Shown here piece by piece: positions 1 to 64,000 of a stretch of 64,000 bases of DNA. Each line of letters begins with the position of its first letter. Positions within the stretch are counted from its first letter, which is position 1. Both the position numbers and the translations under genes were made by a program. A model generated the notes under the pieces. It ran no database searches, was not told where the DNA came from, and saw only the letters and a list, made by a program, of their open reading frames with translations. Origin of the DNA: Stappia sediminis (lineage in GTDB: Bacteria > Pseudomonadota > Alphaproteobacteria > Rhizobiales > Stappiaceae); the NCBI RefSeq assembly GCF_009826895.1, contig NZ_WUMV01000006.1:372001-436000 (forward strand), given 5' to 3'.

Positions 1-446
1 TCGCCCTTGCATCCCTTTCCGTCCACGCCGAGGATATCAAGCTCGGCGATCTTACCATCTCCAATGCCTGGACGCGGGCGACCCCGCCGCGCGCGATTGC
101 CGGCGGCGGTTTCATCACGATCACCAACCACGGTTCGCAGGACGATCTTCTTGTCGCCGCCTCCACCTCTGTTTCCGACCGGGCGGAAATTCACGAAATG
201 TCGGTCGTCGACAACGTCATGAAGATGCGCCACGTCCCCGGCGGTGTCCCGGTTCCGGCTGGAGAAACCGTCGAGCTTAGGCCCGGTGGCTTTCATGTGA
301 TGTTTCTTGATTTGAAGGAGCCTTTGAAGCAGGGCGATACCCTCACTGTATCGCTCACATTCGAAAAGGCCGGCACGGTCGAAGTGCCATTCACGATCGA
401 GAAGATCGGCGCGAAAGCTCCCGCACACAGCGGGCACGGTGGCTGA
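1..446 (+). CDS. PCu(A)C-type periplasmic copper chaperone (5' partial)
   Basis: The reading frame is open from the window edge, so the start and most of the signal peptide are missing; the first visible residues (ALASLSVHAED) look like a signal-peptide end and cleavage site. The body is a DUF461/PCu(A)C domain with the Cu(I)-binding Met/His set: HEM, then MKM with ten residues between H and M, then HVM after about 22 more. These proteins carry Cu(I) in the periplasm to the CuA site of cytochrome c oxidase. The tail (HSGHGG) adds histidines. It is followed by a paralogue and a SCO1 gene, a classic copper-delivery set. Confidence 0.9.
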   Translation, partial: ALASLSVHAEDIKLGDLTISNAWTRATPPRAIAGGGFITITNHGSQDDLLVAASTSVSDRAEIHEMSVVDNVMKMRHVPGGVPVPAGETVELRPGGFHVMFLDLKEPLKQGDTLTVSLTFEKAGTVEVPFTIEKIGAKAPAHSGHGG

Positions 447-496
447 TCGGGGCGGGCGACGCCCGCTTCGCTCGCGACGGAAAGAGGCTGTCAATC

Positions 497-1030
497 TTGA
501 GAAGCATGATCGAAAAGCAGCAACGCAAGCTCCGCGCCGTCCCGGCGTTCGCGGCACTGTGCCTTTCCCTGCTATGCGCCTTCGCCTCGCCGGCCCTTGC
601 CGGCGAGGCGAAACTTGGCGCGATTTCCATCAAGGATGCCTGGGCACGCGCGACACCGCCTTGGCCGGTTGCAACGCTTGCCTTCGTCAGGCTCGAAAAT
701 GCCGGGGCAGACGACAGGCTCTTGTCCGCCTCTTCCGATGTCGCGGGCCAGACACTGATCCACCGCTTTGTTGCCACCGGCGATCGCCCGGCGATGGAGG
801 TGCAACGCGAGGGTGTTCCGTTAGCTGAAGGCGTTACGCTGGACATGCGCGCGGAAGGCTACCATCTCATGCTCTTGAACCTGGAAAGCAGGCTGGACGC
901 GGGAAACACGGTGCCCGTTACCCTCACTTTCGAAAAGGCGGGGGCGGTGGAAGTCGCTTTCGATATCAAGAGCCTCCTGCCGCCGGGCCTTCAGGGCGGA
1001 AAACCCGCGCCTGAAAAGCCAACCAACTGA
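497..1030 (+). CDS. PCu(A)C-type copper chaperone, second copy
   Basis: This 177-residue protein has a signal peptide (hydrophobic stretch about residues 17-35, ending SPALAG) and a PCu(A)C domain paralogous to the preceding gene. The Met/His spacing is kept (H, ten residues, M, about 22 residues, HLM), but HEM of the first copy has become HRF, so one possible ligand is lost. TTG at 497 is preferred because AAAGAGG ends nine bases upstream; ATG at 506 lies too far from it. The stop codon overlaps the GAGG ribosome-binding site of the SCO1 gene, so the two are probably translated from one message. Confidence 0.88.
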   Translation: MRSMIEKQQRKLRAVPAFAALCLSLLCAFASPALAGEAKLGAISIKDAWARATPPWPVATLAFVRLENAGADDRLLSASSDVAGQTLIHRFVATGDRPAMEVQREGVPLAEGVTLDMRAEGYHLMLLNLESRLDAGNTVPVTLTFEKAGAVEVAFDIKSLLPPGLQGGKPAPEKPTN

Positions 1031-1038
1031 GGTTTGAA

Positions 1039-1659
1039 ATGTCCGGACTGAAAATCGTTCGCTACGGCGCCTGGGCCGCGGTTGTCCTTGTCGCCTTTGC
1101 CGGGGCGACGCTCATGATCAACCAGTTCCGCACCATCGACAAGGACGAGCTGGTTGCCCCGATTTCCGAAATCGGCGGCCCGTTCGAACTTGTCGATGGC
1201 GCGACCGGCAAGACGGTCACCGAGGCCGATTTCAAGGGCAAGCCGTCCGCCTACTTCTTCGGTTATACCTTCTGCCCGGATGTCTGCCCGACAACCCTTG
1301 CCGAAACGCAAGGCTGGATCGAGGAACTGGGCGAGGACGCTGACAAGATGAACTTCGCATTCGTTTCCGTCGATCCGGAACGCGACACGCCGGAGATCGT
1401 CGGCGACTATGTTTCCGCTTTCGACAAGCGTATTCACGCGCTTTCGGGCAGCCAGGAACAGATCGACAAGATCGTCAAGAATTACCGCGTCTACGTAAAG
1501 AAGGTGACGCGCACCAACGGCGAATATCTCGTCGATCATTCCGCCGGCGTATATCTCATGGATGCCAACAACGAATTCCGCGGCACCATCTCCTACGGCG
1601 AAAGCCACGAAAACGCGGTGGCCAAATTGCGCCGTTTGATCGAAAATTCGGGAGCCTGA
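1039..1659 (+). CDS. SCO1/SenC family copper chaperone (thioredoxin fold)
   Basis: A 206-residue protein with an N-terminal membrane anchor (about residues 11-28) and a periplasmic thioredoxin-like domain. The copper-binding motif C79-P-D-V-C83-P and the distal ligand H167 (in VDHSAG) are all present, so the metal site is intact. SCO proteins load or reduce the binuclear CuA centre of cytochrome oxidase subunit II, taking copper from PCu(A)C. GAGG overlapping the upstream stop codon supports the ATG at 1039. No cytochrome oxidase subunit lies in the window. Confidence 0.93.
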   Translation: MSGLKIVRYGAWAAVVLVAFAGATLMINQFRTIDKDELVAPISEIGGPFELVDGATGKTVTEADFKGKPSAYFFGYTFCPDVCPTTLAETQGWIEELGEDADKMNFAFVSVDPERDTPEIVGDYVSAFDKRIHALSGSQEQIDKIVKNYRVYVKKVTRTNGEYLVDHSAGVYLMDANNEFRGTISYGESHENAVAKLRRLIENSGA

Positions 1660-1695
1660 TCGCGACAGCTTGATAACGTTCAACGGAGGTCTGCC

Positions 1696-2133
1696 ATGAA
1701 ACCGCTTCTCATGTCATGGCAGTTCTGGGCCGTCCTTGCCGCCCTCTTCGCGGCGATGACGGCGATTTTCGCCAAGGTCGGCGTGGAGGGCGTGGGCGCG
1801 GATTTCGCGACCTTCATCCGCACCTGGGTCGTTATCTTCGCGCTCGCGGCAATCCTGACATTGACGGGCGAGTGGCAGGGCCTGTCCGAAATCTCGGCCC
1901 GCTCCGCTGTCTTTCTGGTTTTGTCGGGTCTTGCGACCGGCGCATCCTGGGTTTGCTATTTCCGTGCGCTCAAGCTTGGAGATGCGGCACGCGTCGCCCC
2001 GATCGACAAGCTAAGCGTCGTGCTCGTGGCGATCTTCGGCGTTGTTTTCCTCGGCGAAAGGCTGTCCCTGCCGAACTGGATCGGCGTATGCCTGATCGGC
2101 GTCGGCGCCGTTCTCGTCGCATGGAGGGCCTGA
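1696..2133 (+). CDS. Small EamA/DMT-family membrane transporter
   Basis: A 145-residue, very hydrophobic protein with about five membrane segments, including the EamA-type end (FGVVFLGERLSLPNWIGVCLIGVGAVLVA). It is half the length of usual ten-helix EamA permeases, as in the small half-size branch, which probably works as a dimer; the substrate cannot be told. GGAGG lies eight bases before ATG. It follows the copper genes by 36 bp and is followed by a strong terminator, so it may end that operon, but no functional link to copper is evident. Confidence 0.85.
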   Translation: MKPLLMSWQFWAVLAALFAAMTAIFAKVGVEGVGADFATFIRTWVVIFALAAILTLTGEWQGLSEISARSAVFLVLSGLATGASWVCYFRALKLGDAARVAPIDKLSVVLVAIFGVVFLGERLSLPNWIGVCLIGVGAVLVAWRA

Positions 2134-2162
2134 TCGGCCGGATCGGACAAGGGCTGCAATAC

Positions 2163-2201
2163 GCGCCGGCAGGATGCCCGCCGGCGCCAAAGTCTTTTTT
2201 T
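2163..2201 (+). terminator. Intrinsic terminator after the EamA gene
   Basis: GCGCCGGC (2163-2170) pairs perfectly with GCCGGCGC (2180-2187), followed by a T-run at 2195-2201. It closes the copper/EamA transcription unit. The T-run reaches into the stop codon of the convergent DUF1344 gene. Confidence 0.85.
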
Positions 2202-2457
2202 ACTGCTCTTCCACCTGAAGGTCGGCCAGCACTTTCTCGCCGCCTTCCTCGTCGTAGATCACGAAAACCTTCATGCCGGGCTCAAGGTCGTCGACGTAGA
2301 AGTCGACCGGGATCGAATAGCTTTCCCCGTCGCTCAGCACGATGACGCCCTTGTCCGTGTCGATCTGAACGATTTCCGCTTCCGTTTCACCGGCCAGGGC
2401 CGATGTCGCGATCAGGGCCGAAAGCATCAGGCCTGCTGCATGCGCGATGAATTTCAT
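2200..2457 (-). CDS. DUF1344 small exported protein
   Basis: An 85-residue protein: a signal peptide (MKFIAHAAGLMLSALIATSALAG split around residue 22) and a short acidic beta-rich domain (AEIVQIDTDKGVIVLSDG, then VIYDEEGG) typical of the DUF1344 family common in rhizobia. Function is unknown; a periplasmic location follows from the signal. The ATG at 2457 is chosen because GGAG lies a few bases upstream and it gives a clean signal peptide; an in-frame upstream Met would add 28 unlikely residues. It converges on the EamA gene. Confidence 0.8.
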   Translation of the reverse strand: MKFIAHAAGLMLSALIATSALAGETEAEIVQIDTDKGVIVLSDGESYSIPVDFYVDDLEPGMKVFVIYDEEGGEKVLADLQVEEQ

Positions 2458-2719
2458 TTGGTCGTCTCCGAAGATTTGGCAGCGCGCTGGCACCCCATCG
2501 AATGGTGCGATCATCGCCGCCGGACGTCTGCCGTCAATCATTATCTCGCATCGAATCGCGAAAAGCAGATGGCCGAAGCGCGGCGAATTTGCGGCCTGTC
2601 GTCATCGAAAGGTTACCCGACATTTCAGACGTAACGTTAAATTGACCGCCTTCTCCCGGCGGCAGCAAAACCGGCTCCACCCCGGGCGCGTAAGACGATC
2701 AGTCACGGAATGACCGCTC

Positions 2720-3934
2720 ATGCTGACCACGCTCGACACTGTAACGGACCGTTTTTACGCCGACCTGCCGGTATTCGATGATTTCGCCCGCATTGGCGAA
2801 GGCGATATGTATGCGTCCGTTCCGGGCGACTGGCACCTCATGGCCTCCGACATCGTCCGCTCGGGCGATGCGATCGCGCAGGGCCGCTACAAGGATGTGA
2901 ACCTTGTCGGTGCTGCCTGCATCACCGCGATCCTCAATGCGGCGGAGGGCGTGGAACTGCCGTTCGTTTTCGGCGGCGACGGGGCGATCGTCGCAGTACC
3001 ATCGAGCCGGCTGGAAGAGGCGTCGAAGGCCCTTGCGGGCGTCAGGCGGATGGCGCGGGAAATCATGGGTTTTTCGCTTCGCATCGCGGCCATTCCCGTC
3101 TCGGTGCTGAGGGAGCGCGGCTCGGACCTTCGCGTTCGCAAGTTCGAGCTTTCGCCCGGCAATCACCTCGCCATGTTCACCGGCGGCGGACTGGAAATGG
3201 CGGAAGCGCTCCTGAAGGACGATGATGACTGCCGCCCCTTCCGCTTGTCCGATGACCGGGAAACGCGAGCCCTGCTCGACGGCCTTTCCTGCCGGTGGGA
3301 GCCGCTGCCGGCGAAAAACGGCCAGATCGCAAGCCTCATGGTTCGGCCCAAGACGGCGGCCGAAGGTGGCGCGGGGGTCGATATCGTCACCCTTCTCGGC
3401 GAACTTGGGGAGATTCTCGGCACGTCCCTTGTCGAGACCGGTTGCCACAGCCGCCCGGTGCGCGAGGAAACGCTAAACTTCCGCTTTCCCCCGACCGGGC
3501 TTGAACGCGAGGTTCAACTTGCAGCGAAATCGCAACGCTTCAAGGCTTACGCGCGCATTCTGTTCGAGTGCGTGGCGTTTCTCTTCGCTTATCGCACCGG
3601 CTGGCGGGTCGGCCCGCTGCGGCCGAAGCGCTATGTCGGCGAATTGCAGACCAACACGGACTTCCGCAAGTTCGACGATACGCTCCGCCTTGTGCTTGAC
3701 CTGACGCCCGAGCAGGTCAGCGCCCTTTCCGCTTACCTCAACCGCGCGCATCTGGCGGGTCGCCTGGTCTACGGCCTGCACATTACCGACAGTGCACTGA
3801 TGACCTGCCTCATCTTCGATCTGGAGCATAGCCGCCACGTGCATTTCGTCGATGGCGGCGACGGCGGGTTGACGCAGGCCGCGCGCGACTTCAAGACGCG
3901 TCTTCATCCGCCGCAGCCTGCAACGGCCGCCTGA
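2720..3934 (+). CDS. DUF3095 family protein, possible nucleotide-cyclase-like N-terminus
   Basis: A 404-residue cytosolic protein recognised as DUF3095. The N-terminal half contains a hydrophobic strand followed by [10 protein letters not shown] at about residues 86-95, which resembles the GGD turn of class III nucleotidyl cyclases and GGDEF folds; this likeness is an inference by eye. The C-terminal half has no motif I recognise. Members are annotated only as conserved unknowns or adenylate-cyclase-like. The start ATG at 2720 gives a conventional N-terminus ([17 protein letters not shown]). It stands alone upstream of aroC. Confidence 0.75.
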
Positions 3935-4013
3935 TCGTCGCTTGCCCTTTCAATTTTGCCTTTCAGCGCCTAAAAAGCCGGGCAACGATCTCCTTCGCTC
4001 CGGATTAAGCCCC

Positions 4014-5099
4014 ATGTCTCACAACACTTTCGGCCATCTTTTCCGTGTCACCACATGGGGTGAAAGCCATGGGCCGGCGATCGGCTGCGTCATCGACGGC
4101 TGCCCGCCCCTCATCCCCCTCACCGAGGCCGACATCCAGGGCTATCTCGACAAGCGCAAGCCCGGCCAGTCGAAGTTCACGACCCAGCGGCGCGAGCCGG
4201 ATCAGGTGAAGATCCTTTCGGGCGTCATGGTGGATGACGACGGCATTCAAAAGACCACCGGCACGCCGATCTCGCTGATGATCGAAAACACCGACCAGCG
4301 CTCCAAGGACTACTCTGAAATCAAGGAGCGTTATCGTCCCGGCCACGCCGATTTCACCTATGACGCGAAATACGGCATCCGCGATTATCGCGGTGGCGGG
4401 CGTTCCTCGGCGCGCGAGACGGCGATGCGCGTTGCCGCCGGTGCTGTCGCCCGCAAGGTGGTGCCGGGGGTGCAGGTTCGCGGCGCGCTGGTGCAGATCG
4501 GCCCGCACAGGATCAACCGCGACAATTGGGACTGGGCGGAGATCGACAACAATCCCTTCTTCTGCCCGGACAAGGAGGCTGCGGCGTTCTGGGCCGACTA
4601 TCTTGACGGTATCCGCAAGAAGGGCTCTTCCATCGGCGCGGTGATCGAGGTTGTCGCCGACGGCGTTCCCGTCGGCCTTGGCGCGCCGATCTATGCCAAG
4701 CTCGATCAGGACATCGCCTCGCTTCTCATGTCGATCAATGCGGTAAAGGGCGTTGAGATCGGCAACGGTTTCGAGGCGGCGGAACTCACCGGCGAGGAAA
4801 ACGCCGATGAGATGCGCCTCGGCGCGAACAACCAGCCGGTCTTCCTGTCGAACAACGCCGGCGGCGTGCTGGGCGGCATTTCAAGCGGAGAGCCTGTCAT
4901 CGCCCGTTTCGCGGTCAAACCCACCTCGTCGATCCTCACGCCCCGCCAGTCGATCACCAAGAGCGGAGAGGAAGTCGATGTCATGACCAAGGGCCGTCAC
5001 GACCCATGCGTCGGAATCCGTGCCGTTCCCGTCGGCGAGGCCATGGTCGCCTGCGCGCTCGCGGATCATTACCTCAGGCATCGCGGGCAGGTTGGCTGA
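4014..5099 (+). CDS. aroC: Chorismate synthase
   Basis: A 361-residue enzyme catalysing the last shikimate step, 5-enolpyruvylshikimate-3-phosphate to chorismate, with reduced FMN. Signature regions are visible: the N-terminus [19 protein letters not shown], the block [20 protein letters not shown] from about residue 110, and the C-terminal PRQSI...GRHDPC region with [12 protein letters not shown]. The ATG at 4014 gives the family N-terminus; the longer ORF start would add 24 residues not found in AroC. Length is normal. It is a single gene with no other shikimate gene nearby. Confidence 0.98.
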
Positions 5100-5159
5100 G
5101 CCAGCGCTCAAGTCTTTGCGCCTTCGAATATCGTGCAGTTGCCGCATCCAAGGCAATGG

Positions 5160-5172
5160 GATACATTGTATC
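5160..5172. promoter_or_regulatory. Inverted repeat, probable toxin-antitoxin operator
   Basis: GATAC (5160-5164) and GTATC (5168-5172) form a perfect inverted repeat around ATT, 25 bp upstream of the antitoxin start; a further ATAC lies at 5181-5184. RHH antitoxins usually repress their own promoter through such sites. The role is inferred from position. Confidence 0.55.
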
Positions 5173-5197
5173 TCAATGTTATACGAGAGGCGTCGCC

Positions 5198-5473
5198 TTG
5201 GACAAGGACAAGACACAGATATCGATCCGCATTTCCCGGACATTGCTGTCGGAACTGGACAGCGTTGCCGAGGCTCTTGATCGGGATCGGACTTGGGTCA
5301 TTTTACACGCGCTGCGCGCCTATCTTGATGAAGAAGGCGCGGACATCCTGCGCGAATTTGAAGGCATTGCTTCGCTTGACCGTGGCGAGGGAGCGGACTT
5401 CGACAAAGTCTTGGGGGAAGCGGAAACGATTATTGCCGGATCTGACCGCAAATATGCGGGAAGGCGGGCTTGA
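5198..5473 (+). CDS. Ribbon-helix-helix antitoxin (ParD/CopG-like)
   Basis: About 91 residues. The N-terminus TQISIRISRTLLSELDSVAEAL is a typical ribbon-helix-helix DNA-binding fold, followed by RDRTWVILHALRAYLDE; the acidic tail would wrap the toxin. TTG at 5198 is favoured because GAGAGG ends seven bases before it and the domain begins directly after; an in-frame ATG further upstream lacks a site. The stop overlaps the toxin start (TTGA), so the pair is translationally coupled. It should neutralise the following ParE/RelE-type toxin and repress the operon. Confidence 0.83.
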   Translation: MDKDKTQISIRISRTLLSELDSVAEALDRDRTWVILHALRAYLDEEGADILREFEGIASLDRGEGADFDKVLGEAETIIAGSDRKYAGRRA

Positions 5474-5820
5474 TACAAAGGAAAGCCGCATCATTCTCGC
5501 CTGAGGCTCGAAAGTGGTTTCTTACTGAAATTCAATATCTTGCCGAGCGCAATTTGGCGGCGGCCGAAGCACTGATCGCCCGAATGCGGCGACTGCGCGA
5601 GGAGCTTGCCAAATATCCTAAGCTGGGCGCTCGCGGTGCGATTCCCGGCACCAGACGGATCGTTCTTGCCCCCTATGTCGTCACCGTACGAAGCCGCCAT
5701 GGCGGTATTGAAATTGTCGCCATTCGCCACGGCCGCCAGCGCGACGCGCTCGCACCCGATGACGCTTGGCAAGACCGCCCAAGAGAAGCCAACGAGCCGG
5801 ATATCGGTGAGGACAGCTAA
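5470..5820 (+). CDS. RelE/ParE superfamily toxin
   Basis: A 116-residue basic protein with the ParE/RelE layout: two N-terminal helices (SPEARKWFLTEIQYLAERNLAAAEALI), then a beta-sheet with GTRRIVLAPYVVTVRSR and the closing strand IEIVAIRHGRQ. Such toxins either poison gyrase or cleave mRNA; sequence alone does not decide. TTG at 5470 overlaps the antitoxin stop. The C-terminal 25 residues are polar and unusually long for the family. It forms a two-gene module inserted between aroC and ribB. Confidence 0.83.
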   Translation: MIQRKAASFSPEARKWFLTEIQYLAERNLAAAEALIARMRRLREELAKYPKLGARGAIPGTRRIVLAPYVVTVRSRHGGIEIVAIRHGRQRDALAPDDAWQDRPREANEPDIGEDS

Positions 5821-5825
5821 GAGAT

Positions 5826-5846
5826 AATTTCAGTCCCACTGAAATT
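5826..5846. promoter_or_regulatory. Perfect 21-bp palindrome, candidate operator 1 of the HTH-ribB gene
   Basis: AATTTCAGT (5826-5834) and ACTGAAATT (5838-5846) are perfect inverted repeats around CCC. A second copy starts exactly 27 bp downstream. The Ts after it could also let it act as a weak terminator for the toxin gene, but the second copy has no T-run, which favours a protein-binding site. Confidence 0.65.
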
Positions 5847-5852
5847 TTTCAG

Positions 5853-5873
5853 ATTTTCATTGCCACTGAAATT
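5853..5873. promoter_or_regulatory. Second, imperfect copy of the 21-bp palindrome (candidate operator 2)
   Basis: The right arm ACTGAAATT (5865-5873) is identical to that of operator 1; the left arm ATTTTCATT differs at two positions and the spacer at one, 18 of 21 matching overall. It ends 21 bp before the ATG of the HTH-ribB gene, well placed for autorepression. Confidence 0.6.
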
Positions 5874-5894
5874 CACCAAGACTAAATTCCGGCC

Positions 5895-7232
5895 ATGCGT
5901 CTCGACCAATGGCTCGTCCAAAATCAGGAATCCCGCTCCGGTTTTGCCCGCCGCACCGGCCTGTCGCCTGCGGCGGTGACGGCGCTGTGCAACGATCCGC
6001 GCGTGTGGGTATCCCGCGAAACGGCGGAAAAGATAGCCGTCGCCACCGGTGGCATTGTGACGCCGAACGACCTTCTTGGGCTTGCAGCGCCCAAGGATGC
6101 CGCCCCAATCAAGGAAATCATCATGTCCCAGACCCGTGTCGCCGAAGCCATCCGTGCTTTCGAGCGCGGAGAGATGGTCGTCGTCACCGACGATGACGAC
6201 CGCGAGAACGAGGGCGATCTGATCGTCGCGGCCAATGCGATCACGCCGGAGCAGATGGCCTTCATGATCCGCCACACCTCCGGCATCGTTTGCGCGCCGA
6301 TGACGCGTGAGGCCGCGCGCCGCCTCAGGCTCGACCCGATGGTCGCCGACAACGACGCGCCGCTGTCGACTGCCTTCACCATTTCCGTCGACTATCGCCA
6401 CGGGCTGACGACCGGCATTTCCGCGGAAGAGCGCTGCACGACGGTGCGCGCACTGGCCAATCCGAACGCCAGCGCCGTCGATTTCGCCCGTCCGGGCCAC
6501 GTCTTCCCGCTCGTCGCCAAGGACGGCGGCGTGCTCATGCGTTCCGGCCACACGGAAGCCGCGGTCGACCTTTGCCGCCTCGCCGGCCTTCCCGAGGTCG
6601 GCGTCATCAGCGAGCTCGTCAATGACGACGGCACGGTCAAGCGCGGCCAGGCGGTGGCGGAATTCGCCGCCGAACATGACCTGAAGATGGTTTCCGTTGC
6701 CGATCTCATCGCCTGGCGCCAACGTACCGAGCGCCTGGTGGAGCGTGTCAGCGAGCAGCCGATCGACACCATCGCCGGCCCCGCCTACGCGATCACCTAC
6801 GCAACGCCTTACGACCCGATGCACCATGTCGCCGTGGTCTTCGGCGATATCCTCGATGGGCGAAACGTGCCCGTGCGGCTCCAGCTTGAATCCGTTCTCG
6901 ACGACGTCTTCGGCGAAACCCGGCTACTGGACGACGTCATGCGCAGCTTTGCCGAACGCGGGCGCGGAGTGATCGTCTTCCTGCGCGAAGGCTCGGTGGG
7001 CGTCGCCCGCCATGCGCGGCGTCCGCGCAACGACCTCGAGGCGGCAGAGACGGAAAAGCACGCCAGCGCACAGGCGCGCGAGGAAAGCTGGCGCGAGGTT
7101 GGCCTCGGCGCGCAGATCCTGAAGGATCTCGGCGTGAACTCCATCCAGCTCCTGTCCTCCCGCCAGCGTCATTACGTCGGGCTTGAGGGATTCGGCATAG
7201 AGATCACCGAAACGGAAATCCTCGACGGCTAA
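5895..7232 (+). CDS. ribB: HTH-domain fusion to 3,4-dihydroxy-2-butanone 4-phosphate synthase with RibA-like C-terminus
   Basis: A 445-residue three-part protein. Residues 1-70 form a Cro/XRE-like helix-turn-helix (SGFARRTGLSPAAVTALCND, then SRETAEKIAVATGG). Residues about 77-280 are RibB, with DDDDRENEGDLIVAA and RPGHVFPLVAKDGG...RSGHTEAAVDL, which turns ribulose-5-phosphate into the riboflavin precursor dihydroxybutanone phosphate. Residues about 285-445 resemble GTP cyclohydrolase II but lack its zinc-binding cysteines, as in RibBX proteins. The first ATG has no clear ribosome-binding site; an internal ATG at 6123 (residue 77) is preceded by AAGGA and would make RibBX without the HTH. No FMN riboswitch is seen; two palindromes lie just upstream. 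Confidence 0.9.
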   Translation: MRLDQWLVQNQESRSGFARRTGLSPAAVTALCNDPRVWVSRETAEKIAVATGGIVTPNDLLGLAAPKDAAPIKEIIMSQTRVAEAIRAFERGEMVVVTDDDDRENEGDLIVAANAITPEQMAFMIRHTSGIVCAPMTREAARRLRLDPMVADNDAPLSTAFTISVDYRHGLTTGISAEERCTTVRALANPNASAVDFARPGHVFPLVAKDGGVLMRSGHTEAAVDLCRLAGLPEVGVISELVNDDGTVKRGQAVAEFAAEHDLKMVSVADLIAWRQRTERLVERVSEQPIDTIAGPAYAITYATPYDPMHHVAVVFGDILDGRNVPVRLQLESVLDDVFGETRLLDDVMRSFAERGRGVIVFLREGSVGVARHARRPRNDLEAAETEKHASAQAREESWREVGLGAQILKDLGVNSIQLLSSRQRHYVGLEGFGIEITETEILDG

Positions 7233-7357
7233 ATGTGAGCTTTCCAGGAAAGCGGAACCAAATCAATGCGCTGGAGCACCTCTCTGTCGCTAAGTTCGAC
7301 GCGATTTTGGCAAGACACACCCCATATTAAAAAATTAGCGGAAATAACTATATTTAT

Positions 7358-8464
7358 TCATTCATATTTCCCCTCGCATAACTCTACAAGACTACTTAAA
7401 CTTCGACGTGCTTCCTCATGCTTAGGAGCCATTTCAACAGCGGCTTCCAAAACCTTAATTGCCTCCTTCAAATTTCCATCAGCCACCAAATATTGACTAA
7501 GCAAAACCCTCAAATCAACATGGCGCGGATTTAATTTACTGGCCTCTATTACCACATCGATGCCCTCTTCAAATTGCCCTAGCCGCAAAAGCAAACGACC
7601 CAACTGAAGACTCGCCGATGCAGAATTCGGGTTTAATTTAACAGATTCCCGCGCGTAGATGGAGGATCTGCAAATTTTACCAGCTTCCTCAAGACACTTC
7701 GACCTTGTCTGTAGGTAATTTACTGATTTTCTCCTATTTTTAGTAATGTTTATATGTTCGAAACTTTTTTCGCTGAAAATATTACCTACAAGCGGCTTTA
7801 ATTTTCCAATCTCATTTAAGTACCCAACCGATGAATGCCCACTAAACGATGTCGTAATTTCGGTAATATTTGAATCTTTAAGAAACTCTTTAATAAAATT
7901 AACATGATGTTTATCTTTATTATTATCGTCATATATAAGATAATATCTACTTGTTGAGCTTGTCGTACCATTGCTTATAGAATACCTCCATTTTATATGC
8001 TTAGCATATTCACTCCATCTCGTATCGAAATCGCAATCAATGCGGTATTGCGGTGAAAAAGCTATGACTTTTGTCATATTTAAAATTTTGGAGAATGCGA
8101 TTGCTGCAAACCCTCCCATCGAAGCACCATACCCGACCCTCTCCGAATATCGCTCCTTTTCTAGCTGCTCGTCTATCTCGGCAAGAATTGATTCCGGCGT
8201 TACCTGAAACCAATGTGGCTTCGACGACTTGAAAGCGATAATATCAAAGTTGTTTTCTTGTAAAAATTTTGCACCAAACCCAGAGTCCTTAAGATTTTTG
8301 TGGTATAAAGACGTAAATGTAAATGCAATTTTTTTATTTTCTCTATTAGACCTCATGTAATCAATTTGTATATTGTTCCCTTTAAATATATTCTTCACTC
8401 TCATTCTTAATATCAACCCATTTTTTACAGACTCTCTATGAGATAGTAAAGAAACTAAAATCAT
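7358..8464 (-). CDS. Alpha/beta-hydrolase-like protein with C-terminal TPR repeats, in an A+T-rich patch
   Basis: About 368 residues. The N-terminal part has the pattern of an alpha/beta hydrolase: a strand (KKIAFTFTS), then a nucleophile-elbow-like GYGASMGGFAA, a later acidic stretch, and SGHSS as a possible catalytic-His region. The last third (from about residue 270) is two or three TPR units (NPNSASASLQLGRLLLRLGQFEEGIDVV and similar). Lys, Asn and Ile codons abound and the base composition is strikingly A+T-rich compared with all neighbours, so the gene was probably acquired. The start is uncertain: ATG 8464 or ATG 8404, neither with a good ribosome-binding site. Substrate unknown. Confidence 0.75.
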   Translation of the reverse strand: MILVSLLSHRESVKNGLILRMRVKNIFKGNNIQIDYMRSNRENKKIAFTFTSLYHKNLKDSGFGAKFLQENNFDIIAFKSSKPHWFQVTPESILAEIDEQLEKERYSERVGYGASMGGFAAIAFSKILNMTKVIAFSPQYRIDCDFDTRWSEYAKHIKWRYSISNGTTSSTSRYYLIYDDNNKDKHHVNFIKEFLKDSNITEITTSFSGHSSVGYLNEIGKLKPLVGNIFSEKSFEHINITKNRRKSVNYLQTRSKCLEEAGKICRSSIYARESVKLNPNSASASLQLGRLLLRLGQFEEGIDVVIEASKLNPRHVDLRVLLSQYLVADGNLKEAIKVLEAAVEMAPKHEEARRSLSSLVELCEGKYE

Positions 8465-8789
8465 ACACAACTAAACATTTTTTTATTGGATAAATCCGCC
8501 CAACTAAATTTAATTGCATTGTTTAAAGTATTTTTAAACAGACATCCGATATTTTATGTTTAATAAACGGCGCACTATATGAATAAATATAGCAAGATAT
8601 ATTTTCGACTGCGCATACGTTCAATGGGTCGTTTAATTTTTAATACGAAGGATGCGATAATTCTATTTTACGGACAAATTGGCATTCAAGCGCTTGAACA
8701 GTAGGATTCCCGCACCAACTCGTTTCTAATGAGCTGAATTACCCTGCCGGCGGCATGTGCCGGCGGGCTTCACCGGGGGTGGTGACGAG
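8465..8789. other. Gene-free A+T-rich interval
   Basis: No open frame of note. The first 270 bases are as A+T-rich as the adjacent hydrolase-TPR gene, so this is probably part of the same acquired segment and holds its promoter. Composition returns to normal near 8740, where a 9-bp GC hairpin (8742-8766) without T-run is the only structure I see. Confidence 0.5.
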
Positions 8790-9377
8790 ATGGCGCAGGT
8801 ATCCCCGCCGCTGAAATCGCATCTGGAGGAACACGGGCTGGCCTCGACGAGCCTGCCGCGTCGCGATCCGCGCCCTTTTGCCGTCGGCTATCGGCGCGGG
8901 GCGGGTGAGCCGCTCGTCTACGGGGCCGTTGTCGTCGCGGGGATCTTCGTTGCGGCGGCCATGATCCAGCACGAGCCGCTTATCCTGCTCGGCATCCTGC
9001 CGGCGCTGTGGTGCGCTTATCGCTACTATCCGATGATCGAGGCGAAGATGCCGCGTCTCGGCGCGAATGCCGATGGTCTTTTCGTGGACGGCATCGGCTT
9101 CCTTGACTGGTCGTCGATCGGCAGCGTCGATCTCTTCGAGACGTCGGTGCGCAACATGCATCTGTCGAGCCTCAGGATCGTCCTGAACCGTCCGTTCGAG
9201 GATGCGATCTCCCGCCCGCAGACCCGCGCGCCCTGGCGTCAGCTGATGACCCGTTCGTGGTCGCTCCACCCCGGAGATACGGTTGACGGGCTGGAGGTAG
9301 AGCTTCATTCGCTCGCCGCGAACCCGCACGAGGTTCACGACCGGATCATGGATTACTTGCCAAGACGGGGCGTCTGA
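8790..9377 (+). CDS. Conserved membrane protein with PH-like C-terminal part
   Basis: About 195 residues. Two adjacent hydrophobic segments (AVVVAGIFVAAAMI and LILLGILPALWCAY) are followed by a soluble stretch containing GLFVDGIGFLDWSSIGSVDL, a pattern seen in small two-helix membrane proteins with a PH-like beta domain. No function is known to me. The ATG at 8790 is preferred because GGGGGTGG lies about nine bases upstream; the ATG at 8757 sits inside a hairpin. It converges on the methyltransferase gene at 9388. Confidence 0.65.
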   Translation: MAQVSPPLKSHLEEHGLASTSLPRRDPRPFAVGYRRGAGEPLVYGAVVVAGIFVAAAMIQHEPLILLGILPALWCAYRYYPMIEAKMPRLGANADGLFVDGIGFLDWSSIGSVDLFETSVRNMHLSSLRIVLNRPFEDAISRPQTRAPWRQLMTRSWSLHPGDTVDGLEVELHSLAANPHEVHDRIMDYLPRRGV

Positions 9378-9387
9378 GACGGGCCTG

Positions 9388-10470
9388 TCACGCCTTCGCG
9401 TAGGTCGCCACGCGCGAGAAGAAGGCCGTGTCGAAGCTCGTCCGCCGAAGCCCTTCAGCCTCGAATATCCCGTCCAGATCCTCCTCCAGGTAGGAGGCGA
9501 AATAGGGTTCGTGGAAAAGCTGCGGAAAGAGCTCCAGAAGCCCGTCGAACGCGGGCGTTTCGCCTGCCTTCAGGCTGTCGACGTAGATCAGCCGGCCTCC
9601 GGGCTTGAGCACCCGGGCAAACTCTTTCGCCGCCTGCCGGCGCACTTTCGGCGGAAGCTCGTGGAAGAGATAGACGCTCGAGACGACGTCGAGGCTTTCA
9701 TCGGCAAAAGGAAGCTGCTCGGCGGGGGCTGCCGCGAAGCTCGCGCGCCGCTTCACGCTGTTTGTCGTCCGTTCGCGCGCCTCGCTCATATAGGCCGGCG
9801 ACAGGTCGATGCCGATGCCCCTCAACCGTGGAAAGGCTTCGAGCGCGGGCAGCAGCAGCCCGCCCGTGCCGCAGGCGACATCGGCGTAGGCGAGTTTGCG
9901 CTGGTCCTTCGCGCGTACAATTTCGGAGAATGGAACCAGCGCCTGGCGGCGCATGGCGGCCGTCGCGCCGTTGAAAAGCACCTCCACCTGGAAATCGTAG
10001 AGCCTGGCGCTTTCCTCCGTCAGCCATCCGCCGGACTGGAAGTGGAAGTTCTGCCGGTAGTAGCGCGGCAGCCCACCCGTGTTTTCCCGCGTTTCCTCGA
10101 AGACCTCCTGATGGCCGCCAGCGGCATAGCGCCTGCGCGCGACCTTCGGCGCATCTTCGAAGAATTCGCGGCTAAGCGAAAGAAACTCCGCCGGCGAACC
10201 GAATTCGCCACGCGGCAGCGGATAGATACCGGCCTCCACATTGGCAAGGTCCCTGCGGAACAGCTCGATGATATGGCCGATCAGTTCACGCTGGCTTGGA
10301 ACAGGCTTCGAGGGGGTGATGTTTGGCGGCGGTGACGGCTGTTCCTCGCGGATGCGCTTTTGCAGCCGGCGCAGCACCTCCCCGTGGGCGGTGAACCAGG
10401 CGATCCTTGCGCCCTGGCGCGCGACGAAGCGCGTTCTCCTGGAAAGCGTTCCGAGCGCCGTTTCCGCCAT
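9388..10470 (-). CDS. Class I SAM-dependent methyltransferase
   Basis: A 360-residue protein with a long N-terminal helical region (about 180 residues, including YYRQNFHFQSGGWL) and a C-terminal Rossmann methyltransferase domain: motif I ADVACGTGG, the acidic motif GIGIDLSP, and a later LKPGGRLIYVDSLK. The substrate cannot be read from sequence; the domain type is common to small-molecule and lipid methyltransferases. It begins 12 bases after the stop of the RNA methyltransferase gene upstream on the same strand and probably shares its operon. Confidence 0.85.
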   Translation of the reverse strand: MAETALGTLSRRTRFVARQGARIAWFTAHGEVLRRLQKRIREEQPSPPPNITPSKPVPSQRELIGHIIELFRRDLANVEAGIYPLPRGEFGSPAEFLSLSREFFEDAPKVARRRYAAGGHQEVFEETRENTGGLPRYYRQNFHFQSGGWLTEESARLYDFQVEVLFNGATAAMRRQALVPFSEIVRAKDQRKLAYADVACGTGGLLLPALEAFPRLRGIGIDLSPAYMSEARERTTNSVKRRASFAAAPAEQLPFADESLDVVSSVYLFHELPPKVRRQAAKEFARVLKPGGRLIYVDSLKAGETPAFDGLLELFPQLFHEPYFASYLEEDLDGIFEAEGLRRTSFDTAFFSRVATYAKA

Positions 10471-10482
10471 TTGCCTCTCCGA

Positions 10483-11727
10483 TCATTTCTCCAGTGTGGC
10501 GACCACCTCGATATGGGGCGAGAACAGGAACTGGTCCACCGGCGTCACCGATTTGAGATGATAGCCGCCGTCGATGAGGATGCGAAGGTCGCGCGCCAGC
10601 GTCGCCGGATTGCACGACACCGCGACCACGCGGGCGGCGTTCGAGCGGGCGATCTCGCGCGCCTGCGCCTCCGCGCCCGCACGCGGCGGGTCGAACACGA
10701 CGGCGTCATATCCCTTGCCGTAATCGTCGATTTCCGTCGCCGTCACCAGGTTTCGGAAGAGATCGCGCCGTTCGTGGCTGATCGTCTTGCGCCCCTGGGC
10801 CCGCCGCAATCCTCCGTCGAGCGACTTGAGGGCTGCGGCATCGCCTTCCACGGCGTATACGGTGGCCTGCCTGGCAAGCGCGAAGGTGAAGGTGCCGATG
10901 CCGGAAAAAAGGTCGAGTGCCTTCTTCGCGGAGCCGATACCGTCCAGGACGAGGCGGCTCAGCGTTTCCTCAGCCTCTTTCGTCGCCTGCAGGAAGCCCG
11001 CCGGCGGCGGCACGACAGGCACCCGGTCGATCAGGATTTCCGGCGGCCGCGCTTCCACCAGCACTTCGCCGTTGACCGAAAGCCGCGCAAGCCCTGCCTC
11101 CATCGCCTCGCCGACAAGACCGGGAATGCGTTTCGGGTCGAGCTTTTCCTTCCGCTCGAAAGCCGCATCCAGGCCGTTTTCCGTAGCTGTCACGGTAAGG
11201 CGCAACTCGCCCTTGCGCGGCAGCAGCCCGGCGGCGAGCTTCCGTAGACGTTCCAGCGCCTCGACGATCTCCGGTACAAGCACCGGACATTCCTGCAAGT
11301 CTACAAGCTTGTGGCTTGCCCGCTCGTGAAAGCCGAGCAGTGCCTTGTGGCCCGCGCGCACCGCCGCCAGCACAGCCCGGCGCCTGCCTTTCCCCTCGGC
11401 GGGTATGGTTTGCGCGACATCGGCGTCGATCCCCCGGTCGGCGAGTGCGGCGATCACCTGCTGCCGCTTCCATCCGAGATATGCGCCGCGTTCCATGTGT
11501 TGTAGCGCGCAGCCCCCGCAAGTGCCGAAATGACGGCAGACGGGGTCGATCCTCTCAGGCGAGGGATGATCGATGAACCGAACTTCGGCGCGTGCGCCCC
11601 TTCGCTCGACCGTCACCGTCTCGCCGGCAAGCGTAAAGGGAACGAACACCGGCCCGTCGGCGGTTTCGGCGACACCGTCGCCCCTGTGGGCAAGGCTTTT
11701 GATCTGAAGCTTGATTGTCTCTGACAT
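10483..11727 (-). CDS. TrmA/RlmC/RlmD-family 23S rRNA (uracil-5-)-methyltransferase
   Basis: A 414-residue enzyme that methylates C5 of a uridine in RNA using SAM. It has an N-terminal TRAM-like RNA-binding domain (residues 1-55), the iron-sulfur cysteines C64, C70, C73 (CRHFGTCGGC) with a fourth in LQECPVL, the SAM motif ALDLFSGIGTF, VFDPPRAG, and the catalytic-cysteine motif VSCNPATLARDL near the C-terminus. All are intact. Which uridine is modified cannot be decided here. It lies downstream of tlyA on the same strand with a 50-bp gap. Confidence 0.93.
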   Translation of the reverse strand: MSETIKLQIKSLAHRGDGVAETADGPVFVPFTLAGETVTVERRGARAEVRFIDHPSPERIDPVCRHFGTCGGCALQHMERGAYLGWKRQQVIAALADRGIDADVAQTIPAEGKGRRRAVLAAVRAGHKALLGFHERASHKLVDLQECPVLVPEIVEALERLRKLAAGLLPRKGELRLTVTATENGLDAAFERKEKLDPKRIPGLVGEAMEAGLARLSVNGEVLVEARPPEILIDRVPVVPPPAGFLQATKEAEETLSRLVLDGIGSAKKALDLFSGIGTFTFALARQATVYAVEGDAAALKSLDGGLRRAQGRKTISHERRDLFRNLVTATEIDDYGKGYDAVVFDPPRAGAEAQAREIARSNAARVVAVSCNPATLARDLRILIDGGYHLKSVTPVDQFLFSPHIEVVATLEK

Positions 11728-11777
11728 GAGTAACGCGGTACTCGGGTGGGGCTATCAGGGCAAGCGCTATATTGGCA

Positions 11778-12521
11778 TTAACCGTCTTTCCGCGCGCCGA
11801 GCAGCCATTCGCGGTTGCCGTCACCACCGGTAATCGGCGAAGGCTCAAGCCCCAGCACGTGCCAACCCGCTTGTTCTCCTAGCCATCGGGCAACCCCTTG
11901 CGCTACCTCTTCGGCGACTTTCGGGTCGACGAGCCCACCCTTGCCGATCGCCTCCCGTCCCGCCTCGAACTGCGGCTTGACGAGGAAGACCGCGACAGCG
12001 CCGGGCGCCGCCAGTTCCAGTGCGGGCGGCAGGGCGAGCTTCAGGGATATGAAGCTCACGTCGGAGACGAGAACTTGCGGTCGATATCCATCAAGATCGG
12101 CAAGCGTGAGTTCGCGCGCGTTCAGCCCGTCGCGCCTCACAACGCGCGGATCATTGGCGAGCCTTTCATGAAGCTGGCCATGGCCGACGTCGATGGCATG
12201 AACCTTCCCGGCCCCGCGCTCAAGCAGCACCTGCGTGAAGCCGCCCGTCGATGCGCCGATATCGAGCGCCACCTTGCCCGCAACATCGAAGCCGAAGCGG
12301 TCGAGCCCGGCGACCAGCTTCAGCGCGGCGCGCGAAACATAGGATGCCGCCGGATCGTCGATTTCGAGCTTCGCATCGGCGGCGACGAACTGTCCGGGTT
12401 TGGTCGCGGGTTTTCCGTCCACCGTCACGGCCCCGCGCTTCACCGCGTCTCGGGCGCGTGCCCGGCTGTCGCACAGCCCCCGTGCGACAAGCGCTGTGTC
12501 GAGGCGTTCCCGCTCAGCCAT
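11778..12521 (-). CDS. tlyA: TlyA-family rRNA (cytidine-2'-O)-methyltransferase
   Basis: A 247-residue protein with an N-terminal S4 RNA-binding domain (RLDTALVARGLCDSRARARDAVKRG at residues 4-28) and an FtsJ/RrmJ-like methyltransferase domain (ALDIGASTGGFTQVLLERGA, then VSDVSFISLKL and VKPQFEAG). TlyA enzymes 2'-O-methylate rRNA cytidines; some members also have hemolysin annotations that I regard as historical. It starts ten bases after a small membrane-protein gene on the same strand and precedes the uracil methyltransferase gene, so an RNA-modification operon is likely. Confidence 0.93.
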   Translation of the reverse strand: MAERERLDTALVARGLCDSRARARDAVKRGAVTVDGKPATKPGQFVAADAKLEIDDPAASYVSRAALKLVAGLDRFGFDVAGKVALDIGASTGGFTQVLLERGAGKVHAIDVGHGQLHERLANDPRVVRRDGLNARELTLADLDGYRPQVLVSDVSFISLKLALPPALELAAPGAVAVFLVKPQFEAGREAIGKGGLVDPKVAEEVAQGVARWLGEQAGWHVLGLEPSPITGGDGNREWLLGARKDG

Positions 12522-12531
12522 CCGTGAATTT

Positions 12532-12705
12532 TCAGAAACAGCCGGCGATGCCGGCGATCAGCCGCTCGATGAAGATGCGCTCGCCGTATTGCCACCACAG
12601 GAAACCGGTCATAACGATGGCGCCCGCGCTCAAGAGCGCGAAGGGGAGGATCAGGCCGTGCTGGTCGTTGAAGCTGCGCATGTCGGTTTTATCAGGGTTT
12701 GTCAT
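12532..12705 (-). CDS. Small single-span membrane protein, unknown function
   Basis: About 57 residues with one clear hydrophobic segment (LILPFALLSAGAIVMTGFLWW) and an amphipathic tail. The ATG at 12705 is chosen over one seven codons upstream because it gives a more usual N-terminus (MTNPDKTDMRSF), but the choice is weak. It ends ten bases before tlyA on the same strand and has no overlapping better ORF, which supports it being real. I do not recognise a family. Confidence 0.55.
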   Translation of the reverse strand: MTNPDKTDMRSFNDQHGLILPFALLSAGAIVMTGFLWWQYGERIFIERLIAGIAGCF

Positions 12706-12836
12706 GACGTTCGGAATATAGGGCAAAGCTGCAGGGCCTTGCCAGAGGAATGCCCGATCTGTTTACAAAGATCGTCGCCTCACGCAATTGGCAGGGGCGC
12801 CCGCATTTCAGGCTTGCGAGCGCACAACCTATCTAT

Positions 12837-12922
12837 CGTCATGCGCGGGCTTGACCCGCGCACCCATGGCGCCGCCTCCAGCCCGCAAATTCAATGGATC
12901 GCAGGGTCGAGCCCGGCGAAGA
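12837..12922. repeat. Dispersed palindromic intergenic repeat, copy A
   Basis: Starts CGTCATGCGCGGGCTTGACC with a local hairpin and ends with GGTCGAGCCCGGCGAAGAC. A related element lies at 41822-41903. It sits between two genes read away from each other's ends and encodes nothing. Confidence 0.6.
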
Positions 12923-12958
12923 CAAACCGAAACGGGGTACGACAGACGCCTCAGCCCC

Positions 12959-13579
12959 TCAAACCCAGCCGTCCTTGCCGTCGCGCCAGAGGAAGACCCT
13001 GTCCTGCGGCACGTCGAGGCGCGGGATTTCCGCCGTCGGGATCGGTACCAGAAGCCCCCTGAGAACCCGCATCACGCCGCCATGCGCGACGATCACCGAG
13101 GGGCGGTCGAGCCCGGCGAGCCAGCCTTGGACGCGTGCCGAGAGCATTTCATAGCTTTCGCCCCCCGGCGGCACGAAGCCCCATTTGTCGGCGCGGCGCA
13201 TTTCGGCCAGATCCGGATTGCGCTCGGCGATTTCGGGGATCGTCAGCCCCTCCCATTCGCCGAAGGTGATTTCGCGCAAGCGTTCGTCGAGCCGGTATCC
13301 CTCGCGCGGCAGGCCGAGGCCCTCGCGCAAAAGCTCCATCGTCTCCCGCGCCCGGCCAAGGGGCGAAGCCACGAAGTCGAGATCGACCGGAGAAACGGAA
13401 AGCCCGTCGAGATGCGCTTTCAGCTTTTTGCCGTTGCCCCGCGCCTGTCCCCTGCCCTTGTCGTTCAGCGGAATGTCCTGATTGCCCTGCATGCGGCCTT
13501 CCGCGTTCCAGTCGGTCTCGCCGTGGCGGATGAAAGCGAAGAAGGGAAGATTCGCGGGCGCCGGCTCGCTGAATGGCAT
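12959..13579 (-). CDS. Histidine phosphatase superfamily protein (phosphoglycerate-mutase-like)
   Basis: A 206-residue protein with the family signature R18-H19-G20 (FIRHGETDWN), the substrate-binding region GRMQGNQDIPLNDKG, a second arginine in SPLGRARETM, the acid residue in ITFGEWEG, and the second catalytic histidine in VIVAHGGVMR. It hydrolyses a phosphate ester through a phosphohistidine; the substrate is not evident. It resembles the GpmB/CobC-like branch rather than true mutases. It stands between the repeat at 12837 and the fabI terminator. Confidence 0.9.
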   Translation of the reverse strand: MPFSEPAPANLPFFAFIRHGETDWNAEGRMQGNQDIPLNDKGRGQARGNGKKLKAHLDGLSVSPVDLDFVASPLGRARETMELLREGLGLPREGYRLDERLREITFGEWEGLTIPEIAERNPDLAEMRRADKWGFVPPGGESYEMLSARVQGWLAGLDRPSVIVAHGGVMRVLRGLLVPIPTAEIPRLDVPQDRVFLWRDGKDGWV

Positions 13580-13679
13580 GGTACTCGTCCGAACATCGTT
13601 AGTTATTGGAAAGATATGGCGGCAGGGGCAGGATGCCAGAGCGATGCGTAACTTGCGCTTAACATCGCCGCGAGAAATG

Positions 13680-13702
13680 AAAAAGGCGGGAAATTTCCCG
13701 CC
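13680..13702 (-). terminator. Intrinsic terminator of fabI
   Basis: A perfect 18-bp palindrome GGCGGGAAATTTCCCGCC (13685-13702) lies just past the fabI stop and, read on the minus strand, is followed by TTTTT. Confidence 0.85.
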
Positions 13703-13728
13703 TGGTTTATGGGTTCATGCCCCCGGCA

Positions 13729-14547
13729 TCAGTCCTTTACGACCGAAATGTCGGGCGCATCCACCGCCTTCATGCCGACCACGTGGTAGCCGCTGTCGAC
13801 ATGCTGGATTTCGCCGGTCACGCCGCGCCCGAGATCGGACAAAAGGAAAAGTGCTGCATCGCCCACTTCCTCGATGGTGACGGTGCGCCTCAGCGGCGTG
13901 TTGTATTCGTTCCACTTCAGGATGTAGCGGAAATCGCCGATGCCTGACGCCGCGAGCGTCTTGATGGGGCCTGCCGAAATCGCGTTGACGCGGATCTTCT
14001 CCTTGCCGAGGTCGGCTGCGAGGTAGCGCACGCTCGCCTCGAGTGCGGCCTTCGCCACGCCCATGACGTTGTAGTGCGGCATCACCTTTTCCGCGCCGTA
14101 GTAGGTCAGCGTCAGCATCGAGCCGCCGTCGCTCATCAGCTTTTCCGCGCGCTGCGCCACCGCCGTGAAGGAATAGCAGGAGATCTGCATCGTCCGGCTG
14201 AAGTTGTCGGCGGATGTGTCGACGTAGCGTCCGGTCAGCTCGTCCTTGTCGGAGAAGGCGATGGCGTGGACCAGGAAATCGATCTTGCCCCACTTTTCCT
14301 CCAGCGTGCTGAACACCGCGTCGATCGTCGCCTCGTCGGTAACATCGCAATGGCCGGCGACTATGGCGTCGAGTTCCGCCGCCAGCGGTTCCACGCGCTT
14401 GCGCAGGGCGTCGCCCTGATAGGTCAGGGCCAGTTCGGCGCCCGCGTCCTTCAGCGCCTTTGCGATCCCCCAGGCGATCGAACGGTTGTTCGCAACACCC
14501 ATGATGAGACCGCGTTTGCCCTCCATCAGCCCACGCGCATTGGCCAT
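13729..14547 (-). CDS. fabI: Enoyl-[acyl-carrier-protein] reductase (NADH)
   Basis: A 272-residue short-chain dehydrogenase of type II fatty-acid synthesis, reducing trans-2-enoyl-ACP. The FabI-type nucleotide motif GVANNRSIAWG (residues 17-27) and the catalytic pair in YNVMGVAK (Tyr, six residues, Lys) following TYYGAEK are visible. The ATG at 14547 is supported by AGGAGA upstream; the longer frame adds only a basic stretch. The C-terminal tail ends DAPDISVVKD. It is the target of triclosan-type inhibitors in related bacteria. A strong terminator follows. Confidence 0.97.
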   Translation of the reverse strand: MANARGLMEGKRGLIMGVANNRSIAWGIAKALKDAGAELALTYQGDALRKRVEPLAAELDAIVAGHCDVTDEATIDAVFSTLEEKWGKIDFLVHAIAFSDKDELTGRYVDTSADNFSRTMQISCYSFTAVAQRAEKLMSDGGSMLTLTYYGAEKVMPHYNVMGVAKAALEASVRYLAADLGKEKIRVNAISAGPIKTLAASGIGDFRYILKWNEYNTPLRRTVTIEEVGDAALFLLSDLGRGVTGEIQHVDSGYHVVGMKAVDAPDISVVKD

Positions 14548-14817
14548 TCTCGTCTCCTGCACTTTCTTCCGTCTCCGGGCGGAAATCACCCCGGATCAAC
14601 CGCTTGGCACGGCTGCGCCGAACAAGCAAAACACGCTTTTCACGCATATTGTCACAAAGCGCGCTTCCTATGGCACAGCCCCCCTGCCGCCGCAAGCCAT
14701 GGCGGGACGCCGGCAAGGCGCCAGGCCCATGCTGCAATGCATCGACAGGCCCTCACGATGTGATATGTCTAGCCGCGCTTTATCCGGAAATCAGGAAAGA
14801 AAGAGCCTGCGGCTACC

Positions 14818-16230
14818 ATGCTCGATCCCGACCACCTGAAGCGTCTCGCCGCTATCGTCGGCGAGGCGAATGCCCTCACCAGCGAGAGTGACAAAGCCCC
14901 CCACCTGCGCGAGTGGCGCGACCTCTACCATGGCAAGACACCCGTCGTTCTTCGGCCGGGCTCGGTCGAGGAGGTGTCGCAGATCCTGAAAACCGCGAAC
15001 GAACTCAAGCTCAGGATCGTGCCCCAGGGCGGCAACACCGGGCTCGTGGGCGGCCAGATTCCCGATGATTCCTCAGGGGAAATCGTCCTTTCGCTCGGAC
15101 GGCTCAACAAGATCCGCAAGATCGATGCGGATGGCTATACGATGACCGTGGAAGCCGGCTGCATCCTGGAGGCCATCCATCAGGCAGCCGAAGAGGTAGA
15201 CCGAATTTTCCCGCTCACGCTCGGCGCGCAAGGTTCCTGCCAGATCGGCGGCAATATTTCCACCAACGCCGGCGGCACGGCGGTGCTGGCCTACGGCAAC
15301 ACGCGCGAGCTGGTTCTCGGGCTCGAAGTGGTGCTTGCGACCGGCGAAATCTGGAACGGCCTGAGGTCGCTGAGGAAGGACAATACCGGTTACGATCTGA
15401 AACAATTATTTATCGGCGCGGAAGGCACTTTGGGTGTCATCACGGCCGCTGTTCTCAAGCTGTTCCCCAAACCGCGCGACCGTCAGGTGGCATTTGTGGG
15501 GCTAAGTGATTCTCATGCGGCGCTGGCGCTCTTCTCTCAGGCCCGCGCCAAGGCAGGCCCGATGCTGACCGGGTTCGAGCTCATGCCCCGCGTCGGCATC
15601 GAGTTCTGCCTGAAGCATCTTGAGGGCGCGCGCGACCCCTTGTCGGAGCCTCATCCCTGGTACGTTCTGGTGGAGCTTTCTTCGGGAACCGAAAACGCGA
15701 GCCTGCGCGATCTGATGGAGGAGCTTCTGGGCGAAGCCTTCGAAGCAGGTCTCGTTCAGGATGCGGCGCTGGCGGAAAGCATCGCGCAAGGCGAAGCCTT
15801 CTGGCATCTTCGCCACGGAATGTCGGAGGTCCAGCGCGAGGAAGGCGGCTCCATCAAGCACGACGTTTCCGTGCCGGTCGCTTCCGTTCCGGCCTTCCTC
15901 GACAAGGCGATAGCGGCTGTGGAAGAGATGGTGCCTGGCTGCCGGCCCGTTCCCTTCGGCCACATGGGCGACGGCAACATCCACTTCAACGTCTCCCAGC
16001 CGGTCGGGGCCGACAAGGCGGGTTTCATCGCCCGCTGGGACGAAATGAACGCCCTTGTCCACGGCATCGTCGCCGAGTTCGGCGGCTCGATCTCCGCCGA
16101 ACACGGCATCGGACGTTTGAAGCGCGATCTTCTGAAAGAAGTGAAGAGCGAACTTGAGCTCGACATGATGCGGCGGATCAAGGTCGCGTTCGACCCGAAC
16201 GGAATCCTCAATCCGGGACGCGTTCTCTGA
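14818..16230 (+). CDS. FAD-binding D-2-hydroxyacid dehydrogenase (D-2-hydroxyglutarate/D-lactate type)
   Basis: A 470-residue flavoenzyme of the GlcD/DLD family. The PCMH-type FAD domain is visible (VVLRPGSVEEV, VPQGGNTGLVGGQIP, GSCQIGGNISTNAGGTAVLAYGN split over residues about 60-165), as is the C-terminal FAD-oxidase domain with PFGHMGDGNIHFNV and the end SAEHGIGRLKRDLL...DPNGILNPGRVL. It oxidises a D-2-hydroxyacid; D-2-hydroxyglutarate or D-lactate are the likeliest. It is a single gene, divergent from fabI and convergent with a LysE gene. Confidence 0.92.
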   Translation: MLDPDHLKRLAAIVGEANALTSESDKAPHLREWRDLYHGKTPVVLRPGSVEEVSQILKTANELKLRIVPQGGNTGLVGGQIPDDSSGEIVLSLGRLNKIRKIDADGYTMTVEAGCILEAIHQAAEEVDRIFPLTLGAQGSCQIGGNISTNAGGTAVLAYGNTRELVLGLEVVLATGEIWNGLRSLRKDNTGYDLKQLFIGAEGTLGVITAAVLKLFPKPRDRQVAFVGLSDSHAALALFSQARAKAGPMLTGFELMPRVGIEFCLKHLEGARDPLSEPHPWYVLVELSSGTENASLRDLMEELLGEAFEAGLVQDAALAESIAQGEAFWHLRHGMSEVQREEGGSIKHDVSVPVASVPAFLDKAIAAVEEMVPGCRPVPFGHMGDGNIHFNVSQPVGADKAGFIARWDEMNALVHGIVAEFGGSISAEHGIGRLKRDLLKEVKSELELDMMRRIKVAFDPNGILNPGRVL

Positions 16231-16281
16231 TCTTTGGGTGAACTGCGAGGCGGGTCATTGTCCGTCTCGCGTTTCGGACGG

Positions 16282-16950
16282 TTACTCCGCCCGGCGGTAG
16301 AGCGCGAGCGCCCAGCCCATCATGATCAGCATTCCGCCGGAAATCCCTTCGACCCAATCGACGACCCGCTGCTTCATGATCGCAGCACTCTTCGCCGAGG
16401 CCATGCCGTAGAAGGCAAGGATCGGCAGTTCGAGCAGCACGGAGACGGCGCCGAAAACGGCAAGCTGGCCCGCGACATTGCCTTCCGGCGAAATGAACTG
16501 CGGCAGGATCGCCACGAAGAAGACGATGATCTTCGGGTTCGCAGCCTGCAGGATGAAGCCGCGCCAGAACGATTTGCGGAAGTCTTCCCTTGTCGAAACG
16601 GACAAGCTTGCCGCCTTGTCCAGATCGAGCGCGGAACCGTCGCCCTCTTCGGCCTTCCTGCGGGAGAAGAGCGGCCTCAGCATCTGGATGCCGAGATAGG
16701 CGAGATAAGCCGCACCCGCCCATTTGATCGCGGTGAAGAGCGTCGCCGACGCCAGGATCAACGCGCCAATGCCGAGTGCGGAAAGCGCGAAATAGATGGC
16801 ATTGACGGAAAGAATGCCGGCGGTCGCTGCGAACCCGTTGCCGAAGCCCTTTCGCATCGACAGGCCGACGACCAGCAGGACCGCCGGTCCGGGCGTCATC
16901 GAAAGAAGAAACTCGGTAAGCGCGAAAAGCGCGACTGCTTCGAAATCCAT
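16282..16950 (-). CDS. LysE family amino-acid exporter
   Basis: A 222-residue membrane protein with about six helices and the LysE/RhtB N-terminal signature (LTEFLLSMTPGPAVLLVVGLSMRKGFGNG split over residues 10-40) and LYLG-like AYLAYLGIQMLR. The loop between helices 3 and 4 is charged, as is usual. The family exports amino acids or related metabolites. It lies 39 bp downstream of another LysE gene on the same strand, so both are probably cotranscribed, but the two are distant paralogues. Confidence 0.9.
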   Translation of the reverse strand: MDFEAVALFALTEFLLSMTPGPAVLLVVGLSMRKGFGNGFAATAGILSVNAIYFALSALGIGALILASATLFTAIKWAGAAYLAYLGIQMLRPLFSRRKAEEGDGSALDLDKAASLSVSTREDFRKSFWRGFILQAANPKIIVFFVAILPQFISPEGNVAGQLAVFGAVSVLLELPILAFYGMASAKSAAIMKQRVVDWVEGISGGMLIMMGWALALYRRAE

Positions 16951-16989
16951 TTGTTTTCCGTTTCGTTTCGGTGCTTGCGGTAGCGGGCT

Positions 16990-17622
16990 TCAGCCCCTCG
17001 CTTCTTTCAGGCCGTCGATCAGGAGCTTCGCGCCGAGAGCGCCGAACAGCGCTCCGAACGTTCCTTCGATCCAGCGGAAGAAGCGCCCGTAGGCGCGAGT
17101 GGCGAAACCTGTCGAGAAGAGCACGGCATAGGCCCCATAGACCAGAAGGGCGGAGAGCGAGGCGGCGAAGCCGATCACGAGGAAGCGCAGTTCCGAGCCG
17201 CTGGCGGATGCCAGGAACAGCGATATGGCAACCCACATGAGCGCGGCCTTCGGGTTGGTCAGCACCACCAGCATCCCGGTCCGGAAGGCCTTCGGGCTTG
17301 GCGTCGCGGCCGCCTGCGGTCCGCCATTCGACCGTGCGGGACGGAAGGAGGCCTTGAGCGCCTTGAGCCCGAGATAAAGCAGGTAGCCGCCGCCGATCAC
17401 TTTCATGGCCGTGATCGAGCCCGGATAGGCTTCGATCAGCGCACCGATGCCGAGCGAAAACAGGAGCGCCCAGACGAGAACGCCGGCAGCGACACCCGCA
17501 GCCGTGCGAATGCCGGCCCGGCGTCCGGAAGAAAGCGAAGCCGACGAGACCGCCATCATGTTCGGTCCGGGCGACACTTGGGCGAGGACTATGCCGATGG
17601 CCAGCGGAACGAGTTCAAGCAT
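16990..17622 (-). CDS. LysE family amino-acid exporter
   Basis: A 210-residue six-helix exporter with the N-terminal signature IGIVLAQVSPGPNMMAVSS and GGYLLYLGLKALK after helix 3. Substrate unknown. It is the first gene of a tandem LysE pair; a third family member is at 20714. The upstream 247-bp interval to the HMCES-type gene holds nothing I recognise. Confidence 0.9.
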   Translation of the reverse strand: MLELVPLAIGIVLAQVSPGPNMMAVSSASLSSGRRAGIRTAAGVAAGVLVWALLFSLGIGALIEAYPGSITAMKVIGGGYLLYLGLKALKASFRPARSNGGPQAAATPSPKAFRTGMLVVLTNPKAALMWVAISLFLASASGSELRFLVIGFAASLSALLVYGAYAVLFSTGFATRAYGRFFRWIEGTFGALFGALGAKLLIDGLKEARG

Positions 17623-17869
17623 GTTTCACCCAGCGAACAACTCCGGTCGGAATGGGCGAATCGCACGGTGCGTTTCATGGTCGCCATCCACCCTTCGATG
17701 GCGATCTTATCCCCGCCGCCACACTTTTTCCGATGACATCCTGTTGATCGGTGCCGCGCCGGGGAAATTTCCGCCGAATGAACCTTTTGGAATTCAATTC
17801 GGCAAAGTTTGGAAGGTTATCGGCGTGTTTGGAATTCTCGCCGCCGCGTTTCGAGACCGCGCAACGGCC

Positions 17870-18628
17870 TCAAAACAGGTCGAGCTGCCCGCCACCCTTC
17901 TTCGCGGGTTTTTGCGCTTTTTTCGGCGCGGGCCTGGGTGCTTGCGTCTCAACCGCTGCGACATCCACAGGTTCTTGCAGGCCGGGATCGTCATCTCGCG
18001 CGGAATTTACCCTGGTCGATACAGGTATCGCCTCGAACAGGTCTTCCGGCGCGGGCTTCACGATTTTCGCCGCTTCCTTGGCCGTAACGTTGGTGACGTC
18101 CAGCCAGTCGTCGAAGTCTTCGGGTGCGATCACCACGGGCATGCGGTTGTGGATCTCGCCAACCGTTCGGTTCGCCTCGATCGTCAGGATCGCGCCCGTC
18201 TCGATCTCGCCGCCGTCGGGGTCGGCCCACTCCTCCCAAAGCCCTGCGAACGCTACGAGACCGCCGTCTTTCGGGCGGATCCAGTAGGGCTGCTTCGGCC
18301 CGCCGTCCGGCCGTTTCCATTCGTAAAAGCCGCTTGCCGGAATGAGGCAGCGGCGGTGGCGCATGGCCGTGCGGAATGAGGGCTTTTCGGCAGCCGTTTC
18401 AGAGCGCGCGTTGATCAGGAGCGTGAAGCTTGCAGGATCCTTCACCCAGCCCGGCACGAGGCCCCAGCGCACCAGCGCGAACCTGCGCTTGCCGTGGTCC
18501 TGCCGCACGATGGCGATCGGCTGCGTCGGCGCGATGTTGTAGCGCGGTGGAAAATTCGGCTGATCGAGGTATTGAAGCAGCGCCCGCACCTCCTCGGGAG
18601 AGGCTGTCAGGGCAAATCGTCCGCACAT
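17870..18628 (-). CDS. HMCES/YedK-type abasic-site DNA-protein crosslinking protein (SRAP)
   Basis: A 252-residue SOS-response-associated peptidase-family protein. After removal of Met, Cys2 (MCGRFALTA) becomes the N-terminal nucleophile that bonds abasic sites in single-stranded DNA; other SRAP residues are seen in NARSETAAEKPSF, CLIPASGFYEWK and HNRMPVV. ATG at 18628 must be the start, since the GTG two codons upstream would bury Cys2. A basic, Pro/Lys-rich tail (PAPKKAQKPAKKGG) follows the domain. I find no GTTC-N7-GTTC box in its upstream region, so SOS control is not supported here. Confidence 0.92.
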   Translation of the reverse strand: MCGRFALTASPEEVRALLQYLDQPNFPPRYNIAPTQPIAIVRQDHGKRRFALVRWGLVPGWVKDPASFTLLINARSETAAEKPSFRTAMRHRRCLIPASGFYEWKRPDGGPKQPYWIRPKDGGLVAFAGLWEEWADPDGGEIETGAILTIEANRTVGEIHNRMPVVIAPEDFDDWLDVTNVTAKEAAKIVKPAPEDLFEAIPVSTRVNSARDDDPGLQEPVDVAAVETQAPRPAPKKAQKPAKKGGGQLDLF

Positions 18629-18712
18629 TTTCACTTGTCCCGTCGGGAGTTAGGCAAATCGAAACCGGCATCGGCGTAGTTTCGGCCCGAGAAGGTAACA
18701 AGGGAAAAGACA

Positions 18713-19219
18713 ATGGTCGACGCTGAACCCGCACTCGGTCGCGGGGACCTGGCGCCGGAGCGGCTCAAGCAGGCCAACATCAACCCGGACACGGGTTTGG
18801 CGACGGACTATCTCAACCACTTCAACGAGGTTGTGATGCTGCTTGAGATGCTGCCGGCCATGCCGGAGTGCGCCGACGAGGTGCTGGAATGGGCGCCGAT
18901 GGACTACGAGGCGCATTTCGAAAAGTCTCGCTTCTCCGAAAAGGGTCTTGCGATCGCCGCCTATCGGGCAAGCCCCGGCGAATTGCGCGGTGCGCTTCAA
19001 AGTATCGTGACACAGATCGATGAAACCGTTCGCGGCGCCCAGCAGGCGCTGAAGGAGGCGGATGACGTTACTGTCATCGCGCCCCAGGTTTCCGAAACGG
19101 CGACGGCGCGCATCAAGCCTCTGGTCTCCATCGCGGGGGCGGTCATCCATGGCCATATCGACAGCGCGGAGGATACCGAAGCCGAATCTCAAGCATCGAT
19201 CGACGCGCTCTTTGCGTGA
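18713..19219 (+). CDS. Conserved hypothetical protein
   Basis: A 168-residue acidic soluble protein without signal or membrane segment. It looks mostly helical (LATDYLNHFNEVVMLLEMLPAM, SIVTQIDETVRGAQQALKEAD) and has no motif I recognise. The start ATG at 18713 is preceded by AAGGGAAAAG. It is divergent from the HMCES-type gene and followed 61 bp later by a NUDIX gene on the same strand. It looks like a conserved protein of Hyphomicrobiales, but this is from memory rather than a search. Confidence 0.6.
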   Translation: MVDAEPALGRGDLAPERLKQANINPDTGLATDYLNHFNEVVMLLEMLPAMPECADEVLEWAPMDYEAHFEKSRFSEKGLAIAAYRASPGELRGALQSIVTQIDETVRGAQQALKEADDVTVIAPQVSETATARIKPLVSIAGAVIHGHIDSAEDTEAESQASIDALFA

Positions 19220-19280
19220 CGCCCGGCTGCCTGATTTCTGCTAACTTCCTGCGAAACCTCCAATCAGGCAGGGCCTTGCG

Positions 19281-19712
19281 ATGTCGGACATCCCCCGCCT
19301 CGGCGTCTCCGTTCTGTGCCTGCGCGATGCCGAGATACTTCTCGTCAAGCGCGGAAAAGAGCCGTATTTCGGCCATTGGAGCCTGCCGGGTGGACTGGTG
19401 GAGTTCGGCGAACGCCTTGCCGATGCCGCAAGCCGCGAGCTTTTGGAGGAAACGTCGGTTACCGCCCTTCTCGAAGCGGAACCTGTTGAAACCTTTGATA
19501 TAATCCAAAAGCAGGAAGATGGCGTGGCAGCGGCGCATTTCGTTCTTGCGGTCTTTCGCGGTACCTATGAAAACGGAGAAGCCCGGGCAGGCGACGACGC
19601 GGCGGAGGTTGCATGGGTTGGAATGCGCGATCTTGAAACTCTCATGATGACCCCCGGTACTGCTGCTCGGATTATGCGTCATGTTACGAGCATGGCGGAC
19701 GGGCGCGGATAA
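19281..19712 (+). CDS. NUDIX hydrolase
   Basis: A 143-residue protein that is almost all NUDIX domain. The box is intact in spacing: G38, five residues, E44, seven residues, R52-E53, L-L, E56-E57, although the usual final Gly is Ser (EETSV). WSLPGGLVEFGE precedes it. It hydrolyses a nucleoside diphosphate linked to another moiety; ADP-ribose-type or mutator-type substrates are both possible. It is followed 47 bp later by a TIGR02301 gene. Confidence 0.9.
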   Translation: MSDIPRLGVSVLCLRDAEILLVKRGKEPYFGHWSLPGGLVEFGERLADAASRELLEETSVTALLEAEPVETFDIIQKQEDGVAAAHFVLAVFRGTYENGEARAGDDAAEVAWVGMRDLETLMMTPGTAARIMRHVTSMADGRG

Positions 19713-19759
19713 GTTTCTTAAAAGCGCGCTTTTCCTTGCGAAATTCAGCGGATAACCCC

Positions 19760-20188
19760 ATGGTCGTGCGCATGCTGAAGCCGCCTTTCACCCCGCCCCC
19801 GATTGTCCGGATCGCGCTCATCGTGCTCGCCTTTGCGCTTGCACCGGCGCTTGCCGCGCCCGTCCTTGCCCAGACCCGGCCCGACGATCCGCCGTATGAG
19901 CAGGACCTCATGCGCCTGTCGGAAATCCTTGGCGCCCTGCACTACCTTCGCCCGCTTTGCGGACATGACGACGGCTCGCTCTGGCGCGACGAGATGAGCG
20001 CGCTGATCGATGCCGAAGTCCAGGACGACAGCCGCAGACGACGCTATATCGAGCGTTTCAACCAGGGTTTCAGGGGCTTTTCTTCCGTCTATCGAGACTG
20101 CACGCCCGCCGCGGAACTGACCTTGTCCCGCTATGTGGAAGAAGCAGGCGCGATCGTGCGCGACGTCACCACGCGCTACAACCGCTGA
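19760..20188 (+). CDS. TIGR02301 family exported protein
   Basis: About 142 residues: a signal peptide (IVRIALIVLAFALAPALAAP, cleavage near VLAQ) and a small helical domain with PLCG...LW and DC as the two conserved cysteines (LRPLCGHDD and YRDCTPA), probably a disulfide. The family is confined to alphaproteobacteria and has no known function. The start ATG at 19760 is chosen because the track of TTG at 19736 adds an unlikely polar stretch; ATG 19772 is also possible. The NUDIX gene upstream is a common neighbour as far as I recall. Confidence 0.78.
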   Translation: MVVRMLKPPFTPPPIVRIALIVLAFALAPALAAPVLAQTRPDDPPYEQDLMRLSEILGALHYLRPLCGHDDGSLWRDEMSALIDAEVQDDSRRRRYIERFNQGFRGFSSVYRDCTPAAELTLSRYVEEAGAIVRDVTTRYNR

Positions 20189-20402
20189 TTTTTCCACGGT
20201 TTCCTAAAGCTTCAAGCAATTGAGAAGCATAAGTGAACGGCGCTGGCCGTGACGTCGTTAACCATAATCGATACAAATGCGCGCGACTCATTAGGTTTTC
20301 GTTTACCAATGAGGGTGAGGCGACATTGTGATTCGCCGTTCCAGGACCCTCGCAGCCGTGCCATCGTCGGTCAACCGCCGCCGGCCGGCAAAGGAAGTTT
20401 TT

Positions 20403-20678
20403 ATGAGCGACCTCGATCTGACCGACGAAGCCGAATTCGACGATGCCCCCCTCACCGACGAGGAGGTACGCCAGGCGGCCTTCGGTTACATCAGCGAAGC
20501 CTGGGCCGACGCGCGCGCCGACGGCGTCGACACGGATGCCGTCGCTCATGCCGCGCTCTTCACCGCCCTTATCGATCTCGTCCAGACATATGGCGAGGAC
20601 GCGGTCGCAAAGCTTGCCGAAGGCCTTCCGGACCGTATCCGCCGCGGCGACTATACGACCGACCGCACCCTTCAATAG
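20403..20678 (+). CDS. Small acidic conserved protein, unknown function
   Basis: A 91-residue acidic protein (MSDLDLTDEAEFDDAPLTDE) with a helical core (FGYISEAWADARADGVD, AALFTALIDLVQTYGEDAV). The ATG at 20403 has AAGGAAG at good distance, while the longer open frame upstream lacks one. No family recognised. It converges with a LysE gene; a GGGCGCG/CGCGCCC hairpin (20699-20723) without T-run lies between the ends. Confidence 0.6.
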   Translation: MSDLDLTDEAEFDDAPLTDEEVRQAAFGYISEAWADARADGVDTDAVAHAALFTALIDLVQTYGEDAVAKLAEGLPDRIRRGDYTTDRTLQ

Positions 20679-20713
20679 GCCGATTTCCAAGGCTTTACGG
20701 GCGCGAAGCTCTC

Positions 20714-21361
20714 CTACGCGCCCTGCTGCCAAAGCTGCCAGGCCAAATGCCCGTAGATGCCGAGGCCGAAGGCGATCAGGAGGCCGCCGGCTATGTGGTT
20801 GATCATCTCGAGCCAGTGATCGTCGAGGCGATCGCGCAGCTTTGAAACGCTGCTTGCGAGGAACAGCCACCAGAGCGTTGCCCCGCTTGCCACGCCCGCG
20901 ACCATCAGCCCCGCGCTCGCATAATCCTCCTGATCCGGCGCCCATTTGCCCAGGCTGCCGAAAATCGCCAGAAACCCCAGGATTACGCCCGGATTCGTCA
21001 ATGTCATGAAGAAACCGGCCGCAAGACCGCGAAGGATGCTCGGCGCCTCTCCCGCCCCGTTCCTTTCGATGTGCGGATGGCTCATGAACACCTTCAGGCC
21101 GAATATGATGACGAGCATTCCGCCACCGGTCTGGATCATGTCGGAATGAAATTCGATGAAATCCGAAACCGTCGTCACACCGAAAGCGGCAAGGGAAGCG
21201 TAGAATGAATCGGCAACCACCGCGCCGAGGCCGGCAAAGAGGCCTGCGAGGAAGCCGAAGCGGATTGTACGCTGGATCGCGGTGAGATTGACCGGCCCTG
21301 CCGGCGCGCTTGTCGCCAGCCCGATACCCACGCCGATCAGATAGTAGGCGATATCCGGCAA
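20714..21361 (-). CDS. LysE family transporter
   Basis: A 215-residue six-helix membrane protein, third LysE homologue in the window. The N-terminal GIGLATSAPAGPVNLTAIQ carries the SxPGP-like motif in altered form (SAPAGP), and the central NPGVILGFLAIFGSLG matches the family's second repeat. A His/Arg-rich loop lies at residues about 95-105. The altered first motif suggests a distinct substrate. No operon partner is evident. Confidence 0.87.
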   Translation of the reverse strand: MPDIAYYLIGVGIGLATSAPAGPVNLTAIQRTIRFGFLAGLFAGLGAVVADSFYASLAAFGVTTVSDFIEFHSDMIQTGGGMLVIIFGLKVFMSHPHIERNGAGEAPSILRGLAAGFFMTLTNPGVILGFLAIFGSLGKWAPDQEDYASAGLMVAGVASGATLWWLFLASSVSKLRDRLDDHWLEMINHIAGGLLIAFGLGIYGHLAWQLWQQGA

Positions 21362-21643
21362 TCCCTGCTTTCTCCGGCGTTTCGGGTCCCGTTAACGGGA
21401 GAAAGCTCTCCCGACTGCCCCCCGAACCCGTCGCTCATAACCGGCTTCGCCCGCATATGCGTGCGGACGATACGCCTGGCGCTCAGGTTTCGGCGTCACT
21501 CATCCAATACGGTAAGGCGCGTTCGGCATCAACACGGGGAGAGCGAATTTCAACCTACGGACCGCCGCCGCCTCACGAGCTCTTTATTCCGTCACAAGGC
21601 GGCGTTATCAGTCGATAAACCGTTATTTCCGGAGCCGATCCCG

Positions 21644-22339
21644 ATGTCCGCCACCCGCCTTGCCGTCAGCGCCTGCCTTGCCGCAACGCTGACAGTCCTT
21701 TCACCCTTTGCCCCGGATTTCTCATTCGCCGCCCAGGTAAAAACCGAGCGGATCGAGCGTGACGCGCCTGAGGCGCAAGGCGGTGGCGGCACCGCGATTC
21801 CCGCTGAGGAGATCGACACGGAAGTAAGGTCCATTACTCAGGAACCTCCTTCGAACACCGCTGTGGACGGCCCCCTGCCTGAAATTCGTTACGGTGAGGA
21901 AGGACTGCCCAAGCCGGTTTCGCGAATGCGCGCGCAGATACTTGAAGCGGCCTACTCCGGCGATGTCGAGCGTATGCGCATGGTGCTTGAAGCCAATGAG
22001 GTGATGCCCACGCTGACCTTTGGCGAAATGGACGATCCGGTCGAGTTCCTGAAGGAAAGCTCGGGCGACGGGCAGGGCTACGAAATCCTGGCGATCCTGA
22101 CCGAAATCCTGGAAGCGGGCTGGATCAAGGTGGATGAGGGCACGGCGCAGGAAATGTATGTCTGGCCCTATTTCGCACGCTACCCGCTGTCCGAACTCAC
22201 GCCGGAACAGAAGGTCGAGATGTACCGTATCGTCACCGCCGGCGACGTCGCCGACATGGAGACCTTTGGCGCATGGATCTTTTACCGGGTCGGTATTGGC
22301 CCCGACGGGACGTTGCACTATTTCGTGGCAGGAGATTGA
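21644..22339 (+). CDS. Exported protein of unknown function
   Basis: About 231 residues: signal peptide (residues 1-30, ending DFSFAAQ), a low-complexity acidic linker with GGGG, then a conserved C-terminal domain (MRAQILEAAYSGDVERMRMVLE, WPYFARYPLSELTPEQKVEMYRIV, RVGIGPDGTLHYFVAGD). The first domain helix resembles an ankyrin-like unit but one unit only. ATG at 21644 is preceded by GGAG. It is followed 25 bp later by a DUF427 gene and probably cotranscribed. I do not know a function. Confidence 0.65.
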   Translation: MSATRLAVSACLAATLTVLSPFAPDFSFAAQVKTERIERDAPEAQGGGGTAIPAEEIDTEVRSITQEPPSNTAVDGPLPEIRYGEEGLPKPVSRMRAQILEAAYSGDVERMRMVLEANEVMPTLTFGEMDDPVEFLKESSGDGQGYEILAILTEILEAGWIKVDEGTAQEMYVWPYFARYPLSELTPEQKVEMYRIVTAGDVADMETFGAWIFYRVGIGPDGTLHYFVAGD

Positions 22340-22364
22340 AACCGAAATTTACGGAGAAACTTTT

Positions 22365-22748
22365 ATGAAAGGCAATTCCGGCCCCGGCTTCGCCCGCCGT
22401 CCCGACCACAAGGTGGCCATTTCGCCAGCCGGCGGGACCGTCAGCATCCGCTTTGACGGCAAGGAAATCGCGCGTTCGAGCCGTGCGCGAAAACTGGAGG
22501 AGGCCAGCTACCCTCCGGTCTACTATGTGCCGATCGAAGATGTTTCGACAGACGTTCTGGAAAAGACGGAACACAGCACCTATTGCCCTTTCAAGGGATC
22601 GGCCAGCTACTGGTCGCTTGTTGCAAGCGACGGAAAACGCAAGCAAAACGCGGTCTGGGGCTATGAAACGCCATATGACGAGGTGATGGAGATCAAGGAT
22701 CACGTCGCCTTTTACGCTTCCGCGGTCGAGGCGATCGAGACCCGCTGA
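22365..22748 (+). CDS. DUF427 domain protein
   Basis: A 127-residue cytosolic protein with the DUF427 pattern: VSIRFDGKEIARSSRARKL, YPPVYYVPIEDV, the signature HSTYCPFKGSASYWSL, and VWGYETPYDEVMEIKDHVAFY. The family is widespread and uncharacterised. GGAGAAAC upstream fixes the ATG at 22365. Its 3' end overlaps the 3' end of the convergent btaB gene by 37 bp. Confidence 0.85.
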   Translation: MKGNSGPGFARRPDHKVAISPAGGTVSIRFDGKEIARSSRARKLEEASYPPVYYVPIEDVSTDVLEKTEHSTYCPFKGSASYWSLVASDGKRKQNAVWGYETPYDEVMEIKDHVAFYASAVEAIETR

Positions 22749-23413
22749 CAATTGGCTTTCGCCTGAAAACCGGCCTCCGCGGTCCAGGCATACCCGCGAT
22801 ATAGAGGCGTAAACGATACGCCGGCACCTGCCCTGGCGCCGGCGTTTTTCAGGACATGGTGCAATTCCGCTCGCGGCTCGACATGGAACGAGGCGAGCCA
22901 GGCAAGAAGCGCTGAGCAGAAGATGCGGGGCAGCCTCTCCTGCTGGCCGAAATCGACGATCGAAAGCCGGCCATCTTCGTCCAGGCACCGGAAAGCCATG
23001 TCGATCGCCTGCCGCCACGGCGGGATCATCGACAGCGTGTAGGACAGGAACACACGATCGAACGCACTGATCTTAAACAGTTTTTCCGGATCGAACGCGG
23101 CCGCGTCAGCCTGCGCCACGGCGATCCTTCCTGACAGTCCCGCCCGCGCGATTTTGGCGCGCGCGGTTTCCAGCATCTCCGACGATATATCGATCCCGAA
23201 GAAACGCACGCCTTCATGCATTCGCGCGGCCCTGATGAGGTTTCGCCCGGTGCCGCAGCCGATTTCCAGAACCGCGCCGCCCGGCGGCGGATCGAGCCTT
23301 TCGATCAGCCTGTCGCGGCCAAGCAGATAGTATTTTCGGGTGAAATCGTAGATGTGGCGCTGATGGCGGTAGATACGATCCATCAGCACGCCGGAGCCGG
23401 CTGCCGCGCTCAT
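22712..23413 (-). CDS. btaB: Diacylglyceryl-homoserine N-methyltransferase (BtaB-like)
   Basis: A 233-residue SAM methyltransferase with motif I EIGCGTGRN, the acidic motif FFGIDISSEMLETA, and FLSYTLSMIPPW. It lies directly after a BtaA gene, six bases apart, in the arrangement of rhizobial btaAB. BtaB adds three methyl groups to the amine of diacylglyceryl homoserine, completing the betaine lipid DGTS, a phosphorus-free membrane lipid. Identification rests on the fold, length and partner gene. Its end overlaps the DUF427 gene. Confidence 0.88.
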   Translation of the reverse strand: MSAAAGSGVLMDRIYRHQRHIYDFTRKYYLLGRDRLIERLDPPPGGAVLEIGCGTGRNLIRAARMHEGVRFFGIDISSEMLETARAKIARAGLSGRIAVAQADAAAFDPEKLFKISAFDRVFLSYTLSMIPPWRQAIDMAFRCLDEDGRLSIVDFGQQERLPRIFCSALLAWLASFHVEPRAELHHVLKNAGARAGAGVSFTPLYRGYAWTAEAGFQAKANCQRVSIASTAEA

Positions 23414-23419
23414 GGCTTC

Positions 23420-24670
23420 CTACCCGTTGAATTGATAGAGGTGGAAGCCGCCGTAGATCGACGAGCGGTCCTGACCGGTAAAGGCGAGGCTTTCGGCTTC
23501 GCGATAGGTCCAGCGGGCCAGAATGTCGTCGCGCACGCGGCCCGGAAGCAGCGTCGGTTCGGCAGCGGTGCGGAAGACGACCTTCGCGCCCGGCCTGGCA
23601 GTGCGGGTGATTTCCGCCCAAAGCGCGTTGAGCTGTGCATCCGTCATCCAGTCCTGCGCATCCAGCAGCACATAGGCATCGAGCGCATCATCGCTCTCGC
23701 TTTCCAGATGCTCGGCGAAATTGCGGTTGACGATCCGCACCCTGTCGGCACGGCTGCGAATCTCGTCATAATGCGCAAGCTTGAGGTAGGGCGGCAGCGG
23801 GCCGGTCTCGCCGCCACTAGCCGGTGCATAGCCGCGCGAAAACGCCTGCCAGGCGAAGTAATTGTCCTGAAGAGGAAAACCGCAGGCGAGACGCTCCAGC
23901 CTTTGTTTCAGGACCAGCGCCATATCCCCGCCGCCGGCGGATGCGAGCGCCTCGTATTGCGCGGGCGGAATGCCGAGCCCGTAAAGCGACATTCGCTTGG
24001 AGGTCGCCCAGCGGATCATGCGCTTGTCGAAAAGCGGCGCCAGCACCTTGTCGAAATAGCTTCTTTGTTCCTCCAGCGTCCGCACGCTGGTGAAGTCGCG
24101 CGGATCGACGCCGTAAAGACGGGCGACGCGATGGCTGAGGCCGATAAAATAGCCCAGAAGCCCGTGGTGATAGAGGTCGCGCGAGAAAAGCGTGATGCGC
24201 CTGCGGCCCCAGTTGGCAAGATCGCGGCCTTCCCAATAATTCCTCGTTTCCGGGTCGATCCTGCCCCTCAGGAAGCGGTTGTAGGCGGCGATGTTGGTCT
24301 TCTCGTCCGCCGAGCCGAAGAAGCGGTAGAAATCCTCATAGCGCGGCAGGTGCTTCAGCGCGGCGAGCTTCAGCCGGCCGAGCGCGACATGCGCTCGGTT
24401 GAGGTCGACGGCGACGATTTCGGCAGGATCGGCAGTCAGATACGACAGGACGTTGCAGCCGCCGGACGCAATGGTCACCATGCGCGTGCCGGGCTTGAGG
24501 TCCAGCGCCCGCAAGTCCACTTCCGGATCTTCCCAGATTTGCGGGTAGACTAACCCCTTGAACGCGAAGGTGAAGAGCCGCTCCAGAATACCGTCCCGCG
24601 ACGTCGCCTTCGAGCGGTGCACAGCCGAACCCAAGCGCTTCCTGGATGCTTCCAGTGTAGAACCTGCCAT
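23420..24670 (-). CDS. btaA: SAM:diacylglycerol 3-amino-3-carboxypropyltransferase (BtaA)
   Basis: A 416-residue DUF3419 protein. It transfers the aminocarboxypropyl group of SAM to diacylglycerol, the first step of DGTS synthesis. Visible are FKGLVYPQIWEDPEVD, a SAM-binding-like VTIASGGCNVLSYL and VAVDLNRAH, and the C-terminal HYDEIRSRADRV. ATG 24670 is chosen because GGAGA lies nine bases upstream; the ORF extends 88 codons further through a hairpin region that cannot be coding. In rhizobia btaAB is induced by phosphate starvation; only a poor Pho-box candidate is visible upstream. Confidence 0.92.
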   Translation of the reverse strand: MAGSTLEASRKRLGSAVHRSKATSRDGILERLFTFAFKGLVYPQIWEDPEVDLRALDLKPGTRMVTIASGGCNVLSYLTADPAEIVAVDLNRAHVALGRLKLAALKHLPRYEDFYRFFGSADEKTNIAAYNRFLRGRIDPETRNYWEGRDLANWGRRRITLFSRDLYHHGLLGYFIGLSHRVARLYGVDPRDFTSVRTLEEQRSYFDKVLAPLFDKRMIRWATSKRMSLYGLGIPPAQYEALASAGGGDMALVLKQRLERLACGFPLQDNYFAWQAFSRGYAPASGGETGPLPPYLKLAHYDEIRSRADRVRIVNRNFAEHLESESDDALDAYVLLDAQDWMTDAQLNALWAEITRTARPGAKVVFRTAAEPTLLPGRVRDDILARWTYREAESLAFTGQDRSSIYGGFHLYQFNG

Positions 24671-24743
24671 CTTTCGTCTCCCGAATCGCCGCCGAACAGC
24701 AAGATTTCGGGCGCTTTTATTGGATGGCTGCGACACTACGGTG

Positions 24744-24775
24744 ACGGCGCCGCAGGCATTCGCCTGCGGCGCCGT
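24744..24775. repeat. Perfect 14-bp inverted repeat upstream of btaA
   Basis: Arms at 24744-24757 and 24762-24775 (core GGCGCCGCAGGC / GCCTGCGGCGCC) around the loop ATTC. No T-run follows on either strand. It lies between the L,D-transpeptidase stop and btaA and could stabilise or end the upstream message. Confidence 0.75.
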
Positions 24776-24807
24776 GAAATGGAAATCAGCTTCGCTCAGG
24801 CGGGTTT

Positions 24808-26073
24808 TTAGCGCGTGGTCACGATGAAATCCGTACCGAGGCCGGAATGGCGCTGGAAACCACGGTCGGTGACGATCAGCGAGGACCCTGGCGTCAGGCG
24901 CTCTTCGATATGAGCGCGGACCTTTTCCGGCCATTCGACGCGGTCGAGCGCTTCGATCGGCGATATCGAAGAACGTTCATCGGCACTCATGCCCATCCAG
25001 CGCACCTCGCGTGCACCTCCGGCGAAACCCAGAGCCGTGAAGATATGCGTGCCGATTGCCTCATCCGGCGCTTTGAGATGCACCGGAGCGCTGTAGATCT
25101 CACGGAATTTCTGACGCACATAGACGCGGCCGTTCGCCGGCCCCTCTTCGCCGGCAGCGGAGTAGAGGCGCTTCAACACCAGATCGCTCGCAACACCGGT
25201 GACCGGCAGATCCTCACCTTCCTGGAAGGTCATGATAGCGGCGCGGGTCTTGCGCCCCAAAACACCGTCGACCGGCCCCGGAGCGTAGCCGAGCTGATAG
25301 AGAATCCGCTGCATGTCGCGGATGCGGGCGCGTTCGCTCGTACGGGTGATCAGGATACGCAAGGGCTTATCGGAGTATTGGACGGTTTTCTCGGGAAGCG
25401 CCGGCGGTTCCACCGCGTCGCTCTCGATCGCGCCGCGCAGCGCGGGATCGCTCTCGATCGTGTCGGCATCGAGGCTCGCCACCGTCGCCTCCGCAACGAA
25501 GGGCTGCAGCAGCGAACCGTGGACGATTTCCTGCGGAACGGCGCCCTCACGCATGACCAGCACATGAGTTCCACGCTCGGTCATGCCGAAGAGCCTTCGG
25601 GCAAAATCATGCGGCATGCGCACGCAGCCGTGCGAGGCCGGGTAATTCGGTACATAGCCCTGGTGCAGCGCGACGCCCGACCACGTAAGCCGCTGCATAT
25701 AGGGCATCGGCGCGTCGTCATAGAGGTTGGAATAATGCCGCCGGCGCTTTTCCAGAATGGAGAAGATGCCCGTCGGCGTGCTGTAGCCGCTCTTGCCCGA
25801 CGAGATCCTGGAGCTTTCGATGAGGGTCGTGCCGCGGTAGACGTCGACACGCTGATTGGCGAGCGAAACCACCATTTGCAACGGATCGTCCGAATAAGAG
25901 GCGTCTTCCGCGATTTTCGAAGCCTCGCCCGCAAGCGGGTGAAGTTTGCCCTTTTCGCTCGCCTCTGCCGGCAACACCAGAAGGCCGAGGGCGGTTGCTG
26001 CCGCCAACGCACCAATCAGGAACCGGCCCGCATCCCCGTTGAAGCGGCCGTCCATTTTCCTTGCACGTACCAT
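24808..26073 (-). CDS. L,D-transpeptidase (YkuD) with C-terminal peptidoglycan-binding domain
   Basis: A 421-residue exported protein with a signal segment (residues 15-38, ending PAEAS). The YkuD catalytic motif is complete: H137 in LHQGYVP and S147-H148-G149-C150-V-R152, with C150 the nucleophile. A peptidoglycan-binding type 1 domain follows at about residues 258-295 (MQRILYQLGYAPGPVDGVLGRK). It forms 3-3 crosslinks in the cell wall or attaches proteins to it in the periplasm. Length is on the long side because of the added domain and C-terminal extension. Confidence 0.93.
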   Translation of the reverse strand: MVRARKMDGRFNGDAGRFLIGALAAATALGLLVLPAEASEKGKLHPLAGEASKIAEDASYSDDPLQMVVSLANQRVDVYRGTTLIESSRISSGKSGYSTPTGIFSILEKRRRHYSNLYDDAPMPYMQRLTWSGVALHQGYVPNYPASHGCVRMPHDFARRLFGMTERGTHVLVMREGAVPQEIVHGSLLQPFVAEATVASLDADTIESDPALRGAIESDAVEPPALPEKTVQYSDKPLRILITRTSERARIRDMQRILYQLGYAPGPVDGVLGRKTRAAIMTFQEGEDLPVTGVASDLVLKRLYSAAGEEGPANGRVYVRQKFREIYSAPVHLKAPDEAIGTHIFTALGFAGGAREVRWMGMSADERSSISPIEALDRVEWPEKVRAHIEERLTPGSSLIVTDRGFQRHSGLGTDFIVTTR

Positions 26074-26474
26074 CTTGCTTCCCTGCCTTTACGCAATACC
26101 CGACGACAGTTGGAGGTATCGTGAGGTAAACTTCTGAATCTCCCGTTAGTCGCACCAAAAGCCTGCCACAATCCGGATCACGACACCGTGACGAACGTCA
26201 CTGAATGGCGCATGAAGTGATCCCAAGCGAATTGTGGCGCAAAACCGGCCATCTGATCCACAAAAAACCTAAGCTAGCGTAAATTCCATACTTGCAATTG
26301 CACCTTTCATTAGGCGTTGCGACTCAAAACACGATTCGGAATCCTTGGGTTGCGAACGGGCTCTCCTCCGTCCCGGACCAGACTAAGACAATCGAAGACA
26401 GTAGTTGCGCGGCCAAAGGGCTTGACCGCGACAGGACAGTTCATGTCTTCACGCAGAAATATCAGGGATCTTGA
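26074..26474. other. Gene-free interval with one palindrome
   Basis: A 401-bp divergent intergenic region. The only structure I see is GTGACG (26188-26193) and CGTCAC (26196-26201), a perfect inverted repeat around AA, possibly a regulator site for either flanking gene. No convincing small ORF is present. Confidence 0.45.
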
Positions 26475-27197
26475 ATGTTCACGGACATAAACGAAATTTC
26501 CATGACGGACTGTCCTGTAGAAATTGACGCCCTTCCTCTCGTAAACAAACTCTTCCAACAGCATGAGTGCTTTCGAAATGTCTCAGAATCCTTTGAAGTT
26601 GGGCTTTTCGATATTTTCGAAATGAATTTCGTCGAATGCAATCAGGAGCAGGAAGCCGCGCTGCGCGAAGTCGTGCATGTATTGTCGCGCCGCATCCTCG
26701 ATATCTTCGAGGCATCGCTTCTCATGAAGCAGCTTGCCCTTGAGGACGGCACGACGAAACTGACCGGCAGGCAGATCGAAGCGTTCGTCGAGGCGATCCG
26801 CGAAGAGGCGCAGATCCAGTGCCTCGACATCCACGAGCTGGACCCCGCGTCCGCCGGCGGTGCCTATAACCGGCTGCAGGAGACGATCGAAAGGGAGGCG
26901 CGCGGCTACCTCGGCCTGCCCGGGCTCGACCTTTCGTTTCTTGCCGGCGACATCCGCGAGTGCATGGACATCGTCATCCAGCGCCACGTCTGGCGGCGCA
27001 TCCGCATCGAAACCGAAACGCACCGGCGCATCGGCGACCAGATCGAGGCGCTCATGGCGCTGGCAAGCGATGCCGCCGACACGCAGATACCGCGGCTCTT
27101 CACCATAAAGCCCATCCCTGTCACGGCCAGGATCACCAGCTTCGGCAGCCGGTTTTCGGGCAAACCGCCGCATTCGCCGCATCCCGCGGGCGCATGA
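26475..27197 (+). CDS. Conserved hypothetical protein
   Basis: A 240-residue soluble, mostly helical protein (IFEMNFVECNQEQEAALREVVHVL split over residues 49-75, then LTGRQIEAFVEAIREEAQ) with no motif I recognise. The last 30 residues are basic and Pro-rich. AGGG eight bases upstream supports ATG 26475; a second ATG ten codons on is possible. It is followed by a strong terminator and stands alone, so context says nothing about its role. Confidence 0.55.
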   Translation: MFTDINEISMTDCPVEIDALPLVNKLFQQHECFRNVSESFEVGLFDIFEMNFVECNQEQEAALREVVHVLSRRILDIFEASLLMKQLALEDGTTKLTGRQIEAFVEAIREEAQIQCLDIHELDPASAGGAYNRLQETIEREARGYLGLPGLDLSFLAGDIRECMDIVIQRHVWRRIRIETETHRRIGDQIEALMALASDAADTQIPRLFTIKPIPVTARITSFGSRFSGKPPHSPHPAGA

Positions 27198-27270
27198 ACG
27201 CACAAGAGTTTGAAATGTCCTGAAGCGTGACGGCCCGGTCTCCCCCTTCGCCCGGCCGTTACGAAATGGG

Positions 27271-27304
27271 CCGCAGCGGAAAATCCGCTGCGGTCTTTTT
27301 TTTC
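27271..27304 (+). terminator. Intrinsic terminator
   Basis: CCGCAGCGGA (27271-27280) and TCCGCTGCGG (27284-27293) form a perfect 10-bp stem with an AAA loop, followed by TC and a long T-run (27296-27304). It ends the 26475 gene and abuts the pyrC stop. Confidence 0.93.
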
Positions 27305-28640
27305 ACTCCGTCCGCGGCAGGGCCTCGCCGAAAAGCACCGGCTCTCCGCTGGAAGGCGTGGTCAGATCGCCTTCCCACATCACGCGCCTGCCCCGCACGA
27401 TCGTGCCGACGGGCCATCCGGTAACTGAAACCCCGTCGTATGGCGTCCATCCGCATTTCGACACGATCCAGCTATTGTGGATCGTCTCGCGGCGCTTCAA
27501 ATCGACGACCGTGAAATCGGCATCATAGCCGAGCGCGATGCGCCCCTTCCGCGCAATGCCGAAAAGGCGCGCCGGCCCGGCGGACGTAAGGTCGACGAAG
27601 CGCAGCAGGCTGAGCTTTCCCGCATTTACATGGTCGAGCATCATCGGCACCAGCGTCTGCACGCCCGTCATGCCAGATGGAGAGTCCGGATAGGGCTTGC
27701 GCTTTTCTTCCAGAAGATGCGGCGCATGGTCGGAGCCCAGCACATCGGCAACGCCCTGCGCGATTCCCCACCAGAGGCGGTCGCGATGGCGGGCGGCGCG
27801 CACGGGCGGATTCATCTGGACGAGTGTGCCGAGCCGTTCGTAAGCGTCATCGGCAAGCGTCAGGTGGTGCGGCGTGATCTCGCAGCTCGCCACGTCCTTG
27901 TGATGCCCCAGGTATTCGATCTCTTCGGCCGTCGATATATGTAGCACATGAATGCGCGCGCCTTCGCGCCGGGCGATCGCGACCAGCCGTTTCGTGCAGG
28001 AAAGGGCAGCCTCCTCGTCACGCCAGACCGGGTGCGAGCGCGGATCACCTGGAATTCTTTCTCCAAGACGTTCGCGCAGACGGAACTCGTCCTCGGAATG
28101 AAACGCCGCGCGCCGCCGTGTTTTCGAGAGGATTTTCGATACCCCCTCATCGTCTTCCACCAGAAGATCGCCGGTGGAAGAGCCCATGAAGACCTTGATG
28201 CCGGCAGCGCCTGGCAAGCGTTCGAGTTCCGGTATATCGGCGGCATTGTCGCGCGTACCGCCGACCCAGAAGGCGAAATCGCAGTGCATGCGCCCGCTCG
28301 CGCGCGAAATCTTGTCGGCAAGCGCATCCGCACTGGTCGTCAGCGGCTTGGTGTTGGGCATTTCGAAAACGGCCGTTACACCGCCCATGACGGCCGCCCG
28401 CGATCCTGTTTCCAGGTCTTCCTTGTGATCGAGGCCTGGTTCGCGGAAATGCACTTGCGTGTCGATGACGCCGGGCAGCAAATGCAGGCCGGTGCAGTCG
28501 ACCGTCTCTGCGGCATCTGAGGGCTGAAAACTGCCGATCCCGGCAATCAGCCCGCCCCGCACAGCAACGTCGCGAACGAATTCGCCATCCTGATTGACCA
28601 CCGTGCCGCCCTTGAGGATGAGGTCATAGGTTTCGGCCAT
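27303..28640 (-). CDS. pyrC: Dihydroorotase
   Basis: A 445-residue amidohydrolase of de novo pyrimidine synthesis (carbamoyl-aspartate to dihydroorotate). Metal-binding and signature regions are present: DTQVHFREPGLDHKED, EMPNTKPLT, ASCEITPHHLTL, and VLGSDHAPHL. This is the long, monofunctional bacterial form (PyrC class I, allantoinase-like length). pyrB is not adjacent. The ATG at 28640 gives a normal N-terminus (MAETYDLILKGGTVV). The gene is divergent from ygfZ across 220 bp. Confidence 0.95.
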   Translation of the reverse strand: MAETYDLILKGGTVVNQDGEFVRDVAVRGGLIAGIGSFQPSDAAETVDCTGLHLLPGVIDTQVHFREPGLDHKEDLETGSRAAVMGGVTAVFEMPNTKPLTTSADALADKISRASGRMHCDFAFWVGGTRDNAADIPELERLPGAAGIKVFMGSSTGDLLVEDDEGVSKILSKTRRRAAFHSEDEFRLRERLGERIPGDPRSHPVWRDEEAALSCTKRLVAIARREGARIHVLHISTAEEIEYLGHHKDVASCEITPHHLTLADDAYERLGTLVQMNPPVRAARHRDRLWWGIAQGVADVLGSDHAPHLLEEKRKPYPDSPSGMTGVQTLVPMMLDHVNAGKLSLLRFVDLTSAGPARLFGIARKGRIALGYDADFTVVDLKRRETIHNSWIVSKCGWTPYDGVSVTGWPVGTIVRGRRVMWEGDLTTPSSGEPVLFGEALPRTE

Positions 28641-28860
28641 GGCGATCTCCGTATTCGCGTTTAAATTCCTGCAAGCGACTGGATACGCATCGGCAGGCGT
28701 GAGGAACTGCGTGGGGCTTATACGCCCGAGCCGCGCGTTACGCCACCGCCTCTTCGGGATAACGTTCCATCCGGCCTTGTTGCGTTTTCGCTAAAGCTCC
28801 ATAAATGGATCGAATGATTGACCGTCGGTATATGTCGCCCCCCTGTCGAGAAGGATCAAC

Positions 28861-29745
28861 ATGCAAGCCGCCCAGATCGCCGAACTGACGAGCCGCGGCG
28901 TCATCCATGTCACGGGTGAAGAAGCCCACGGCTTCCTGCACAATCTTGTCACCTGCGACATGGATGACGTGGAAAAGGACGGCGCCGCATACGGCGCGCT
29001 TTTGACGCCGCAGGGAAAGATTCTCTTCGATTTCTTCATCGTGAAAATCGACGGGGGTTATCTCGTCGACATGCGCCGCGACGCCGTTGCCGACCTCGTC
29101 AAACGTCTTTCGTTCTACAAGCTTCGCGCCAAGGTCGAGGTGAAGGACGCGAGCGAAGACCTGGCGGTGCTTGCGGCCTGGGGCACCGATGAGCCGCCTG
29201 AAATGCCGGCGACGGTCGTTCGCGACCCGCGCCTTGCCGCCCTCGGCTTCCGGGCCATCGGCGCGCGCATCGGCATCGGCGCGGATCTTGCCAGCCCCGG
29301 TGTCGAAATCGCGGATGAGGCCGCCTATCACGCCCACCGGATCTCCCTCGGCGTGCCCGAAGGCGGCTTGGACTTTCCCTTCGGCGATGCCTTTCCCCAT
29401 GATGCGGACATGGACGATCTCGACGGTGTTGCCTTCGACAAGGGCTGCTACGTCGGCCAGGAGGTCGTCAGCCGCATGAAGCATCGCGGTACGGCCCGCA
29501 AGCGCGTCGTCATCGTGCATGGCGACGGCGACCTGCCTGAGCCGGGTACCGCGATCGATGCCGCGGGCAAACCGGCGGGCACGCTGGGCTCGTCAGCTGG
29601 CGCTGCGGGCCTTGCGCTTGTCCGTCTGGACCGTATCAAGGAAGCGCTTGATGCCGGTGACGGCATATCGGCGGCAGGTGTTGCACTTCGCCCGGCCATT
29701 CCCGCCTGGGCTTCGTTCGGCTGGCCGGAGGCTCAGGCGGACTGA
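28861..29745 (+). CDS. ygfZ: YgfZ/GcvT-like folate-binding protein
   Basis: A 294-residue tetrahydrofolate-binding protein needed for maintenance of some iron-sulfur enzymes. The diagnostic motif K194-G-C196-Y-V-G-Q-E201 is intact, with the upstream N-terminal block LTSRGVIHVTGEEAHGFLHN and LLTPQGKILFDFF. Length is typical. It overlaps the next gene by one base (TGATG), so translation is coupled with an HD hydrolase. Confidence 0.93.
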   Translation: MQAAQIAELTSRGVIHVTGEEAHGFLHNLVTCDMDDVEKDGAAYGALLTPQGKILFDFFIVKIDGGYLVDMRRDAVADLVKRLSFYKLRAKVEVKDASEDLAVLAAWGTDEPPEMPATVVRDPRLAALGFRAIGARIGIGADLASPGVEIADEAAYHAHRISLGVPEGGLDFPFGDAFPHDADMDDLDGVAFDKGCYVGQEVVSRMKHRGTARKRVVIVHGDGDLPEPGTAIDAAGKPAGTLGSSAGAAGLALVRLDRIKEALDAGDGISAAGVALRPAIPAWASFGWPEAQAD

Positions 29746-30398
29746 TGGCGGCGGACCGCAGCGGCCAGCCTCCGCGCGCCTGGCAGCGCATGCTTTCCGG
29801 CAGGCGTCTCGACCTTCTCGACCCTTCCCCGCTCGATGTCGAGATCGAGGATATAGCCCATGGCCTTGCCCGTGTGGCCCGCTGGAACGGGCAGACGAAG
29901 GGCGATCACGCCTTTTCCGTGGCCGAGCATTCGCTTCTGGTGGAAGATCTCGCCCTGCGCCTGAAAAGCGACATCCCGCCGAAATGGCGGATGGCGGTCC
30001 TGCTTCACGACGCACCGGAATACGTGATCGGCGACATGATTTCGCCGTTCAAGACGGTGATGGGCGGCAACTACAAGGAGATCGAGGCGCGGCTTCAGGG
30101 CGCGATCCATCTTCGTTTCTCGCTTCCCGCCATCCTGCCCCAGGCGATCAAGAAGCTTGCCAAGCGCGCGGACATGATCTCCGCCTATTTCGAGGCTGTG
30201 GAACTTGCCGGCTTCGACGAGGCGGAAGCCGCGCGCCTGTTCGGCAGGCCACGCGGCTTCACCGCCGGGAAGGATGGACGATTGAGGCTCGGGCTGAAGC
30301 CTCTTCCCGTGGCGCGGGCGCAGGCGGATTTTCTCGCAAGGTTCAGGGAAATCGCGCTTGCGCGAAAGCAGGATCCGCAGGACAGGGAATTTTGCTGA
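29745..30398 (+). CDS. HD-domain phosphohydrolase (YfbR-like)
   Basis: A 217-residue metal-dependent phosphohydrolase. HD ligands visible: H62 in FSVAEHSLLV, H88-D89 in VLLHDAPEYVIGDM, and the later D in KRADMISAYFE. The pattern matches YfbR-type 5'-nucleotidases acting on deoxynucleotides, but the substrate is inferred. It starts inside the ygfZ stop codon and is followed 108 bp later by a tyrosine phosphatase gene and nadQ, a neighbourhood that may link it to nucleotide or NAD metabolism. Confidence 0.85.
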   Translation: MAADRSGQPPRAWQRMLSGRRLDLLDPSPLDVEIEDIAHGLARVARWNGQTKGDHAFSVAEHSLLVEDLALRLKSDIPPKWRMAVLLHDAPEYVIGDMISPFKTVMGGNYKEIEARLQGAIHLRFSLPAILPQAIKKLAKRADMISAYFEAVELAGFDEAEAARLFGRPRGFTAGKDGRLRLGLKPLPVARAQADFLARFREIALARKQDPQDREFC

Positions 30399-30506
30399 GA
30401 ATATCGGTGCGTTCGCGAGACGTCGGGTGCAGAGCGCACTAGAATCGATACTGAACCGGAGTGTTTCGCTCCATACCCTGACCCTGGTCGACCGAGCGGA
30501 GGCGCC

Positions 30507-31013
30507 ATGCTTTATGTCTGTTCCCTGTCCCGACTGGCGGAAACCGTCAGCCGAACGGGGGCAAGCCACATGGTGACCCTCATCAACGCCGGCACGCCCG
30601 TCGAACGTCCGCCGCAAATCGCAGCCGGCCGGCATCTCTTCCTCGGCTTCAACGACATCACGGCGCCTGCCGAAGGCCTTGTGCCGCCCGGCGAGGAACA
30701 TGTGCGCCACCTTATCGACTTCACCGGCAAGTGGGACCGCAGCGCGCCGATGGTGATCCATTGCTGGGCCGGTATCAGCCGGTCGACGGCCGGCGCCTTC
30801 ATCACCGCCTGTTCGCTCATGCCGGACCGTGACGAGATGGAGATCGCGCTTGCCCTGCGTGAAGCTTCCCCTTCGGCCACCCCCAACGCACGCCTTGTCG
30901 CGCTGGCCGACAATGTGCTTGAGCGAAAAGGAAGGATGGTCGACGCTGTAACCGCGATCGGGCGCGGCGCGGACGCCTTCGAAGGCGATCCCTTCTCGCT
31001 TGAACTCAAGTAA
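30507..31013 (+). CDS. Tyrosine-phosphatase-family protein
   Basis: A 168-residue protein with the phosphatase loop H85-C86-W-A-G-I-S-R-S93, the HCxxGxSRS form of cysteine phosphatases. C86 is the nucleophile. A possible acid residue lies in GFNDITAP. GGAGG at the right distance fixes the ATG at 30507. Substrate unknown; it may act on protein tyrosine or a small phosphorylated metabolite. It lies between the HD gene and nadQ with 19 bp to the latter. Confidence 0.87.
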   Translation: MLYVCSLSRLAETVSRTGASHMVTLINAGTPVERPPQIAAGRHLFLGFNDITAPAEGLVPPGEEHVRHLIDFTGKWDRSAPMVIHCWAGISRSTAGAFITACSLMPDRDEMEIALALREASPSATPNARLVALADNVLERKGRMVDAVTAIGRGADAFEGDPFSLELK

Positions 31014-31032
31014 GGAGCGCGGCAAGGCCCGA

Positions 31033-32007
31033 ATGACCACGCGTATCGAAATCGGCCTGAACGCGGTGATCGTCGCGGTTGCCGACCCCAAGCCGCTGGT
31101 GCTGGTGATCGGCCCTGACACACCGGGCAACCCGGATTCGCTTCCCTTTGGTCCGTTCGATCCCGTGCGCCATCGCACGTTCGAGATCGGCCTGCGCGCA
31201 TGGGTGGAAGAGCAGACCGCACTCAAACTCGGTTATATCGAACAACTTTACACGTTCGGCGACAGGGGGCGCCTTTACACGCGCAGCGACAACCGCCCGC
31301 ACGAAGTATCCGTCGGCTACCTCGCGCTCACGCGCCCCAGCGAGGAATCGACGCAGATACTCGGCCAAATGAACGCTCGCTGGCGCTCCTGGTACGACTA
31401 TTTTCCCTGGGAGGACTGGCGCAGCGGACCACCGGACGTGCTTGAAGAGCACATTCTCCCCGCCCTCGAAGTCTGGGCGAACACTTTGCCTGCCGCTGGC
31501 GCGCCGCCGCGCGCACTTTCGAGGACCGAACGGGTGCGCCTCGCCTTCGGCATGGAAAAGGATGTCTGGGACGAGGAGAAGGTGCTTGACCGCTACGAGT
31601 TGCTTTACGAAGCGGGCCTGGTGGAAGAAGCCGTTCGCGACGAACGCCCCGCCGCCCTTCAACGCGAAAGCCTGCCGCCCCTGGGGCGCTCCATGCAGCA
31701 GGACCACAGGAGAATTCTCGCGACCGCCATATCGCGCCTGCGTGCCAAGCTGAAATACCGGCCTGTCGTCTTCGAACTGATGCCACCGACCTTCACGCTG
31801 ACGGAACTGCAGCGGACCGTCGAGGCGATTTCCGGGCGCCATCTGCACAAGCAGAATTTCCGCCGTCTCGTGGAAAACAACGACCTTGTCGAGCCGACGG
31901 GCGACACCTCCACGACGACCGGTGGGCGTCCCGCCGCTCTCTTCCGCTTCCGACGTGCCGTTTTGAGGGAACGTCCCGCACTCGGCCTCAGGCTTGGCAG
32001 CCGGTAG
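31033..32007 (+). CDS. nadQ: NAD biosynthesis transcriptional regulator (NadQ/Nudix-related)
   Basis: About 324 residues. The N-terminal part resembles a Nudix-like sensor (IEIGLNAVIVAVADPKPLVLVIG) without a functional Nudix box, and the C-terminal part is a winged helix (PTFTLTELQRTVEAISGRHL, KQNFRRLVENNDLVEPTG, GGRPAALFRFR) as in NrtR-type regulators. It matches the alphaproteobacterial NAD regulator called NadQ, which represses nadABC. ATG 31033 is preceded by AAGG; the TTG at 31000 overlaps the phosphatase gene and is less likely. A matching palindrome is seen twice upstream of nadA in this window. Confidence 0.82.
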   Translation: MTTRIEIGLNAVIVAVADPKPLVLVIGPDTPGNPDSLPFGPFDPVRHRTFEIGLRAWVEEQTALKLGYIEQLYTFGDRGRLYTRSDNRPHEVSVGYLALTRPSEESTQILGQMNARWRSWYDYFPWEDWRSGPPDVLEEHILPALEVWANTLPAAGAPPRALSRTERVRLAFGMEKDVWDEEKVLDRYELLYEAGLVEEAVRDERPAALQRESLPPLGRSMQQDHRRILATAISRLRAKLKYRPVVFELMPPTFTLTELQRTVEAISGRHLHKQNFRRLVENNDLVEPTGDTSTTTGGRPAALFRFRRAVLRERPALGLRLGSR

Positions 32008-32068
32008 GGCATATCCGCGAATAGTGTATGCCGGCGGATTTCGGACAGGGATACGCCAACGCGGCGGC

Positions 32069-32491
32069 TCAGATGGCGGAGGCTGTTTCGGCTTCGCTCA
32101 GCAGCTTCCACAATTCGCCGACACGATCCGGACCGAGCGCGCGGTTCAGCGTGCCTTCCGCCCTGCGCCAACCCTTGACGGCCCGCGTCATCGCCTCTTC
32201 ACCGGCGGGCGCCAGCAGCACGGGGTGTTCGCGCCCGTCTTCGGCAGTCGTCTCGCGGATGAGCTTGGCCTTGATCATGCGATCGAGTGTGCGCGTCATC
32301 GTCGTGCGGTCCGCACCGATGGACCTGGCGATCTCGGTTGCAGTGCTCGGCCCCCGGCGGGCCAGTATCGAAAGAACGGAATATTGCGTGATTGTGATAC
32401 CGCTCCCGTCAAGCGCCTGTTCGTAAAGACGGGTCACCGCCCTGCTGGTCCTGCGCAGGCGGTGGCATGAACACAGTAATTCATCGGCCAT
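32069..32491 (-). CDS. MarR family transcriptional regulator
   Basis: A 140-residue winged-helix regulator with the MarR core (TQYSVLSILARRGPSTATEIARSIGADRTTMTRTLDRM split over residues 35-73, then wing EDGREHPVLLAPAGEEAM). Two cysteines near the N-terminus (CSCHRLRR) could sense redox or thiol-reactive ligands, which is inference. It is divergent from a thioesterase gene, with a TGTGTA/TACACA palindrome 25-38 bp upstream of its start, so it probably represses both itself and that gene. Confidence 0.9.
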   Translation of the reverse strand: MADELLCSCHRLRRTSRAVTRLYEQALDGSGITITQYSVLSILARRGPSTATEIARSIGADRTTMTRTLDRMIKAKLIRETTAEDGREHPVLLAPAGEEAMTRAVKGWRRAEGTLNRALGPDRVGELWKLLSEAETASAI

Positions 32492-32515
32492 AATCGAAAA
32501 CTCCGATTCTTACGT

Positions 32516-32529
32516 TGTGTAACTACACA
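32516..32529. promoter_or_regulatory. Palindrome, probable MarR operator
   Basis: TGTGTA (32516-32521) and TACACA (32524-32529) around AC, in the promoter region shared by the MarR gene and the divergent thioesterase gene. MarR sites commonly have this form; binding is inferred. Confidence 0.6.
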
Positions 32530-32640
32530 TATTCCTTTACGGCATCAAAATGTCAATAGCGACTTGAAAATAGCAGAATTTCATGATCTCGTGCATTAGC
32601 ACTAATAACGATGCGATTTATTTCGGTGGAGCGTTTCCCT

Positions 32641-33123
32641 ATGGATTTCAATGCTGTGGACTTTGGCCTTCCCGACATGGCCGACATCAAGGCCCTGCCC
32701 GGACGCGCGTTCCTGGAGCGGATGATGGCCGGAGAATTTCCTTCGCCTCCCATATGCCAGACCATGAACTTTATGCTCACGTCAGTCGGCGATGGCGAGG
32801 CTCGATTCGAGGGCGTGCCGGAATTCCGGCACTACAATCCCCTCGGTACCGTTCATGGAGGGTGGACGGGCACGATCCTCGACTCCTCTCTCGGCTGCGC
32901 GGTGCATACAACGTTGGCACCTGGCGAGGGCTACACGACGGTGGAGTTCAAGGTGAACATCGTCAGGCCCGTTTTTGAAACGAGCGGGCGCCTCGTCTGC
33001 GACGGGCGCGTGGTTCATCGCGGCAAGCGCATCGCCACATCGGAGGCGACCCTCAAGGATGGCGAAGGGCGGCTTCTGGCACACGGCACGGAAACCTGCA
33101 TGATATTTTCAGCGTCAGGATGA
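32641..33123 (+). CDS. PaaI-type hotdog thioesterase
   Basis: A 160-residue hotdog-fold protein with the active-site region YNPLGTVHGGWTGTILDSSLG and the strand YTTVEFKVNIVRPV, ending in GRLLAHGTETCMIF. It hydrolyses acyl-CoA or aryl-acyl-CoA thioesters. GGTGGAG upstream sets the ATG at 32641; an earlier in-frame ATG would place the start inside the regulatory region. It is divergent from, and probably controlled by, the MarR gene. Confidence 0.88.
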   Translation: MDFNAVDFGLPDMADIKALPGRAFLERMMAGEFPSPPICQTMNFMLTSVGDGEARFEGVPEFRHYNPLGTVHGGWTGTILDSSLGCAVHTTLAPGEGYTTVEFKVNIVRPVFETSGRLVCDGRVVHRGKRIATSEATLKDGEGRLLAHGTETCMIFSASG

Positions 33124-33358
33124 CCGACGCCCGGACGTCGCTTCGTTAACACTATGTAAAGGTAATAGATGCGTCTTCGGATGCACCGTTAACGATAAAT
33201 CGCGTCGAACTGCCGCAAGGCAACAGGAAATACCTGCCGTTCCGTTCTCATTAACGGTCTTTCAAGGTTAAGCGGTCACGATTCCCTCCGGATCAACGGT
33301 GGTGTTCCGGCCCGATGCGCGGAAAACCATAAGAGTATCGAGTGTGGAGTTGCCGCGT

Positions 33359-34546
33359 ATGCCTGGCAGGACAAAGAGGAAGCCGACGTTGAGAAGGGCT
33401 CGTTCACGCCGTTCCATCGCAGCGGTTCTCGCCTGGACGCCTATCGTCTTTGCCGCAACGACAGCCGAAATCGCCCAGCAGGACATAACCGCGCTCATCG
33501 AGGCGAGCCGGGACGATGTGCCACGCTGGATGACGACGGTCGTCGCCGCCGAGCATGGTTCGGCCCACGCCCCGAGCATGGTTCTGGCCGATGCCTCGGC
33601 GAACAACCGGAACGCAGCCGATTTCGCGGTAACCTCCGCTGCGCAAGGCGATAACGCAACGGTCGTTCGCGGGCTCGAGAAATTCGCGATCGAGGCACAA
33701 CCCGACGAGTTGCCGGAAAGGATCGAGATCAACCGCTCCTCGAAGGGCGACAGGCATCTGTCCATGGCGCCGGACCGGGAAATGCTCGATCTCGCGGCGG
33801 GCTCCGTCTATTCGGTGCCGAACATGATCGCCACGGGTCCGGCCCAGGATCTGCCGAAGGTCGCCTTCGTCGCGCCCCTTCCCGATACCGTGTTGGGGCC
33901 CGGCCCTGCGATTGCCAACGCCAAGAAGCCTGGCAACCCGCTGGACCTTACCCGCATGGCGATCGCGCGCAACGTGGCAGCCACCAGCGTTTCGCTCGCC
34001 TCCGCCTATGCCGCGAACCCGATGAACGACACCGCCGCGCCTTTCAGGGCACTGCTCGGAACGCCGGATCTTGATGCGCAGGCCGAAACGGATCCGCATT
34101 GGTGGACGCAGCGCGCTCTACCTGCAAGCGTCCTCAGCGCCAAGGAGCAGCGCTGTCTTGCCGAGGCCGTCTATTTCGAGGCGCGCGGCGAACCGGAGGA
34201 CGGCCAGGTTGCCGTGGCCCAGGTGGTGCTGAACCGCGTCAAGAACCCTGCCTATCCGAATACGATCTGCAAAGTGGTCTACCAGAACCGGCACAAGCGC
34301 AACCGCTGTCAGTTCTCCTTCGCCTGCGACGGCAAGCGCGACCGTATTTCAGCCAGGGACGCCTGGGAAACCGCGCAGACCATCGCTAGGGAAACCGTCG
34401 AAGGCGAGCACTATCTCAAGGAAGTCGGCGCCTCGACGCATTATCACGCGACCTACGTGCACCCCGGCTGGGCCCGCACCATGGACCGGCTCGACAAGAT
34501 CGGCCGGCACATCTTTTATCGCACAAAGGGCGGCGGCTGGAGCTGA
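33359..34546 (+). CDS. SleB-type cell wall hydrolase
   Basis: About 395 residues. A hydrophobic N-terminal segment (SIAAVLAWTPIVFAATTAEIA) after basic residues acts as signal or anchor; a long low-conservation middle follows; the C-terminal 125 residues are a Hydrolase_2 (SleB) domain with the catalytic region CLAEAVYFEARGEPEDGQ, VAQVVLNRVKNPAYP and FSFACDG, ending HYHATYVHPGW. It probably cleaves peptidoglycan glycan in the periplasm. ATG 33359 is preferred over a GTG at 33299. Its terminator overlaps the stop codon. Confidence 0.88.
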   Translation: MPGRTKRKPTLRRARSRRSIAAVLAWTPIVFAATTAEIAQQDITALIEASRDDVPRWMTTVVAAEHGSAHAPSMVLADASANNRNAADFAVTSAAQGDNATVVRGLEKFAIEAQPDELPERIEINRSSKGDRHLSMAPDREMLDLAAGSVYSVPNMIATGPAQDLPKVAFVAPLPDTVLGPGPAIANAKKPGNPLDLTRMAIARNVAATSVSLASAYAANPMNDTAAPFRALLGTPDLDAQAETDPHWWTQRALPASVLSAKEQRCLAEAVYFEARGEPEDGQVAVAQVVLNRVKNPAYPNTICKVVYQNRHKRNRCQFSFACDGKRDRISARDAWETAQTIARETVEGEHYLKEVGASTHYHATYVHPGWARTMDRLDKIGRHIFYRTKGGGWS

Positions 34547-34563
34547 CAGCCCCAGCCTTTTTT
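34535..34563 (+). terminator. Intrinsic terminator overlapping the SleB stop codon
   Basis: GGCTGG (34535-34540) and CCAGCC (34552-34557), extended inward by GCT/AGC across one mismatch, followed by TTTTTT. The UGA stop (34544-34546) lies in the loop region, so the stem begins within the coding sequence. Confidence 0.75.
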
Positions 34564-34565
34564 AC

Positions 34566-35561
34566 CTATCCCATTTCGACGACGAGCCGTCCGCGCACCT
34601 TGCCTTCAAGGATCGCCGAGGCGTGCGGGATGATGTCATCAAATCCGATCGTCGTCGTCATGGCATCGAGTTTCGCCATGTCGAGATCGCGCACCAGCCG
34701 GTCGTAGGCCTGGATCCGGCGAGCGACCGGCGCCATGACACTGTCGATCCCGGCGAGAGTTACCCCGCGAAGGATAAAGGGCGCGACGGACGAGGGAAGG
34801 TCCATCCCCTGCGCAAGGCCACAGGCCGCGACAGTGCCGCCGTATTGCGTCATGGAAAGCGCGTTGGCGAGTGTATTCGAGCCCGCGACATCGATAGCGC
34901 CGGCCCACCGCTCCCTGTTGAGCGGCTTCGGCGGGCCCGACAGTTCGGCACGGTCGATAATCTCCGCAGCACCCAGGCCTTTCAGGTAATCGCCCTCTTC
35001 GGCGCGGCCGGTCGAGGCGACGATCTCGTAGCCGAGCTTCGCCAGGACCGCGACCGCGACGGAGCCGACGCCACCCGCCGCTCCCGTCACGAGAACCGGC
35101 CCCTTGTCCGGGGTGACACCGTGATCCTCAAGCGCAAGCACGCAAAGCATGGCCGTATAGCCGGCCGTGCCGATCGCCATCGCCTGATGGCCGCTCAAGC
35201 CTTTCGGCAGCGGGATCAGCCAGTCGCTCTTGACCCGCGCATAGCCGGCATAGGCGCCCATATGCGTTTCGCCCACGCCGAACCCGTTGAGAAGCACCTT
35301 GTCACCCCTGGAATAGGCGTTGGAGGAACACTCCGTCACCTCGCCGACCAGATCGATGCCCGGGATCATCGGAAAGCGGCGCACCACGGGGCCCTTGCCG
35401 GTGACGGCCAGACCGTCCTTGTAGTTCACCGTCGTCTGCCCGACGCGGACGGTGACATCGCCCTCCATGAGGTCGTCGAGGCCGATTTCCCGGATCTCCG
35501 CCGGGTTTTGAACCTTCGCGCCCTCTTCGCGGGTGATCCATACGGCCTTGAACGTGCTCAT
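34566..35561 (-). CDS. Acrylyl-CoA reductase (AcuI/YhdH) family oxidoreductase
   Basis: A 331-residue medium-chain dehydrogenase without zinc ligands. Visible are the NADP-binding stretch VLVTGAAGGVGSVAVAVLAKLG, YKDGLAVTGKGPVVRRFPM split near residues 40-60, and the C-terminal IEHA-like HASAILEGKVRGRLVVEMG. AcuI enzymes reduce acrylyl-CoA with NADPH in DMSP and 3-hydroxypropionate metabolism and detoxify acrylate; the exact substrate is inferred. GGAGGA upstream fixes the ATG at 35561. Confidence 0.9.
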   Translation of the reverse strand: MSTFKAVWITREEGAKVQNPAEIREIGLDDLMEGDVTVRVGQTTVNYKDGLAVTGKGPVVRRFPMIPGIDLVGEVTECSSNAYSRGDKVLLNGFGVGETHMGAYAGYARVKSDWLIPLPKGLSGHQAMAIGTAGYTAMLCVLALEDHGVTPDKGPVLVTGAAGGVGSVAVAVLAKLGYEIVASTGRAEEGDYLKGLGAAEIIDRAELSGPPKPLNRERWAGAIDVAGSNTLANALSMTQYGGTVAACGLAQGMDLPSSVAPFILRGVTLAGIDSVMAPVARRIQAYDRLVRDLDMAKLDAMTTTIGFDDIIPHASAILEGKVRGRLVVEMG

Positions 35562-35684
35562 CGCGGCTCCTCCGAAGCTGGAATTCGAACTTGCCTGAAC
35601 GCTGCCAGACGCCATCCGTCCTTGCAAGGTCGCCGAAGGGCGAGCCTTGCCGGATGCGTCAAATCCCGGTGAACCCCTTGCCGC

Positions 35685-36929
35685 TCACTCCGCCGGCACG
35701 CTCGCAAGCCGCTCGACAGGCGCTTCCCTGATCGGCCAGTGAACGACTGCCGCAAAGAGCCCGAGTGCGATTCCGAGCCACCAGATCGTGTCGTAGGAGC
35801 CGGTCTCGTCGTAGAGCTTTCCGCCGAGCCAGATGCCGAGAAACGACCCGAGCTGGTGGGAAAAGAAGACAAACCCGAAGAGGGTTCCCATGTAGCGCGG
35901 TCCGAACATCACCGCGACGAGGCCCGACGTGGGCGGGACGGTGGAAAGCCAAAGGAGCCCCATGACACCGGCGAATACCATGACGGTGAAAGGGGTCGGA
36001 GGCACCATCAGGAAGATGAAGATCGCAAAGGCGCGGGACAGGTAGATTACCGACAGGAGATAAGGCTTGGAGAACCGTCCGCCGATATAGCCGGATGCCA
36101 GCGAGCCGAAGATGTTGAAGAGCCCGATCAGCGCGATCGACAATCCGCCCCAGAAGGGCTCAAGCCCGAGATCCACGATATACGGGGGCAGATGGACGGT
36201 AATGAAGGCGACGTGAAAGCCGCAGACGAAGAAGCCGAAGGTGAGCAGTATATAACCGCGCGTGCCGAAGGCTTCGGCCACCGCCTGCTTCAGGTTCTGC
36301 TCCTTTTCGTGCGCGTGCGTGGGTGTATGTACCGACTTGCCGCGCAAGGCGAACGTCAGCGGCAATACGGCCAGCATCACCCCGCCCATCGCGATCAGCG
36401 CAACCTGCCAGCCGAGCCCGTCGATCAGCGGCGGGGCCAGGAAACCGAAGACGAACTGCCCCATGGAGCCCGATGCCGTGCCGATGCCAAAAGCCATCGA
36501 GCGCTGCTCGGCGGTCACCACCCGCCCGAAAGCGGCGATCACCAGCGCAAAGGAAGAGGACGCTATACCGATGCCGATCATCACACCGGCGGAAACATGC
36601 AGCCAGACGGGCGTCTGCGCATAGGCCATGGCGACAAGCCCGATCGCGTAGATCACGACGCCGGCCGCGAACACGCGCGCCGTGCCGTATCGGTCCGCCA
36701 ACATGCCGGCGAAGGGCTGCGCGGCACCCCAGGTAAGGTTCTGTATTGCAAGGGCGAGCGCGAAAATCTCGCGCGACCAGCCACGCGCTTCCGTCATCGG
36801 CAGCAGGAACATGCCGAGCGCCGAGCGCGGCCCGAACGACAGAAGCGCGATCAGGCAGCCGCAGACGATAATGAGAGGAACATTGGGACGGGCGGAGGAA
36901 AGCGGAGATGCGGCGGAAGATCGAGACAT
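35685..36929 (-). CDS. MFS transporter
   Basis: A 414-residue twelve-helix permease (first helix VPLIIVCGCLIALLSFGP, MFS loop motif FAGMLADRYGTARV, second half with GYIGGRFSKPYL). It resembles the oxalate/formate or monocarboxylate branch of the superfamily (LGMFLLPMTEARGWSRE), which suggests an organic-acid substrate but does not prove one. ATG 36929 is supported by a TTGGGA upstream and gives the usual short N-terminus. Divergent or unlinked to neighbours; the AcuI-like gene downstream on the same strand may be a partner. Confidence 0.88.
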   Translation of the reverse strand: MSRSSAASPLSSARPNVPLIIVCGCLIALLSFGPRSALGMFLLPMTEARGWSREIFALALAIQNLTWGAAQPFAGMLADRYGTARVFAAGVVIYAIGLVAMAYAQTPVWLHVSAGVMIGIGIASSSFALVIAAFGRVVTAEQRSMAFGIGTASGSMGQFVFGFLAPPLIDGLGWQVALIAMGGVMLAVLPLTFALRGKSVHTPTHAHEKEQNLKQAVAEAFGTRGYILLTFGFFVCGFHVAFITVHLPPYIVDLGLEPFWGGLSIALIGLFNIFGSLASGYIGGRFSKPYLLSVIYLSRAFAIFIFLMVPPTPFTVMVFAGVMGLLWLSTVPPTSGLVAVMFGPRYMGTLFGFVFFSHQLGSFLGIWLGGKLYDETGSYDTIWWLGIALGLFAAVVHWPIREAPVERLASVPAE

Positions 36930-37097
36930 CCAATGATTCCCAATTATTTCTGTAACCGCCAAGCGGTGCTGCAAAGAGCTGAATTAGCCACATCATATGT
37001 CAGCAATACTGACCGAAATATCAAATAATATTTATCGAAAACATTCGCGTCGCAAATGGAACGCCCGCCGGAGGTCATGCCGGCGGGCGCGGGCCTT

Positions 37098-37538
37098 CTA
37101 CAGGTCGATGACGATATGCGGTTCGCCATTCGACGTCGTCTCGGCGGATCGGCCGGTCTCGTAGACCGTCGCCGTCACCCTCTGGCGAAAGGCCGAGAAA
37201 CTCTTGAAGGTGACGACGTCGACAGGCTCGTCGAACTTGAGCGTAAGCCGGAACCGGCCAGACCCCGCCAGGTCTTGCATGCCGACGAGACGACCGGTGA
37301 AGGGCTGACCGAGATAGCGCCCCGTCACAGTGTCCCCGATCCTGAGATCGGCGATGGACTTTCGGTTCCCGGCGCTTGCAAAGAGCGTATTCCAGTCGCG
37401 AAAGCCGTACTGCTGCGCCACGAGCTCAAGCGCCCGCCCGTGGCTGACATTATTGCCATTGGCGGCAAGACCGCCGCGCAGGCGCTTCGCCTGAGCCTTC
37501 AGGCTGTCGATTGTTGGAAGAGGAGCATGTCCGCCCAT
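37098..37538 (-). CDS. Glyoxalase_8 (PF20066-like) domain protein
   Basis: A 146-residue protein. The N-terminal 50 residues (PTIDSLKAQAKRLRGGLA, then ISHG-like VSHGRALELVAQQYGFRDWNTLFA) match the helical domain annotated as Glyoxalase_8; the rest is a beta-rich domain with GDTVTGRYLGQPFTGRLVGMQ. Function unknown; despite the name no glyoxalase metal site is visible. AAGGAGG five bases before the ATG at 37538 fixes the start against the longer frame. Confidence 0.78.
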   Translation of the reverse strand: MGGHAPLPTIDSLKAQAKRLRGGLAANGNNVSHGRALELVAQQYGFRDWNTLFASAGNRKSIADLRIGDTVTGRYLGQPFTGRLVGMQDLAGSGRFRLTLKFDEPVDVVTFKSFSAFRQRVTATVYETGRSAETTSNGEPHIVIDL

Positions 37539-37838
37539 CTGAACCTCCTTCATGGTTCGACGCGGATTGTCCATAAGGGTGCTCGCATTGCCGTTGGTCC
37601 GCGTGACGAAAGGTCGGTCGGATTGGCGGAAAACCGGAACTTCACCATGAGCTTACGCCCGCGAGCGGCAGGGGCCCGAACCCGAGGCGCTTAGATAAGC
37701 TCGAGCGCCGGAAATTTCAACCGAGGCTCTTCCTTGAGTAAACTTTTCTCTAGATTTATAATATTTATCAATACGTTATGTTGTAATATGACAAATCTTC
37801 GCCATCCCCCATTGGCAAAGCGGCACGAGGGCGATTAT

Positions 37839-37859
37839 ATATGCTGCAAGTGAGCATAA
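37839..37859. promoter_or_regulatory. Candidate NadQ operator, distal copy
   Basis: TGAGCATAA (37851-37859) faces the weaker left arm ATATGCTGC across AAG. It has the same layout as the proximal copy, which starts 168 bp downstream, with a hairpin repeat between them. Confidence 0.5.
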
Positions 37860-37869
37860 GTGACGGCCT

Positions 37870-37990
37870 GAAGCACTTTCCACGAAAGCGAGATCGCTTT
37901 CGTGACAAGAAATCGCTCCAGTTAAAGTGCTGGAGCAAATCCTTGTCGCCAAATCCAAGTCTGATTTGGCGGGATGCGCTTTAAGCCGCG
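37870..37990. repeat. Multi-hairpin intergenic repeat (RIME/MITE-like) upstream of nadA
   Basis: Nested inverted repeats: AGCACTTT (37872-37879) with AAAGTGCT (37924-37931) enclosing CACGAAAGCG/CGCTTTCGTG (37881-37904), then GCCAAATC/GATTTGGC (37948-37970). The central hairpin and flanking CAAGAAA...CGCTCCAG are shared, in inverted orientation, with the element inside the flavodoxin gene at 55826-55942. It has no ORF of its own. Confidence 0.8.
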
Positions 37991-38006
37991 TTTTTTAAAC
38001 CCAAAC

Positions 38007-38027
38007 TTATGCTCAAAGTGAGTATAA
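38007..38027. promoter_or_regulatory. Candidate NadQ operator, proximal copy
   Basis: TTATGCTCA (38007-38015) and TGAGTATAA (38019-38027) around AAG, with one mismatch in nine. It ends 79 bp before the nadA ATG. Assignment to NadQ follows from the regulated operon and the nadQ gene in the same window. Confidence 0.65.
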
Positions 38028-38106
38028 AGCCGTCATCGGCAGCTTACCGGCCAAAAATCGGGAGAAATACCCATCAGGACGGCCGGTTTACCAGGGGGAG
38101 GTCTCC

Positions 38107-39189
38107 ATGGCCACCACGATCATTTCCGCCGGTCTCGATCGACCAAAGACGAATGCCCGCACCGCGCTAGACCGCTATGGCACGGTCGCGCGGCCCGAGC
38201 TTGCCTATACGGCCGAGGTGGCGGAAGCGACGGCGCCCGTCTACGAGAAGGTGAAGCACCTGATCCCGGAATTCGAGTGGCCCGCCCTTGCGCCGACTGT
38301 TCATGCCATCAACGAGCTGAAGAAAGAGCGCAACGCGGTGATCCTGGCGCATAACTACATGACGCCGGAAATCTACCACGGTATTGCCGATATCGTCGGC
38401 GACAGCCTTCAGCTTGCCAAGGAAGCCACGCGCGCGGATGCCGATGTCATCGTCCAGTGCGGCGTGCACTTCATGGCCGAGACGTCGAAGATCCTGAACC
38501 CGGACAAGACGGTGCTCATCCCGGACATGAACGCCGGCTGCTCGCTCGCCGAATCGATCACGGCAGCGGATGTGCGCGGCCTTCGCGAGAAATATCCGGG
38601 CGTGCCGATCGTCACATATGTGAACACCTCCGCCGATGTTAAGGCGGAATGCGACATCTGCTGCACCTCGTCCAACGCCGTGCAGGTGGTGGAAAGCCTG
38701 GGCGCGCCGCGCGTCCTGCTGATCCCCGACCAGTTCCTGGCCGCGAACGTCGCGCGCCAGACGGACGTCGAGGTGCTCACCTGGGCCGGCGCCTGCGAGG
38801 TGCATGAGCGCTTCACGGCCGAAGAGCTTCGCGAATACCGCGATATCGAGCCCGGCGTGAAGATCATCGCCCACCCCGAATGCCCGCCGGAAGTCGTGGA
38901 AGAAGCGGATTTCGCAGGCTCCACCGCCGGCATGATCGACTGGGTGAAGGTCAACCGGCCTGAGAAGGTGATGCTCGTCACCGAATGCTCGATGGCCGAC
39001 AATATCGCCAGCGAGACGCCGGGCGTCGATTATGTGAGGCCCTGCAACCTGTGCCCGCACATGAAGCGCATCACCCTTTCCAAGGTGCTCGATGCTCTTG
39101 TCGAGATGAAGGACGAGGTGATCGTCGATCCGGAAATTTCCGCGCGCGCCCGTGTCGCGGTGGAACGGATGATCAATCTCAAGAGCTGA
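38107..39189 (+). CDS. nadA: Quinolinate synthase
   Basis: A 360-residue iron-sulfur enzyme that condenses iminoaspartate with dihydroxyacetone phosphate to quinolinate. Cluster cysteines are present in the three expected places: C118 ([10 protein letters not shown]), the CDICC block at 182-186, and C313/C316 (CNLCPHMK). Other signatures: [22 protein letters not shown], and [24 protein letters not shown] upstream fixes the ATG. It is first in nadABC; two probable NadQ operators and a repeat lie upstream. Confidence 0.97.
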
Positions 39190-39280
39190 GGTTATAATAG
39201 GCCTCATCCAATAACCTGGCCGGCATGGGAAACGACGTGTCGGCCGGCCTTCTCTTGCGCAACGCGCGCGGGGTGTTCCC

Positions 39281-40906
39281 ATGTCTGCCAGTTCTTTCGC
39301 CTCCCCCGCCCCGCACATCGACGATGTGGTGATCCTGGGCGGCGGGCTTGCCGGGCTCTTCTGTGCCCTAAAGCTTGCCCCGCGTCCCGTCACGGTACTC
39401 ACCGCCTCCCCCATCGGCAAAGGCGCGTCTTCGGCCTGGGCGCAGGGAGGCATTGCGGCGGCCGTGTCGGAGCAGGATTCGGCGGACGCCCATGCCCGCG
39501 ACACAATGGAGGTCGGCGGCGGTATCTGCGAGGAAAAGATCGTCCGCCTGATGACGCAGGAAGCGGGCGACAGGGTCCGCGATCTTCTGGGCTACGGCGT
39601 TCCTTTCGATCAGGATCTTGAGGGCAAGCTGCAGCTTTCGCGCGAGGCCGCGCATTCGGAAAATCGCGTGGTGCGCGTGCGCGGAGACATGGCGGGCCGC
39701 GCGATCATGGATGCGCTTGTCGCCGCCGTGCGCGAAACGCCGTCGATCCGCGTCGTGGAGGGTTATCTCGGCGAAAGCCTGATCTGCGAAGGAAAGCGCG
39801 TCACCGGCATCCTCGCCCGCCGCCGGGGCGGGATGGAACGTCTCGCCTTTCCGGCGAAAGCCATCGTGCTTGCCTCCGGCGGCATCGGCCATCTCTACGG
39901 GGTCACCACCAACCCGTCGGAAGCGAACGGCCACGGCCTTGCCATGGCCGCGCGGGCGGGCGCGATCATCGCGGATGCCGAATTCGTGCAGTTTCACCCC
40001 ACCGCGATCGATGTCGGGCGCGATCCCGCCCCGCTTGCGACCGAGGCCCTGCGCGGCGAAGGCGCGATCCTTGTCGACAAGGCGGGGAAACGCTTCATGG
40101 AGGCGATCGATCCGCTGAAGGAGCTTGCCCCGCGCGACGTGGTGGCACGCGCTATCTTCGCCGAGGTCACCGCCGGGCGTGGCGCGTTTCTCGACTGCCG
40201 GGCTTCGGTCGGAGCGGCGTTTCCCGAGCGTTTCCCGACCGTCTACGCCGCCTGCAAGGGCGCCGGTATCGATCCGGTAAAGGATCCCATTCCCGTCGTT
40301 CCGGCGGAGCATTATCACATGGGCGGCATCCTGACCGACGCCAACGGGCGCACCTCGCTCGACAATCTGTGGGCCGCCGGCGAAGTCGCCTCCACCGGCG
40401 CGCATGGGGCGAACCGGCTTGCCTCCAATTCGCTTCTGGAAACGGTCGTCTTCGCGGCAAGGATCGCGGAGGACATCCAGGGCCTCATGCCGACGCCCCG
40501 CACCGCCCATTGGCCGAAGATCGACCATACCATTCAGGATGCGAGCCAGCGCAACGAAGTCGAGCGTGCGGCCATCTCAACACTCCGCAAGACGATGAGC
40601 GCCAATGTCGGCGTCATCCGTAACGCGGAAGGATTGCGCGGCGCGCTTGCCGTTTTCCAGGCGCTGGAACGCCGCTGCGAGCGCGTCTCGATTACCAACA
40701 TGATCGTCGCCGCAAAGGTGGTGGCGGCAGCCGCCCTTGCGCGCACCGAAAGCCGTGGCGGGCATTACCGCGAAGACTATCCCGATGCCGATCCGGCACA
40801 GGCGCGCCGCACTTTCCTCACGCTCGCGGAAGTGGAAATGATCGCCCAAGCGGCGGAGGAAAGCGAAGCCGGACAGCGCGCGCTCGCAGCAGGAGAACTT
40901 GCATGA
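39281..40906 (+). CDS. nadB: L-aspartate oxidase
   Basis: A 541-residue FAD enzyme that oxidises L-aspartate to iminoaspartate for NadA. FAD-binding [14 protein letters not shown] near residue 21, [13 protein letters not shown], the fumarate-reductase-family block FVQFHPTAI, the active-site HYHMGGI and the end [25 protein letters not shown] (read across about 25 residues) are visible. The C-terminal helical domain is complete. It lies 91 bp after nadA and overlaps nadC by four bases (ATGA). Confidence 0.97.
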
Positions 40907-41769
40907 CGCGGGAACTTCGCCTTCCTACCCTGCCCCATCTGATGGTGGAGGATGCGGTGAAAGCCGCCCTGCTGGAGGACTGGGGCCGCGCCGGCGACAT
41001 CACCAGCGAGGCGACGATCCCGGCGAAAGCGCTTGCGGATGCGGTCATCGCCGCGCGCCACCCGGGCCGGCTTGCCGGGATCGATCTTGCAGCCGCCGCC
41101 TTCCGCCTGACCGATGCTGACGTGCATTTCTCAGCTGAACTTGGCGACGGCGCGAAGCTTGCCCCCGGCGATGTGGTCGCGCGGATCGAGGGGCCGGCCC
41201 GCGCAGTGCTATCGGCGGAGCGCGTAGCGCTCAATTTCCTGGGTCATCTTTCGGGCATCGCCACCGCGACGGCCGCATTCGCGGAGCTGATTTCCCACAC
41301 GAAGGCAAGCATTGTCTGTACACGCAAGACGACGCCTGGCCTGCGCGCTTTCGAGAAATACGCCGTGCGTTGCGGCGGCGGCGCGAACCACCGCTTCGGC
41401 CTTGATGACGCGATCCTGATAAAGGACAACCACATCGCCGTTGCCGGCGGCGTTGACCAAGCGATCGAGAGCGCGAAGGCCTTCGCCGGGCATCTGGTGA
41501 AGATCGAGGTTGAGGTCGACACGCTCGACCAGCTTGAAGAGGCGCTTCGTTCGAAGCCCGATGTCGTCATGCTGGACAACATGCCACCGGAGATACTGCG
41601 TCAGGCTGTCGAAATCGCGGGCGGCAAGGTGCTGCTGGAAGCCTCGGGCGGCGTAAACCTCGACACCGTTAAGGCGATTGCGGAAACCGGCGTCGACCTC
41701 ATCTCCGTCGGCGCGATCACCCACTCCGCATCGGTTCTGGATCTGGGGCTCGATATCGAGATCGGGTGA
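40903..41769 (+). CDS. nadC: Nicotinate-nucleotide pyrophosphorylase (carboxylating)
   Basis: A 288-residue quinolinate phosphoribosyltransferase, giving nicotinate mononucleotide. Signatures: [15 protein letters not shown], the substrate region [56 protein letters not shown] and [12 protein letters not shown]. It completes the three-step de novo pathway from aspartate together with nadA and nadB. ATG overlaps the nadB stop, so translation is coupled. Confidence 0.97.
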
Positions 41770-41821
41770 CGGGGCGTGGTCCAACGGCGTCGCTTGCGGA
41801 CCGAGTCGAAACCCATCCGTT

Positions 41822-41903
41822 CGTCATGCCCGGACTTGATCCGGGCACCCATGCAGCCCTCCGTGTGCGCACTTGGGTTGCCGGGTCAAGCCCGGCGATG
41901 ACG
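41822..41903. repeat. Dispersed palindromic intergenic repeat, copy B
   Basis: Starts CGTCATGCCCGGACTTGATC and ends AAGCCCGGCGATGACG; outer ends are inverted repeats, with an inner hairpin CCCGG...CCGGG. Related to the element at 12837-12922. It occupies part of the 336-bp gap between nadC and glyS. Confidence 0.65.
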
Positions 41904-42001
41904 ACAGAGAAGCCACAATACGAAGCGATGCCGTACAGCGCCGGGATAATCCTCGACCCAATCGGCGAACATCTCCCCACACGCCGTGCCGTCCACCGTC
42001 T

Positions 42002-42069
42002 GTCATTCTCGCGAAAGCGGGAATCTACCTGCAATTAGAATAAGATACCCGCCTGCGCGGGTATGACAG
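42002..42069. repeat. Dispersed hairpin repeat near the glyS 3' end
   Basis: Two hairpins (TCTCGCGAAAGCGGGA and ACCCGCCTGCGCGGGT) framed by GTCAT and ATGAC form a palindromic element of the kind found between many proteobacterial genes. Confidence 0.5.
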
Positions 42070-42105
42070 AGAACAAACGGCGCGCCGGCAAAACCGGCTG
42101 CCCCA

Positions 42106-44274
42106 CTACCCCGCGATCTTCGAGAAATCCGCCACTTCCCGCGTCGCCTCGCGGATTTCGGCCAAGAGCTTCAGCCGGTTCTCGCGAAGTTTCGGGTCAT
42201 CCGCGTTGACGAGGATATCGTCGAAGAACCGGTCGACCGGCGCGCGAAGGGCTGCAAGCGCCGTCATCGCGCTCTCAAAATCCTCATTCGCAATTGCTTC
42301 GGACGCATCGGAACGCGCGCTGTCGATAGCCGCCGCGAGCTGGATTTCGGCTGGCTCCATCAGAAGCTCGCGGTGGATGTCGCCTTCCACCTTCTTGCCG
42401 TCCTTCTTCTCCTCGATGCGCAGGATGTTGGCCGCGCGCTTCGTACCGGCGAGCAGATTCGCGCCATCCTCGGTTTCCAGGAACCGGCCCAGTGCTTCGA
42501 CGCGCTTGACGATCATCAGAAGATCGTCCTGCCCGCCCAGCGCGAACACCGCGTCGATCAGGTCGTGCCGCGCGCCCTCGTCCTTCAGATGGACCTTCAG
42601 GCGATCGGCGAAGAAGGAAATAATCGAAAACGCTACAGCCTTGGCAGGATTGAAAGTAAAAGCTTCGCCTTCATACTCAGTTGCCGCCAGAAGTTTGCTT
42701 TCCGCATCAGCACTGGCCCCTCCTGACTTAATCAAATCTCCAGGCCACGGCGCTAGCGCAGGCTCCAAGGCTTTCACCAACGGCAACCGCAAGCCATTCT
42801 CCAACACGATCCGGATCACACCCAGCGCCGCACGCCTGAGCGCATAAGGGTCCTTCGAGCCGGTCGGCTTTTCGTCGATGGCCCAGAAGCCGGTGAGAAG
42901 GTCGAGCTTGTCGGCGAGTGCGACGGCGATGGACACCGGATGGGTGGGCACGCTGTCGCCCGGCCCCTGCGGCTTGTAGTGCTCCTCGATAGCCGCCGCG
43001 ACGCTGGCGTCCTCGCCCTGAATTTCAGCGTAAGCACGGCCCATCTGGCCCTGCAGTTCCGGAAACTCATAGACCATCAGCGAGGCGAGATCGGCCTTGG
43101 CAAGCTCCGCAGCCCGCCTTGCCTTTTCCGGGTCCGCGTCGACAATGGGCGCAAGCTCCGTCGAAAGCTTCTTAAGCCGCTCCACGCGCTCGGCCTGCGT
43201 GCTGAGCTTTTCATGGAAAACCACGCTTTCAAGCTTCGGCAGATTGTCTTCCAGTTTCGTCTGAAGGTCCGTCTCCCAGAAGAAGCGGGCGTCCGACAGC
43301 CTTGCGCGGATCACCTTCTCGTTGCCGTGGATGATCTCTTTGCCGCCGTCTTCAGCCTCGATATTGGAAATCAGCACGAACTTGTTGGAAAGCTTGCCTG
43401 AACCCGGATCGCGCAGCACGAAGCACTTCTGGTTCGCGCGGATCGTGAGGCGGATCACCTCGTCGGGCAGTTCAAGAAACGCCTCGTCGAAGGAGCCGAC
43501 GAGCACCACCGGCCATTCGACCAGCCCCGCCACTTCCTCCAGCAGCCCCGGATCCTCGACAAGCTCAAGGCCCAGCGCCAGCGCCCGGTCGCGCGCGTCG
43601 TGGTGGATGATGTCCTTGCGCCGATCCGCATCGAGCACGACCTTCGCCTGCTCCAGCTTTTCCATATAGTCATCAAGCCGGCGCACATGGATTTCGCCCG
43701 GTCCCATGAAGCGGTGGCCGCGCGTGACATCGCCTGACGAAATCCCGTCCACCTCGAAGGGGATGACCTCCGGCTCTTCCGTTTCCGGCCCGAACATGCA
43801 GACGATGGAGTGCAGCGGCCTCACCCAGCGAAGCGAGCCCGTGCCCCACTTCATGGATTTCGGCCAGGGAAAGCCCCGGATAATGCCCGGCATCGCCTCG
43901 GCGATGATGTCTTCCGCCGTGCGGCCCGGCTTTTCGATCACCGCAACGTAATAATCGCCCTTCTTCGGATCGGAGACGATCTCCGCCTCCTCGATGGAGG
44001 AAAGTCCTGCCCCGCGCAGGAAGCCTTCCACCGCCTTTTCCGGCGCGCCGACGCGGGGGCCTTTTCGTTCCTCGCGCGTCGCCTTGGAGGATGCCGGAAT
44101 GCCCGCCACCTGCAGCGCCAGCCTGCGCGGCGTCACGAAGGCTTTCGCGCCCTCGTAGTGGAGACCTGAATCGACGAGTGCGTTTGTCACCAGCGACTTC
44201 AGGTCGTCTGCGGCGCGCCGCTGCATGCGGGCGGGAATTTCCTCGCTGAAGAGCTCCAGGAGAAGGTCGGGCAT
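42106..44274 (-). CDS. glyS: Glycyl-tRNA synthetase beta subunit
   Basis: A 722-residue subunit of the heterotetrameric bacterial GlyRS. The N-terminus [24 protein letters not shown] is diagnostic; further blocks are [19 protein letters not shown]-like [17 protein letters not shown], and [13 protein letters not shown] near the anticodon-binding C-terminal part. ATG 44274 gives the standard start. It is normally next to glyQ; here the alpha-subunit gene lies 5.8 kb away at 50046, with an efflux pump and gltS between. Confidence 0.97.
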
Positions 44275-44505
44275 ATCACTCGTCTCGAATTGTTGGCTGG
44301 TGCGGCGGCTGCCGGAATTTCGCGATGTGCCTACCAAGAAGCCCCGGCTTTGTCACCCCTGACACGCACTTGCGGCAAATTGCTTGGCAGCGAAAACGGT
44401 TGCGCCATCTATTTGTTAGGGTGAATACCTGAAATACGTCGTATCATCGATCCTTGGGCAAACGGCGCGAACGATCATGGAGTCGCGTCCTTTCGGAGTG
44501 CATGC

Positions 44506-45633
44506 GTGAACTTCTTGCGGCAAATCCTGATCATCGCGGTTCTCGCGGGCGCCGGCTGGGGCGGATATACCTTTTACCAGCAGGAATTCGCCAACGGCGC
44601 GGGAAACGAGCGCTCCGGGCGCGGACGCGGAGGGCCCGGCGCGGTGGGTGTCGAGACGGAAGCCGCCCTCATGCGCAACCTGTCGCAGGCGGTGGAGGCT
44701 GTCGGCACGACGCGGGCAATCCGTTCGGTGGAGATCGTTCCGCTGGCCGACGGCCGGGTTACCGAACTCAACATAACGCCCGGCGGAGAGGTGGAAGAAG
44801 GCGCCGTTATCGCGCGGCTTGACGACGATATCGAGCGGGCGAACCTTTCGGCCGCCGAAGGCACGCTCCTTCAAAAACAGCAGGCGGCGGAACGCGCTGC
44901 CCGCCTTCGCGAATCCCAGACGGTCAGCCTTGCAGCACTCGAGACCCTGCGCGCGGAGGAAATCGTCGCCCGCGCCGCCGTGGATCGGGCGCAACGCCAG
45001 CTTGATGACCGCACGATCCGCGCGCCATTCGCAGGCGTATTGGGCCTGACGTCCATAGATGTCGGCGCGCGCGTGGAAGCCGGGGACCGGCTGACGACGC
45101 TCGACGATCTCAGCAAGGTGGAGGTGGAGTTCCAGCTGCCCGAAACGCTGTTTGCGCGCGCGAAACCGGGGCTCGGTGTCGTCGCGCGCGGCTCGGCCTT
45201 TCCCGGCCGCACCTTCGAAGGCAGGATCGTCGCGGTCGACAGCCGGGTCGACCGCAATTCCCGTTCGTTCCTGACCCGCGCCGAATTGCCGAACCCGGAC
45301 CGTACGCTGCCGTCCGGCATGTTCGTGCTGATGTCGATCACGCTTGATGATTACGAGGCCGTCACCGTCCCAGACGCAGCGATCGTCTCGGAAGGTTCCA
45401 ACACATTCGTCTACCGCATCCTTGACGGCAAGGCGGCGAAAACGAAGGTTGCAACCGGGCTTCGCGAGCGCGGCCTCGTCGAAATTCGCGGGGGACTGGC
45501 CGCCGGAGACCTCGTCGCCGTAACCGGGCTGCAGCGGCTGCGCGACGGGGCCGAGGTCAACGTCCTCAACAGCGAGCCGGCGACGAGCGACGCCGGTAAA
45601 CTGACGGGCGCGCAAAAAGGCTCACGCTCGTGA
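44506..45633 (+). CDS. RND efflux periplasmic adaptor (membrane fusion protein)
   Basis: A 375-residue HlyD/AcrA-family adaptor with an N-terminal membrane anchor (ILIIAVLAGAGWGGYTF), a lipoyl-like domain (VEIVPLADGRVTELNITPGGEV), a helical hairpin (LSAAEGTLLQKQQAAERAARL) and TIRAPFAGVLGLTSIDVG, then beta-barrel domains. GTG at 44506 follows CGGAG. It overlaps the RND permease gene by four bases (GTGA). It links the inner-membrane pump to an outer-membrane channel, which is not encoded here. Confidence 0.92.
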   Translation: MNFLRQILIIAVLAGAGWGGYTFYQQEFANGAGNERSGRGRGGPGAVGVETEAALMRNLSQAVEAVGTTRAIRSVEIVPLADGRVTELNITPGGEVEEGAVIARLDDDIERANLSAAEGTLLQKQQAAERAARLRESQTVSLAALETLRAEEIVARAAVDRAQRQLDDRTIRAPFAGVLGLTSIDVGARVEAGDRLTTLDDLSKVEVEFQLPETLFARAKPGLGVVARGSAFPGRTFEGRIVAVDSRVDRNSRSFLTRAELPNPDRTLPSGMFVLMSITLDDYEAVTVPDAAIVSEGSNTFVYRILDGKAAKTKVATGLRERGLVEIRGGLAAGDLVAVTGLQRLRDGAEVNVLNSEPATSDAGKLTGAQKGSRS

Positions 45634-48600
45634 CGCTCTCCGATCTTTCCGTCCGCCGGCCGGTGCTGGCGGCGGTCGCCAGCATCCTGATCGTCGTTTT
45701 CGGCTTTGCCGCCCTCACCCAACTGCCGATCCGCGAGTTGCCGGACGTCGACAGTTCCGTCGTCACCGTCACGACCTATTACCCGGGCGCGGCACCGGAA
45801 GTTGTCGACACCGACATCACGGAGATGATCGAGGGCGCTGTCGCGGGCATCTCCGGCGTGCGCACGATCTCCTCCCAGAGCCGGCGCGGGCGCAGCCAGA
45901 CCACCATCGAGTTCGAAACGGGCCGGGATATCGATGAGGCATCGAACGACGTTCGCGATGCCGTCGGGCGCGTGCGCTCCAACCTGCCGGACGATGTCGA
46001 CGAGCCGCGCATCGTCAAGAGCGACGCCGACGCCGATCCGGTGATGCGCCTTGCGGTGACCAGCGACAACATGACGACGGCGGAAATCACCGATTACGTC
46101 GACCGCTTCATCCACGACAGGCTCGCCACCGTCGAAGGGGTAGCCAGCATCCGGATTTACGGCGAACGCCCGCTTGCCATCCGCATCTGGCTGAACCGCC
46201 GCGAGATGGCGGCGCGCAACCTCACCGTCGCCGATGTCGAAGCGGCACTCAGGCGCAACAATGTGGAGCTTCCCGCCGGCGAGATCGAAAGCCGCGACCG
46301 CCAGCTCGGCATCCGCCTCGACAGCCGCCTTTCCACGGTCGATCAGTTCCGCGCCATGGTGGTCGACAGGATCGCGGGATACCCCGTCAAGCTCGGCGAT
46401 ATCGCCCGCATCCAGGAAGGCGTCTCCAGCGATACGACCATCGCACGCAGCAACGGGCGCGACGCGGTCGGCCTTGCCATCATCCGCCAGAGCCAGAGCA
46501 ACACCATCGCGATCTCCAATGCCGTTCGCGAGGAGATCAAGGCGATCGAACCGACGCTTCCCGAGGGCATGGCAATAGAGATCGGCTCGGACGACGCGAT
46601 TTTCGTCGGTGCATCGATCCGCGAGGTCGTGCAGGCTCTCGGCATATCGCTTGTACTGGTCGTGCTCGTCATCCTGCTTTTTCTGATGAGCCTCAGGGCC
46701 ACGCTCGTGCCCGCGATCACCATTCCAGTGGCGCTCATCGGCTGCTTCCTGCTGATCCAGTTCCTGGGCTTTTCCATCAACGTGCTGACGCTCCTGGCGC
46801 TCCTGCTCGCCATCGGCCTTGTGGTGGATGACGCCATCGTGGTGCTGGAGAACATCCAGCGCCGGATCGACCTCGGCGAAAGTCCGATCGCCGCAAGCGT
46901 GCTGGGGTCCCGGCAGGTCACCTTCGCGGTGCTTGCGACATCGGCCACGCTGATCGCGGTTTTCGTGCCGCTTTCCTTCCTCCCCGGTCAGGTCGGCGGG
47001 CTTTTCATCGAGTTCGGCTTCGTCATGGCAAGTGCGGTGGCAATTTCCACCTTCGTGGCGCTTACGGCCTGTCCCGCACTTGCCTCCAAGGTGCTGTCAC
47101 GCTCCAAAACCGCGAGCGTGGACGGCGAAAGGCGCGAAGCGCTGCTCCTGCGGCTCTACCGCCGCAGCCTTGAGGCGCTTGTCAGGATGCCGCTGGTGGC
47201 AATCGCGGTGGTCGTCGCGATCGCGGCCTTCAGTTGGCCGCTCTTCCAGTCGCTCCCGCGCGAGCTTACGCCGAACGAGGATCGCGGCGTCGTCTTCGTT
47301 CCCCTTACCGCTCCCCAGGGTAGCACGCTGGAACATACAGACCAGGCCGCGCGCCAGGTGGAGGAGATCGCGGATCCCTACCGCGAGAGCGGCGAGATCG
47401 ATTCCATCTTCACTTTTTCCGGCTTCGGCAACCGCGCCTACCGCTCCTTCGTCGTCTTCCGCCTCGCTCCATGGGAAGAGCGCACGCTCGACAATCGCGG
47501 CATTGCCCGCGCGCTTGCCCCGCGCATGAGCGAAGTGACGATCGCCCGCGGTTTTCCGGTTTCGCCAGCCGGCCTCGGGCTTCGCGGATCTTCCAGCCCG
47601 CTGCGTGTGGTCGTCGGCGGACCGGATTTCGAAAGCGTGAAGGTTTGGGCGCAGGACCTGCTGCAAAAGGCCCAGGAAAATCCCAATCTCGTCAATCCGG
47701 AGATGGATTTCGAGGAGAACGAGCCGCAGCTTTCGCTTACCGTCGACAGGGCACGAGCGGATGATCTCGGCATCAGCGTGCAGACCATCGCCTCGACATT
47801 GCAGACCATGCTTGCCTCGCGCGAGGTTACCGATTTCGTCAGCCGCGGGCGCGAATATCCCGTCATCCTGCAGGCGGAGATCGAGGATCGGCGCTCGCCG
47901 TCCGATATCAGCAACATCTTCATCCGTTCCGGCGACGGTACGTCGCTGATCCCGCTCGGCGCGCTCGTGTCGATGAACGAGAGTGCTGCGGCGGCATCGC
48001 TGCGCCGTTACGACCGGCTGCCCTCCATCTCGATCTCCGCCGCCCTTGCAGACGGTTACGATCTGGGCTCCGCCATCCAGTTCATGCGTGAAGCTGCATC
48101 CGAGGTCTTGCCGCCGGAGGCGAAGCTTGGCCTCGCCGGCCAGTCGCAGCAGTTTCAGGAAACCGCGAGCGGCGCGAATCTCGTCTTTGCGATGGCGCTT
48201 CTGATCGTCTTTCTGGTGCTGGCGGCACAGTTCGAAAGCTTCATCCACCCGTTGGTGATCCTGCTCACGGTTCCGCTCGGCGTGGCCGGCGCGGTCTATG
48301 CCATGACCGTTGGCGGGCTGTCGCTCAACGTCTACAGCCAGATCGGCATCGTCCTGCTGATCGGGCTCATGGCCAAGAACGGCATTCTCATCGTTGAATT
48401 CGCCAACCAGCTCCGCGACGAGGGCCAGTCGGTGCGCGAGGCGGTGATCAACGCTTCGGTGCTGCGCCTGCGCCCGATCGTAATGACCGTCATTTCCACC
48501 GTGCTCGGCGCATTGCCGCTGGTGCTTGCAAGTGGCGCTGGCGCGGAAAGCCGGGTTGCCATCGGCAGCGTCATCATCGGCGGGCTTACGCTTTCTTCCG

Positions 48601-48758
48601 CGCTGACCCTGTTCCTGACACCTGTTCTCTATGATCTTCTGGCCCGCTTCTCGCGCCCGCGCGGAGCGGTTGAAAAGGTTCTGGAGCGCGAATTGAATGC
48701 GGCGGCCGGAAAGCGCAATGCCGCCGGCGCACAGGCCAAGCCGGAACCTGGTGAATAG
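45630..48758 (+). CDS. RND superfamily efflux permease
   Basis: A 1042-residue inner-membrane proton-drug antiporter of the AcrB/MexB/MdtB fold: helix 1 (VRRPVLAAVASILIVVFGFAAL), a porter domain, the proton-relay region GLVVDDAIVVLENIQRR in helix 4, and the second repeat ending GLMAKNGILIVEFANQLRDEG and PIVMTVISTVLGALPLVL. No outer-membrane factor follows. Substrates could be drugs, detergents or fatty acids. With the adaptor it forms a two-gene operon placed between the two glycyl-tRNA synthetase genes; its end is five bases from the gltS end. Confidence 0.94.
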   Translation: MTLSDLSVRRPVLAAVASILIVVFGFAALTQLPIRELPDVDSSVVTVTTYYPGAAPEVVDTDITEMIEGAVAGISGVRTISSQSRRGRSQTTIEFETGRDIDEASNDVRDAVGRVRSNLPDDVDEPRIVKSDADADPVMRLAVTSDNMTTAEITDYVDRFIHDRLATVEGVASIRIYGERPLAIRIWLNRREMAARNLTVADVEAALRRNNVELPAGEIESRDRQLGIRLDSRLSTVDQFRAMVVDRIAGYPVKLGDIARIQEGVSSDTTIARSNGRDAVGLAIIRQSQSNTIAISNAVREEIKAIEPTLPEGMAIEIGSDDAIFVGASIREVVQALGISLVLVVLVILLFLMSLRATLVPAITIPVALIGCFLLIQFLGFSINVLTLLALLLAIGLVVDDAIVVLENIQRRIDLGESPIAASVLGSRQVTFAVLATSATLIAVFVPLSFLPGQVGGLFIEFGFVMASAVAISTFVALTACPALASKVLSRSKTASVDGERREALLLRLYRRSLEALVRMPLVAIAVVVAIAAFSWPLFQSLPRELTPNEDRGVVFVPLTAPQGSTLEHTDQAARQVEEIADPYRESGEIDSIFTFSGFGNRAYRSFVVFRLAPWEERTLDNRGIARALAPRMSEVTIARGFPVSPAGLGLRGSSSPLRVVVGGPDFESVKVWAQDLLQKAQENPNLVNPEMDFEENEPQLSLTVDRARADDLGISVQTIASTLQTMLASREVTDFVSRGREYPVILQAEIEDRRSPSDISNIFIRSGDGTSLIPLGALVSMNESAAAASLRRYDRLPSISISAALADGYDLGSAIQFMREAASEVLPPEAKLGLAGQSQQFQETASGANLVFAMALLIVFLVLAAQFESFIHPLVILLTVPLGVAGAVYAMTVGGLSLNVYSQIGIVLLIGLMAKNGILIVEFANQLRDEGQSVREAVINASVLRLRPIVMTVISTVLGALPLVLASGAGAESRVAIGSVIIGGLTLSSALTLFLTPVLYDLLARFSRPRGAVEKVLERELNAAAGKRNAAGAQAKPEPGE

Positions 48759-48763
48759 CGCTT

Positions 48764-49969
48764 TCAGGAAAGATTGAGAAACACCCGGATGATCGCGGCG
48801 TTCGCGAGATCCACGAAAAACGCGGAAACCAGCGGCAGGATGAGAAACGCCTTGGTCGCCGGGCCGTAGTGCTTGGTCACGGCGGTCATGTTCGCAATCG
48901 CCGTCGGTGTGGCGCCCAGGGCAAAGCCGGCAAAACCCGCCCCAAGGACCGCCGCTTCATAGTCCCGCCCCATGACCGGGAAAAGCACGAAAAGAATGAA
49001 GCTGCCCGCCGCAAGCACCTGGAGCCCAAGGATGATCAGCATGGGCCCGGCAAGCCCGGCAATGGTCCATAGCTGCAGGCTCATCAGCGATATCGCGAGG
49101 AAGACACCGAGCGCGAACTCCGAAATCACTGCAAGGCCCGGCGTGCGCGCCGGCCATGCAAGCCGTGGAAACAGCATCGGCACGATGTTGGAAAGCAGTA
49201 TTCCGCAGAACAGGCAGACAACGAACAGCGGCAGCTCGAGGCCCGCCTCGCCGATTGCTTTTTGAAGCGCCACGCCAAGCACGATCGCGATATTAAGCAC
49301 GAGAAGGCTGCGCATGAGGTCGACATGCGTGATCTGCTGAACCTGGTCGCCATCCCGCTCGAAACCGATATTCGCCACCTTCTCATGCACTTCCGGTGCG
49401 GGCTTCGCGCCACGGCCTTCGATCAGATATTTCGCGGTCGGCCCGCCCATGATGCTTGCCAGGATTAGTCCGAGGGTCGCGGTTGCAGCACCGATTTCCG
49501 CCGCGGACGCCACTCCGTAGGTTTCGGCGAACGTTGGTGCCCAGGCGATTGCCGTTCCATGGCCGCCGACGAGCGAAACCGTCCCGCCGATGAGCCCGAA
49601 GGCGACGGGCAACCCCATGCTCACACCGGCCACCACGCCGACGATATTCTGCAGGATCATGAAAGCGATGGTCAGGCCAAGCAGCAGCGCAAGCGGCCGC
49701 CCGCCCTTCAGAAGATCCGCGAAGCGTGCGTTCAGCCCGATCGAGGTGAAGAAGTAAAGAAGCAGGAAGTCGCGCGTTTCCAGCGAGAAGCCGATTTCGC
49801 TGCCCGAAACCAGATAGACAAGCAGCACAATGCCCGCGACGAAAAGCCCGCCAGATACCGGCTCCGGAATATTGTAGCGGTTGAGGAAAGTGATCTTGCC
49901 GTTGAGGCGGACACCGGCGAAATAGACAAGTATCCCGATATTGAAGCTGGCGAATTCGCCGATGGTCAT
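48764..49969 (-). CDS. gltS: Sodium/glutamate symporter
   Basis: A 401-residue, eleven- to twelve-helix permease of the GltS (ESS) family, importing glutamate with Na+. The two inverted repeats with reentrant loops are visible: GGTVSLVGGHGTAIAWAP in the first half and GFAGFALGATPTAIANMTAV in the second. ATG 49969 starts the normal N-terminus MTIGEFASFNIGILVYFAG. It ends five bases from the RND permease stop (convergent, no terminator seen between them). Confidence 0.93.
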   Translation of the reverse strand: MTIGEFASFNIGILVYFAGVRLNGKITFLNRYNIPEPVSGGLFVAGIVLLVYLVSGSEIGFSLETRDFLLLYFFTSIGLNARFADLLKGGRPLALLLGLTIAFMILQNIVGVVAGVSMGLPVAFGLIGGTVSLVGGHGTAIAWAPTFAETYGVASAAEIGAATATLGLILASIMGGPTAKYLIEGRGAKPAPEVHEKVANIGFERDGDQVQQITHVDLMRSLLVLNIAIVLGVALQKAIGEAGLELPLFVVCLFCGILLSNIVPMLFPRLAWPARTPGLAVISEFALGVFLAISLMSLQLWTIAGLAGPMLIILGLQVLAAGSFILFVLFPVMGRDYEAAVLGAGFAGFALGATPTAIANMTAVTKHYGPATKAFLILPLVSAFFVDLANAAIIRVFLNLS

Positions 49970-50045
49970 TTGTTCGCCCTCGCAAGTCAGAGGGCCAGCT
50001 TGCCGCAAAGGCTCCAGCCGTTAAAGCCTGTTTTCGCGACGTAAG

Positions 50046-51005
50046 TCAGGCGGCAATGTACCCCTTGCCGCCGGCATCGGTTTCCAGGAAGGCCGCCCCG
50101 CACGCCTTGGCAAGCTCGCGTACCCGCAGGATGTAGCTCTGGCGTTCTGTGACGGAGATGACACCGCGCGCATCCAGAAGGTTGAACGCGTGCGAAGCCT
50201 TGATGCACTGGTCGTAGGCCGGCAGCACCACCTTGTGGATGCCGTCTTCGCGTTCGTCGCGCGCCTTTGCGCCTGCCTCCAGCAGCCGCCGGCACTCGTC
50301 CTCGGCGTCCTTGAAATGGCGAAACAGCATTTCCGTGTCGGCATATTCGAAATTGTGACGGGAATATTCCTGCTCGGCCTGCAGGAAGACATCGCCATAG
50401 GTGACCTTGTCGTCGCCTTCCAGCCCGTTGTAGTTCAGGTCGTAGACGTTATCGACGCCCTGGATATACATCGCCAGGCGCTCAAGCCCGTAGGTCAGTT
50501 CGCCGGAAACGGGCGAACATTCGAAGCCCGCCACCTGCTGGAAATAGGTAAACTGCGAAACCTCCATGCCGTCGCACCAGCATTCCCAGCCGAGCCCCCA
50601 GGCGCCCAGCGTCGGGCTTTCCCAGTCGTCCTCTACGAAGCGGATGTCATGCACCTTCGGATCAAGGCCGATGGCATAGAGGCTGTTCAGATAGAGATCC
50701 TGCAGGTCGGCCGGCGACGGCTTCAGCAGTACCTGGAACTGGTAATAGTGCTGCAGCCGGTTCGGGTTTTCGCCGTAGCGCCCGTCCGTCGGGCGACGCG
50801 AGGGCTGCACATAGGCCGCCTTCCAGGGCTTCGGCCCGAGAGAGCGCAGCGTCGTCGCCGGATGGAACGTGCCCGCACCCACTTCCATATCGTAAGGCTG
50901 AAGCACCACGCAGCCCCGGTCCGCCCAGTAGCGCTGCAGGGTAAGGATCAGGCCCTGAAAGGAATTTTGAGGCCGCATGTGCGGCGGAAGGCTGTCGCTC
51001 GGCAT
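50046..51005 (-). CDS. glyQ: Glycyl-tRNA synthetase alpha subunit
   Basis: A 319-residue catalytic subunit of bacterial GlyRS. Diagnostic blocks: [81 protein letters not shown] and [16 protein letters not shown] 51005 follows GGGAAAC and begins MPSDSLPPH; the longer frame runs into nonconserved sequence. It is well separated from glyS (42106) by the RND pump and gltS. Confidence 0.97.
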
Positions 51006-51156
51006 ATTTGTTTCCCGGCGGTGGACTGGGGCGAGATGAAGGGCGGCAGGCGGACGCGCCGCCTGATCGACGGGGCAGAGAGGTGCCACCATCGCCCTCA
51101 TTCGTCAAGGAATTCAGAGCACGTCATCCTTCCGCGACATGCATTCGCGAACTCGC

Positions 51157-51345
51157 TCAGCCTTCGCGCGGGCGGTAACGGCCTGTATCCGGATCACGCT
51201 CCAGCGTCGCCACGCGCTCGCGTTTGGCCTTGTCGGCCGCACTCTTTGAAACGCGCGCCTCGACGCGGTTCATCTCACGGCGAACGGCCTTGGCAAGCAC
51301 ATAGCCGCCGACGGCAAGTGCGGCCAGTGCGAACAATTGCGGCAT
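51157..51345 (-). CDS. Small membrane-anchored conserved protein
   Basis: About 62 residues: a hydrophobic helix at the N-terminus (FALAALAVGGYVLAKAV), then a very basic, charged tail (RREMNRVEARVSKSAADKAKRERV). GGGAGG lies just before the ATG at 51345; an upstream ATG (51363) overlaps the sppA stop as TAATG, so translation is probably coupled to sppA. Function unknown; I recall similar short proteins next to sppA in rhizobia. Confidence 0.7.
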   Translation of the reverse strand: MPQLFALAALAVGGYVLAKAVRREMNRVEARVSKSAADKAKRERVATLERDPDTGRYRPREG

Positions 51346-51362
51346 ATTCTTACCTCCCGCCA

Positions 51363-52220
51363 TTAGAGCCCGTAGCGCGCCCAGAGCGCGCGCGTCTCAA
51401 GCGACGATATGACGTCGTCTCCGAGACCTTGCAGATTGAGCCCGCCGAGCGCATCGACACCGATTCCCTGGCGCTTGGGGAAGATCGAGCGCGGCGCGCC
51501 GAAAAGCCTCGGCTCCGCGTCCTTGCCGAAGCGCTCCTTGACGACGGAGCGCAGGTCGCCGAGCTGGTCGACTAGCCCCAGGTCCCGCGCCTTCTGGCCA
51601 GTCCAGAACAGGCCGGAAAAGATCTCTTCCGCTTCGTTCAGCACGTCGCCGCGCCGCTCCTTCACCATGCCGGTGAAGGTTTCGTGGATTTCCTGCTGCA
51701 GCGACTTCAGATGCTCCACGTCCTCCGCCCGCTCCGGGCGGAAGGGGTCGAGCAGCACCTTCTTCTCGCCTGCTGTATAGACGCGGCGCTCCACGCCGAT
51801 TTTCGAGATCAGGTCGTTGAAACCGAAGCCCGCGGAAACGACGCCGATGGAGCCGACGATAGAAGATGGATCGGCGATGATCTCGTCGCCGGCGATGGCG
51901 ATCATGTAGCCGCCGGAAGCCGCGACATCCTCCACGAAGACGAGGACGTCCTTCTTGTGCTCCTCGGCCAGCGCCCGGATACGGGTGTAAATCAGCCGCG
52001 ACTGGACTGGCGACCCGCCCGGCGAATTCACCAGAAGCGCCACGGCGGGCGCTTCCTTCACCTTGAAGGCGCGCTCCAGCGTCTGCGCACAGGAGGAAAG
52101 CGTCAGGCCCGGGCGAAGCGGCGTCGACATGCCGATCGCCCCATGCAGGCGGACCACAGGCACGGTCGGTTTCGTTTTTCCAAGTTTTCCGGGCAGATAC
52201 TTGCGGATTTTGTTGAGCAC
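51363..52220 (-). CDS. sppA: Signal peptide peptidase-like S49 protease (SppA type)
   Basis: A 285-residue serine protease of peptidase family S49. The Ser/Lys catalytic pair is visible: S102 in DVAASGGYM and a lysine in AGEKKVLLDP (K153 or K154). VNSPGGSPVQSRLIY and SSIVGSIGVVSAGFGF frame it. No clear N-terminal membrane segment is seen, as in short SppA forms; it degrades leftover signal peptides or membrane peptides. It is followed by a small coupled membrane-protein gene. Confidence 0.92.
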   Translation of the reverse strand: MLNKIRKYLPGKLGKTKPTVPVVRLHGAIGMSTPLRPGLTLSSCAQTLERAFKVKEAPAVALLVNSPGGSPVQSRLIYTRIRALAEEHKKDVLVFVEDVAASGGYMIAIAGDEIIADPSSIVGSIGVVSAGFGFNDLISKIGVERRVYTAGEKKVLLDPFRPERAEDVEHLKSLQQEIHETFTGMVKERRGDVLNEAEEIFSGLFWTGQKARDLGLVDQLGDLRSVVKERFGKDAEPRLFGAPRSIFPKRQGIGVDALGGLNLQGLGDDVISSLETRALWARYGL

Positions 52221-52294
52221 GTCGGTTTCCCGCTGCGGAGTGTAAGAGGGCTACGAATTCGATATAGGTTTTCTTGATCCAAGTGAAAGGACTT

Positions 52295-53218
52295 CTACGC
52301 GCCGCCCTCTTCAAGGGCGGCCCTGATCGCCAGGAAGTCGCGCCATGCGAGGCGTTTTTGCGCCGGATTGCGCAGGAGATAGGCCGGGTGAAGCGTTGCG
52401 ATCGCCCTGATCTGCCGCTTGCCCGTGTCATAGGTCATCCAGCGTCCGCGAAGGCGCAATATCCCGTCGGTGACGCCAAGAAGCGCCTTGGCCGAAGCTC
52501 CTCCCAGGAACACCAGCACGTCCGGGTCTACAAGTTCGATCTGCCGCTTGATGAAAGGCTTGCAGATTTCCGTTTCCTGCGGGCTCGGCGTACGGTTGCC
52601 GGGCGGGCGCCACGGCACGACATTGGCGATATAGACCGACTGCCGGTCAAGGCCAATTGCCGCGAGGATCCGATCCAGAAGCTGGCCCGACCGGCCGACA
52701 AAGGGAAGGCCCTGGATATCCTCCTCCCTCCCCGGCGCCTCGCCAACGAACATCACACGGGCCTGCGGGCCGCCATCCGCGAAAACGAGGTTCTTGGCCG
52801 TTCGCTTGAGGTTGCAGCCCTCGAAACTGGCCAGGATCCGGTGCAAATCCTCCAGCGTTTCAGCACTCGCCGCCGCCTCGCGCGCTGCGACGATATTTTC
52901 ATCGCCCGGAACGCTCGGCGCCATCCCCGGCTGAGTTGGCGGTGTCGCTGGTGCGGATTGCGCGGCAGGCGCAGGCCTTTGCATCGGCATTGCGGCCGCG
53001 GCGGGACGCATCGGCGGAGCATCATGGCTCGTTCCCGTCGCCGGGCGCTTTGCCTGCGTCTCGACATAGGCGAAGGCATCCACGGCGTCCTCGTCGACCA
53101 TGCCGTTGACGCCCGCGCCGATGTAGAAATCCATCAGCGCTTCATAGGCGCGCGCAAGCTCCGCCGCGCTTGGCGGCGCTTCGCCGTTGTCGCCAGTATC
53201 CGGGCCGGAAGTCGTCAT
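52295..53218 (-). CDS. Uracil-DNA glycosylase, family 4-like
   Basis: A 307-residue protein. The N-terminal 110 residues are Ala/Pro-rich and variable; the catalytic part starts near FEGCNLKRTAKNL and holds motif A GEAPGREEDIQGLPFVGRSG, then VYIANVVPWRPPGNRTP, and the HP motif in ATLHPAYLLRNP. Family 4 enzymes normally carry four Cys for a 4Fe-4S cluster; I count only two cysteines in the whole protein (in EGCNLKR and EICKPF), so the cluster is probably absent or altered. ATG 53218 follows AGGAG. It excises uracil from DNA. Confidence 0.87.
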   Translation of the reverse strand: MTTSGPDTGDNGEAPPSAAELARAYEALMDFYIGAGVNGMVDEDAVDAFAYVETQAKRPATGTSHDAPPMRPAAAAMPMQRPAPAAQSAPATPPTQPGMAPSVPGDENIVAAREAAASAETLEDLHRILASFEGCNLKRTAKNLVFADGGPQARVMFVGEAPGREEDIQGLPFVGRSGQLLDRILAAIGLDRQSVYIANVVPWRPPGNRTPSPQETEICKPFIKRQIELVDPDVLVFLGGASAKALLGVTDGILRLRGRWMTYDTGKRQIRAIATLHPAYLLRNPAQKRLAWRDFLAIRAALEEGGA

Positions 53219-53328
53219 GGCTCCTTGTCGCAAATGCCGGCCACAATCGCAATCGTCATTGCCTGCAAGGGCCGATACCCGAAAGCGTCAACGGATAGCC
53301 CGACGCCACTTGCACTCGACCATCATTC

Positions 53329-53342
53329 CGTTTACGTAAACG
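53329..53342. promoter_or_regulatory. 14-bp palindrome, possible LiuR-type site upstream of ETF-QO
   Basis: CGTTTACGTAAACG is a perfect palindrome in the divergent interval between the glycosylase gene and ETF-QO. TTTACGTAAA-type sites are bound by LiuR and related regulators of branched-chain and fatty-acid breakdown. The link is by resemblance only. Confidence 0.45.
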
Positions 53343-53541
53343 TCATTATCCTTTAGGGCCGACGCTCAACGATTGCGACGCGTTCCGCGCTGCACTAAAC
53401 AGGAAACTGCGGGATATGTCGCTTGGCGTGTATGGAAACGCCGCGTCCGGGCTTCGGAATTCAGCCTTCGGATGCTAGCGATTGAGAAACAGGCAAACAG
53501 GCGGGCGGGTGCGCCGCATCCGCCCGAGGCGGGAGAGAGAC

Positions 53542-55218
53542 ATGGCCGAGACCGAGGCACTTCCTGAACGCGAGAGCATGGAATTCGACGTCGTGATCGT
53601 CGGCGCCGGGCCGGCCGGCCTTGCGGCTGCGATCCGGCTCAAGCAGATCGCGAACGAAAAGGGCGAGGAACTTTCCGTCGTCGTCCTGGAAAAGGGGTCA
53701 GAAGTCGGCGCGCATATCCTCTCGGGCGCGGTGATCGATCCCGTCGCCATCGACAAGCTCCTGCCCGAGTGGCGCGAGGAGGAAACCCCGATCAAGACGG
53801 CGGTCACCGCCGATCATTTTCTGGTGCTCGGGCCCGCCGGTTCCATGCGCCTGCCGAATTTCATGATGCCGAAGCTCATGAACAACCACGGCAACTACGT
53901 GGTCTCGCTCGGCAACGTCTGCCGCTGGCTTGCCGAAAAGGCGGAAGCCCTCGGCGTCGAAGTCTATCCGGGCTTTGCCGCCGCCGAAGTTCTTTACGAT
54001 GAGAAAGGCACGGTCGTCGGTGTCGCCACCGGCGACATGGGCATCGGGCGCGACGGAAAGCCGAATGCAAACTACACGCGCGGCGTGGAACTTCGTGGCA
54101 AATATGTGCTCATCGGCGAAGGTGCGCGCGGCTCTCTCGCCAAGCAGCTCATCGCGAAGTTCGCTCTCGACAAGGACAGCGATTTTCCGAAGTTCGGCAT
54201 CGGCATAAAGGAGCTTTGGGAGATCGATCCGGAAAAGCACCGTCCCGGTCTCGTCCAGCACACCTTCGGCTGGCCGCTCGACAACAAGACCGGCGGCGGG
54301 TCCTTCCTCTATCACCTGGAAGACAATCAGGTCGCCGTCGGCTTCGTCGTGCACCTGAACTACGAGAACCCGCACCTGTCGCCCTTCGACGAGTTCCAGC
54401 GCTTCAAGACGCATCCGGCGATCCGAGACACTTTCGAGGGCGGCAAGCGCATCTCCTACGGCGCGCGCGCCATCACCGAGGGCGGCTATCAGTCCGTGCC
54501 TAAGCTTTCCTTCCCCGGTGGCCTCATCATCGGCTGTTCGGCGGGCTTCGTGAACGTGCCGCGCATCAAGGGCTCGCACAATGCCATGCTCTCGGGCATG
54601 ATCGCCGCCGAGCATGTCTTCGACGCGCTGGCGGAAGGCAAGACAAACGCCGAACTCACCGCCTTCGATACCGCCTGGCGCGAAAGCGAGATCGGCGATG
54701 ATCTGCGGAAAGTGCGCAACGCCAAGCCGCTCTGGTCGAAGTTCGGCACGGTTATCGGCATCGCCCTTGGCGGGCTCGACATGTGGACGAACGAGCTTTT
54801 CGGCATATCCTTCTTCGGCACGATGAAGCACGGCAAGCCGGATTCAAAGACGCTGAAGCCTGCATCCGAATGCAAGCCGATCGCCTATCCCAAGCCCGAC
54901 GGTGTCGTCTCCTTCGACAAGCTCTCCTCCGTCTTCCTGTCCAACACCAACCACGAGGAGGACCAGCCGATCCACCTCAAGGTGAAGGATATGGAACTGC
55001 AGAAGAAGTCGGAGCATGACGTATTCGACGGCCCGTCGAACCGTTACTGCCCCGCAGGCGTCTACGAATGGGTGGAGGAAGGCGAGGACGCGCCGAAATT
55101 CCAGATCAACGCGCAGAACTGCGTGCACTGCAAGACCTGCGACATCAAGGACCCGAACCAGAACATCACCTGGACGGTGCCCGAAGGCGCCGGCGGACCG
55201 AACTACCCGAACATGTGA
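53542..55218 (+). CDS. Electron transfer flavoprotein-ubiquinone oxidoreductase
   Basis: A 558-residue membrane-associated flavoprotein that passes electrons from ETF (acyl-CoA and other dehydrogenases) to ubiquinone. It has the FAD motif GAGPAGLAAA (residues 21-30), ISFGARAI-like ISYGARAITEGGYQSVP, and a C-terminal ferredoxin-like 4Fe-4S domain with CPAGVYEW and NCVHCKTCDIKDPNQNITW. ATG 53542 follows GGGAGAGAG; the upstream frame is not conserved. Length matches the family. A palindrome 200 bp upstream may control it. Confidence 0.95.
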   Translation: MAETEALPERESMEFDVVIVGAGPAGLAAAIRLKQIANEKGEELSVVVLEKGSEVGAHILSGAVIDPVAIDKLLPEWREEETPIKTAVTADHFLVLGPAGSMRLPNFMMPKLMNNHGNYVVSLGNVCRWLAEKAEALGVEVYPGFAAAEVLYDEKGTVVGVATGDMGIGRDGKPNANYTRGVELRGKYVLIGEGARGSLAKQLIAKFALDKDSDFPKFGIGIKELWEIDPEKHRPGLVQHTFGWPLDNKTGGGSFLYHLEDNQVAVGFVVHLNYENPHLSPFDEFQRFKTHPAIRDTFEGGKRISYGARAITEGGYQSVPKLSFPGGLIIGCSAGFVNVPRIKGSHNAMLSGMIAAEHVFDALAEGKTNAELTAFDTAWRESEIGDDLRKVRNAKPLWSKFGTVIGIALGGLDMWTNELFGISFFGTMKHGKPDSKTLKPASECKPIAYPKPDGVVSFDKLSSVFLSNTNHEEDQPIHLKVKDMELQKKSEHDVFDGPSNRYCPAGVYEWVEEGEDAPKFQINAQNCVHCKTCDIKDPNQNITWTVPEGAGGPNYPNM

Positions 55219-55252
55219 GTCTCAGTCTTGGTGCTCTGCGCCTCACAACGGA

Positions 55253-55296
55253 CGTCATCCCGGCCCGCGTGCGCTCAAGCGCATCGCGAGAGCCGG
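55253..55296. repeat. Dispersed 44-bp repeat, partner of 58780-58823
   Basis: Reads CGTCATCCCGGCCCGCGTGC at its start and ends GCGAGAGCCGG. It matches the reverse complement of 58780-58823 with one mismatch in 44. It lies between ETF-QO and the flavodoxin gene. Confidence 0.8.
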
Positions 55297-55391
55297 GATC
55301 CAGCATTTCGCCCGCACGTCAGCACACTTTCACGAAAAGAGCGGGCGTCGCCCGCGACAATTTTCCGGGAAGGCTCGCCACACACATTTCC

Positions 55392-56078
55392 TCACCTCTT
55401 CGCCGCGATATTCCTCCCCCCTTGCGGCGCGATTTCTTCTTTCAGGAACTGATCGGCAAAGGCATCGAGCGCCGCCCAATCGGTGAATTCCAATTCTCCT
55501 GAAGGCCCCATTTCCACGCCCTTGGCGCGCAGGATCGCGTGCAGGATCCAGCGCTTGATGAACCCGAGCCTTGCATCGCGCACGGCACCTGCCGCCAGAT
55601 GCGTGCAATCGGCCTCCCAGCCTGCCTTTTCGAAGAACTCGGCAACGCATCGATGAGCCGCCGCGACATCCTCGCTGGTATCGCCATGCGCCGAAAGGCT
55701 CACGGAGACGAACCCCGTCGGCACGCCGCAGAGCGCCTCGCGGTGTGATTTCACGAACCGGATCAGCTCTTTCTGGTGACGGCCAGCATGGAGGGAGCCT
55801 GCAAGCAGAGCCGCGTCGAAAGGCTCTAGAGCATATTCCGTCAAAACGGCGTCGTTTTGACGATAAGAATATGCTTCAACATATTGATTCTGGAGCGTTT
55901 TCTTGTCACGAAAGCGGTTCCGCTTTCGTGGAAAGCGCTCCAGCGCCGGAACGCCATTCTTGGCAACATCGACCAGTTGAACGCCCGCGCCGTGGTCCCT
56001 CAACCGCGCCGCAATGCGCTCGACGATCTTCCGCGTCTGGCCTTCAGTAGAGGCATAGGCGACCAGAACCTGCACCAT
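55392..56078 (-). CDS. Flavodoxin-domain protein (HemG-like) with in-frame repeat insertion
   Basis: A 228-residue protein. The N-terminal FMN-binding motif YASTEGQTRKI and later LLAGSLHAGRHQ, CGVPTGFVSVSLSAHG place it in the flavodoxin family of HemG protoporphyrinogen oxidases (used in the last steps of heme synthesis) or MioC. Residues about 47-85 (RFPRKRNRFRDKKTLQN...LTEYALE) are foreign: they are encoded by a hairpin repeat (55826-55942) with a 117-bp, three-divisible length. They fall between the second strand (VQLVDVAK) and third strand (PFDAALLAGS), a loop position where folding could survive. The rest of the gene is intact. Confidence 0.85.
   Translation of the reverse strand: MVQVLVAYASTEGQTRKIVERIAARLRDHGAGVQLVDVAKNGVPALERFPRKRNRFRDKKTLQNQYVEAYSYRQNDAVLTEYALEPFDAALLAGSLHAGRHQKELIRFVKSHREALCGVPTGFVSVSLSAHGDTSEDVAAAHRCVAEFFEKAGWEADCTHLAAGAVRDARLGFIKRWILHAILRAKGVEMGPSGELEFTDWAALDAFADQFLKEEIAPQGGRNIAAKR
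55826..55942. repeat. Hairpin repeat element inserted inside the flavodoxin gene
   Basis: Two stacked stem-loops: GCATATTC...GAATATGC (55831-55874) enclosing TCAAAACG/CGTTTTGA, and TGGAGCG...CGCTCCA (55891-55942) enclosing CACGAAAGCG/CGCTTTCGTG (55907-55930). The second stem matches the repeat upstream of nadA in inverted orientation. On the coding strand it is open for about 39 codons without a stop. Confidence 0.85.
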
Positions 56079-56155
56079 AACGCGTGTTCCCTTGGTGAAA
56101 CCTCAGGCGTCAGAATGCGTCCAGTTGTGCCCTTCACGCCATGACGTGGCTCAAG

Positions 56156-56201
56156 CGCATGCCCCCAAAAGTGGATGCAGTTTTTGGGATAAGGGCATGC
56201 G
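56156..56201. repeat. Rhizobial-type palindromic element downstream of maeB
   Basis: Outer arms CGCATGCCC (56156-56164) and GGGCATGCG (56193-56201) are perfect; an inner pair CCCAAAA/TTTTGGG adds a second stem. Sequences of the form CATG..AAAAGTG..GTTTT..CATG are very common between rhizobial genes. Confidence 0.75.
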
Positions 56202-56216
56202 ATATCAAATAGCCTT

Positions 56217-58517
56217 TCATGCACTCACCTGCCCGCGCATCTGCGCCTCGACCGCCGCGAAGGCGGACATGTTCACCACCCCGCGCGAGGTGACCGAAGG
56301 TGTGAGGATATGCGCTGGCTTCGCCGTTCCCAGAAGGATCGGCCCCACATGGAGCGAATCCGTCATCACCTTGACGAGGTTCAGCGCGATATTGGCGGCA
56401 TCGAGCGTCGGGAAGACGAGCAGGTTCGCCTCACCTTCGAGCTTCGAATTCGGAATAACACGCTTGCGCATGGCTTCCGACAAAGCCGCATCGCCGTGCA
56501 TCTCGCCATCGACCTCAAGCTCCGGCGCCCGCTTCCAGATGAGCTTCAGCGCCTCGCGCATTTTCGAGGCCTGCGCGCTGTCGCGCGAGCCGAAGTTGGA
56601 GGACGAAAGAAGCGCGGCCTTGGGCGTGATGCCGAAGCGGCGGATTTCCTTCGCCGCAAGACATGTCATCTCGGCGATTTCTTCCGCCGTTGGATCTATC
56701 GTCACATAGGTATCGGTGAAGAACGTCGCTCCGGTGGAGTTGATCAGCAGCGAAAGTGCCGAGAAATCCTTCACCCCTTCAGCGCAGCCGATGATGTTGC
56801 GCACATCGCGCAAGTGCTTGGAAAACCGGCCCTCCAGACCGCAGATCAGAGCGTCCGCCTCTCCGCGGTGCACCGCAAGCGCGCCGATCACCGTGTTGTT
56901 GGAACGCACCATCGTGCGTGCGGCCTCCGGCGTCACGCCCTTGCGTCCGACAAGTTCGCTAAGCGTATCGACGTAGTCGCGGTAGCGCGGATCGTCTTCC
57001 GGATTGATGACTTCGAAGTCCTTGTCCGGCCGCACTCTCAGGCCGAAACGCTCGCAGCGCGCCTCGATCACCGCCGGACGGCCGATCAGGATCGGCTTGG
57101 CGAGCCCATCCTCCATAAGCACCTGTGTCGCGCGAAGCACGCGCTCGTCCTCGCCGTCGGAATAGATGATCGTTTCCTTTACGTCCCGCGCGGCGGCGAA
57201 GATCGGCTTCATGATCAGGCCGGAGCGGAAGACGAAGCGGTTGAGGCGGTCGTGATAGGCCTCGAAGTCCTCGATCGGGCGTTCGGCGACGCCTGTGTCC
57301 ATCGCCGCGCGCGCCACAGCGGGCGCGATCCTCAGGATCAGCCGCTGGTCGAAGGGCGAAGGGATCAGATATTTCGGGCCGAAGGTTTCCGAAACGCCGC
57401 CGTATGCGCGCGCCGCAACGTCGGAAGGCTCCTCGCGCGCAAGCTGGGCGATCGCCTCGACGGCGGCAAGCTTCATCTCCTCGTTGATTGTCGTCGCACC
57501 CACGTCAAGCGCGCCACGGAAGATATAGGGAAAGCAAAGCACATTGTTCACCTGGTTCGGATAGTCCGAACGCCCGGTGCAGATGACGGCGTCGTCGCGC
57601 ACGGCCAGCGCTTCTTCCGGCATGATCTCCGGCTTCGGGTTGGCAAGCGCCAGGATCAGCGGCCGGTCCGCCATTTTGGCGACCATTTCGGGCTTCAGCA
57701 CGCCAGCTGCCGATAGCCCCAGAAAGACGTCGGCACCCTCAATTACGTCACCGAGCGTGCGAAGCTCCGTCTTTTGCGCGAACACCGCCTTCCACTCGTC
57801 CATCAGCGCCTCGCGGCCCTCGTAGACGACGCCCTCGATATCGGTCACCCAGATGTTTTCGCGCTTCGCGCCGAGCGAGACCAGAAGGTTGAGGCAGGCA
57901 AGGGCCGCAGCACCTGCGCCCGATGCAACGATCTTCGCCTCTTCGATTGGCTTGCCGCCAAGCTCCAGTCCGTTGCGCACCGCCGCAGCCACGATGATCG
58001 CCGTACCGTGCTGGTCGTCGTGGAAGACGGGAATGTTCATGCGCTCGCGCAGGCACCGCTCGATGACGAAACATTCCGGCGCCTTGATGTCTTCCAGGTT
58101 GATCCCGCCGAAGGTCGGCTCCAGCGCGCCCACCGCATCGCAGAAACGATCCACATCGAATTCGTTCACCTCGATGTCGAAGACGTCGATCCCGGCGAAC
58201 TTCTTGAACAACACCGCCTTGCCTTCCATCACCGGCTTGGAGGCGAGCGGGCCGATGGAACCGAGGCCCAATACCGCCGTTCCGTTGGAGATCACGCCAA
58301 CAAGATTGCCGCGCGCGGTGTATTCCGCAGCCGTTCCCGGGTCCCTGGCGATTTCAAGACACGGAGCCGCAACACCCGGCGAATAGGCAAGCGCAAGGTC
58401 GCGCTGGTTGCCGAGCGGCTTGATCGGCTGGATTTCAAGCTTTCCGGGCCTTGGATAGCGATGGAAGAAAAGGGCGGCTTCATCGAGGTCTGCGGCGGTC
58501 GGCTGTTTTTCGCTCAT
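56217..58517 (-). CDS. maeB: NADP-dependent malic enzyme with phosphotransacetylase-like C-terminal domain
   Basis: A 766-residue MaeB. The N-terminal malic-enzyme part (about 1-430) has [12 protein letters not shown], the metal/substrate region [14 protein letters not shown], and the NADP motif [16 protein letters not shown]. The C-terminal part (about 440-766) resembles phosphotransacetylase ([33 protein letters not shown]), known to regulate the enzyme rather than make acetyl phosphate. It decarboxylates malate to pyruvate and NADPH. Length is normal for the fused type. It is followed by a palindromic repeat and the flavodoxin gene. Confidence 0.96.
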
Positions 58518-58660
58518 GGTTTCGGCTTCTTGTAGGACGGCATAAATTGACGAACGGAATCAACCTATCAGCTTTGCCGCGAAAGGCCATTCGCACGAAC
58601 GTCCCGGAACGGCAAAAGACTGTTGCCCATCCATCTGCTTCGCCTTCTTTGCACAAAGGA

Positions 58661-58823
58661 CGTCATCCCGGACAAGTGAGGCAAAGCCGAGCGATGATCC
58701 GGGAACCAGCGCATATGTTGCGCGTTAGCGCACGATACAAAACCAAGGTGCGGGCTTTGCCCGCAAATATATCTGGTTCCCGGCTCTCGCGATGCGCTTA
58801 AGCGCACGCGGGCCGGGATGACG
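58661..58823. repeat. 163-bp dispersed palindromic element
   Basis: CGTCATCCCGG (58661-58671) and CCGGGATGACG (58813-58823) are perfect terminal inverted repeats. Inner GATCCGGGAACCAG and CTGGTTCCCGG also face each other. Positions 58780-58823 recur at 55253-55296. It fills most of the 328-bp gap between maeB and the ceramidase-like gene; no ORF is seen there. Confidence 0.8.
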
Positions 58824-58845
58824 GCCTTCCATCCATTACAAGCCC

Positions 58846-59493
58846 TCACCCCCTCTCCCGCGCTCGGACGAAAACCCTCAGCAGAATGTAGAGCGTCGTG
58901 GCGTTCAGGATGTGCCAGATGAAATGCGTGCCATGGGGAAATTCGGCGCAGACCGGCGCATCGAGCATCCTGAAGGACATGGAAACGGCGAACACGGCGG
59001 CAGCCCCGAACAATCCAAGCGCGGTTCCCGCCTCCTTTCCAAGCAGGGCAAGGCCGGTGATCACCATCGCCAGGAATGCCGGCACATAGCTGCCGGTCGA
59101 GCCGAAGGCGAAGCTCAACGGCTCGCCCCACCAATATGAGATGACACCGAAAACGACGACGATCCCGATGGCGGAAATGATCCGGAAACCGAAAAAGCGG
59201 CGCATGGCGAGGAATAGATAGCTGTAGATGAAGATCGAGATCGGCAGCACGTCGGCAAGCAGCGCCCAGCGCGTGGCAAGCGTGTGAAACAGAAACGAGC
59301 CGACGCCGATCACCGCAACGAGGCCCGTCAGGATCCAGGCCGGCAAATCGGCGGGCCTTGCCTTTGCCAGCGACAGCGCGATCAAGCCGGCGGCGATCAG
59401 GAAAGCGATGTTCGTTATGGCGTTGAGCGGCTCGGCCCAGAAGCTTGCATCCGCGCGCTCGCAATAGACGTCGACCTGCCTGAACCAGTCCAT
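58846..59493 (-). CDS. Ceramidase-like integral membrane protein
   Basis: A 215-residue protein with about seven membrane helices, matching the alkaline ceramidase (PF05875) layout: N-terminal CERADASFWAEPLNAITNIAFL, SFLFHTLATRWALLADVLPI, and a C-terminal HGTHFIWHILNATTLYIL with the histidines that bind zinc in that family. It would hydrolyse an amide bond in a membrane lipid; in bacteria the substrate is unproven. ATG 59493 has GGGAGAAAG upstream. The 38-residue N-terminal extension of the longer frame is not conserved-looking. Confidence 0.85.
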   Translation of the reverse strand: MDWFRQVDVYCERADASFWAEPLNAITNIAFLIAAGLIALSLAKARPADLPAWILTGLVAVIGVGSFLFHTLATRWALLADVLPISIFIYSYLFLAMRRFFGFRIISAIGIVVVFGVISYWWGEPLSFAFGSTGSYVPAFLAMVITGLALLGKEAGTALGLFGAAAVFAVSMSFRMLDAPVCAEFPHGTHFIWHILNATTLYILLRVFVRARERG

Positions 59494-59618
59494 CCACTTT
59501 CTCCCGCCATCGAATCGAATGCGAAAATGGCAATGCGGCGATACGAAGCTGTGACGAACGCCCACCTTCAATCCGGCCGAAATAACGAATACAAATTTGC
59601 ATTCCACCGGAGAGCAAC

Positions 59619-60176
59619 ATGAACCGTATCGACGAAAGCCGCCCCTTCATACCCATGCGTATCGCCGTGTTGACGGTTTCCGACACGCGCTCGCTCGACG
59701 AAGACAAGAGCGGGGCGACCTTGGCCGCGCGTATCGAGGAGGCGGGCCATAAGCTCGCGGACCGAAAAATCGTGAAGGACGATGTCGATGAGATTCGCAA
59801 AGTGGTCGGCGGCTGGATCGATTCGCCCGAGGTCGATGTCGTCATCACCACGGGCGGGACGGGCTTTACCGGGCGCGACGTGACGCCGGAGGCGGTCGAG
59901 CCGCTGTTCGAAAAGCGCATGGACGGCTTTTCCTACGCCTTCCACCGCATTTCCTACGACAAGATCGGAACCTCCACGATCCAGTCGCGCGCGACGGGCG
60001 GCGTTGCCAGGGCGACCTATATTTTCGTGCTGCCGGGTTCCACTGGTGCGTGCAAGGACGCCTGGGACGGCATCCTGAAATACCAGCTCGACTATCGTCA
60101 CATGCCTTGCAACTTCGTGGAAATCATGCCCCGCCTCGACGAACACCTGAAACGCGGCAAGCTTCGCGAAGCCTGA
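59619..60176 (+). CDS. moaB: Molybdenum cofactor biosynthesis protein B
   Basis: A 185-residue MogA/MoaB-like protein with the molybdopterin-binding region ITTGGTGFTGRDVTPEAVEPLFEK split over residues about 78-101 and YDKIGTSTIQSRATGGV, and FVLPGSTGACKDAWDGIL. MoaB-type proteins adenylylate or otherwise handle molybdopterin late in cofactor synthesis. Length matches MoaB. It is a single gene, divergent from the ceramidase-like gene with a 125-bp gap. Confidence 0.93.
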   Translation: MNRIDESRPFIPMRIAVLTVSDTRSLDEDKSGATLAARIEEAGHKLADRKIVKDDVDEIRKVVGGWIDSPEVDVVITTGGTGFTGRDVTPEAVEPLFEKRMDGFSYAFHRISYDKIGTSTIQSRATGGVARATYIFVLPGSTGACKDAWDGILKYQLDYRHMPCNFVEIMPRLDEHLKRGKLREA

Positions 60177-60321
60177 AACTGATCCAATCGGGCCTGTCCT
60201 GTGTATCTACCTGGAAGGGTTTGACGTTGCTCACTCTATCGTGAGTCGCGCTTTACCTGCTCTGTGGCAACCCTATTCTCGAATGGGTTCACCACTTTCC
60301 GAAACGGGAGGTCAAGGATTA

Positions 60322-61290
60322 ATGATCGATTTCAAGCTTAGCCGCCGCGCGGCCCTTTCCTCTGTGGCGGGTGCCGCGGTCGCAGCGCCATTCGTTCTCA
60401 AGGGCGCCACGCCCGCGAGGGCGGAAGCTCCTCTTCTCGGCGCTGCCCAGCCGCGTTTTCGTCGCATCAAGCTCGGCGCCTTCGAGGTGACGACCATGCT
60501 CGATGCCGAGCGCGGTGTCGGCGGCCCGCATCCGATCTTCGGCCAGGACCAGAGTGCCGAGGCTGTCGCGGAGCTTGCGAAGGAAAATTATCTGCCCACC
60601 GACAAGATGGTGATCGGCTTCGCGCCGGTTCTCGTCAACACGGGCAGCCAGCTCGTGCTGTTCGATACCGGCCTCGGCGGCGATGCCGGCACTCTGCCGG
60701 ATCAGCTCAAGGCCGCGGGCTATTCCACCGACCAGGTCGACATTGTGGTGATCACCCACATGCATCCCGATCACATCGGCGGCCTGATGACGAACGGCAA
60801 GCCCACCTTCGCCAAGGCCCGCTATGTCACGGGCCAGGCGGAATATGACTTCTGGTCGGCCGAGGAGCGGCTTTCCGGCGGCACGGAAGGTGTGGCCAAG
60901 CTCGTGCGGTCGAACGTCGTTCCGTTTGCGGAACAGATGACCTTCATCGGCAATGAAGGCGAGGTCGTCTCGGGCATTCACGGCATCGACACCTCCGGCC
61001 ACACGCCGGGGCACATGTCCTATCACATCGAAAGCGACGGCCAGCGCCTGCTGATCTGGGGCGATGTGGCCAATCATTTCGTCGCCTCCATCCAGCGGCC
61101 GGACTGGCATGTACGCTTCGACATGGACAAGGAAAAGGCCGCGGCCACGCGCAAGCGTGTGTTCGATATGGCAGCGGCCGACCGTCTGGCCGTCACGGGC
61201 TATCACATGCCTTTCCCTGCCATCGGTTACATCTCCACCAATGGCGGCGGCTACAGCTGGGTACCGGCGAGCTATCAGTTCTCTGTCTGA
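60322..61290 (+). CDS. Tat-exported metallo-beta-lactamase-fold hydrolase
   Basis: A 322-residue protein. The N-terminus has a twin-arginine signal (LSRRAALSSVAGAAVAAPFVL, cleavage near ARAEA), so it folds in the cytoplasm and acts in the periplasm. The zinc site is intact: H146-M-H148-P-D150-H151 and a later GIDTSGHTPGHM, LIWGDVANH and GYHMPFP. It resembles lactonase-like or quinoprotein-related MBL proteins; substrate unknown. GGAGG upstream fixes ATG 60322. Confidence 0.88.
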   Translation: MIDFKLSRRAALSSVAGAAVAAPFVLKGATPARAEAPLLGAAQPRFRRIKLGAFEVTTMLDAERGVGGPHPIFGQDQSAEAVAELAKENYLPTDKMVIGFAPVLVNTGSQLVLFDTGLGGDAGTLPDQLKAAGYSTDQVDIVVITHMHPDHIGGLMTNGKPTFAKARYVTGQAEYDFWSAEERLSGGTEGVAKLVRSNVVPFAEQMTFIGNEGEVVSGIHGIDTSGHTPGHMSYHIESDGQRLLIWGDVANHFVASIQRPDWHVRFDMDKEKAAATRKRVFDMAAADRLAVTGYHMPFPAIGYISTNGGGYSWVPASYQFSV

Positions 61291-61317
61291 CCCGTCGGGT
61301 CCGTTTCCAACGGAAAA

Positions 61318-61350
61318 GACCCCGCGGCGCATCGCTGCGGGGTCCTTCAT
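61318..61350. terminator. Bidirectional intrinsic terminator between convergent genes
   Basis: GACCCCGC (61318-61325) and GCGGGGTC (61337-61344) form an 8-bp stem. On the plus strand a T-rich CTTCATTTT follows; on the minus strand TTTT follows directly. It separates the metallo-hydrolase and the glycosyltransferase ends. Confidence 0.75.
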
Positions 61351-61371
61351 TTTCGCCACAAGCCTGAGGAG

Positions 61372-61986
61372 TCAAGCCGCCTTTGCCGCAATCCCCTCGG
61401 GAACGGCAGATGTCGCTACCGCCGCGCGAAGGAGCACGAGGCGCCTGCGGCCGATGCGCCGGGCGAACTCCCTGTGCGGTGTCGCGGCGTCGTCACGATG
61501 CCCGCCGAGGCTGCGGTAGAACTCCTTCGGGATGACCAGTGGCTGCTCGCAAAAGGGTGCTGCCAGCAACCGGCTGTTCACCGCCGCCCGCCACTCCCTG
61601 AAGCGCGCCCGCCAGCCGAAGTCGTCGAGCGAAAGGCTCAGCACCGCCGCAATATCCTTGCGCCCGTTTCGCCCTGCACGCTCGGCAAAAATGCGCATCT
61701 CCTCGCCCCAGCCCGGCTGCGGCACGCTGCCCGGGCTCAGGAACAACAGCCAGTCGCCGCGCCTCGCCGCATCGGCGCCGGCGGCGAGACACGCGCCCAG
61801 GCTGCCCCGGTTGATCAGGAATTCCGCGCCCGCCACATCGGCCACCCGCTCCGTATCGTCATCGGAGCCCCGGTCGACGACGACCACCTCCCTGACGAGG
61901 CCTTCCGCCGCCGCCGGCACGAGGGCGGCAAGCGAATGCACCAGCGCACGCTCGTTGTTCAATGTCGGAATGATGACGCTCAGCAT
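61372..61986 (-). CDS. Glycosyltransferase family 2 protein
   Basis: A 204-residue GT-A fold enzyme: start LSVIIPTLNNERALVHSL, the acidic region VVVVDRGSDDDTERVAD, NRGSLGACLAAGADAARRGDWLLFL, then the acceptor part. The usual DXD-like metal motif reads LLFLSPGS, so the metal-binding Asp is missing or displaced; activity is therefore not certain. It is short for the family but complete in frame. It is divergent from the radical SAM gene. Confidence 0.82.
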   Translation of the reverse strand: MLSVIIPTLNNERALVHSLAALVPAAAEGLVREVVVVDRGSDDDTERVADVAGAEFLINRGSLGACLAAGADAARRGDWLLFLSPGSVPQPGWGEEMRIFAERAGRNGRKDIAAVLSLSLDDFGWRARFREWRAAVNSRLLAAPFCEQPLVIPKEFYRSLGGHRDDAATPHREFARRIGRRRLVLLRAAVATSAVPEGIAAKAA

Positions 61987-62109
61987 GAGCTCTTTTTAGC
62001 GGCATTCGCCCGGTTTGGCGAGTTCGTGCGATTTTCCTTCGAATTCGGGCCTGTTTCCATCTCCATCTCTGCAACACGCCACTTGCCGGGATCGGGCCGC
62101 CTGATATAT

Positions 62110-62124
62110 GTTCTTCTTATGTTC
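62110..62124. promoter_or_regulatory. LexA/SOS box (GTTC-N7-GTTC)
   Basis: GTTC (62110-62113), seven bases, GTTC (62121-62124) matches the alphaproteobacterial LexA consensus exactly. It ends 18 bp before the ATG of the radical SAM gene, in a position where repressor would block transcription. Confidence 0.75.
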
Positions 62125-62142
62125 TCTTTTTGAGTTTCGATC

Positions 62143-63315
62143 ATGCGACACGCTCCATCCAGCACCGCCGCCCGTCACCTGCCCGAAGATCCGGCGTTCG
62201 ATCCGGACACCTGCATCGATTTCGAGGTGGCGGATACCCCTCCCCCGGCGATCCACGCAGACCGTCGGCGGGGCCGTGGCGCGGGGCTCAACATGTCGGG
62301 CCGCTTCGAACGTCAGTCGCGCGAGATTTTCGACGACGGCTGGGAATCGATCGAGGATCTTCCGCCCTTCAGGACCGAGGTTCAGGAAGAGCGTGCGCGC
62401 ACGATCATCACCCGCAACGAATCGCCCGACATCTCGTTCGACCGCTCGATAAACCCCTATCGCGGCTGCGAGCACGGCTGCGTTTACTGCTTCGCCCGCC
62501 CGACCCACGCCTACATGGGCCTGTCCCCCGGCCTCGATTTCGAATCCCGCCTCTTCGCCAAGCCGAACGCGGCGGAACTTCTGGAGCGCGAGCTTTCAAA
62601 ACCCGGCTATAGCCCCCGCACGATCGCCATCGGCACCAATACCGACCCCTATCAGCCGATAGAGCGGCAATGGAAGATCATGCGCGAAATCCTTGAGGTT
62701 CTGGACCGCTGCAATCATCCGCTCGGCATCGTCACCAAGTCGGCGCTCGTCACCCGCGATATCGACATTCTTTCGAAGATGGCCGAGCGCGGGCTGGTCA
62801 AGGTCGCGCTTTCCGTCACCACGCTTGACCGCAAGCTCGCAAGGACGATGGAACCGCGCGCATCCACGCCTGAAAAGCGTCTCTCCGCGATCCGCGCCCT
62901 GTCGGATGCGGGCATCCCCACATCGGTCATGGTCGCCCCCGTCGTGCCCGCGCTCACGGACAGCGAGATGGAGGCGATCCTGACAGCCGCTCACGATGCC
63001 GGCGCGAGCGAAGCAGGCTATATCCTCCTGCGCCTGCCGCTGGAGGTAAGCCCCCTCTTCCGGGACTGGCTCTTGAGGAACCGGCCCGACCGCTATCAGC
63101 ATGTCATGAACATCCTGCGGTCCATGCGTGGCGGCAAGGATTACGATGCCGAATGGGGCAAGCGCTTTCGGGGGCAAGGGCCTTACGCACAGCACCTTGG
63201 CAGACGCTTCACGCTTGCCGCAAGGCGTTTGGGCCTGAACCGGCGCCGTTTCAAACTGAGTGCGGACGCCTTCATCGCGCCTCAGAAGGGCGGCGTGCAA
63301 CTCGCCCTGTTTTGA
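62143..63315 (+). CDS. PA0069/Rv2578c-family radical SAM protein
   Basis: A 390-residue radical SAM protein of the SplB-like superfamily. The iron-sulfur motif C109-E-H-G-C113-V-Y-C116 binds the 4Fe-4S cluster and SAM; further blocks are GTNTDPYQPIERQW, VTKSALVTRDIDIL and RASTPEKRLSAI. The family is conserved but uncharacterised; relation to spore photoproduct lyase suggests action on nucleic acid, which the SOS box directly upstream supports. ATG 62143 starts the ORF after the box. Confidence 0.9.
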   Translation: MRHAPSSTAARHLPEDPAFDPDTCIDFEVADTPPPAIHADRRRGRGAGLNMSGRFERQSREIFDDGWESIEDLPPFRTEVQEERARTIITRNESPDISFDRSINPYRGCEHGCVYCFARPTHAYMGLSPGLDFESRLFAKPNAAELLERELSKPGYSPRTIAIGTNTDPYQPIERQWKIMREILEVLDRCNHPLGIVTKSALVTRDIDILSKMAERGLVKVALSVTTLDRKLARTMEPRASTPEKRLSAIRALSDAGIPTSVMVAPVVPALTDSEMEAILTAAHDAGASEAGYILLRLPLEVSPLFRDWLLRNRPDRYQHVMNILRSMRGGKDYDAEWGKRFRGQGPYAQHLGRRFTLAARRLGLNRRRFKLSADAFIAPQKGGVQLALF

Positions 63316-63384
63316 ATCGATTTGCGGGGGATGAAAAGGCGATCCGGCTTGAGCATCCGCGAGGTCGTGCGCCACTATTCATCC

Positions 63385-64000
63385 ATGCATGATTTCGCCC
63401 TCGTCGCACCGCTATCGCTGGACCTGCCCGATACGCTTTCGCCCGAGAAGGAAGCGAAGATCGCCTCCCGCTTCGCTTGCCGCCTTGCCGGTGTGGACGA
63501 GGCCGGGCGCGGGCCTTGGGCCGGGCCGGTCGTCACCGCCGCCGTCATCCTGGATTATGCGCGCCTGCCCGCGGGCCTGAACGATTCCAAGAAGCTGACG
63601 GAAGCCCGCCGCGAAGCCCTGTTTGAGGAAATCTGCGGCACGGCGGATGTTTCCGTGGCCTACGCCTCGCCAGCACGTATCGATGTCATGAATATCCGCG
63701 GGGCAACCCTTTGGGCAATGACGCGTGCCGTGGCGGGTCTCGGCCTCGCCCCCCAGGCCTGTCTCATTGACGGGCGTGACGTGCCGCCCTCCCTTGCCCT
63801 TCCCGCGCAGGCGGTGGTCAGGGGCGATGGCAGGTTGCTGGCGGTCGCCGCTGCGTCAATTGTCGCAAAGGTGGTGCGCGACCGTCTCATGGTCCGCCTG
63901 GATGCTCATGTGCCCGGTTACGGTTTCGCCGGTCACAAGGGATACGGCACCGCAGAGCATGCCGCCGCCCTTTCCCGCCTCGGCCCGTGCGCCCATCACA
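63385..64000 (+). CDS. rnhB: Ribonuclease HII (3' partial, runs off window)
   Basis: At least 205 residues visible. Catalytic signature GVDEAGRGPWAGPVV, NDSKKLTEARREAL, IDGRDVP, DGRLLAVAAASIVAKV and GHKGYGT identify RNase HII, which cleaves RNA in RNA-DNA hybrids. The start is uncertain: ATG 63385 has no clear ribosome-binding site, and an in-frame ATG at 63331 sits too close to a GGGGG run. The sequence ends at the window edge inside the C-terminal part. Confidence 0.93.
   Translation, partial: MHDFALVAPLSLDLPDTLSPEKEAKIASRFACRLAGVDEAGRGPWAGPVVTAAVILDYARLPAGLNDSKKLTEARREALFEEICGTADVSVAYASPARIDVMNIRGATLWAMTRAVAGLGLAPQACLIDGRDVPPSLALPAQAVVRGDGRLLAVAAASIVAKVVRDRLMVRLDAHVPGYGFAGHKGYGTAEHAAALSRLGPCAHH

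Follow-up and report, generated by a model that had tools for sequence, protein, structure and literature searches.

The closest described counterparts of the protein considered here are the RibBX proteins, which combine RibB with a RibA-like domain that lacks zinc ligands, and whose X domain is reported to modulate RibB activity in Shewanella (Brutinel et al. 2013 and Nouwen et al. 2021, as cited in PMC10012899, available in part). The available part of that article mentions no helix-turn-helix (HTH) domain, operator, leaderless start or internal start, unlike the gene described below, in which all four are found or predicted. A RibB-RibA fusion is likewise annotated in S. meliloti, where deletion of RibBA (SMc00008) lowers flavin secretion without causing auxotrophy, according to the accessible portion of PMC9478397; the term helix-turn-helix is absent from the main text of that report. 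Archaea have a flavin-pathway enzyme with a second role in transcriptional regulation, RbkR, a riboflavin kinase with an N-terminal HTH (Rodionova et al. 2017, as cited in the available text of PMC8305020). RbkR is a different enzyme from a different domain of life, whereas the window (the whole 64-kb stretch of DNA that was analysed) encodes a RibBX protein with a Cro-like HTH. PutA, BirA and NadR are further metabolic enzymes that regulate transcription, and HTH-RibBX would be of the same kind, as far as the accessible parts of PMC6978683 and PMC5343134 go. Phage Cro/CI and YdaS-type repressors have an HTH of the same class but stand alone, whereas the HTH in the window is fused to a metabolic enzyme. 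The enzymes and DNA-binding folds of PutA, BirA and NadR differ from those of HTH-RibBX, and to our knowledge no conserved two-start layout has been recognized in them. The enzyme that regulates is already a known kind; a RibBX member, a co-varying operator, a two-start layout and repeated HTH fusion were not found described among the open-licence papers that our searches listed, and the HTH-RibB fusion itself not in their titles or abstract openings, with subscription journals mostly missing from the search.

We propose that the window's ribB gene joins a RibB enzyme and a Cro-like repressor in one protein, which exerts negative autoregulation at its own promoter. The computational evidence makes this reading quite likely, with DNA binding and repression as inferences, and HTH-RibB enzymes in many alphaproteobacteria very probably control their own gene in this way. 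Pfam assigns to the product (Table 1) an HTH_26 match at residues 2-62, by a narrow margin (22.3 bits against a cut-off of 22; HTH_3 stays below its own cut-off in this protein), DHBP_synthase (PF00926; 1.4e-83) at residues 84-274, and GTP_cyclohydro2 (PF00925; 110 bits) at residues 283-440. In an alignment to solved RibB, the DREN and GHTEA motifs, which we take to be catalytic, are both present. In the alignment to 2bz0, presumably the E. coli GTP cyclohydrolase II, the stretch SEC...RCDCG, which we assume to hold the zinc cysteines of that enzyme, lies opposite ESV...RL--LDD of the RibX domain, where 0/3 cysteines are present. The Cro-like HTH joined to RibB and the RibA-like domain without zinc cysteines, both claimed in a preliminary description of this DNA, are thereby upheld, and because the zinc cysteines are missing, the open reading frame encodes a RibBX protein with an extra HTH. 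The cysteine-less RibX is the sole PF00925 match in the window's genome, in which no second GTP cyclohydrolase II domain was found, and the first step of riboflavin synthesis may there depend on another enzyme, as has been proposed for S. meliloti (PMC9478397, accessible portion). The predicted model of the HTH has five helices (pLDDT 85), and its best fold match is YdaS of prophage CP-933P, at a weak E value (0.1; probability 1.00, TM 0.73), with nothing at E <= 0.001; the HTH sequence had no match among solved chains, and the full-length structure model is too weak to rely on (mean pLDDT 69.9). Between aroC and ribB, at 5195-5820, lies a toxin-antitoxin pair consisting of an RHH protein, just under the Pfam cut-off, and a ParE-like protein, and GATACATTGTATC occurs just 5′ of this pair at 5160-5172.

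Table 1. Features of the ribB locus in the window, with HTH fusions to other proteins found elsewhere in alphaproteobacteria
Feature	Position or locus	Strand	Basis or remark
Operator-like O1, perfect palindrome AATTTCAGT CCC ACTGAAATT	5826..5846	.	Sequence; conserved in relatives
Operator-like O2, imperfect copy ATTTTCATT GCC ACTGAAATT, core 5855-5871	5853..5873	.	Over -35 box
Predicted promoter: -35 TTGCCA 5860-5865, 17-bp spacer, -10 TAAATT 5883-5888	5860..5888	+	Promoter prediction
HTH-RibBX gene, long form, 445 aa	5895..7232	+	ORF list, Pfam, relatives' alignments
Cro/CI-type HTH domain, residues ~1-63	5895..6083	+	Pfam, dN/dS, five-helix predicted model
Internal Shine-Dalgarno AAGGA, 7 nt 5′ of ATG 6123	6111..6115	+	Linker comparison
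Predicted short form, RibBX without HTH, from M77, 369 aa	6123..7232	+	Linker comparison; HTH-less orthologues
RibB domain (residues 84-274) with its DREN and GHTEA motifs	6144..6716	+	Pfam and alignment
RibX domain (residues 283-440), like GTP cyclohydrolase II but without zinc cysteines	6741..7214	+	Pfam and alignment
SucA fusion	L383		
MeaB fusion	L382		
Aspartate/ornithine-type carbamoyltransferase fusion	L380		
Glutamine synthetase-like fusions	L384, L385, L378, L340		
NarJ/TorD-like fusion	L327		

Two palindromic sites precede the gene. The conserved core of O1, TTTCAGTnnnACTGAAA, occupies 5828-5844 and is centred at about -60 from the predicted transcription start, and O2, which begins 27 bp downstream of the start of O1 and ends 21 bp 5′ of ATG 5895, overlaps the -35 box of the sole promoter predicted in 5700-6000 (1 found versus 0.1 expected). 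The earlier account of two 21-bp palindromes 27 bp apart, the second ending 21 bp before the start, was correct, with the addition that the second carries 2 mismatches. With up to 3 mismatches allowed, O1 and O2 are the window's only matches, against a chance expectation of 0.02. The 4.79-Mb genome contains one further site, which has 3 mismatches and does not rise above the reversed-pattern control; no larger regulon was found in the window's own genome at this stringency, which leaves the gene itself as the only target found there. A riboswitch or known RNA as the ribB leader was rejected after an Rfam scan of 5000-7500, which gave no match and hence no RF00050 (FMN riboswitch) 5′ of the window's ribB.

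The preliminary description had held that absence of the palindrome at orthologues that keep the HTH would refute its reading, and comparison with relatives does not show such an absence. When sites are scored over 14 informative positions of the O1 core and accepted at 12 or more, 82 of 86 distinct RibB genes with the HTH have one upstream, versus 0 of 45 without the HTH (distinct RibB sequences; L125, which has another HTH, is not counted among the 45). Four HTH-bearing genes fall short: L066 scores 11, L110 has no clear site, and L113 and L122 have related palindromes. Among main-type HTH genes, 76 of 79 distinct upstreams reach the threshold versus 1 of 1580 mononucleotide shuffles, which preserve base composition only, and the 80 named loci score at least 12 in 78 cases and at least 11 in all 80. 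HTH-less upstreams, anchored on the RibB motif, never exceed 10 for either operator type (48/48 distinct, L125 among them). Many of the rows counted are close relatives and are therefore not independent. Only 3 independent contrasts have support on the tree. The operator goes with the HTH in an average of 2.9 of them, but so small a number of contrasts cannot reach significance; in these contrasts the HTH-less upstreams were taken before the protein-alignment start, which for some loci (such as L126, L128 and L147) lies upstream of the true start. As far as such comparisons reach, the association of HTH and operator is strong, though the independent events behind it are few.

Where genes have another recognition helix, the operator is different too, with TATTAGCnnnGCTAATA in place of TTTCAGTnnnACTGAAA in an unchanged 7-3-7 layout (7-bp arms around a 3-bp spacer). 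The recognition helix SPAxVTA goes with the half-site TTTCAGT. Genes of f23, with the helix [ST]QGR[VI]SQ, have the half-site TATTAGC, which reaches at least 12 at 10 of 11 f23 loci, and the eleventh (L122, helix SAGRISQ) has CTTTAGC; the f23 operators begin at -24 to -26. In the two f94 genes the half-site is TTTAAGT or close to it, and L113 has ATTTAGT. L156 and L159 of f23, which cluster on the tree with the HTH-bearing L042 (support 99), are both without the HTH and have no site above 10. At L125 (G065), in an apparently convergent HTH-RibBX fusion, a different XRE-type HTH is joined to RibBX, and a perfect 7-3-7 palindrome of its own, GTTGCCAAAATGGCAAC (GTTGCCA AAA TGGCAAC), lies upstream.

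Exact operator sites in relatives also lie before FMN riboswitches. Among the family's riboswitch matches the 30 best were examined, of which 28 precede a gene for an EamA transporter and 2 precede ribH (DMRL synthase), as identified by Pfam. In the window's family an operator scoring at least 12 stands before 27 of the 28 EamA riboswitch leaders, the miss being L189; at L197, L198 and L210 it is located between a -10-like region and the riboswitch, not further upstream. The ribH leaders were rejected as operator targets, with no passing site at either (0/2; L165 and L201). In the genome of the window itself, L165 (C12:643646-643789) is the one FMN riboswitch that was found. We take RibN to belong to EamA. 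It is a known riboswitch-linked riboflavin transporter of alphaproteobacteria (PMC4418817, accessible part). Outside the window's family an FMN riboswitch occurs in 5 of 54 HTH-bearing genomes with an operator at 0 of those 5, so that no case of this second target is known beyond the window's family. As a control, 60 other genomes of the order were scanned; 25 of them have FMN riboswitches, 26 in all, which score 10 or less throughout, and none of these 25 genomes has the HTH-RibB fusion (control riboswitch positions for L296, L302 and L303 were guessed). A palindrome found at unrelated genes only would have refuted the autoregulatory reading, but the other conserved place found for the site is at these FMN-riboswitch/EamA genes. 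A conserved operator-like site is thus present at own and pathway promoters, a statement that is made without binding data.

We suggest that an HTH-RibBX dimer would bind O1 and O2 at its own promoter. In the dimer geometry that we infer, RibB would hold two HTHs, one for each half-site. Because O2 lies over the -35 box, binding should stop transcription, and the degree of shut-off would follow how much enzyme is present. The claim that the enzyme represses its own gene has therefore gained computational support, in that the operator tracks both the HTH and its recognition helix, while binding and repression remain inferred. RibX is a candidate ligand sensor because the X domain has been reported to modulate RibB in Shewanella, but sensing of flavin, GTP or any other ligand, whether by RibX or by the RibB site, is unproved.

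The position of O1 is evidence against simple repression. It lies at about -60, and its distance from the -35 box is nearly constant both for ribB and for many transporter genes, a place that an activator could also occupy, and the protein might be a dual regulator that activates from O1 at low protein levels and represses from O2 at high levels. O1 begins at -67 to -70 in most two-site genes, 27-29 bp from O2, and ends about 15-17 bp before a -35-like TTG, as it also does, by eye, in many transporter promoters without O2. On the other hand, where a sole site lies over the core promoter, as in f23, or between the -10-like region and the riboswitch, as at the three transporter leaders noted above, its location fits repression, and we consider dual regulation unlikely, if not to be neglected. 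The palindromes could instead be the operator of a separate transcription factor, with the fused HTH binding elsewhere or nowhere. There are no binding data for HTH-RibBX that would contradict this, and sites at EamA transporter genes are what an ordinary trans regulon would include. However, the site is missing where this HTH is missing, both at ribB upstreams (0/48 above 10) and at FMN riboswitches (0/26), and the operator sequence tracks the recognition helix. Moreover, 7 of 14 standalone relatives of the HTH (61-87 aa) have a 7-3-7 palindrome with at most one mismatch within about 40 bp of their start, the other 7 being without one. We regard a separate factor as improbable. A role of the palindromes in RNA, as hairpins or as terminators for the upstream genes, rather than as DNA sites can hardly be maintained: O1 RNA does fold (-6.7 kcal/mol, z -5.9), with T residues after it, but the stem is G-C-poor, it is not among the terminator-like predictions, and copies lie over promoters and before transporter leaders and are tied to the HTH.

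Negative autoregulation by HTH-RibBX, which we favor, is accompanied by a predicted arrangement of two start sites. The predicted +1, at about 5895, coincides with the A of ATG 5895, from which a leaderless mRNA for the long form is inferred; on the strength of sequence and promoter prediction, this is likely. Across 81 upstreams (the 80 named loci and the window), TTG is found at -37 to -34 in 78 and C at -1 in 93%, while a -10-like NAnnnT is found at -13 to -11 in only 50. A Shine-Dalgarno (SD)-like sequence precedes the first start in 2 of 81, where the background of the test is itself low (0/81 at a place further upstream where no SD is expected). The mRNA of the lambda cI repressor is also leaderless. 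At the junction of HTH and RibB, 129 of 132 distinct linkers, all but those of L104, L106 and L116, contain an SD followed by an in-frame ATG, GTG or TTG; for control windows from other parts of these genes the figure is 278 of 3113. HTH-less orthologues align from about the position of ATG 6123, so the internal start is probably the old ribBX start, which has been kept. We infer that it gives a second, HTH-less enzyme, and one mRNA should then yield products of 445 and 369 aa. The short form would supply catalysis, and mixed dimers of long and short forms would weaken repression, since a dimer with a single HTH is inferred to bind a palindrome poorly.

The preliminary description had noted that translation starting solely at 6123 would leave the HTH unexpressed. 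Position 6123 does look like a start, but as a second one, not the only one. The HTH has a median dN/dS of 0.22 and RibB one of 0.20; RibX stands at 0.45 and the linker at 0.88 (from 81 sequences, using pairs with pS 0.1-0.6, 1567 to 2286 of 3240 pairs depending on the domain), a pattern indicative of purifying selection on the HTH, which looks translated. In 37 of 37 genomes examined from the window's family the match extends from residue 1 to at least residue 441 of 445 with the HTH kept, and in the window's order a match starts at residue 1 or 2 in at least 73 of 397 genomes. An unexpressed relic HTH is consistent with the good SD before 6123 and the lack of one before 5895, but is scarcely credible given a dN/dS similar to that of RibB, a predicted promoter that puts +1 at 5895, and the retention of the HTH throughout the family. 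DNA-binding domain and enzyme are, on this evidence from sequence, one translated chain.

In-frame N-terminal fusions of related HTHs to other proteins were recovered in other alphaproteobacteria by an HTH profile search, with the partners confirmed by Pfam (Table 1). In three MeaB fusions, TTAACCAnnnTGGTTAA, exact or with one mismatch, lies directly 5′ of the ATG. No clear 7-3-7 site was found at the SucA, NarJ, carbamoyltransferase and glutamine synthetase-like fusions, where one-mismatch matches are of uncertain value, and the idea of a portable module is therefore not settled for these. AGGA, GGAG or GAGG is absent at -16 to -4 in 13/13 fusions. An internal SD-start was rejected as a general trait of HTH fusions, being present in only 2 of 13 (L378 and L327) and not seen in the SucA, three MeaB, carbamoyltransferase or other six glutamine synthetase-like fusions. 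The standalone HTHs match phage repressor families (two proteins tested), one at 50.8% to a Mesorhizobium phage repressor; a direct search for a phage source of the RibBX HTH gave no match. Small HTH genes at L364, L373, L376 and L381 (66, 76, 67 and 167 aa) have 7-3-7 palindromes starting at about -26 to -28 relative to the start codon, perfect in L381 and with one mismatch in the other three, an arrangement that resembles self-repressing phage Cro genes. Tentatively, and at somewhat less than even chances, we suggest that a phage-type Cro autorepressor has served in alphaproteobacteria as a portable module, grafted, apparently often with its operator, onto unrelated enzymes and a NarJ-like chaperone, which would make self-measuring enzymes. 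The RibBX graft would have kept the old ribosome-binding site, such that a leaderless mRNA gives both repressor-enzyme and plain enzyme, with mixed dimers tuning repression.

If autoregulation by HTH-RibBX is correct, a bacterial flavin enzyme gauges how much of itself is present and adjusts its transcription accordingly, and in the window's family its regulon takes in genes for RibN-like transporters, above their FMN riboswitch. The two-start layout would provide a testable means of balancing regulator against enzyme. Should the wider pattern also be real, the joining of a phage Cro domain to an enzyme would be a recurrent bacterial route to autoregulation.
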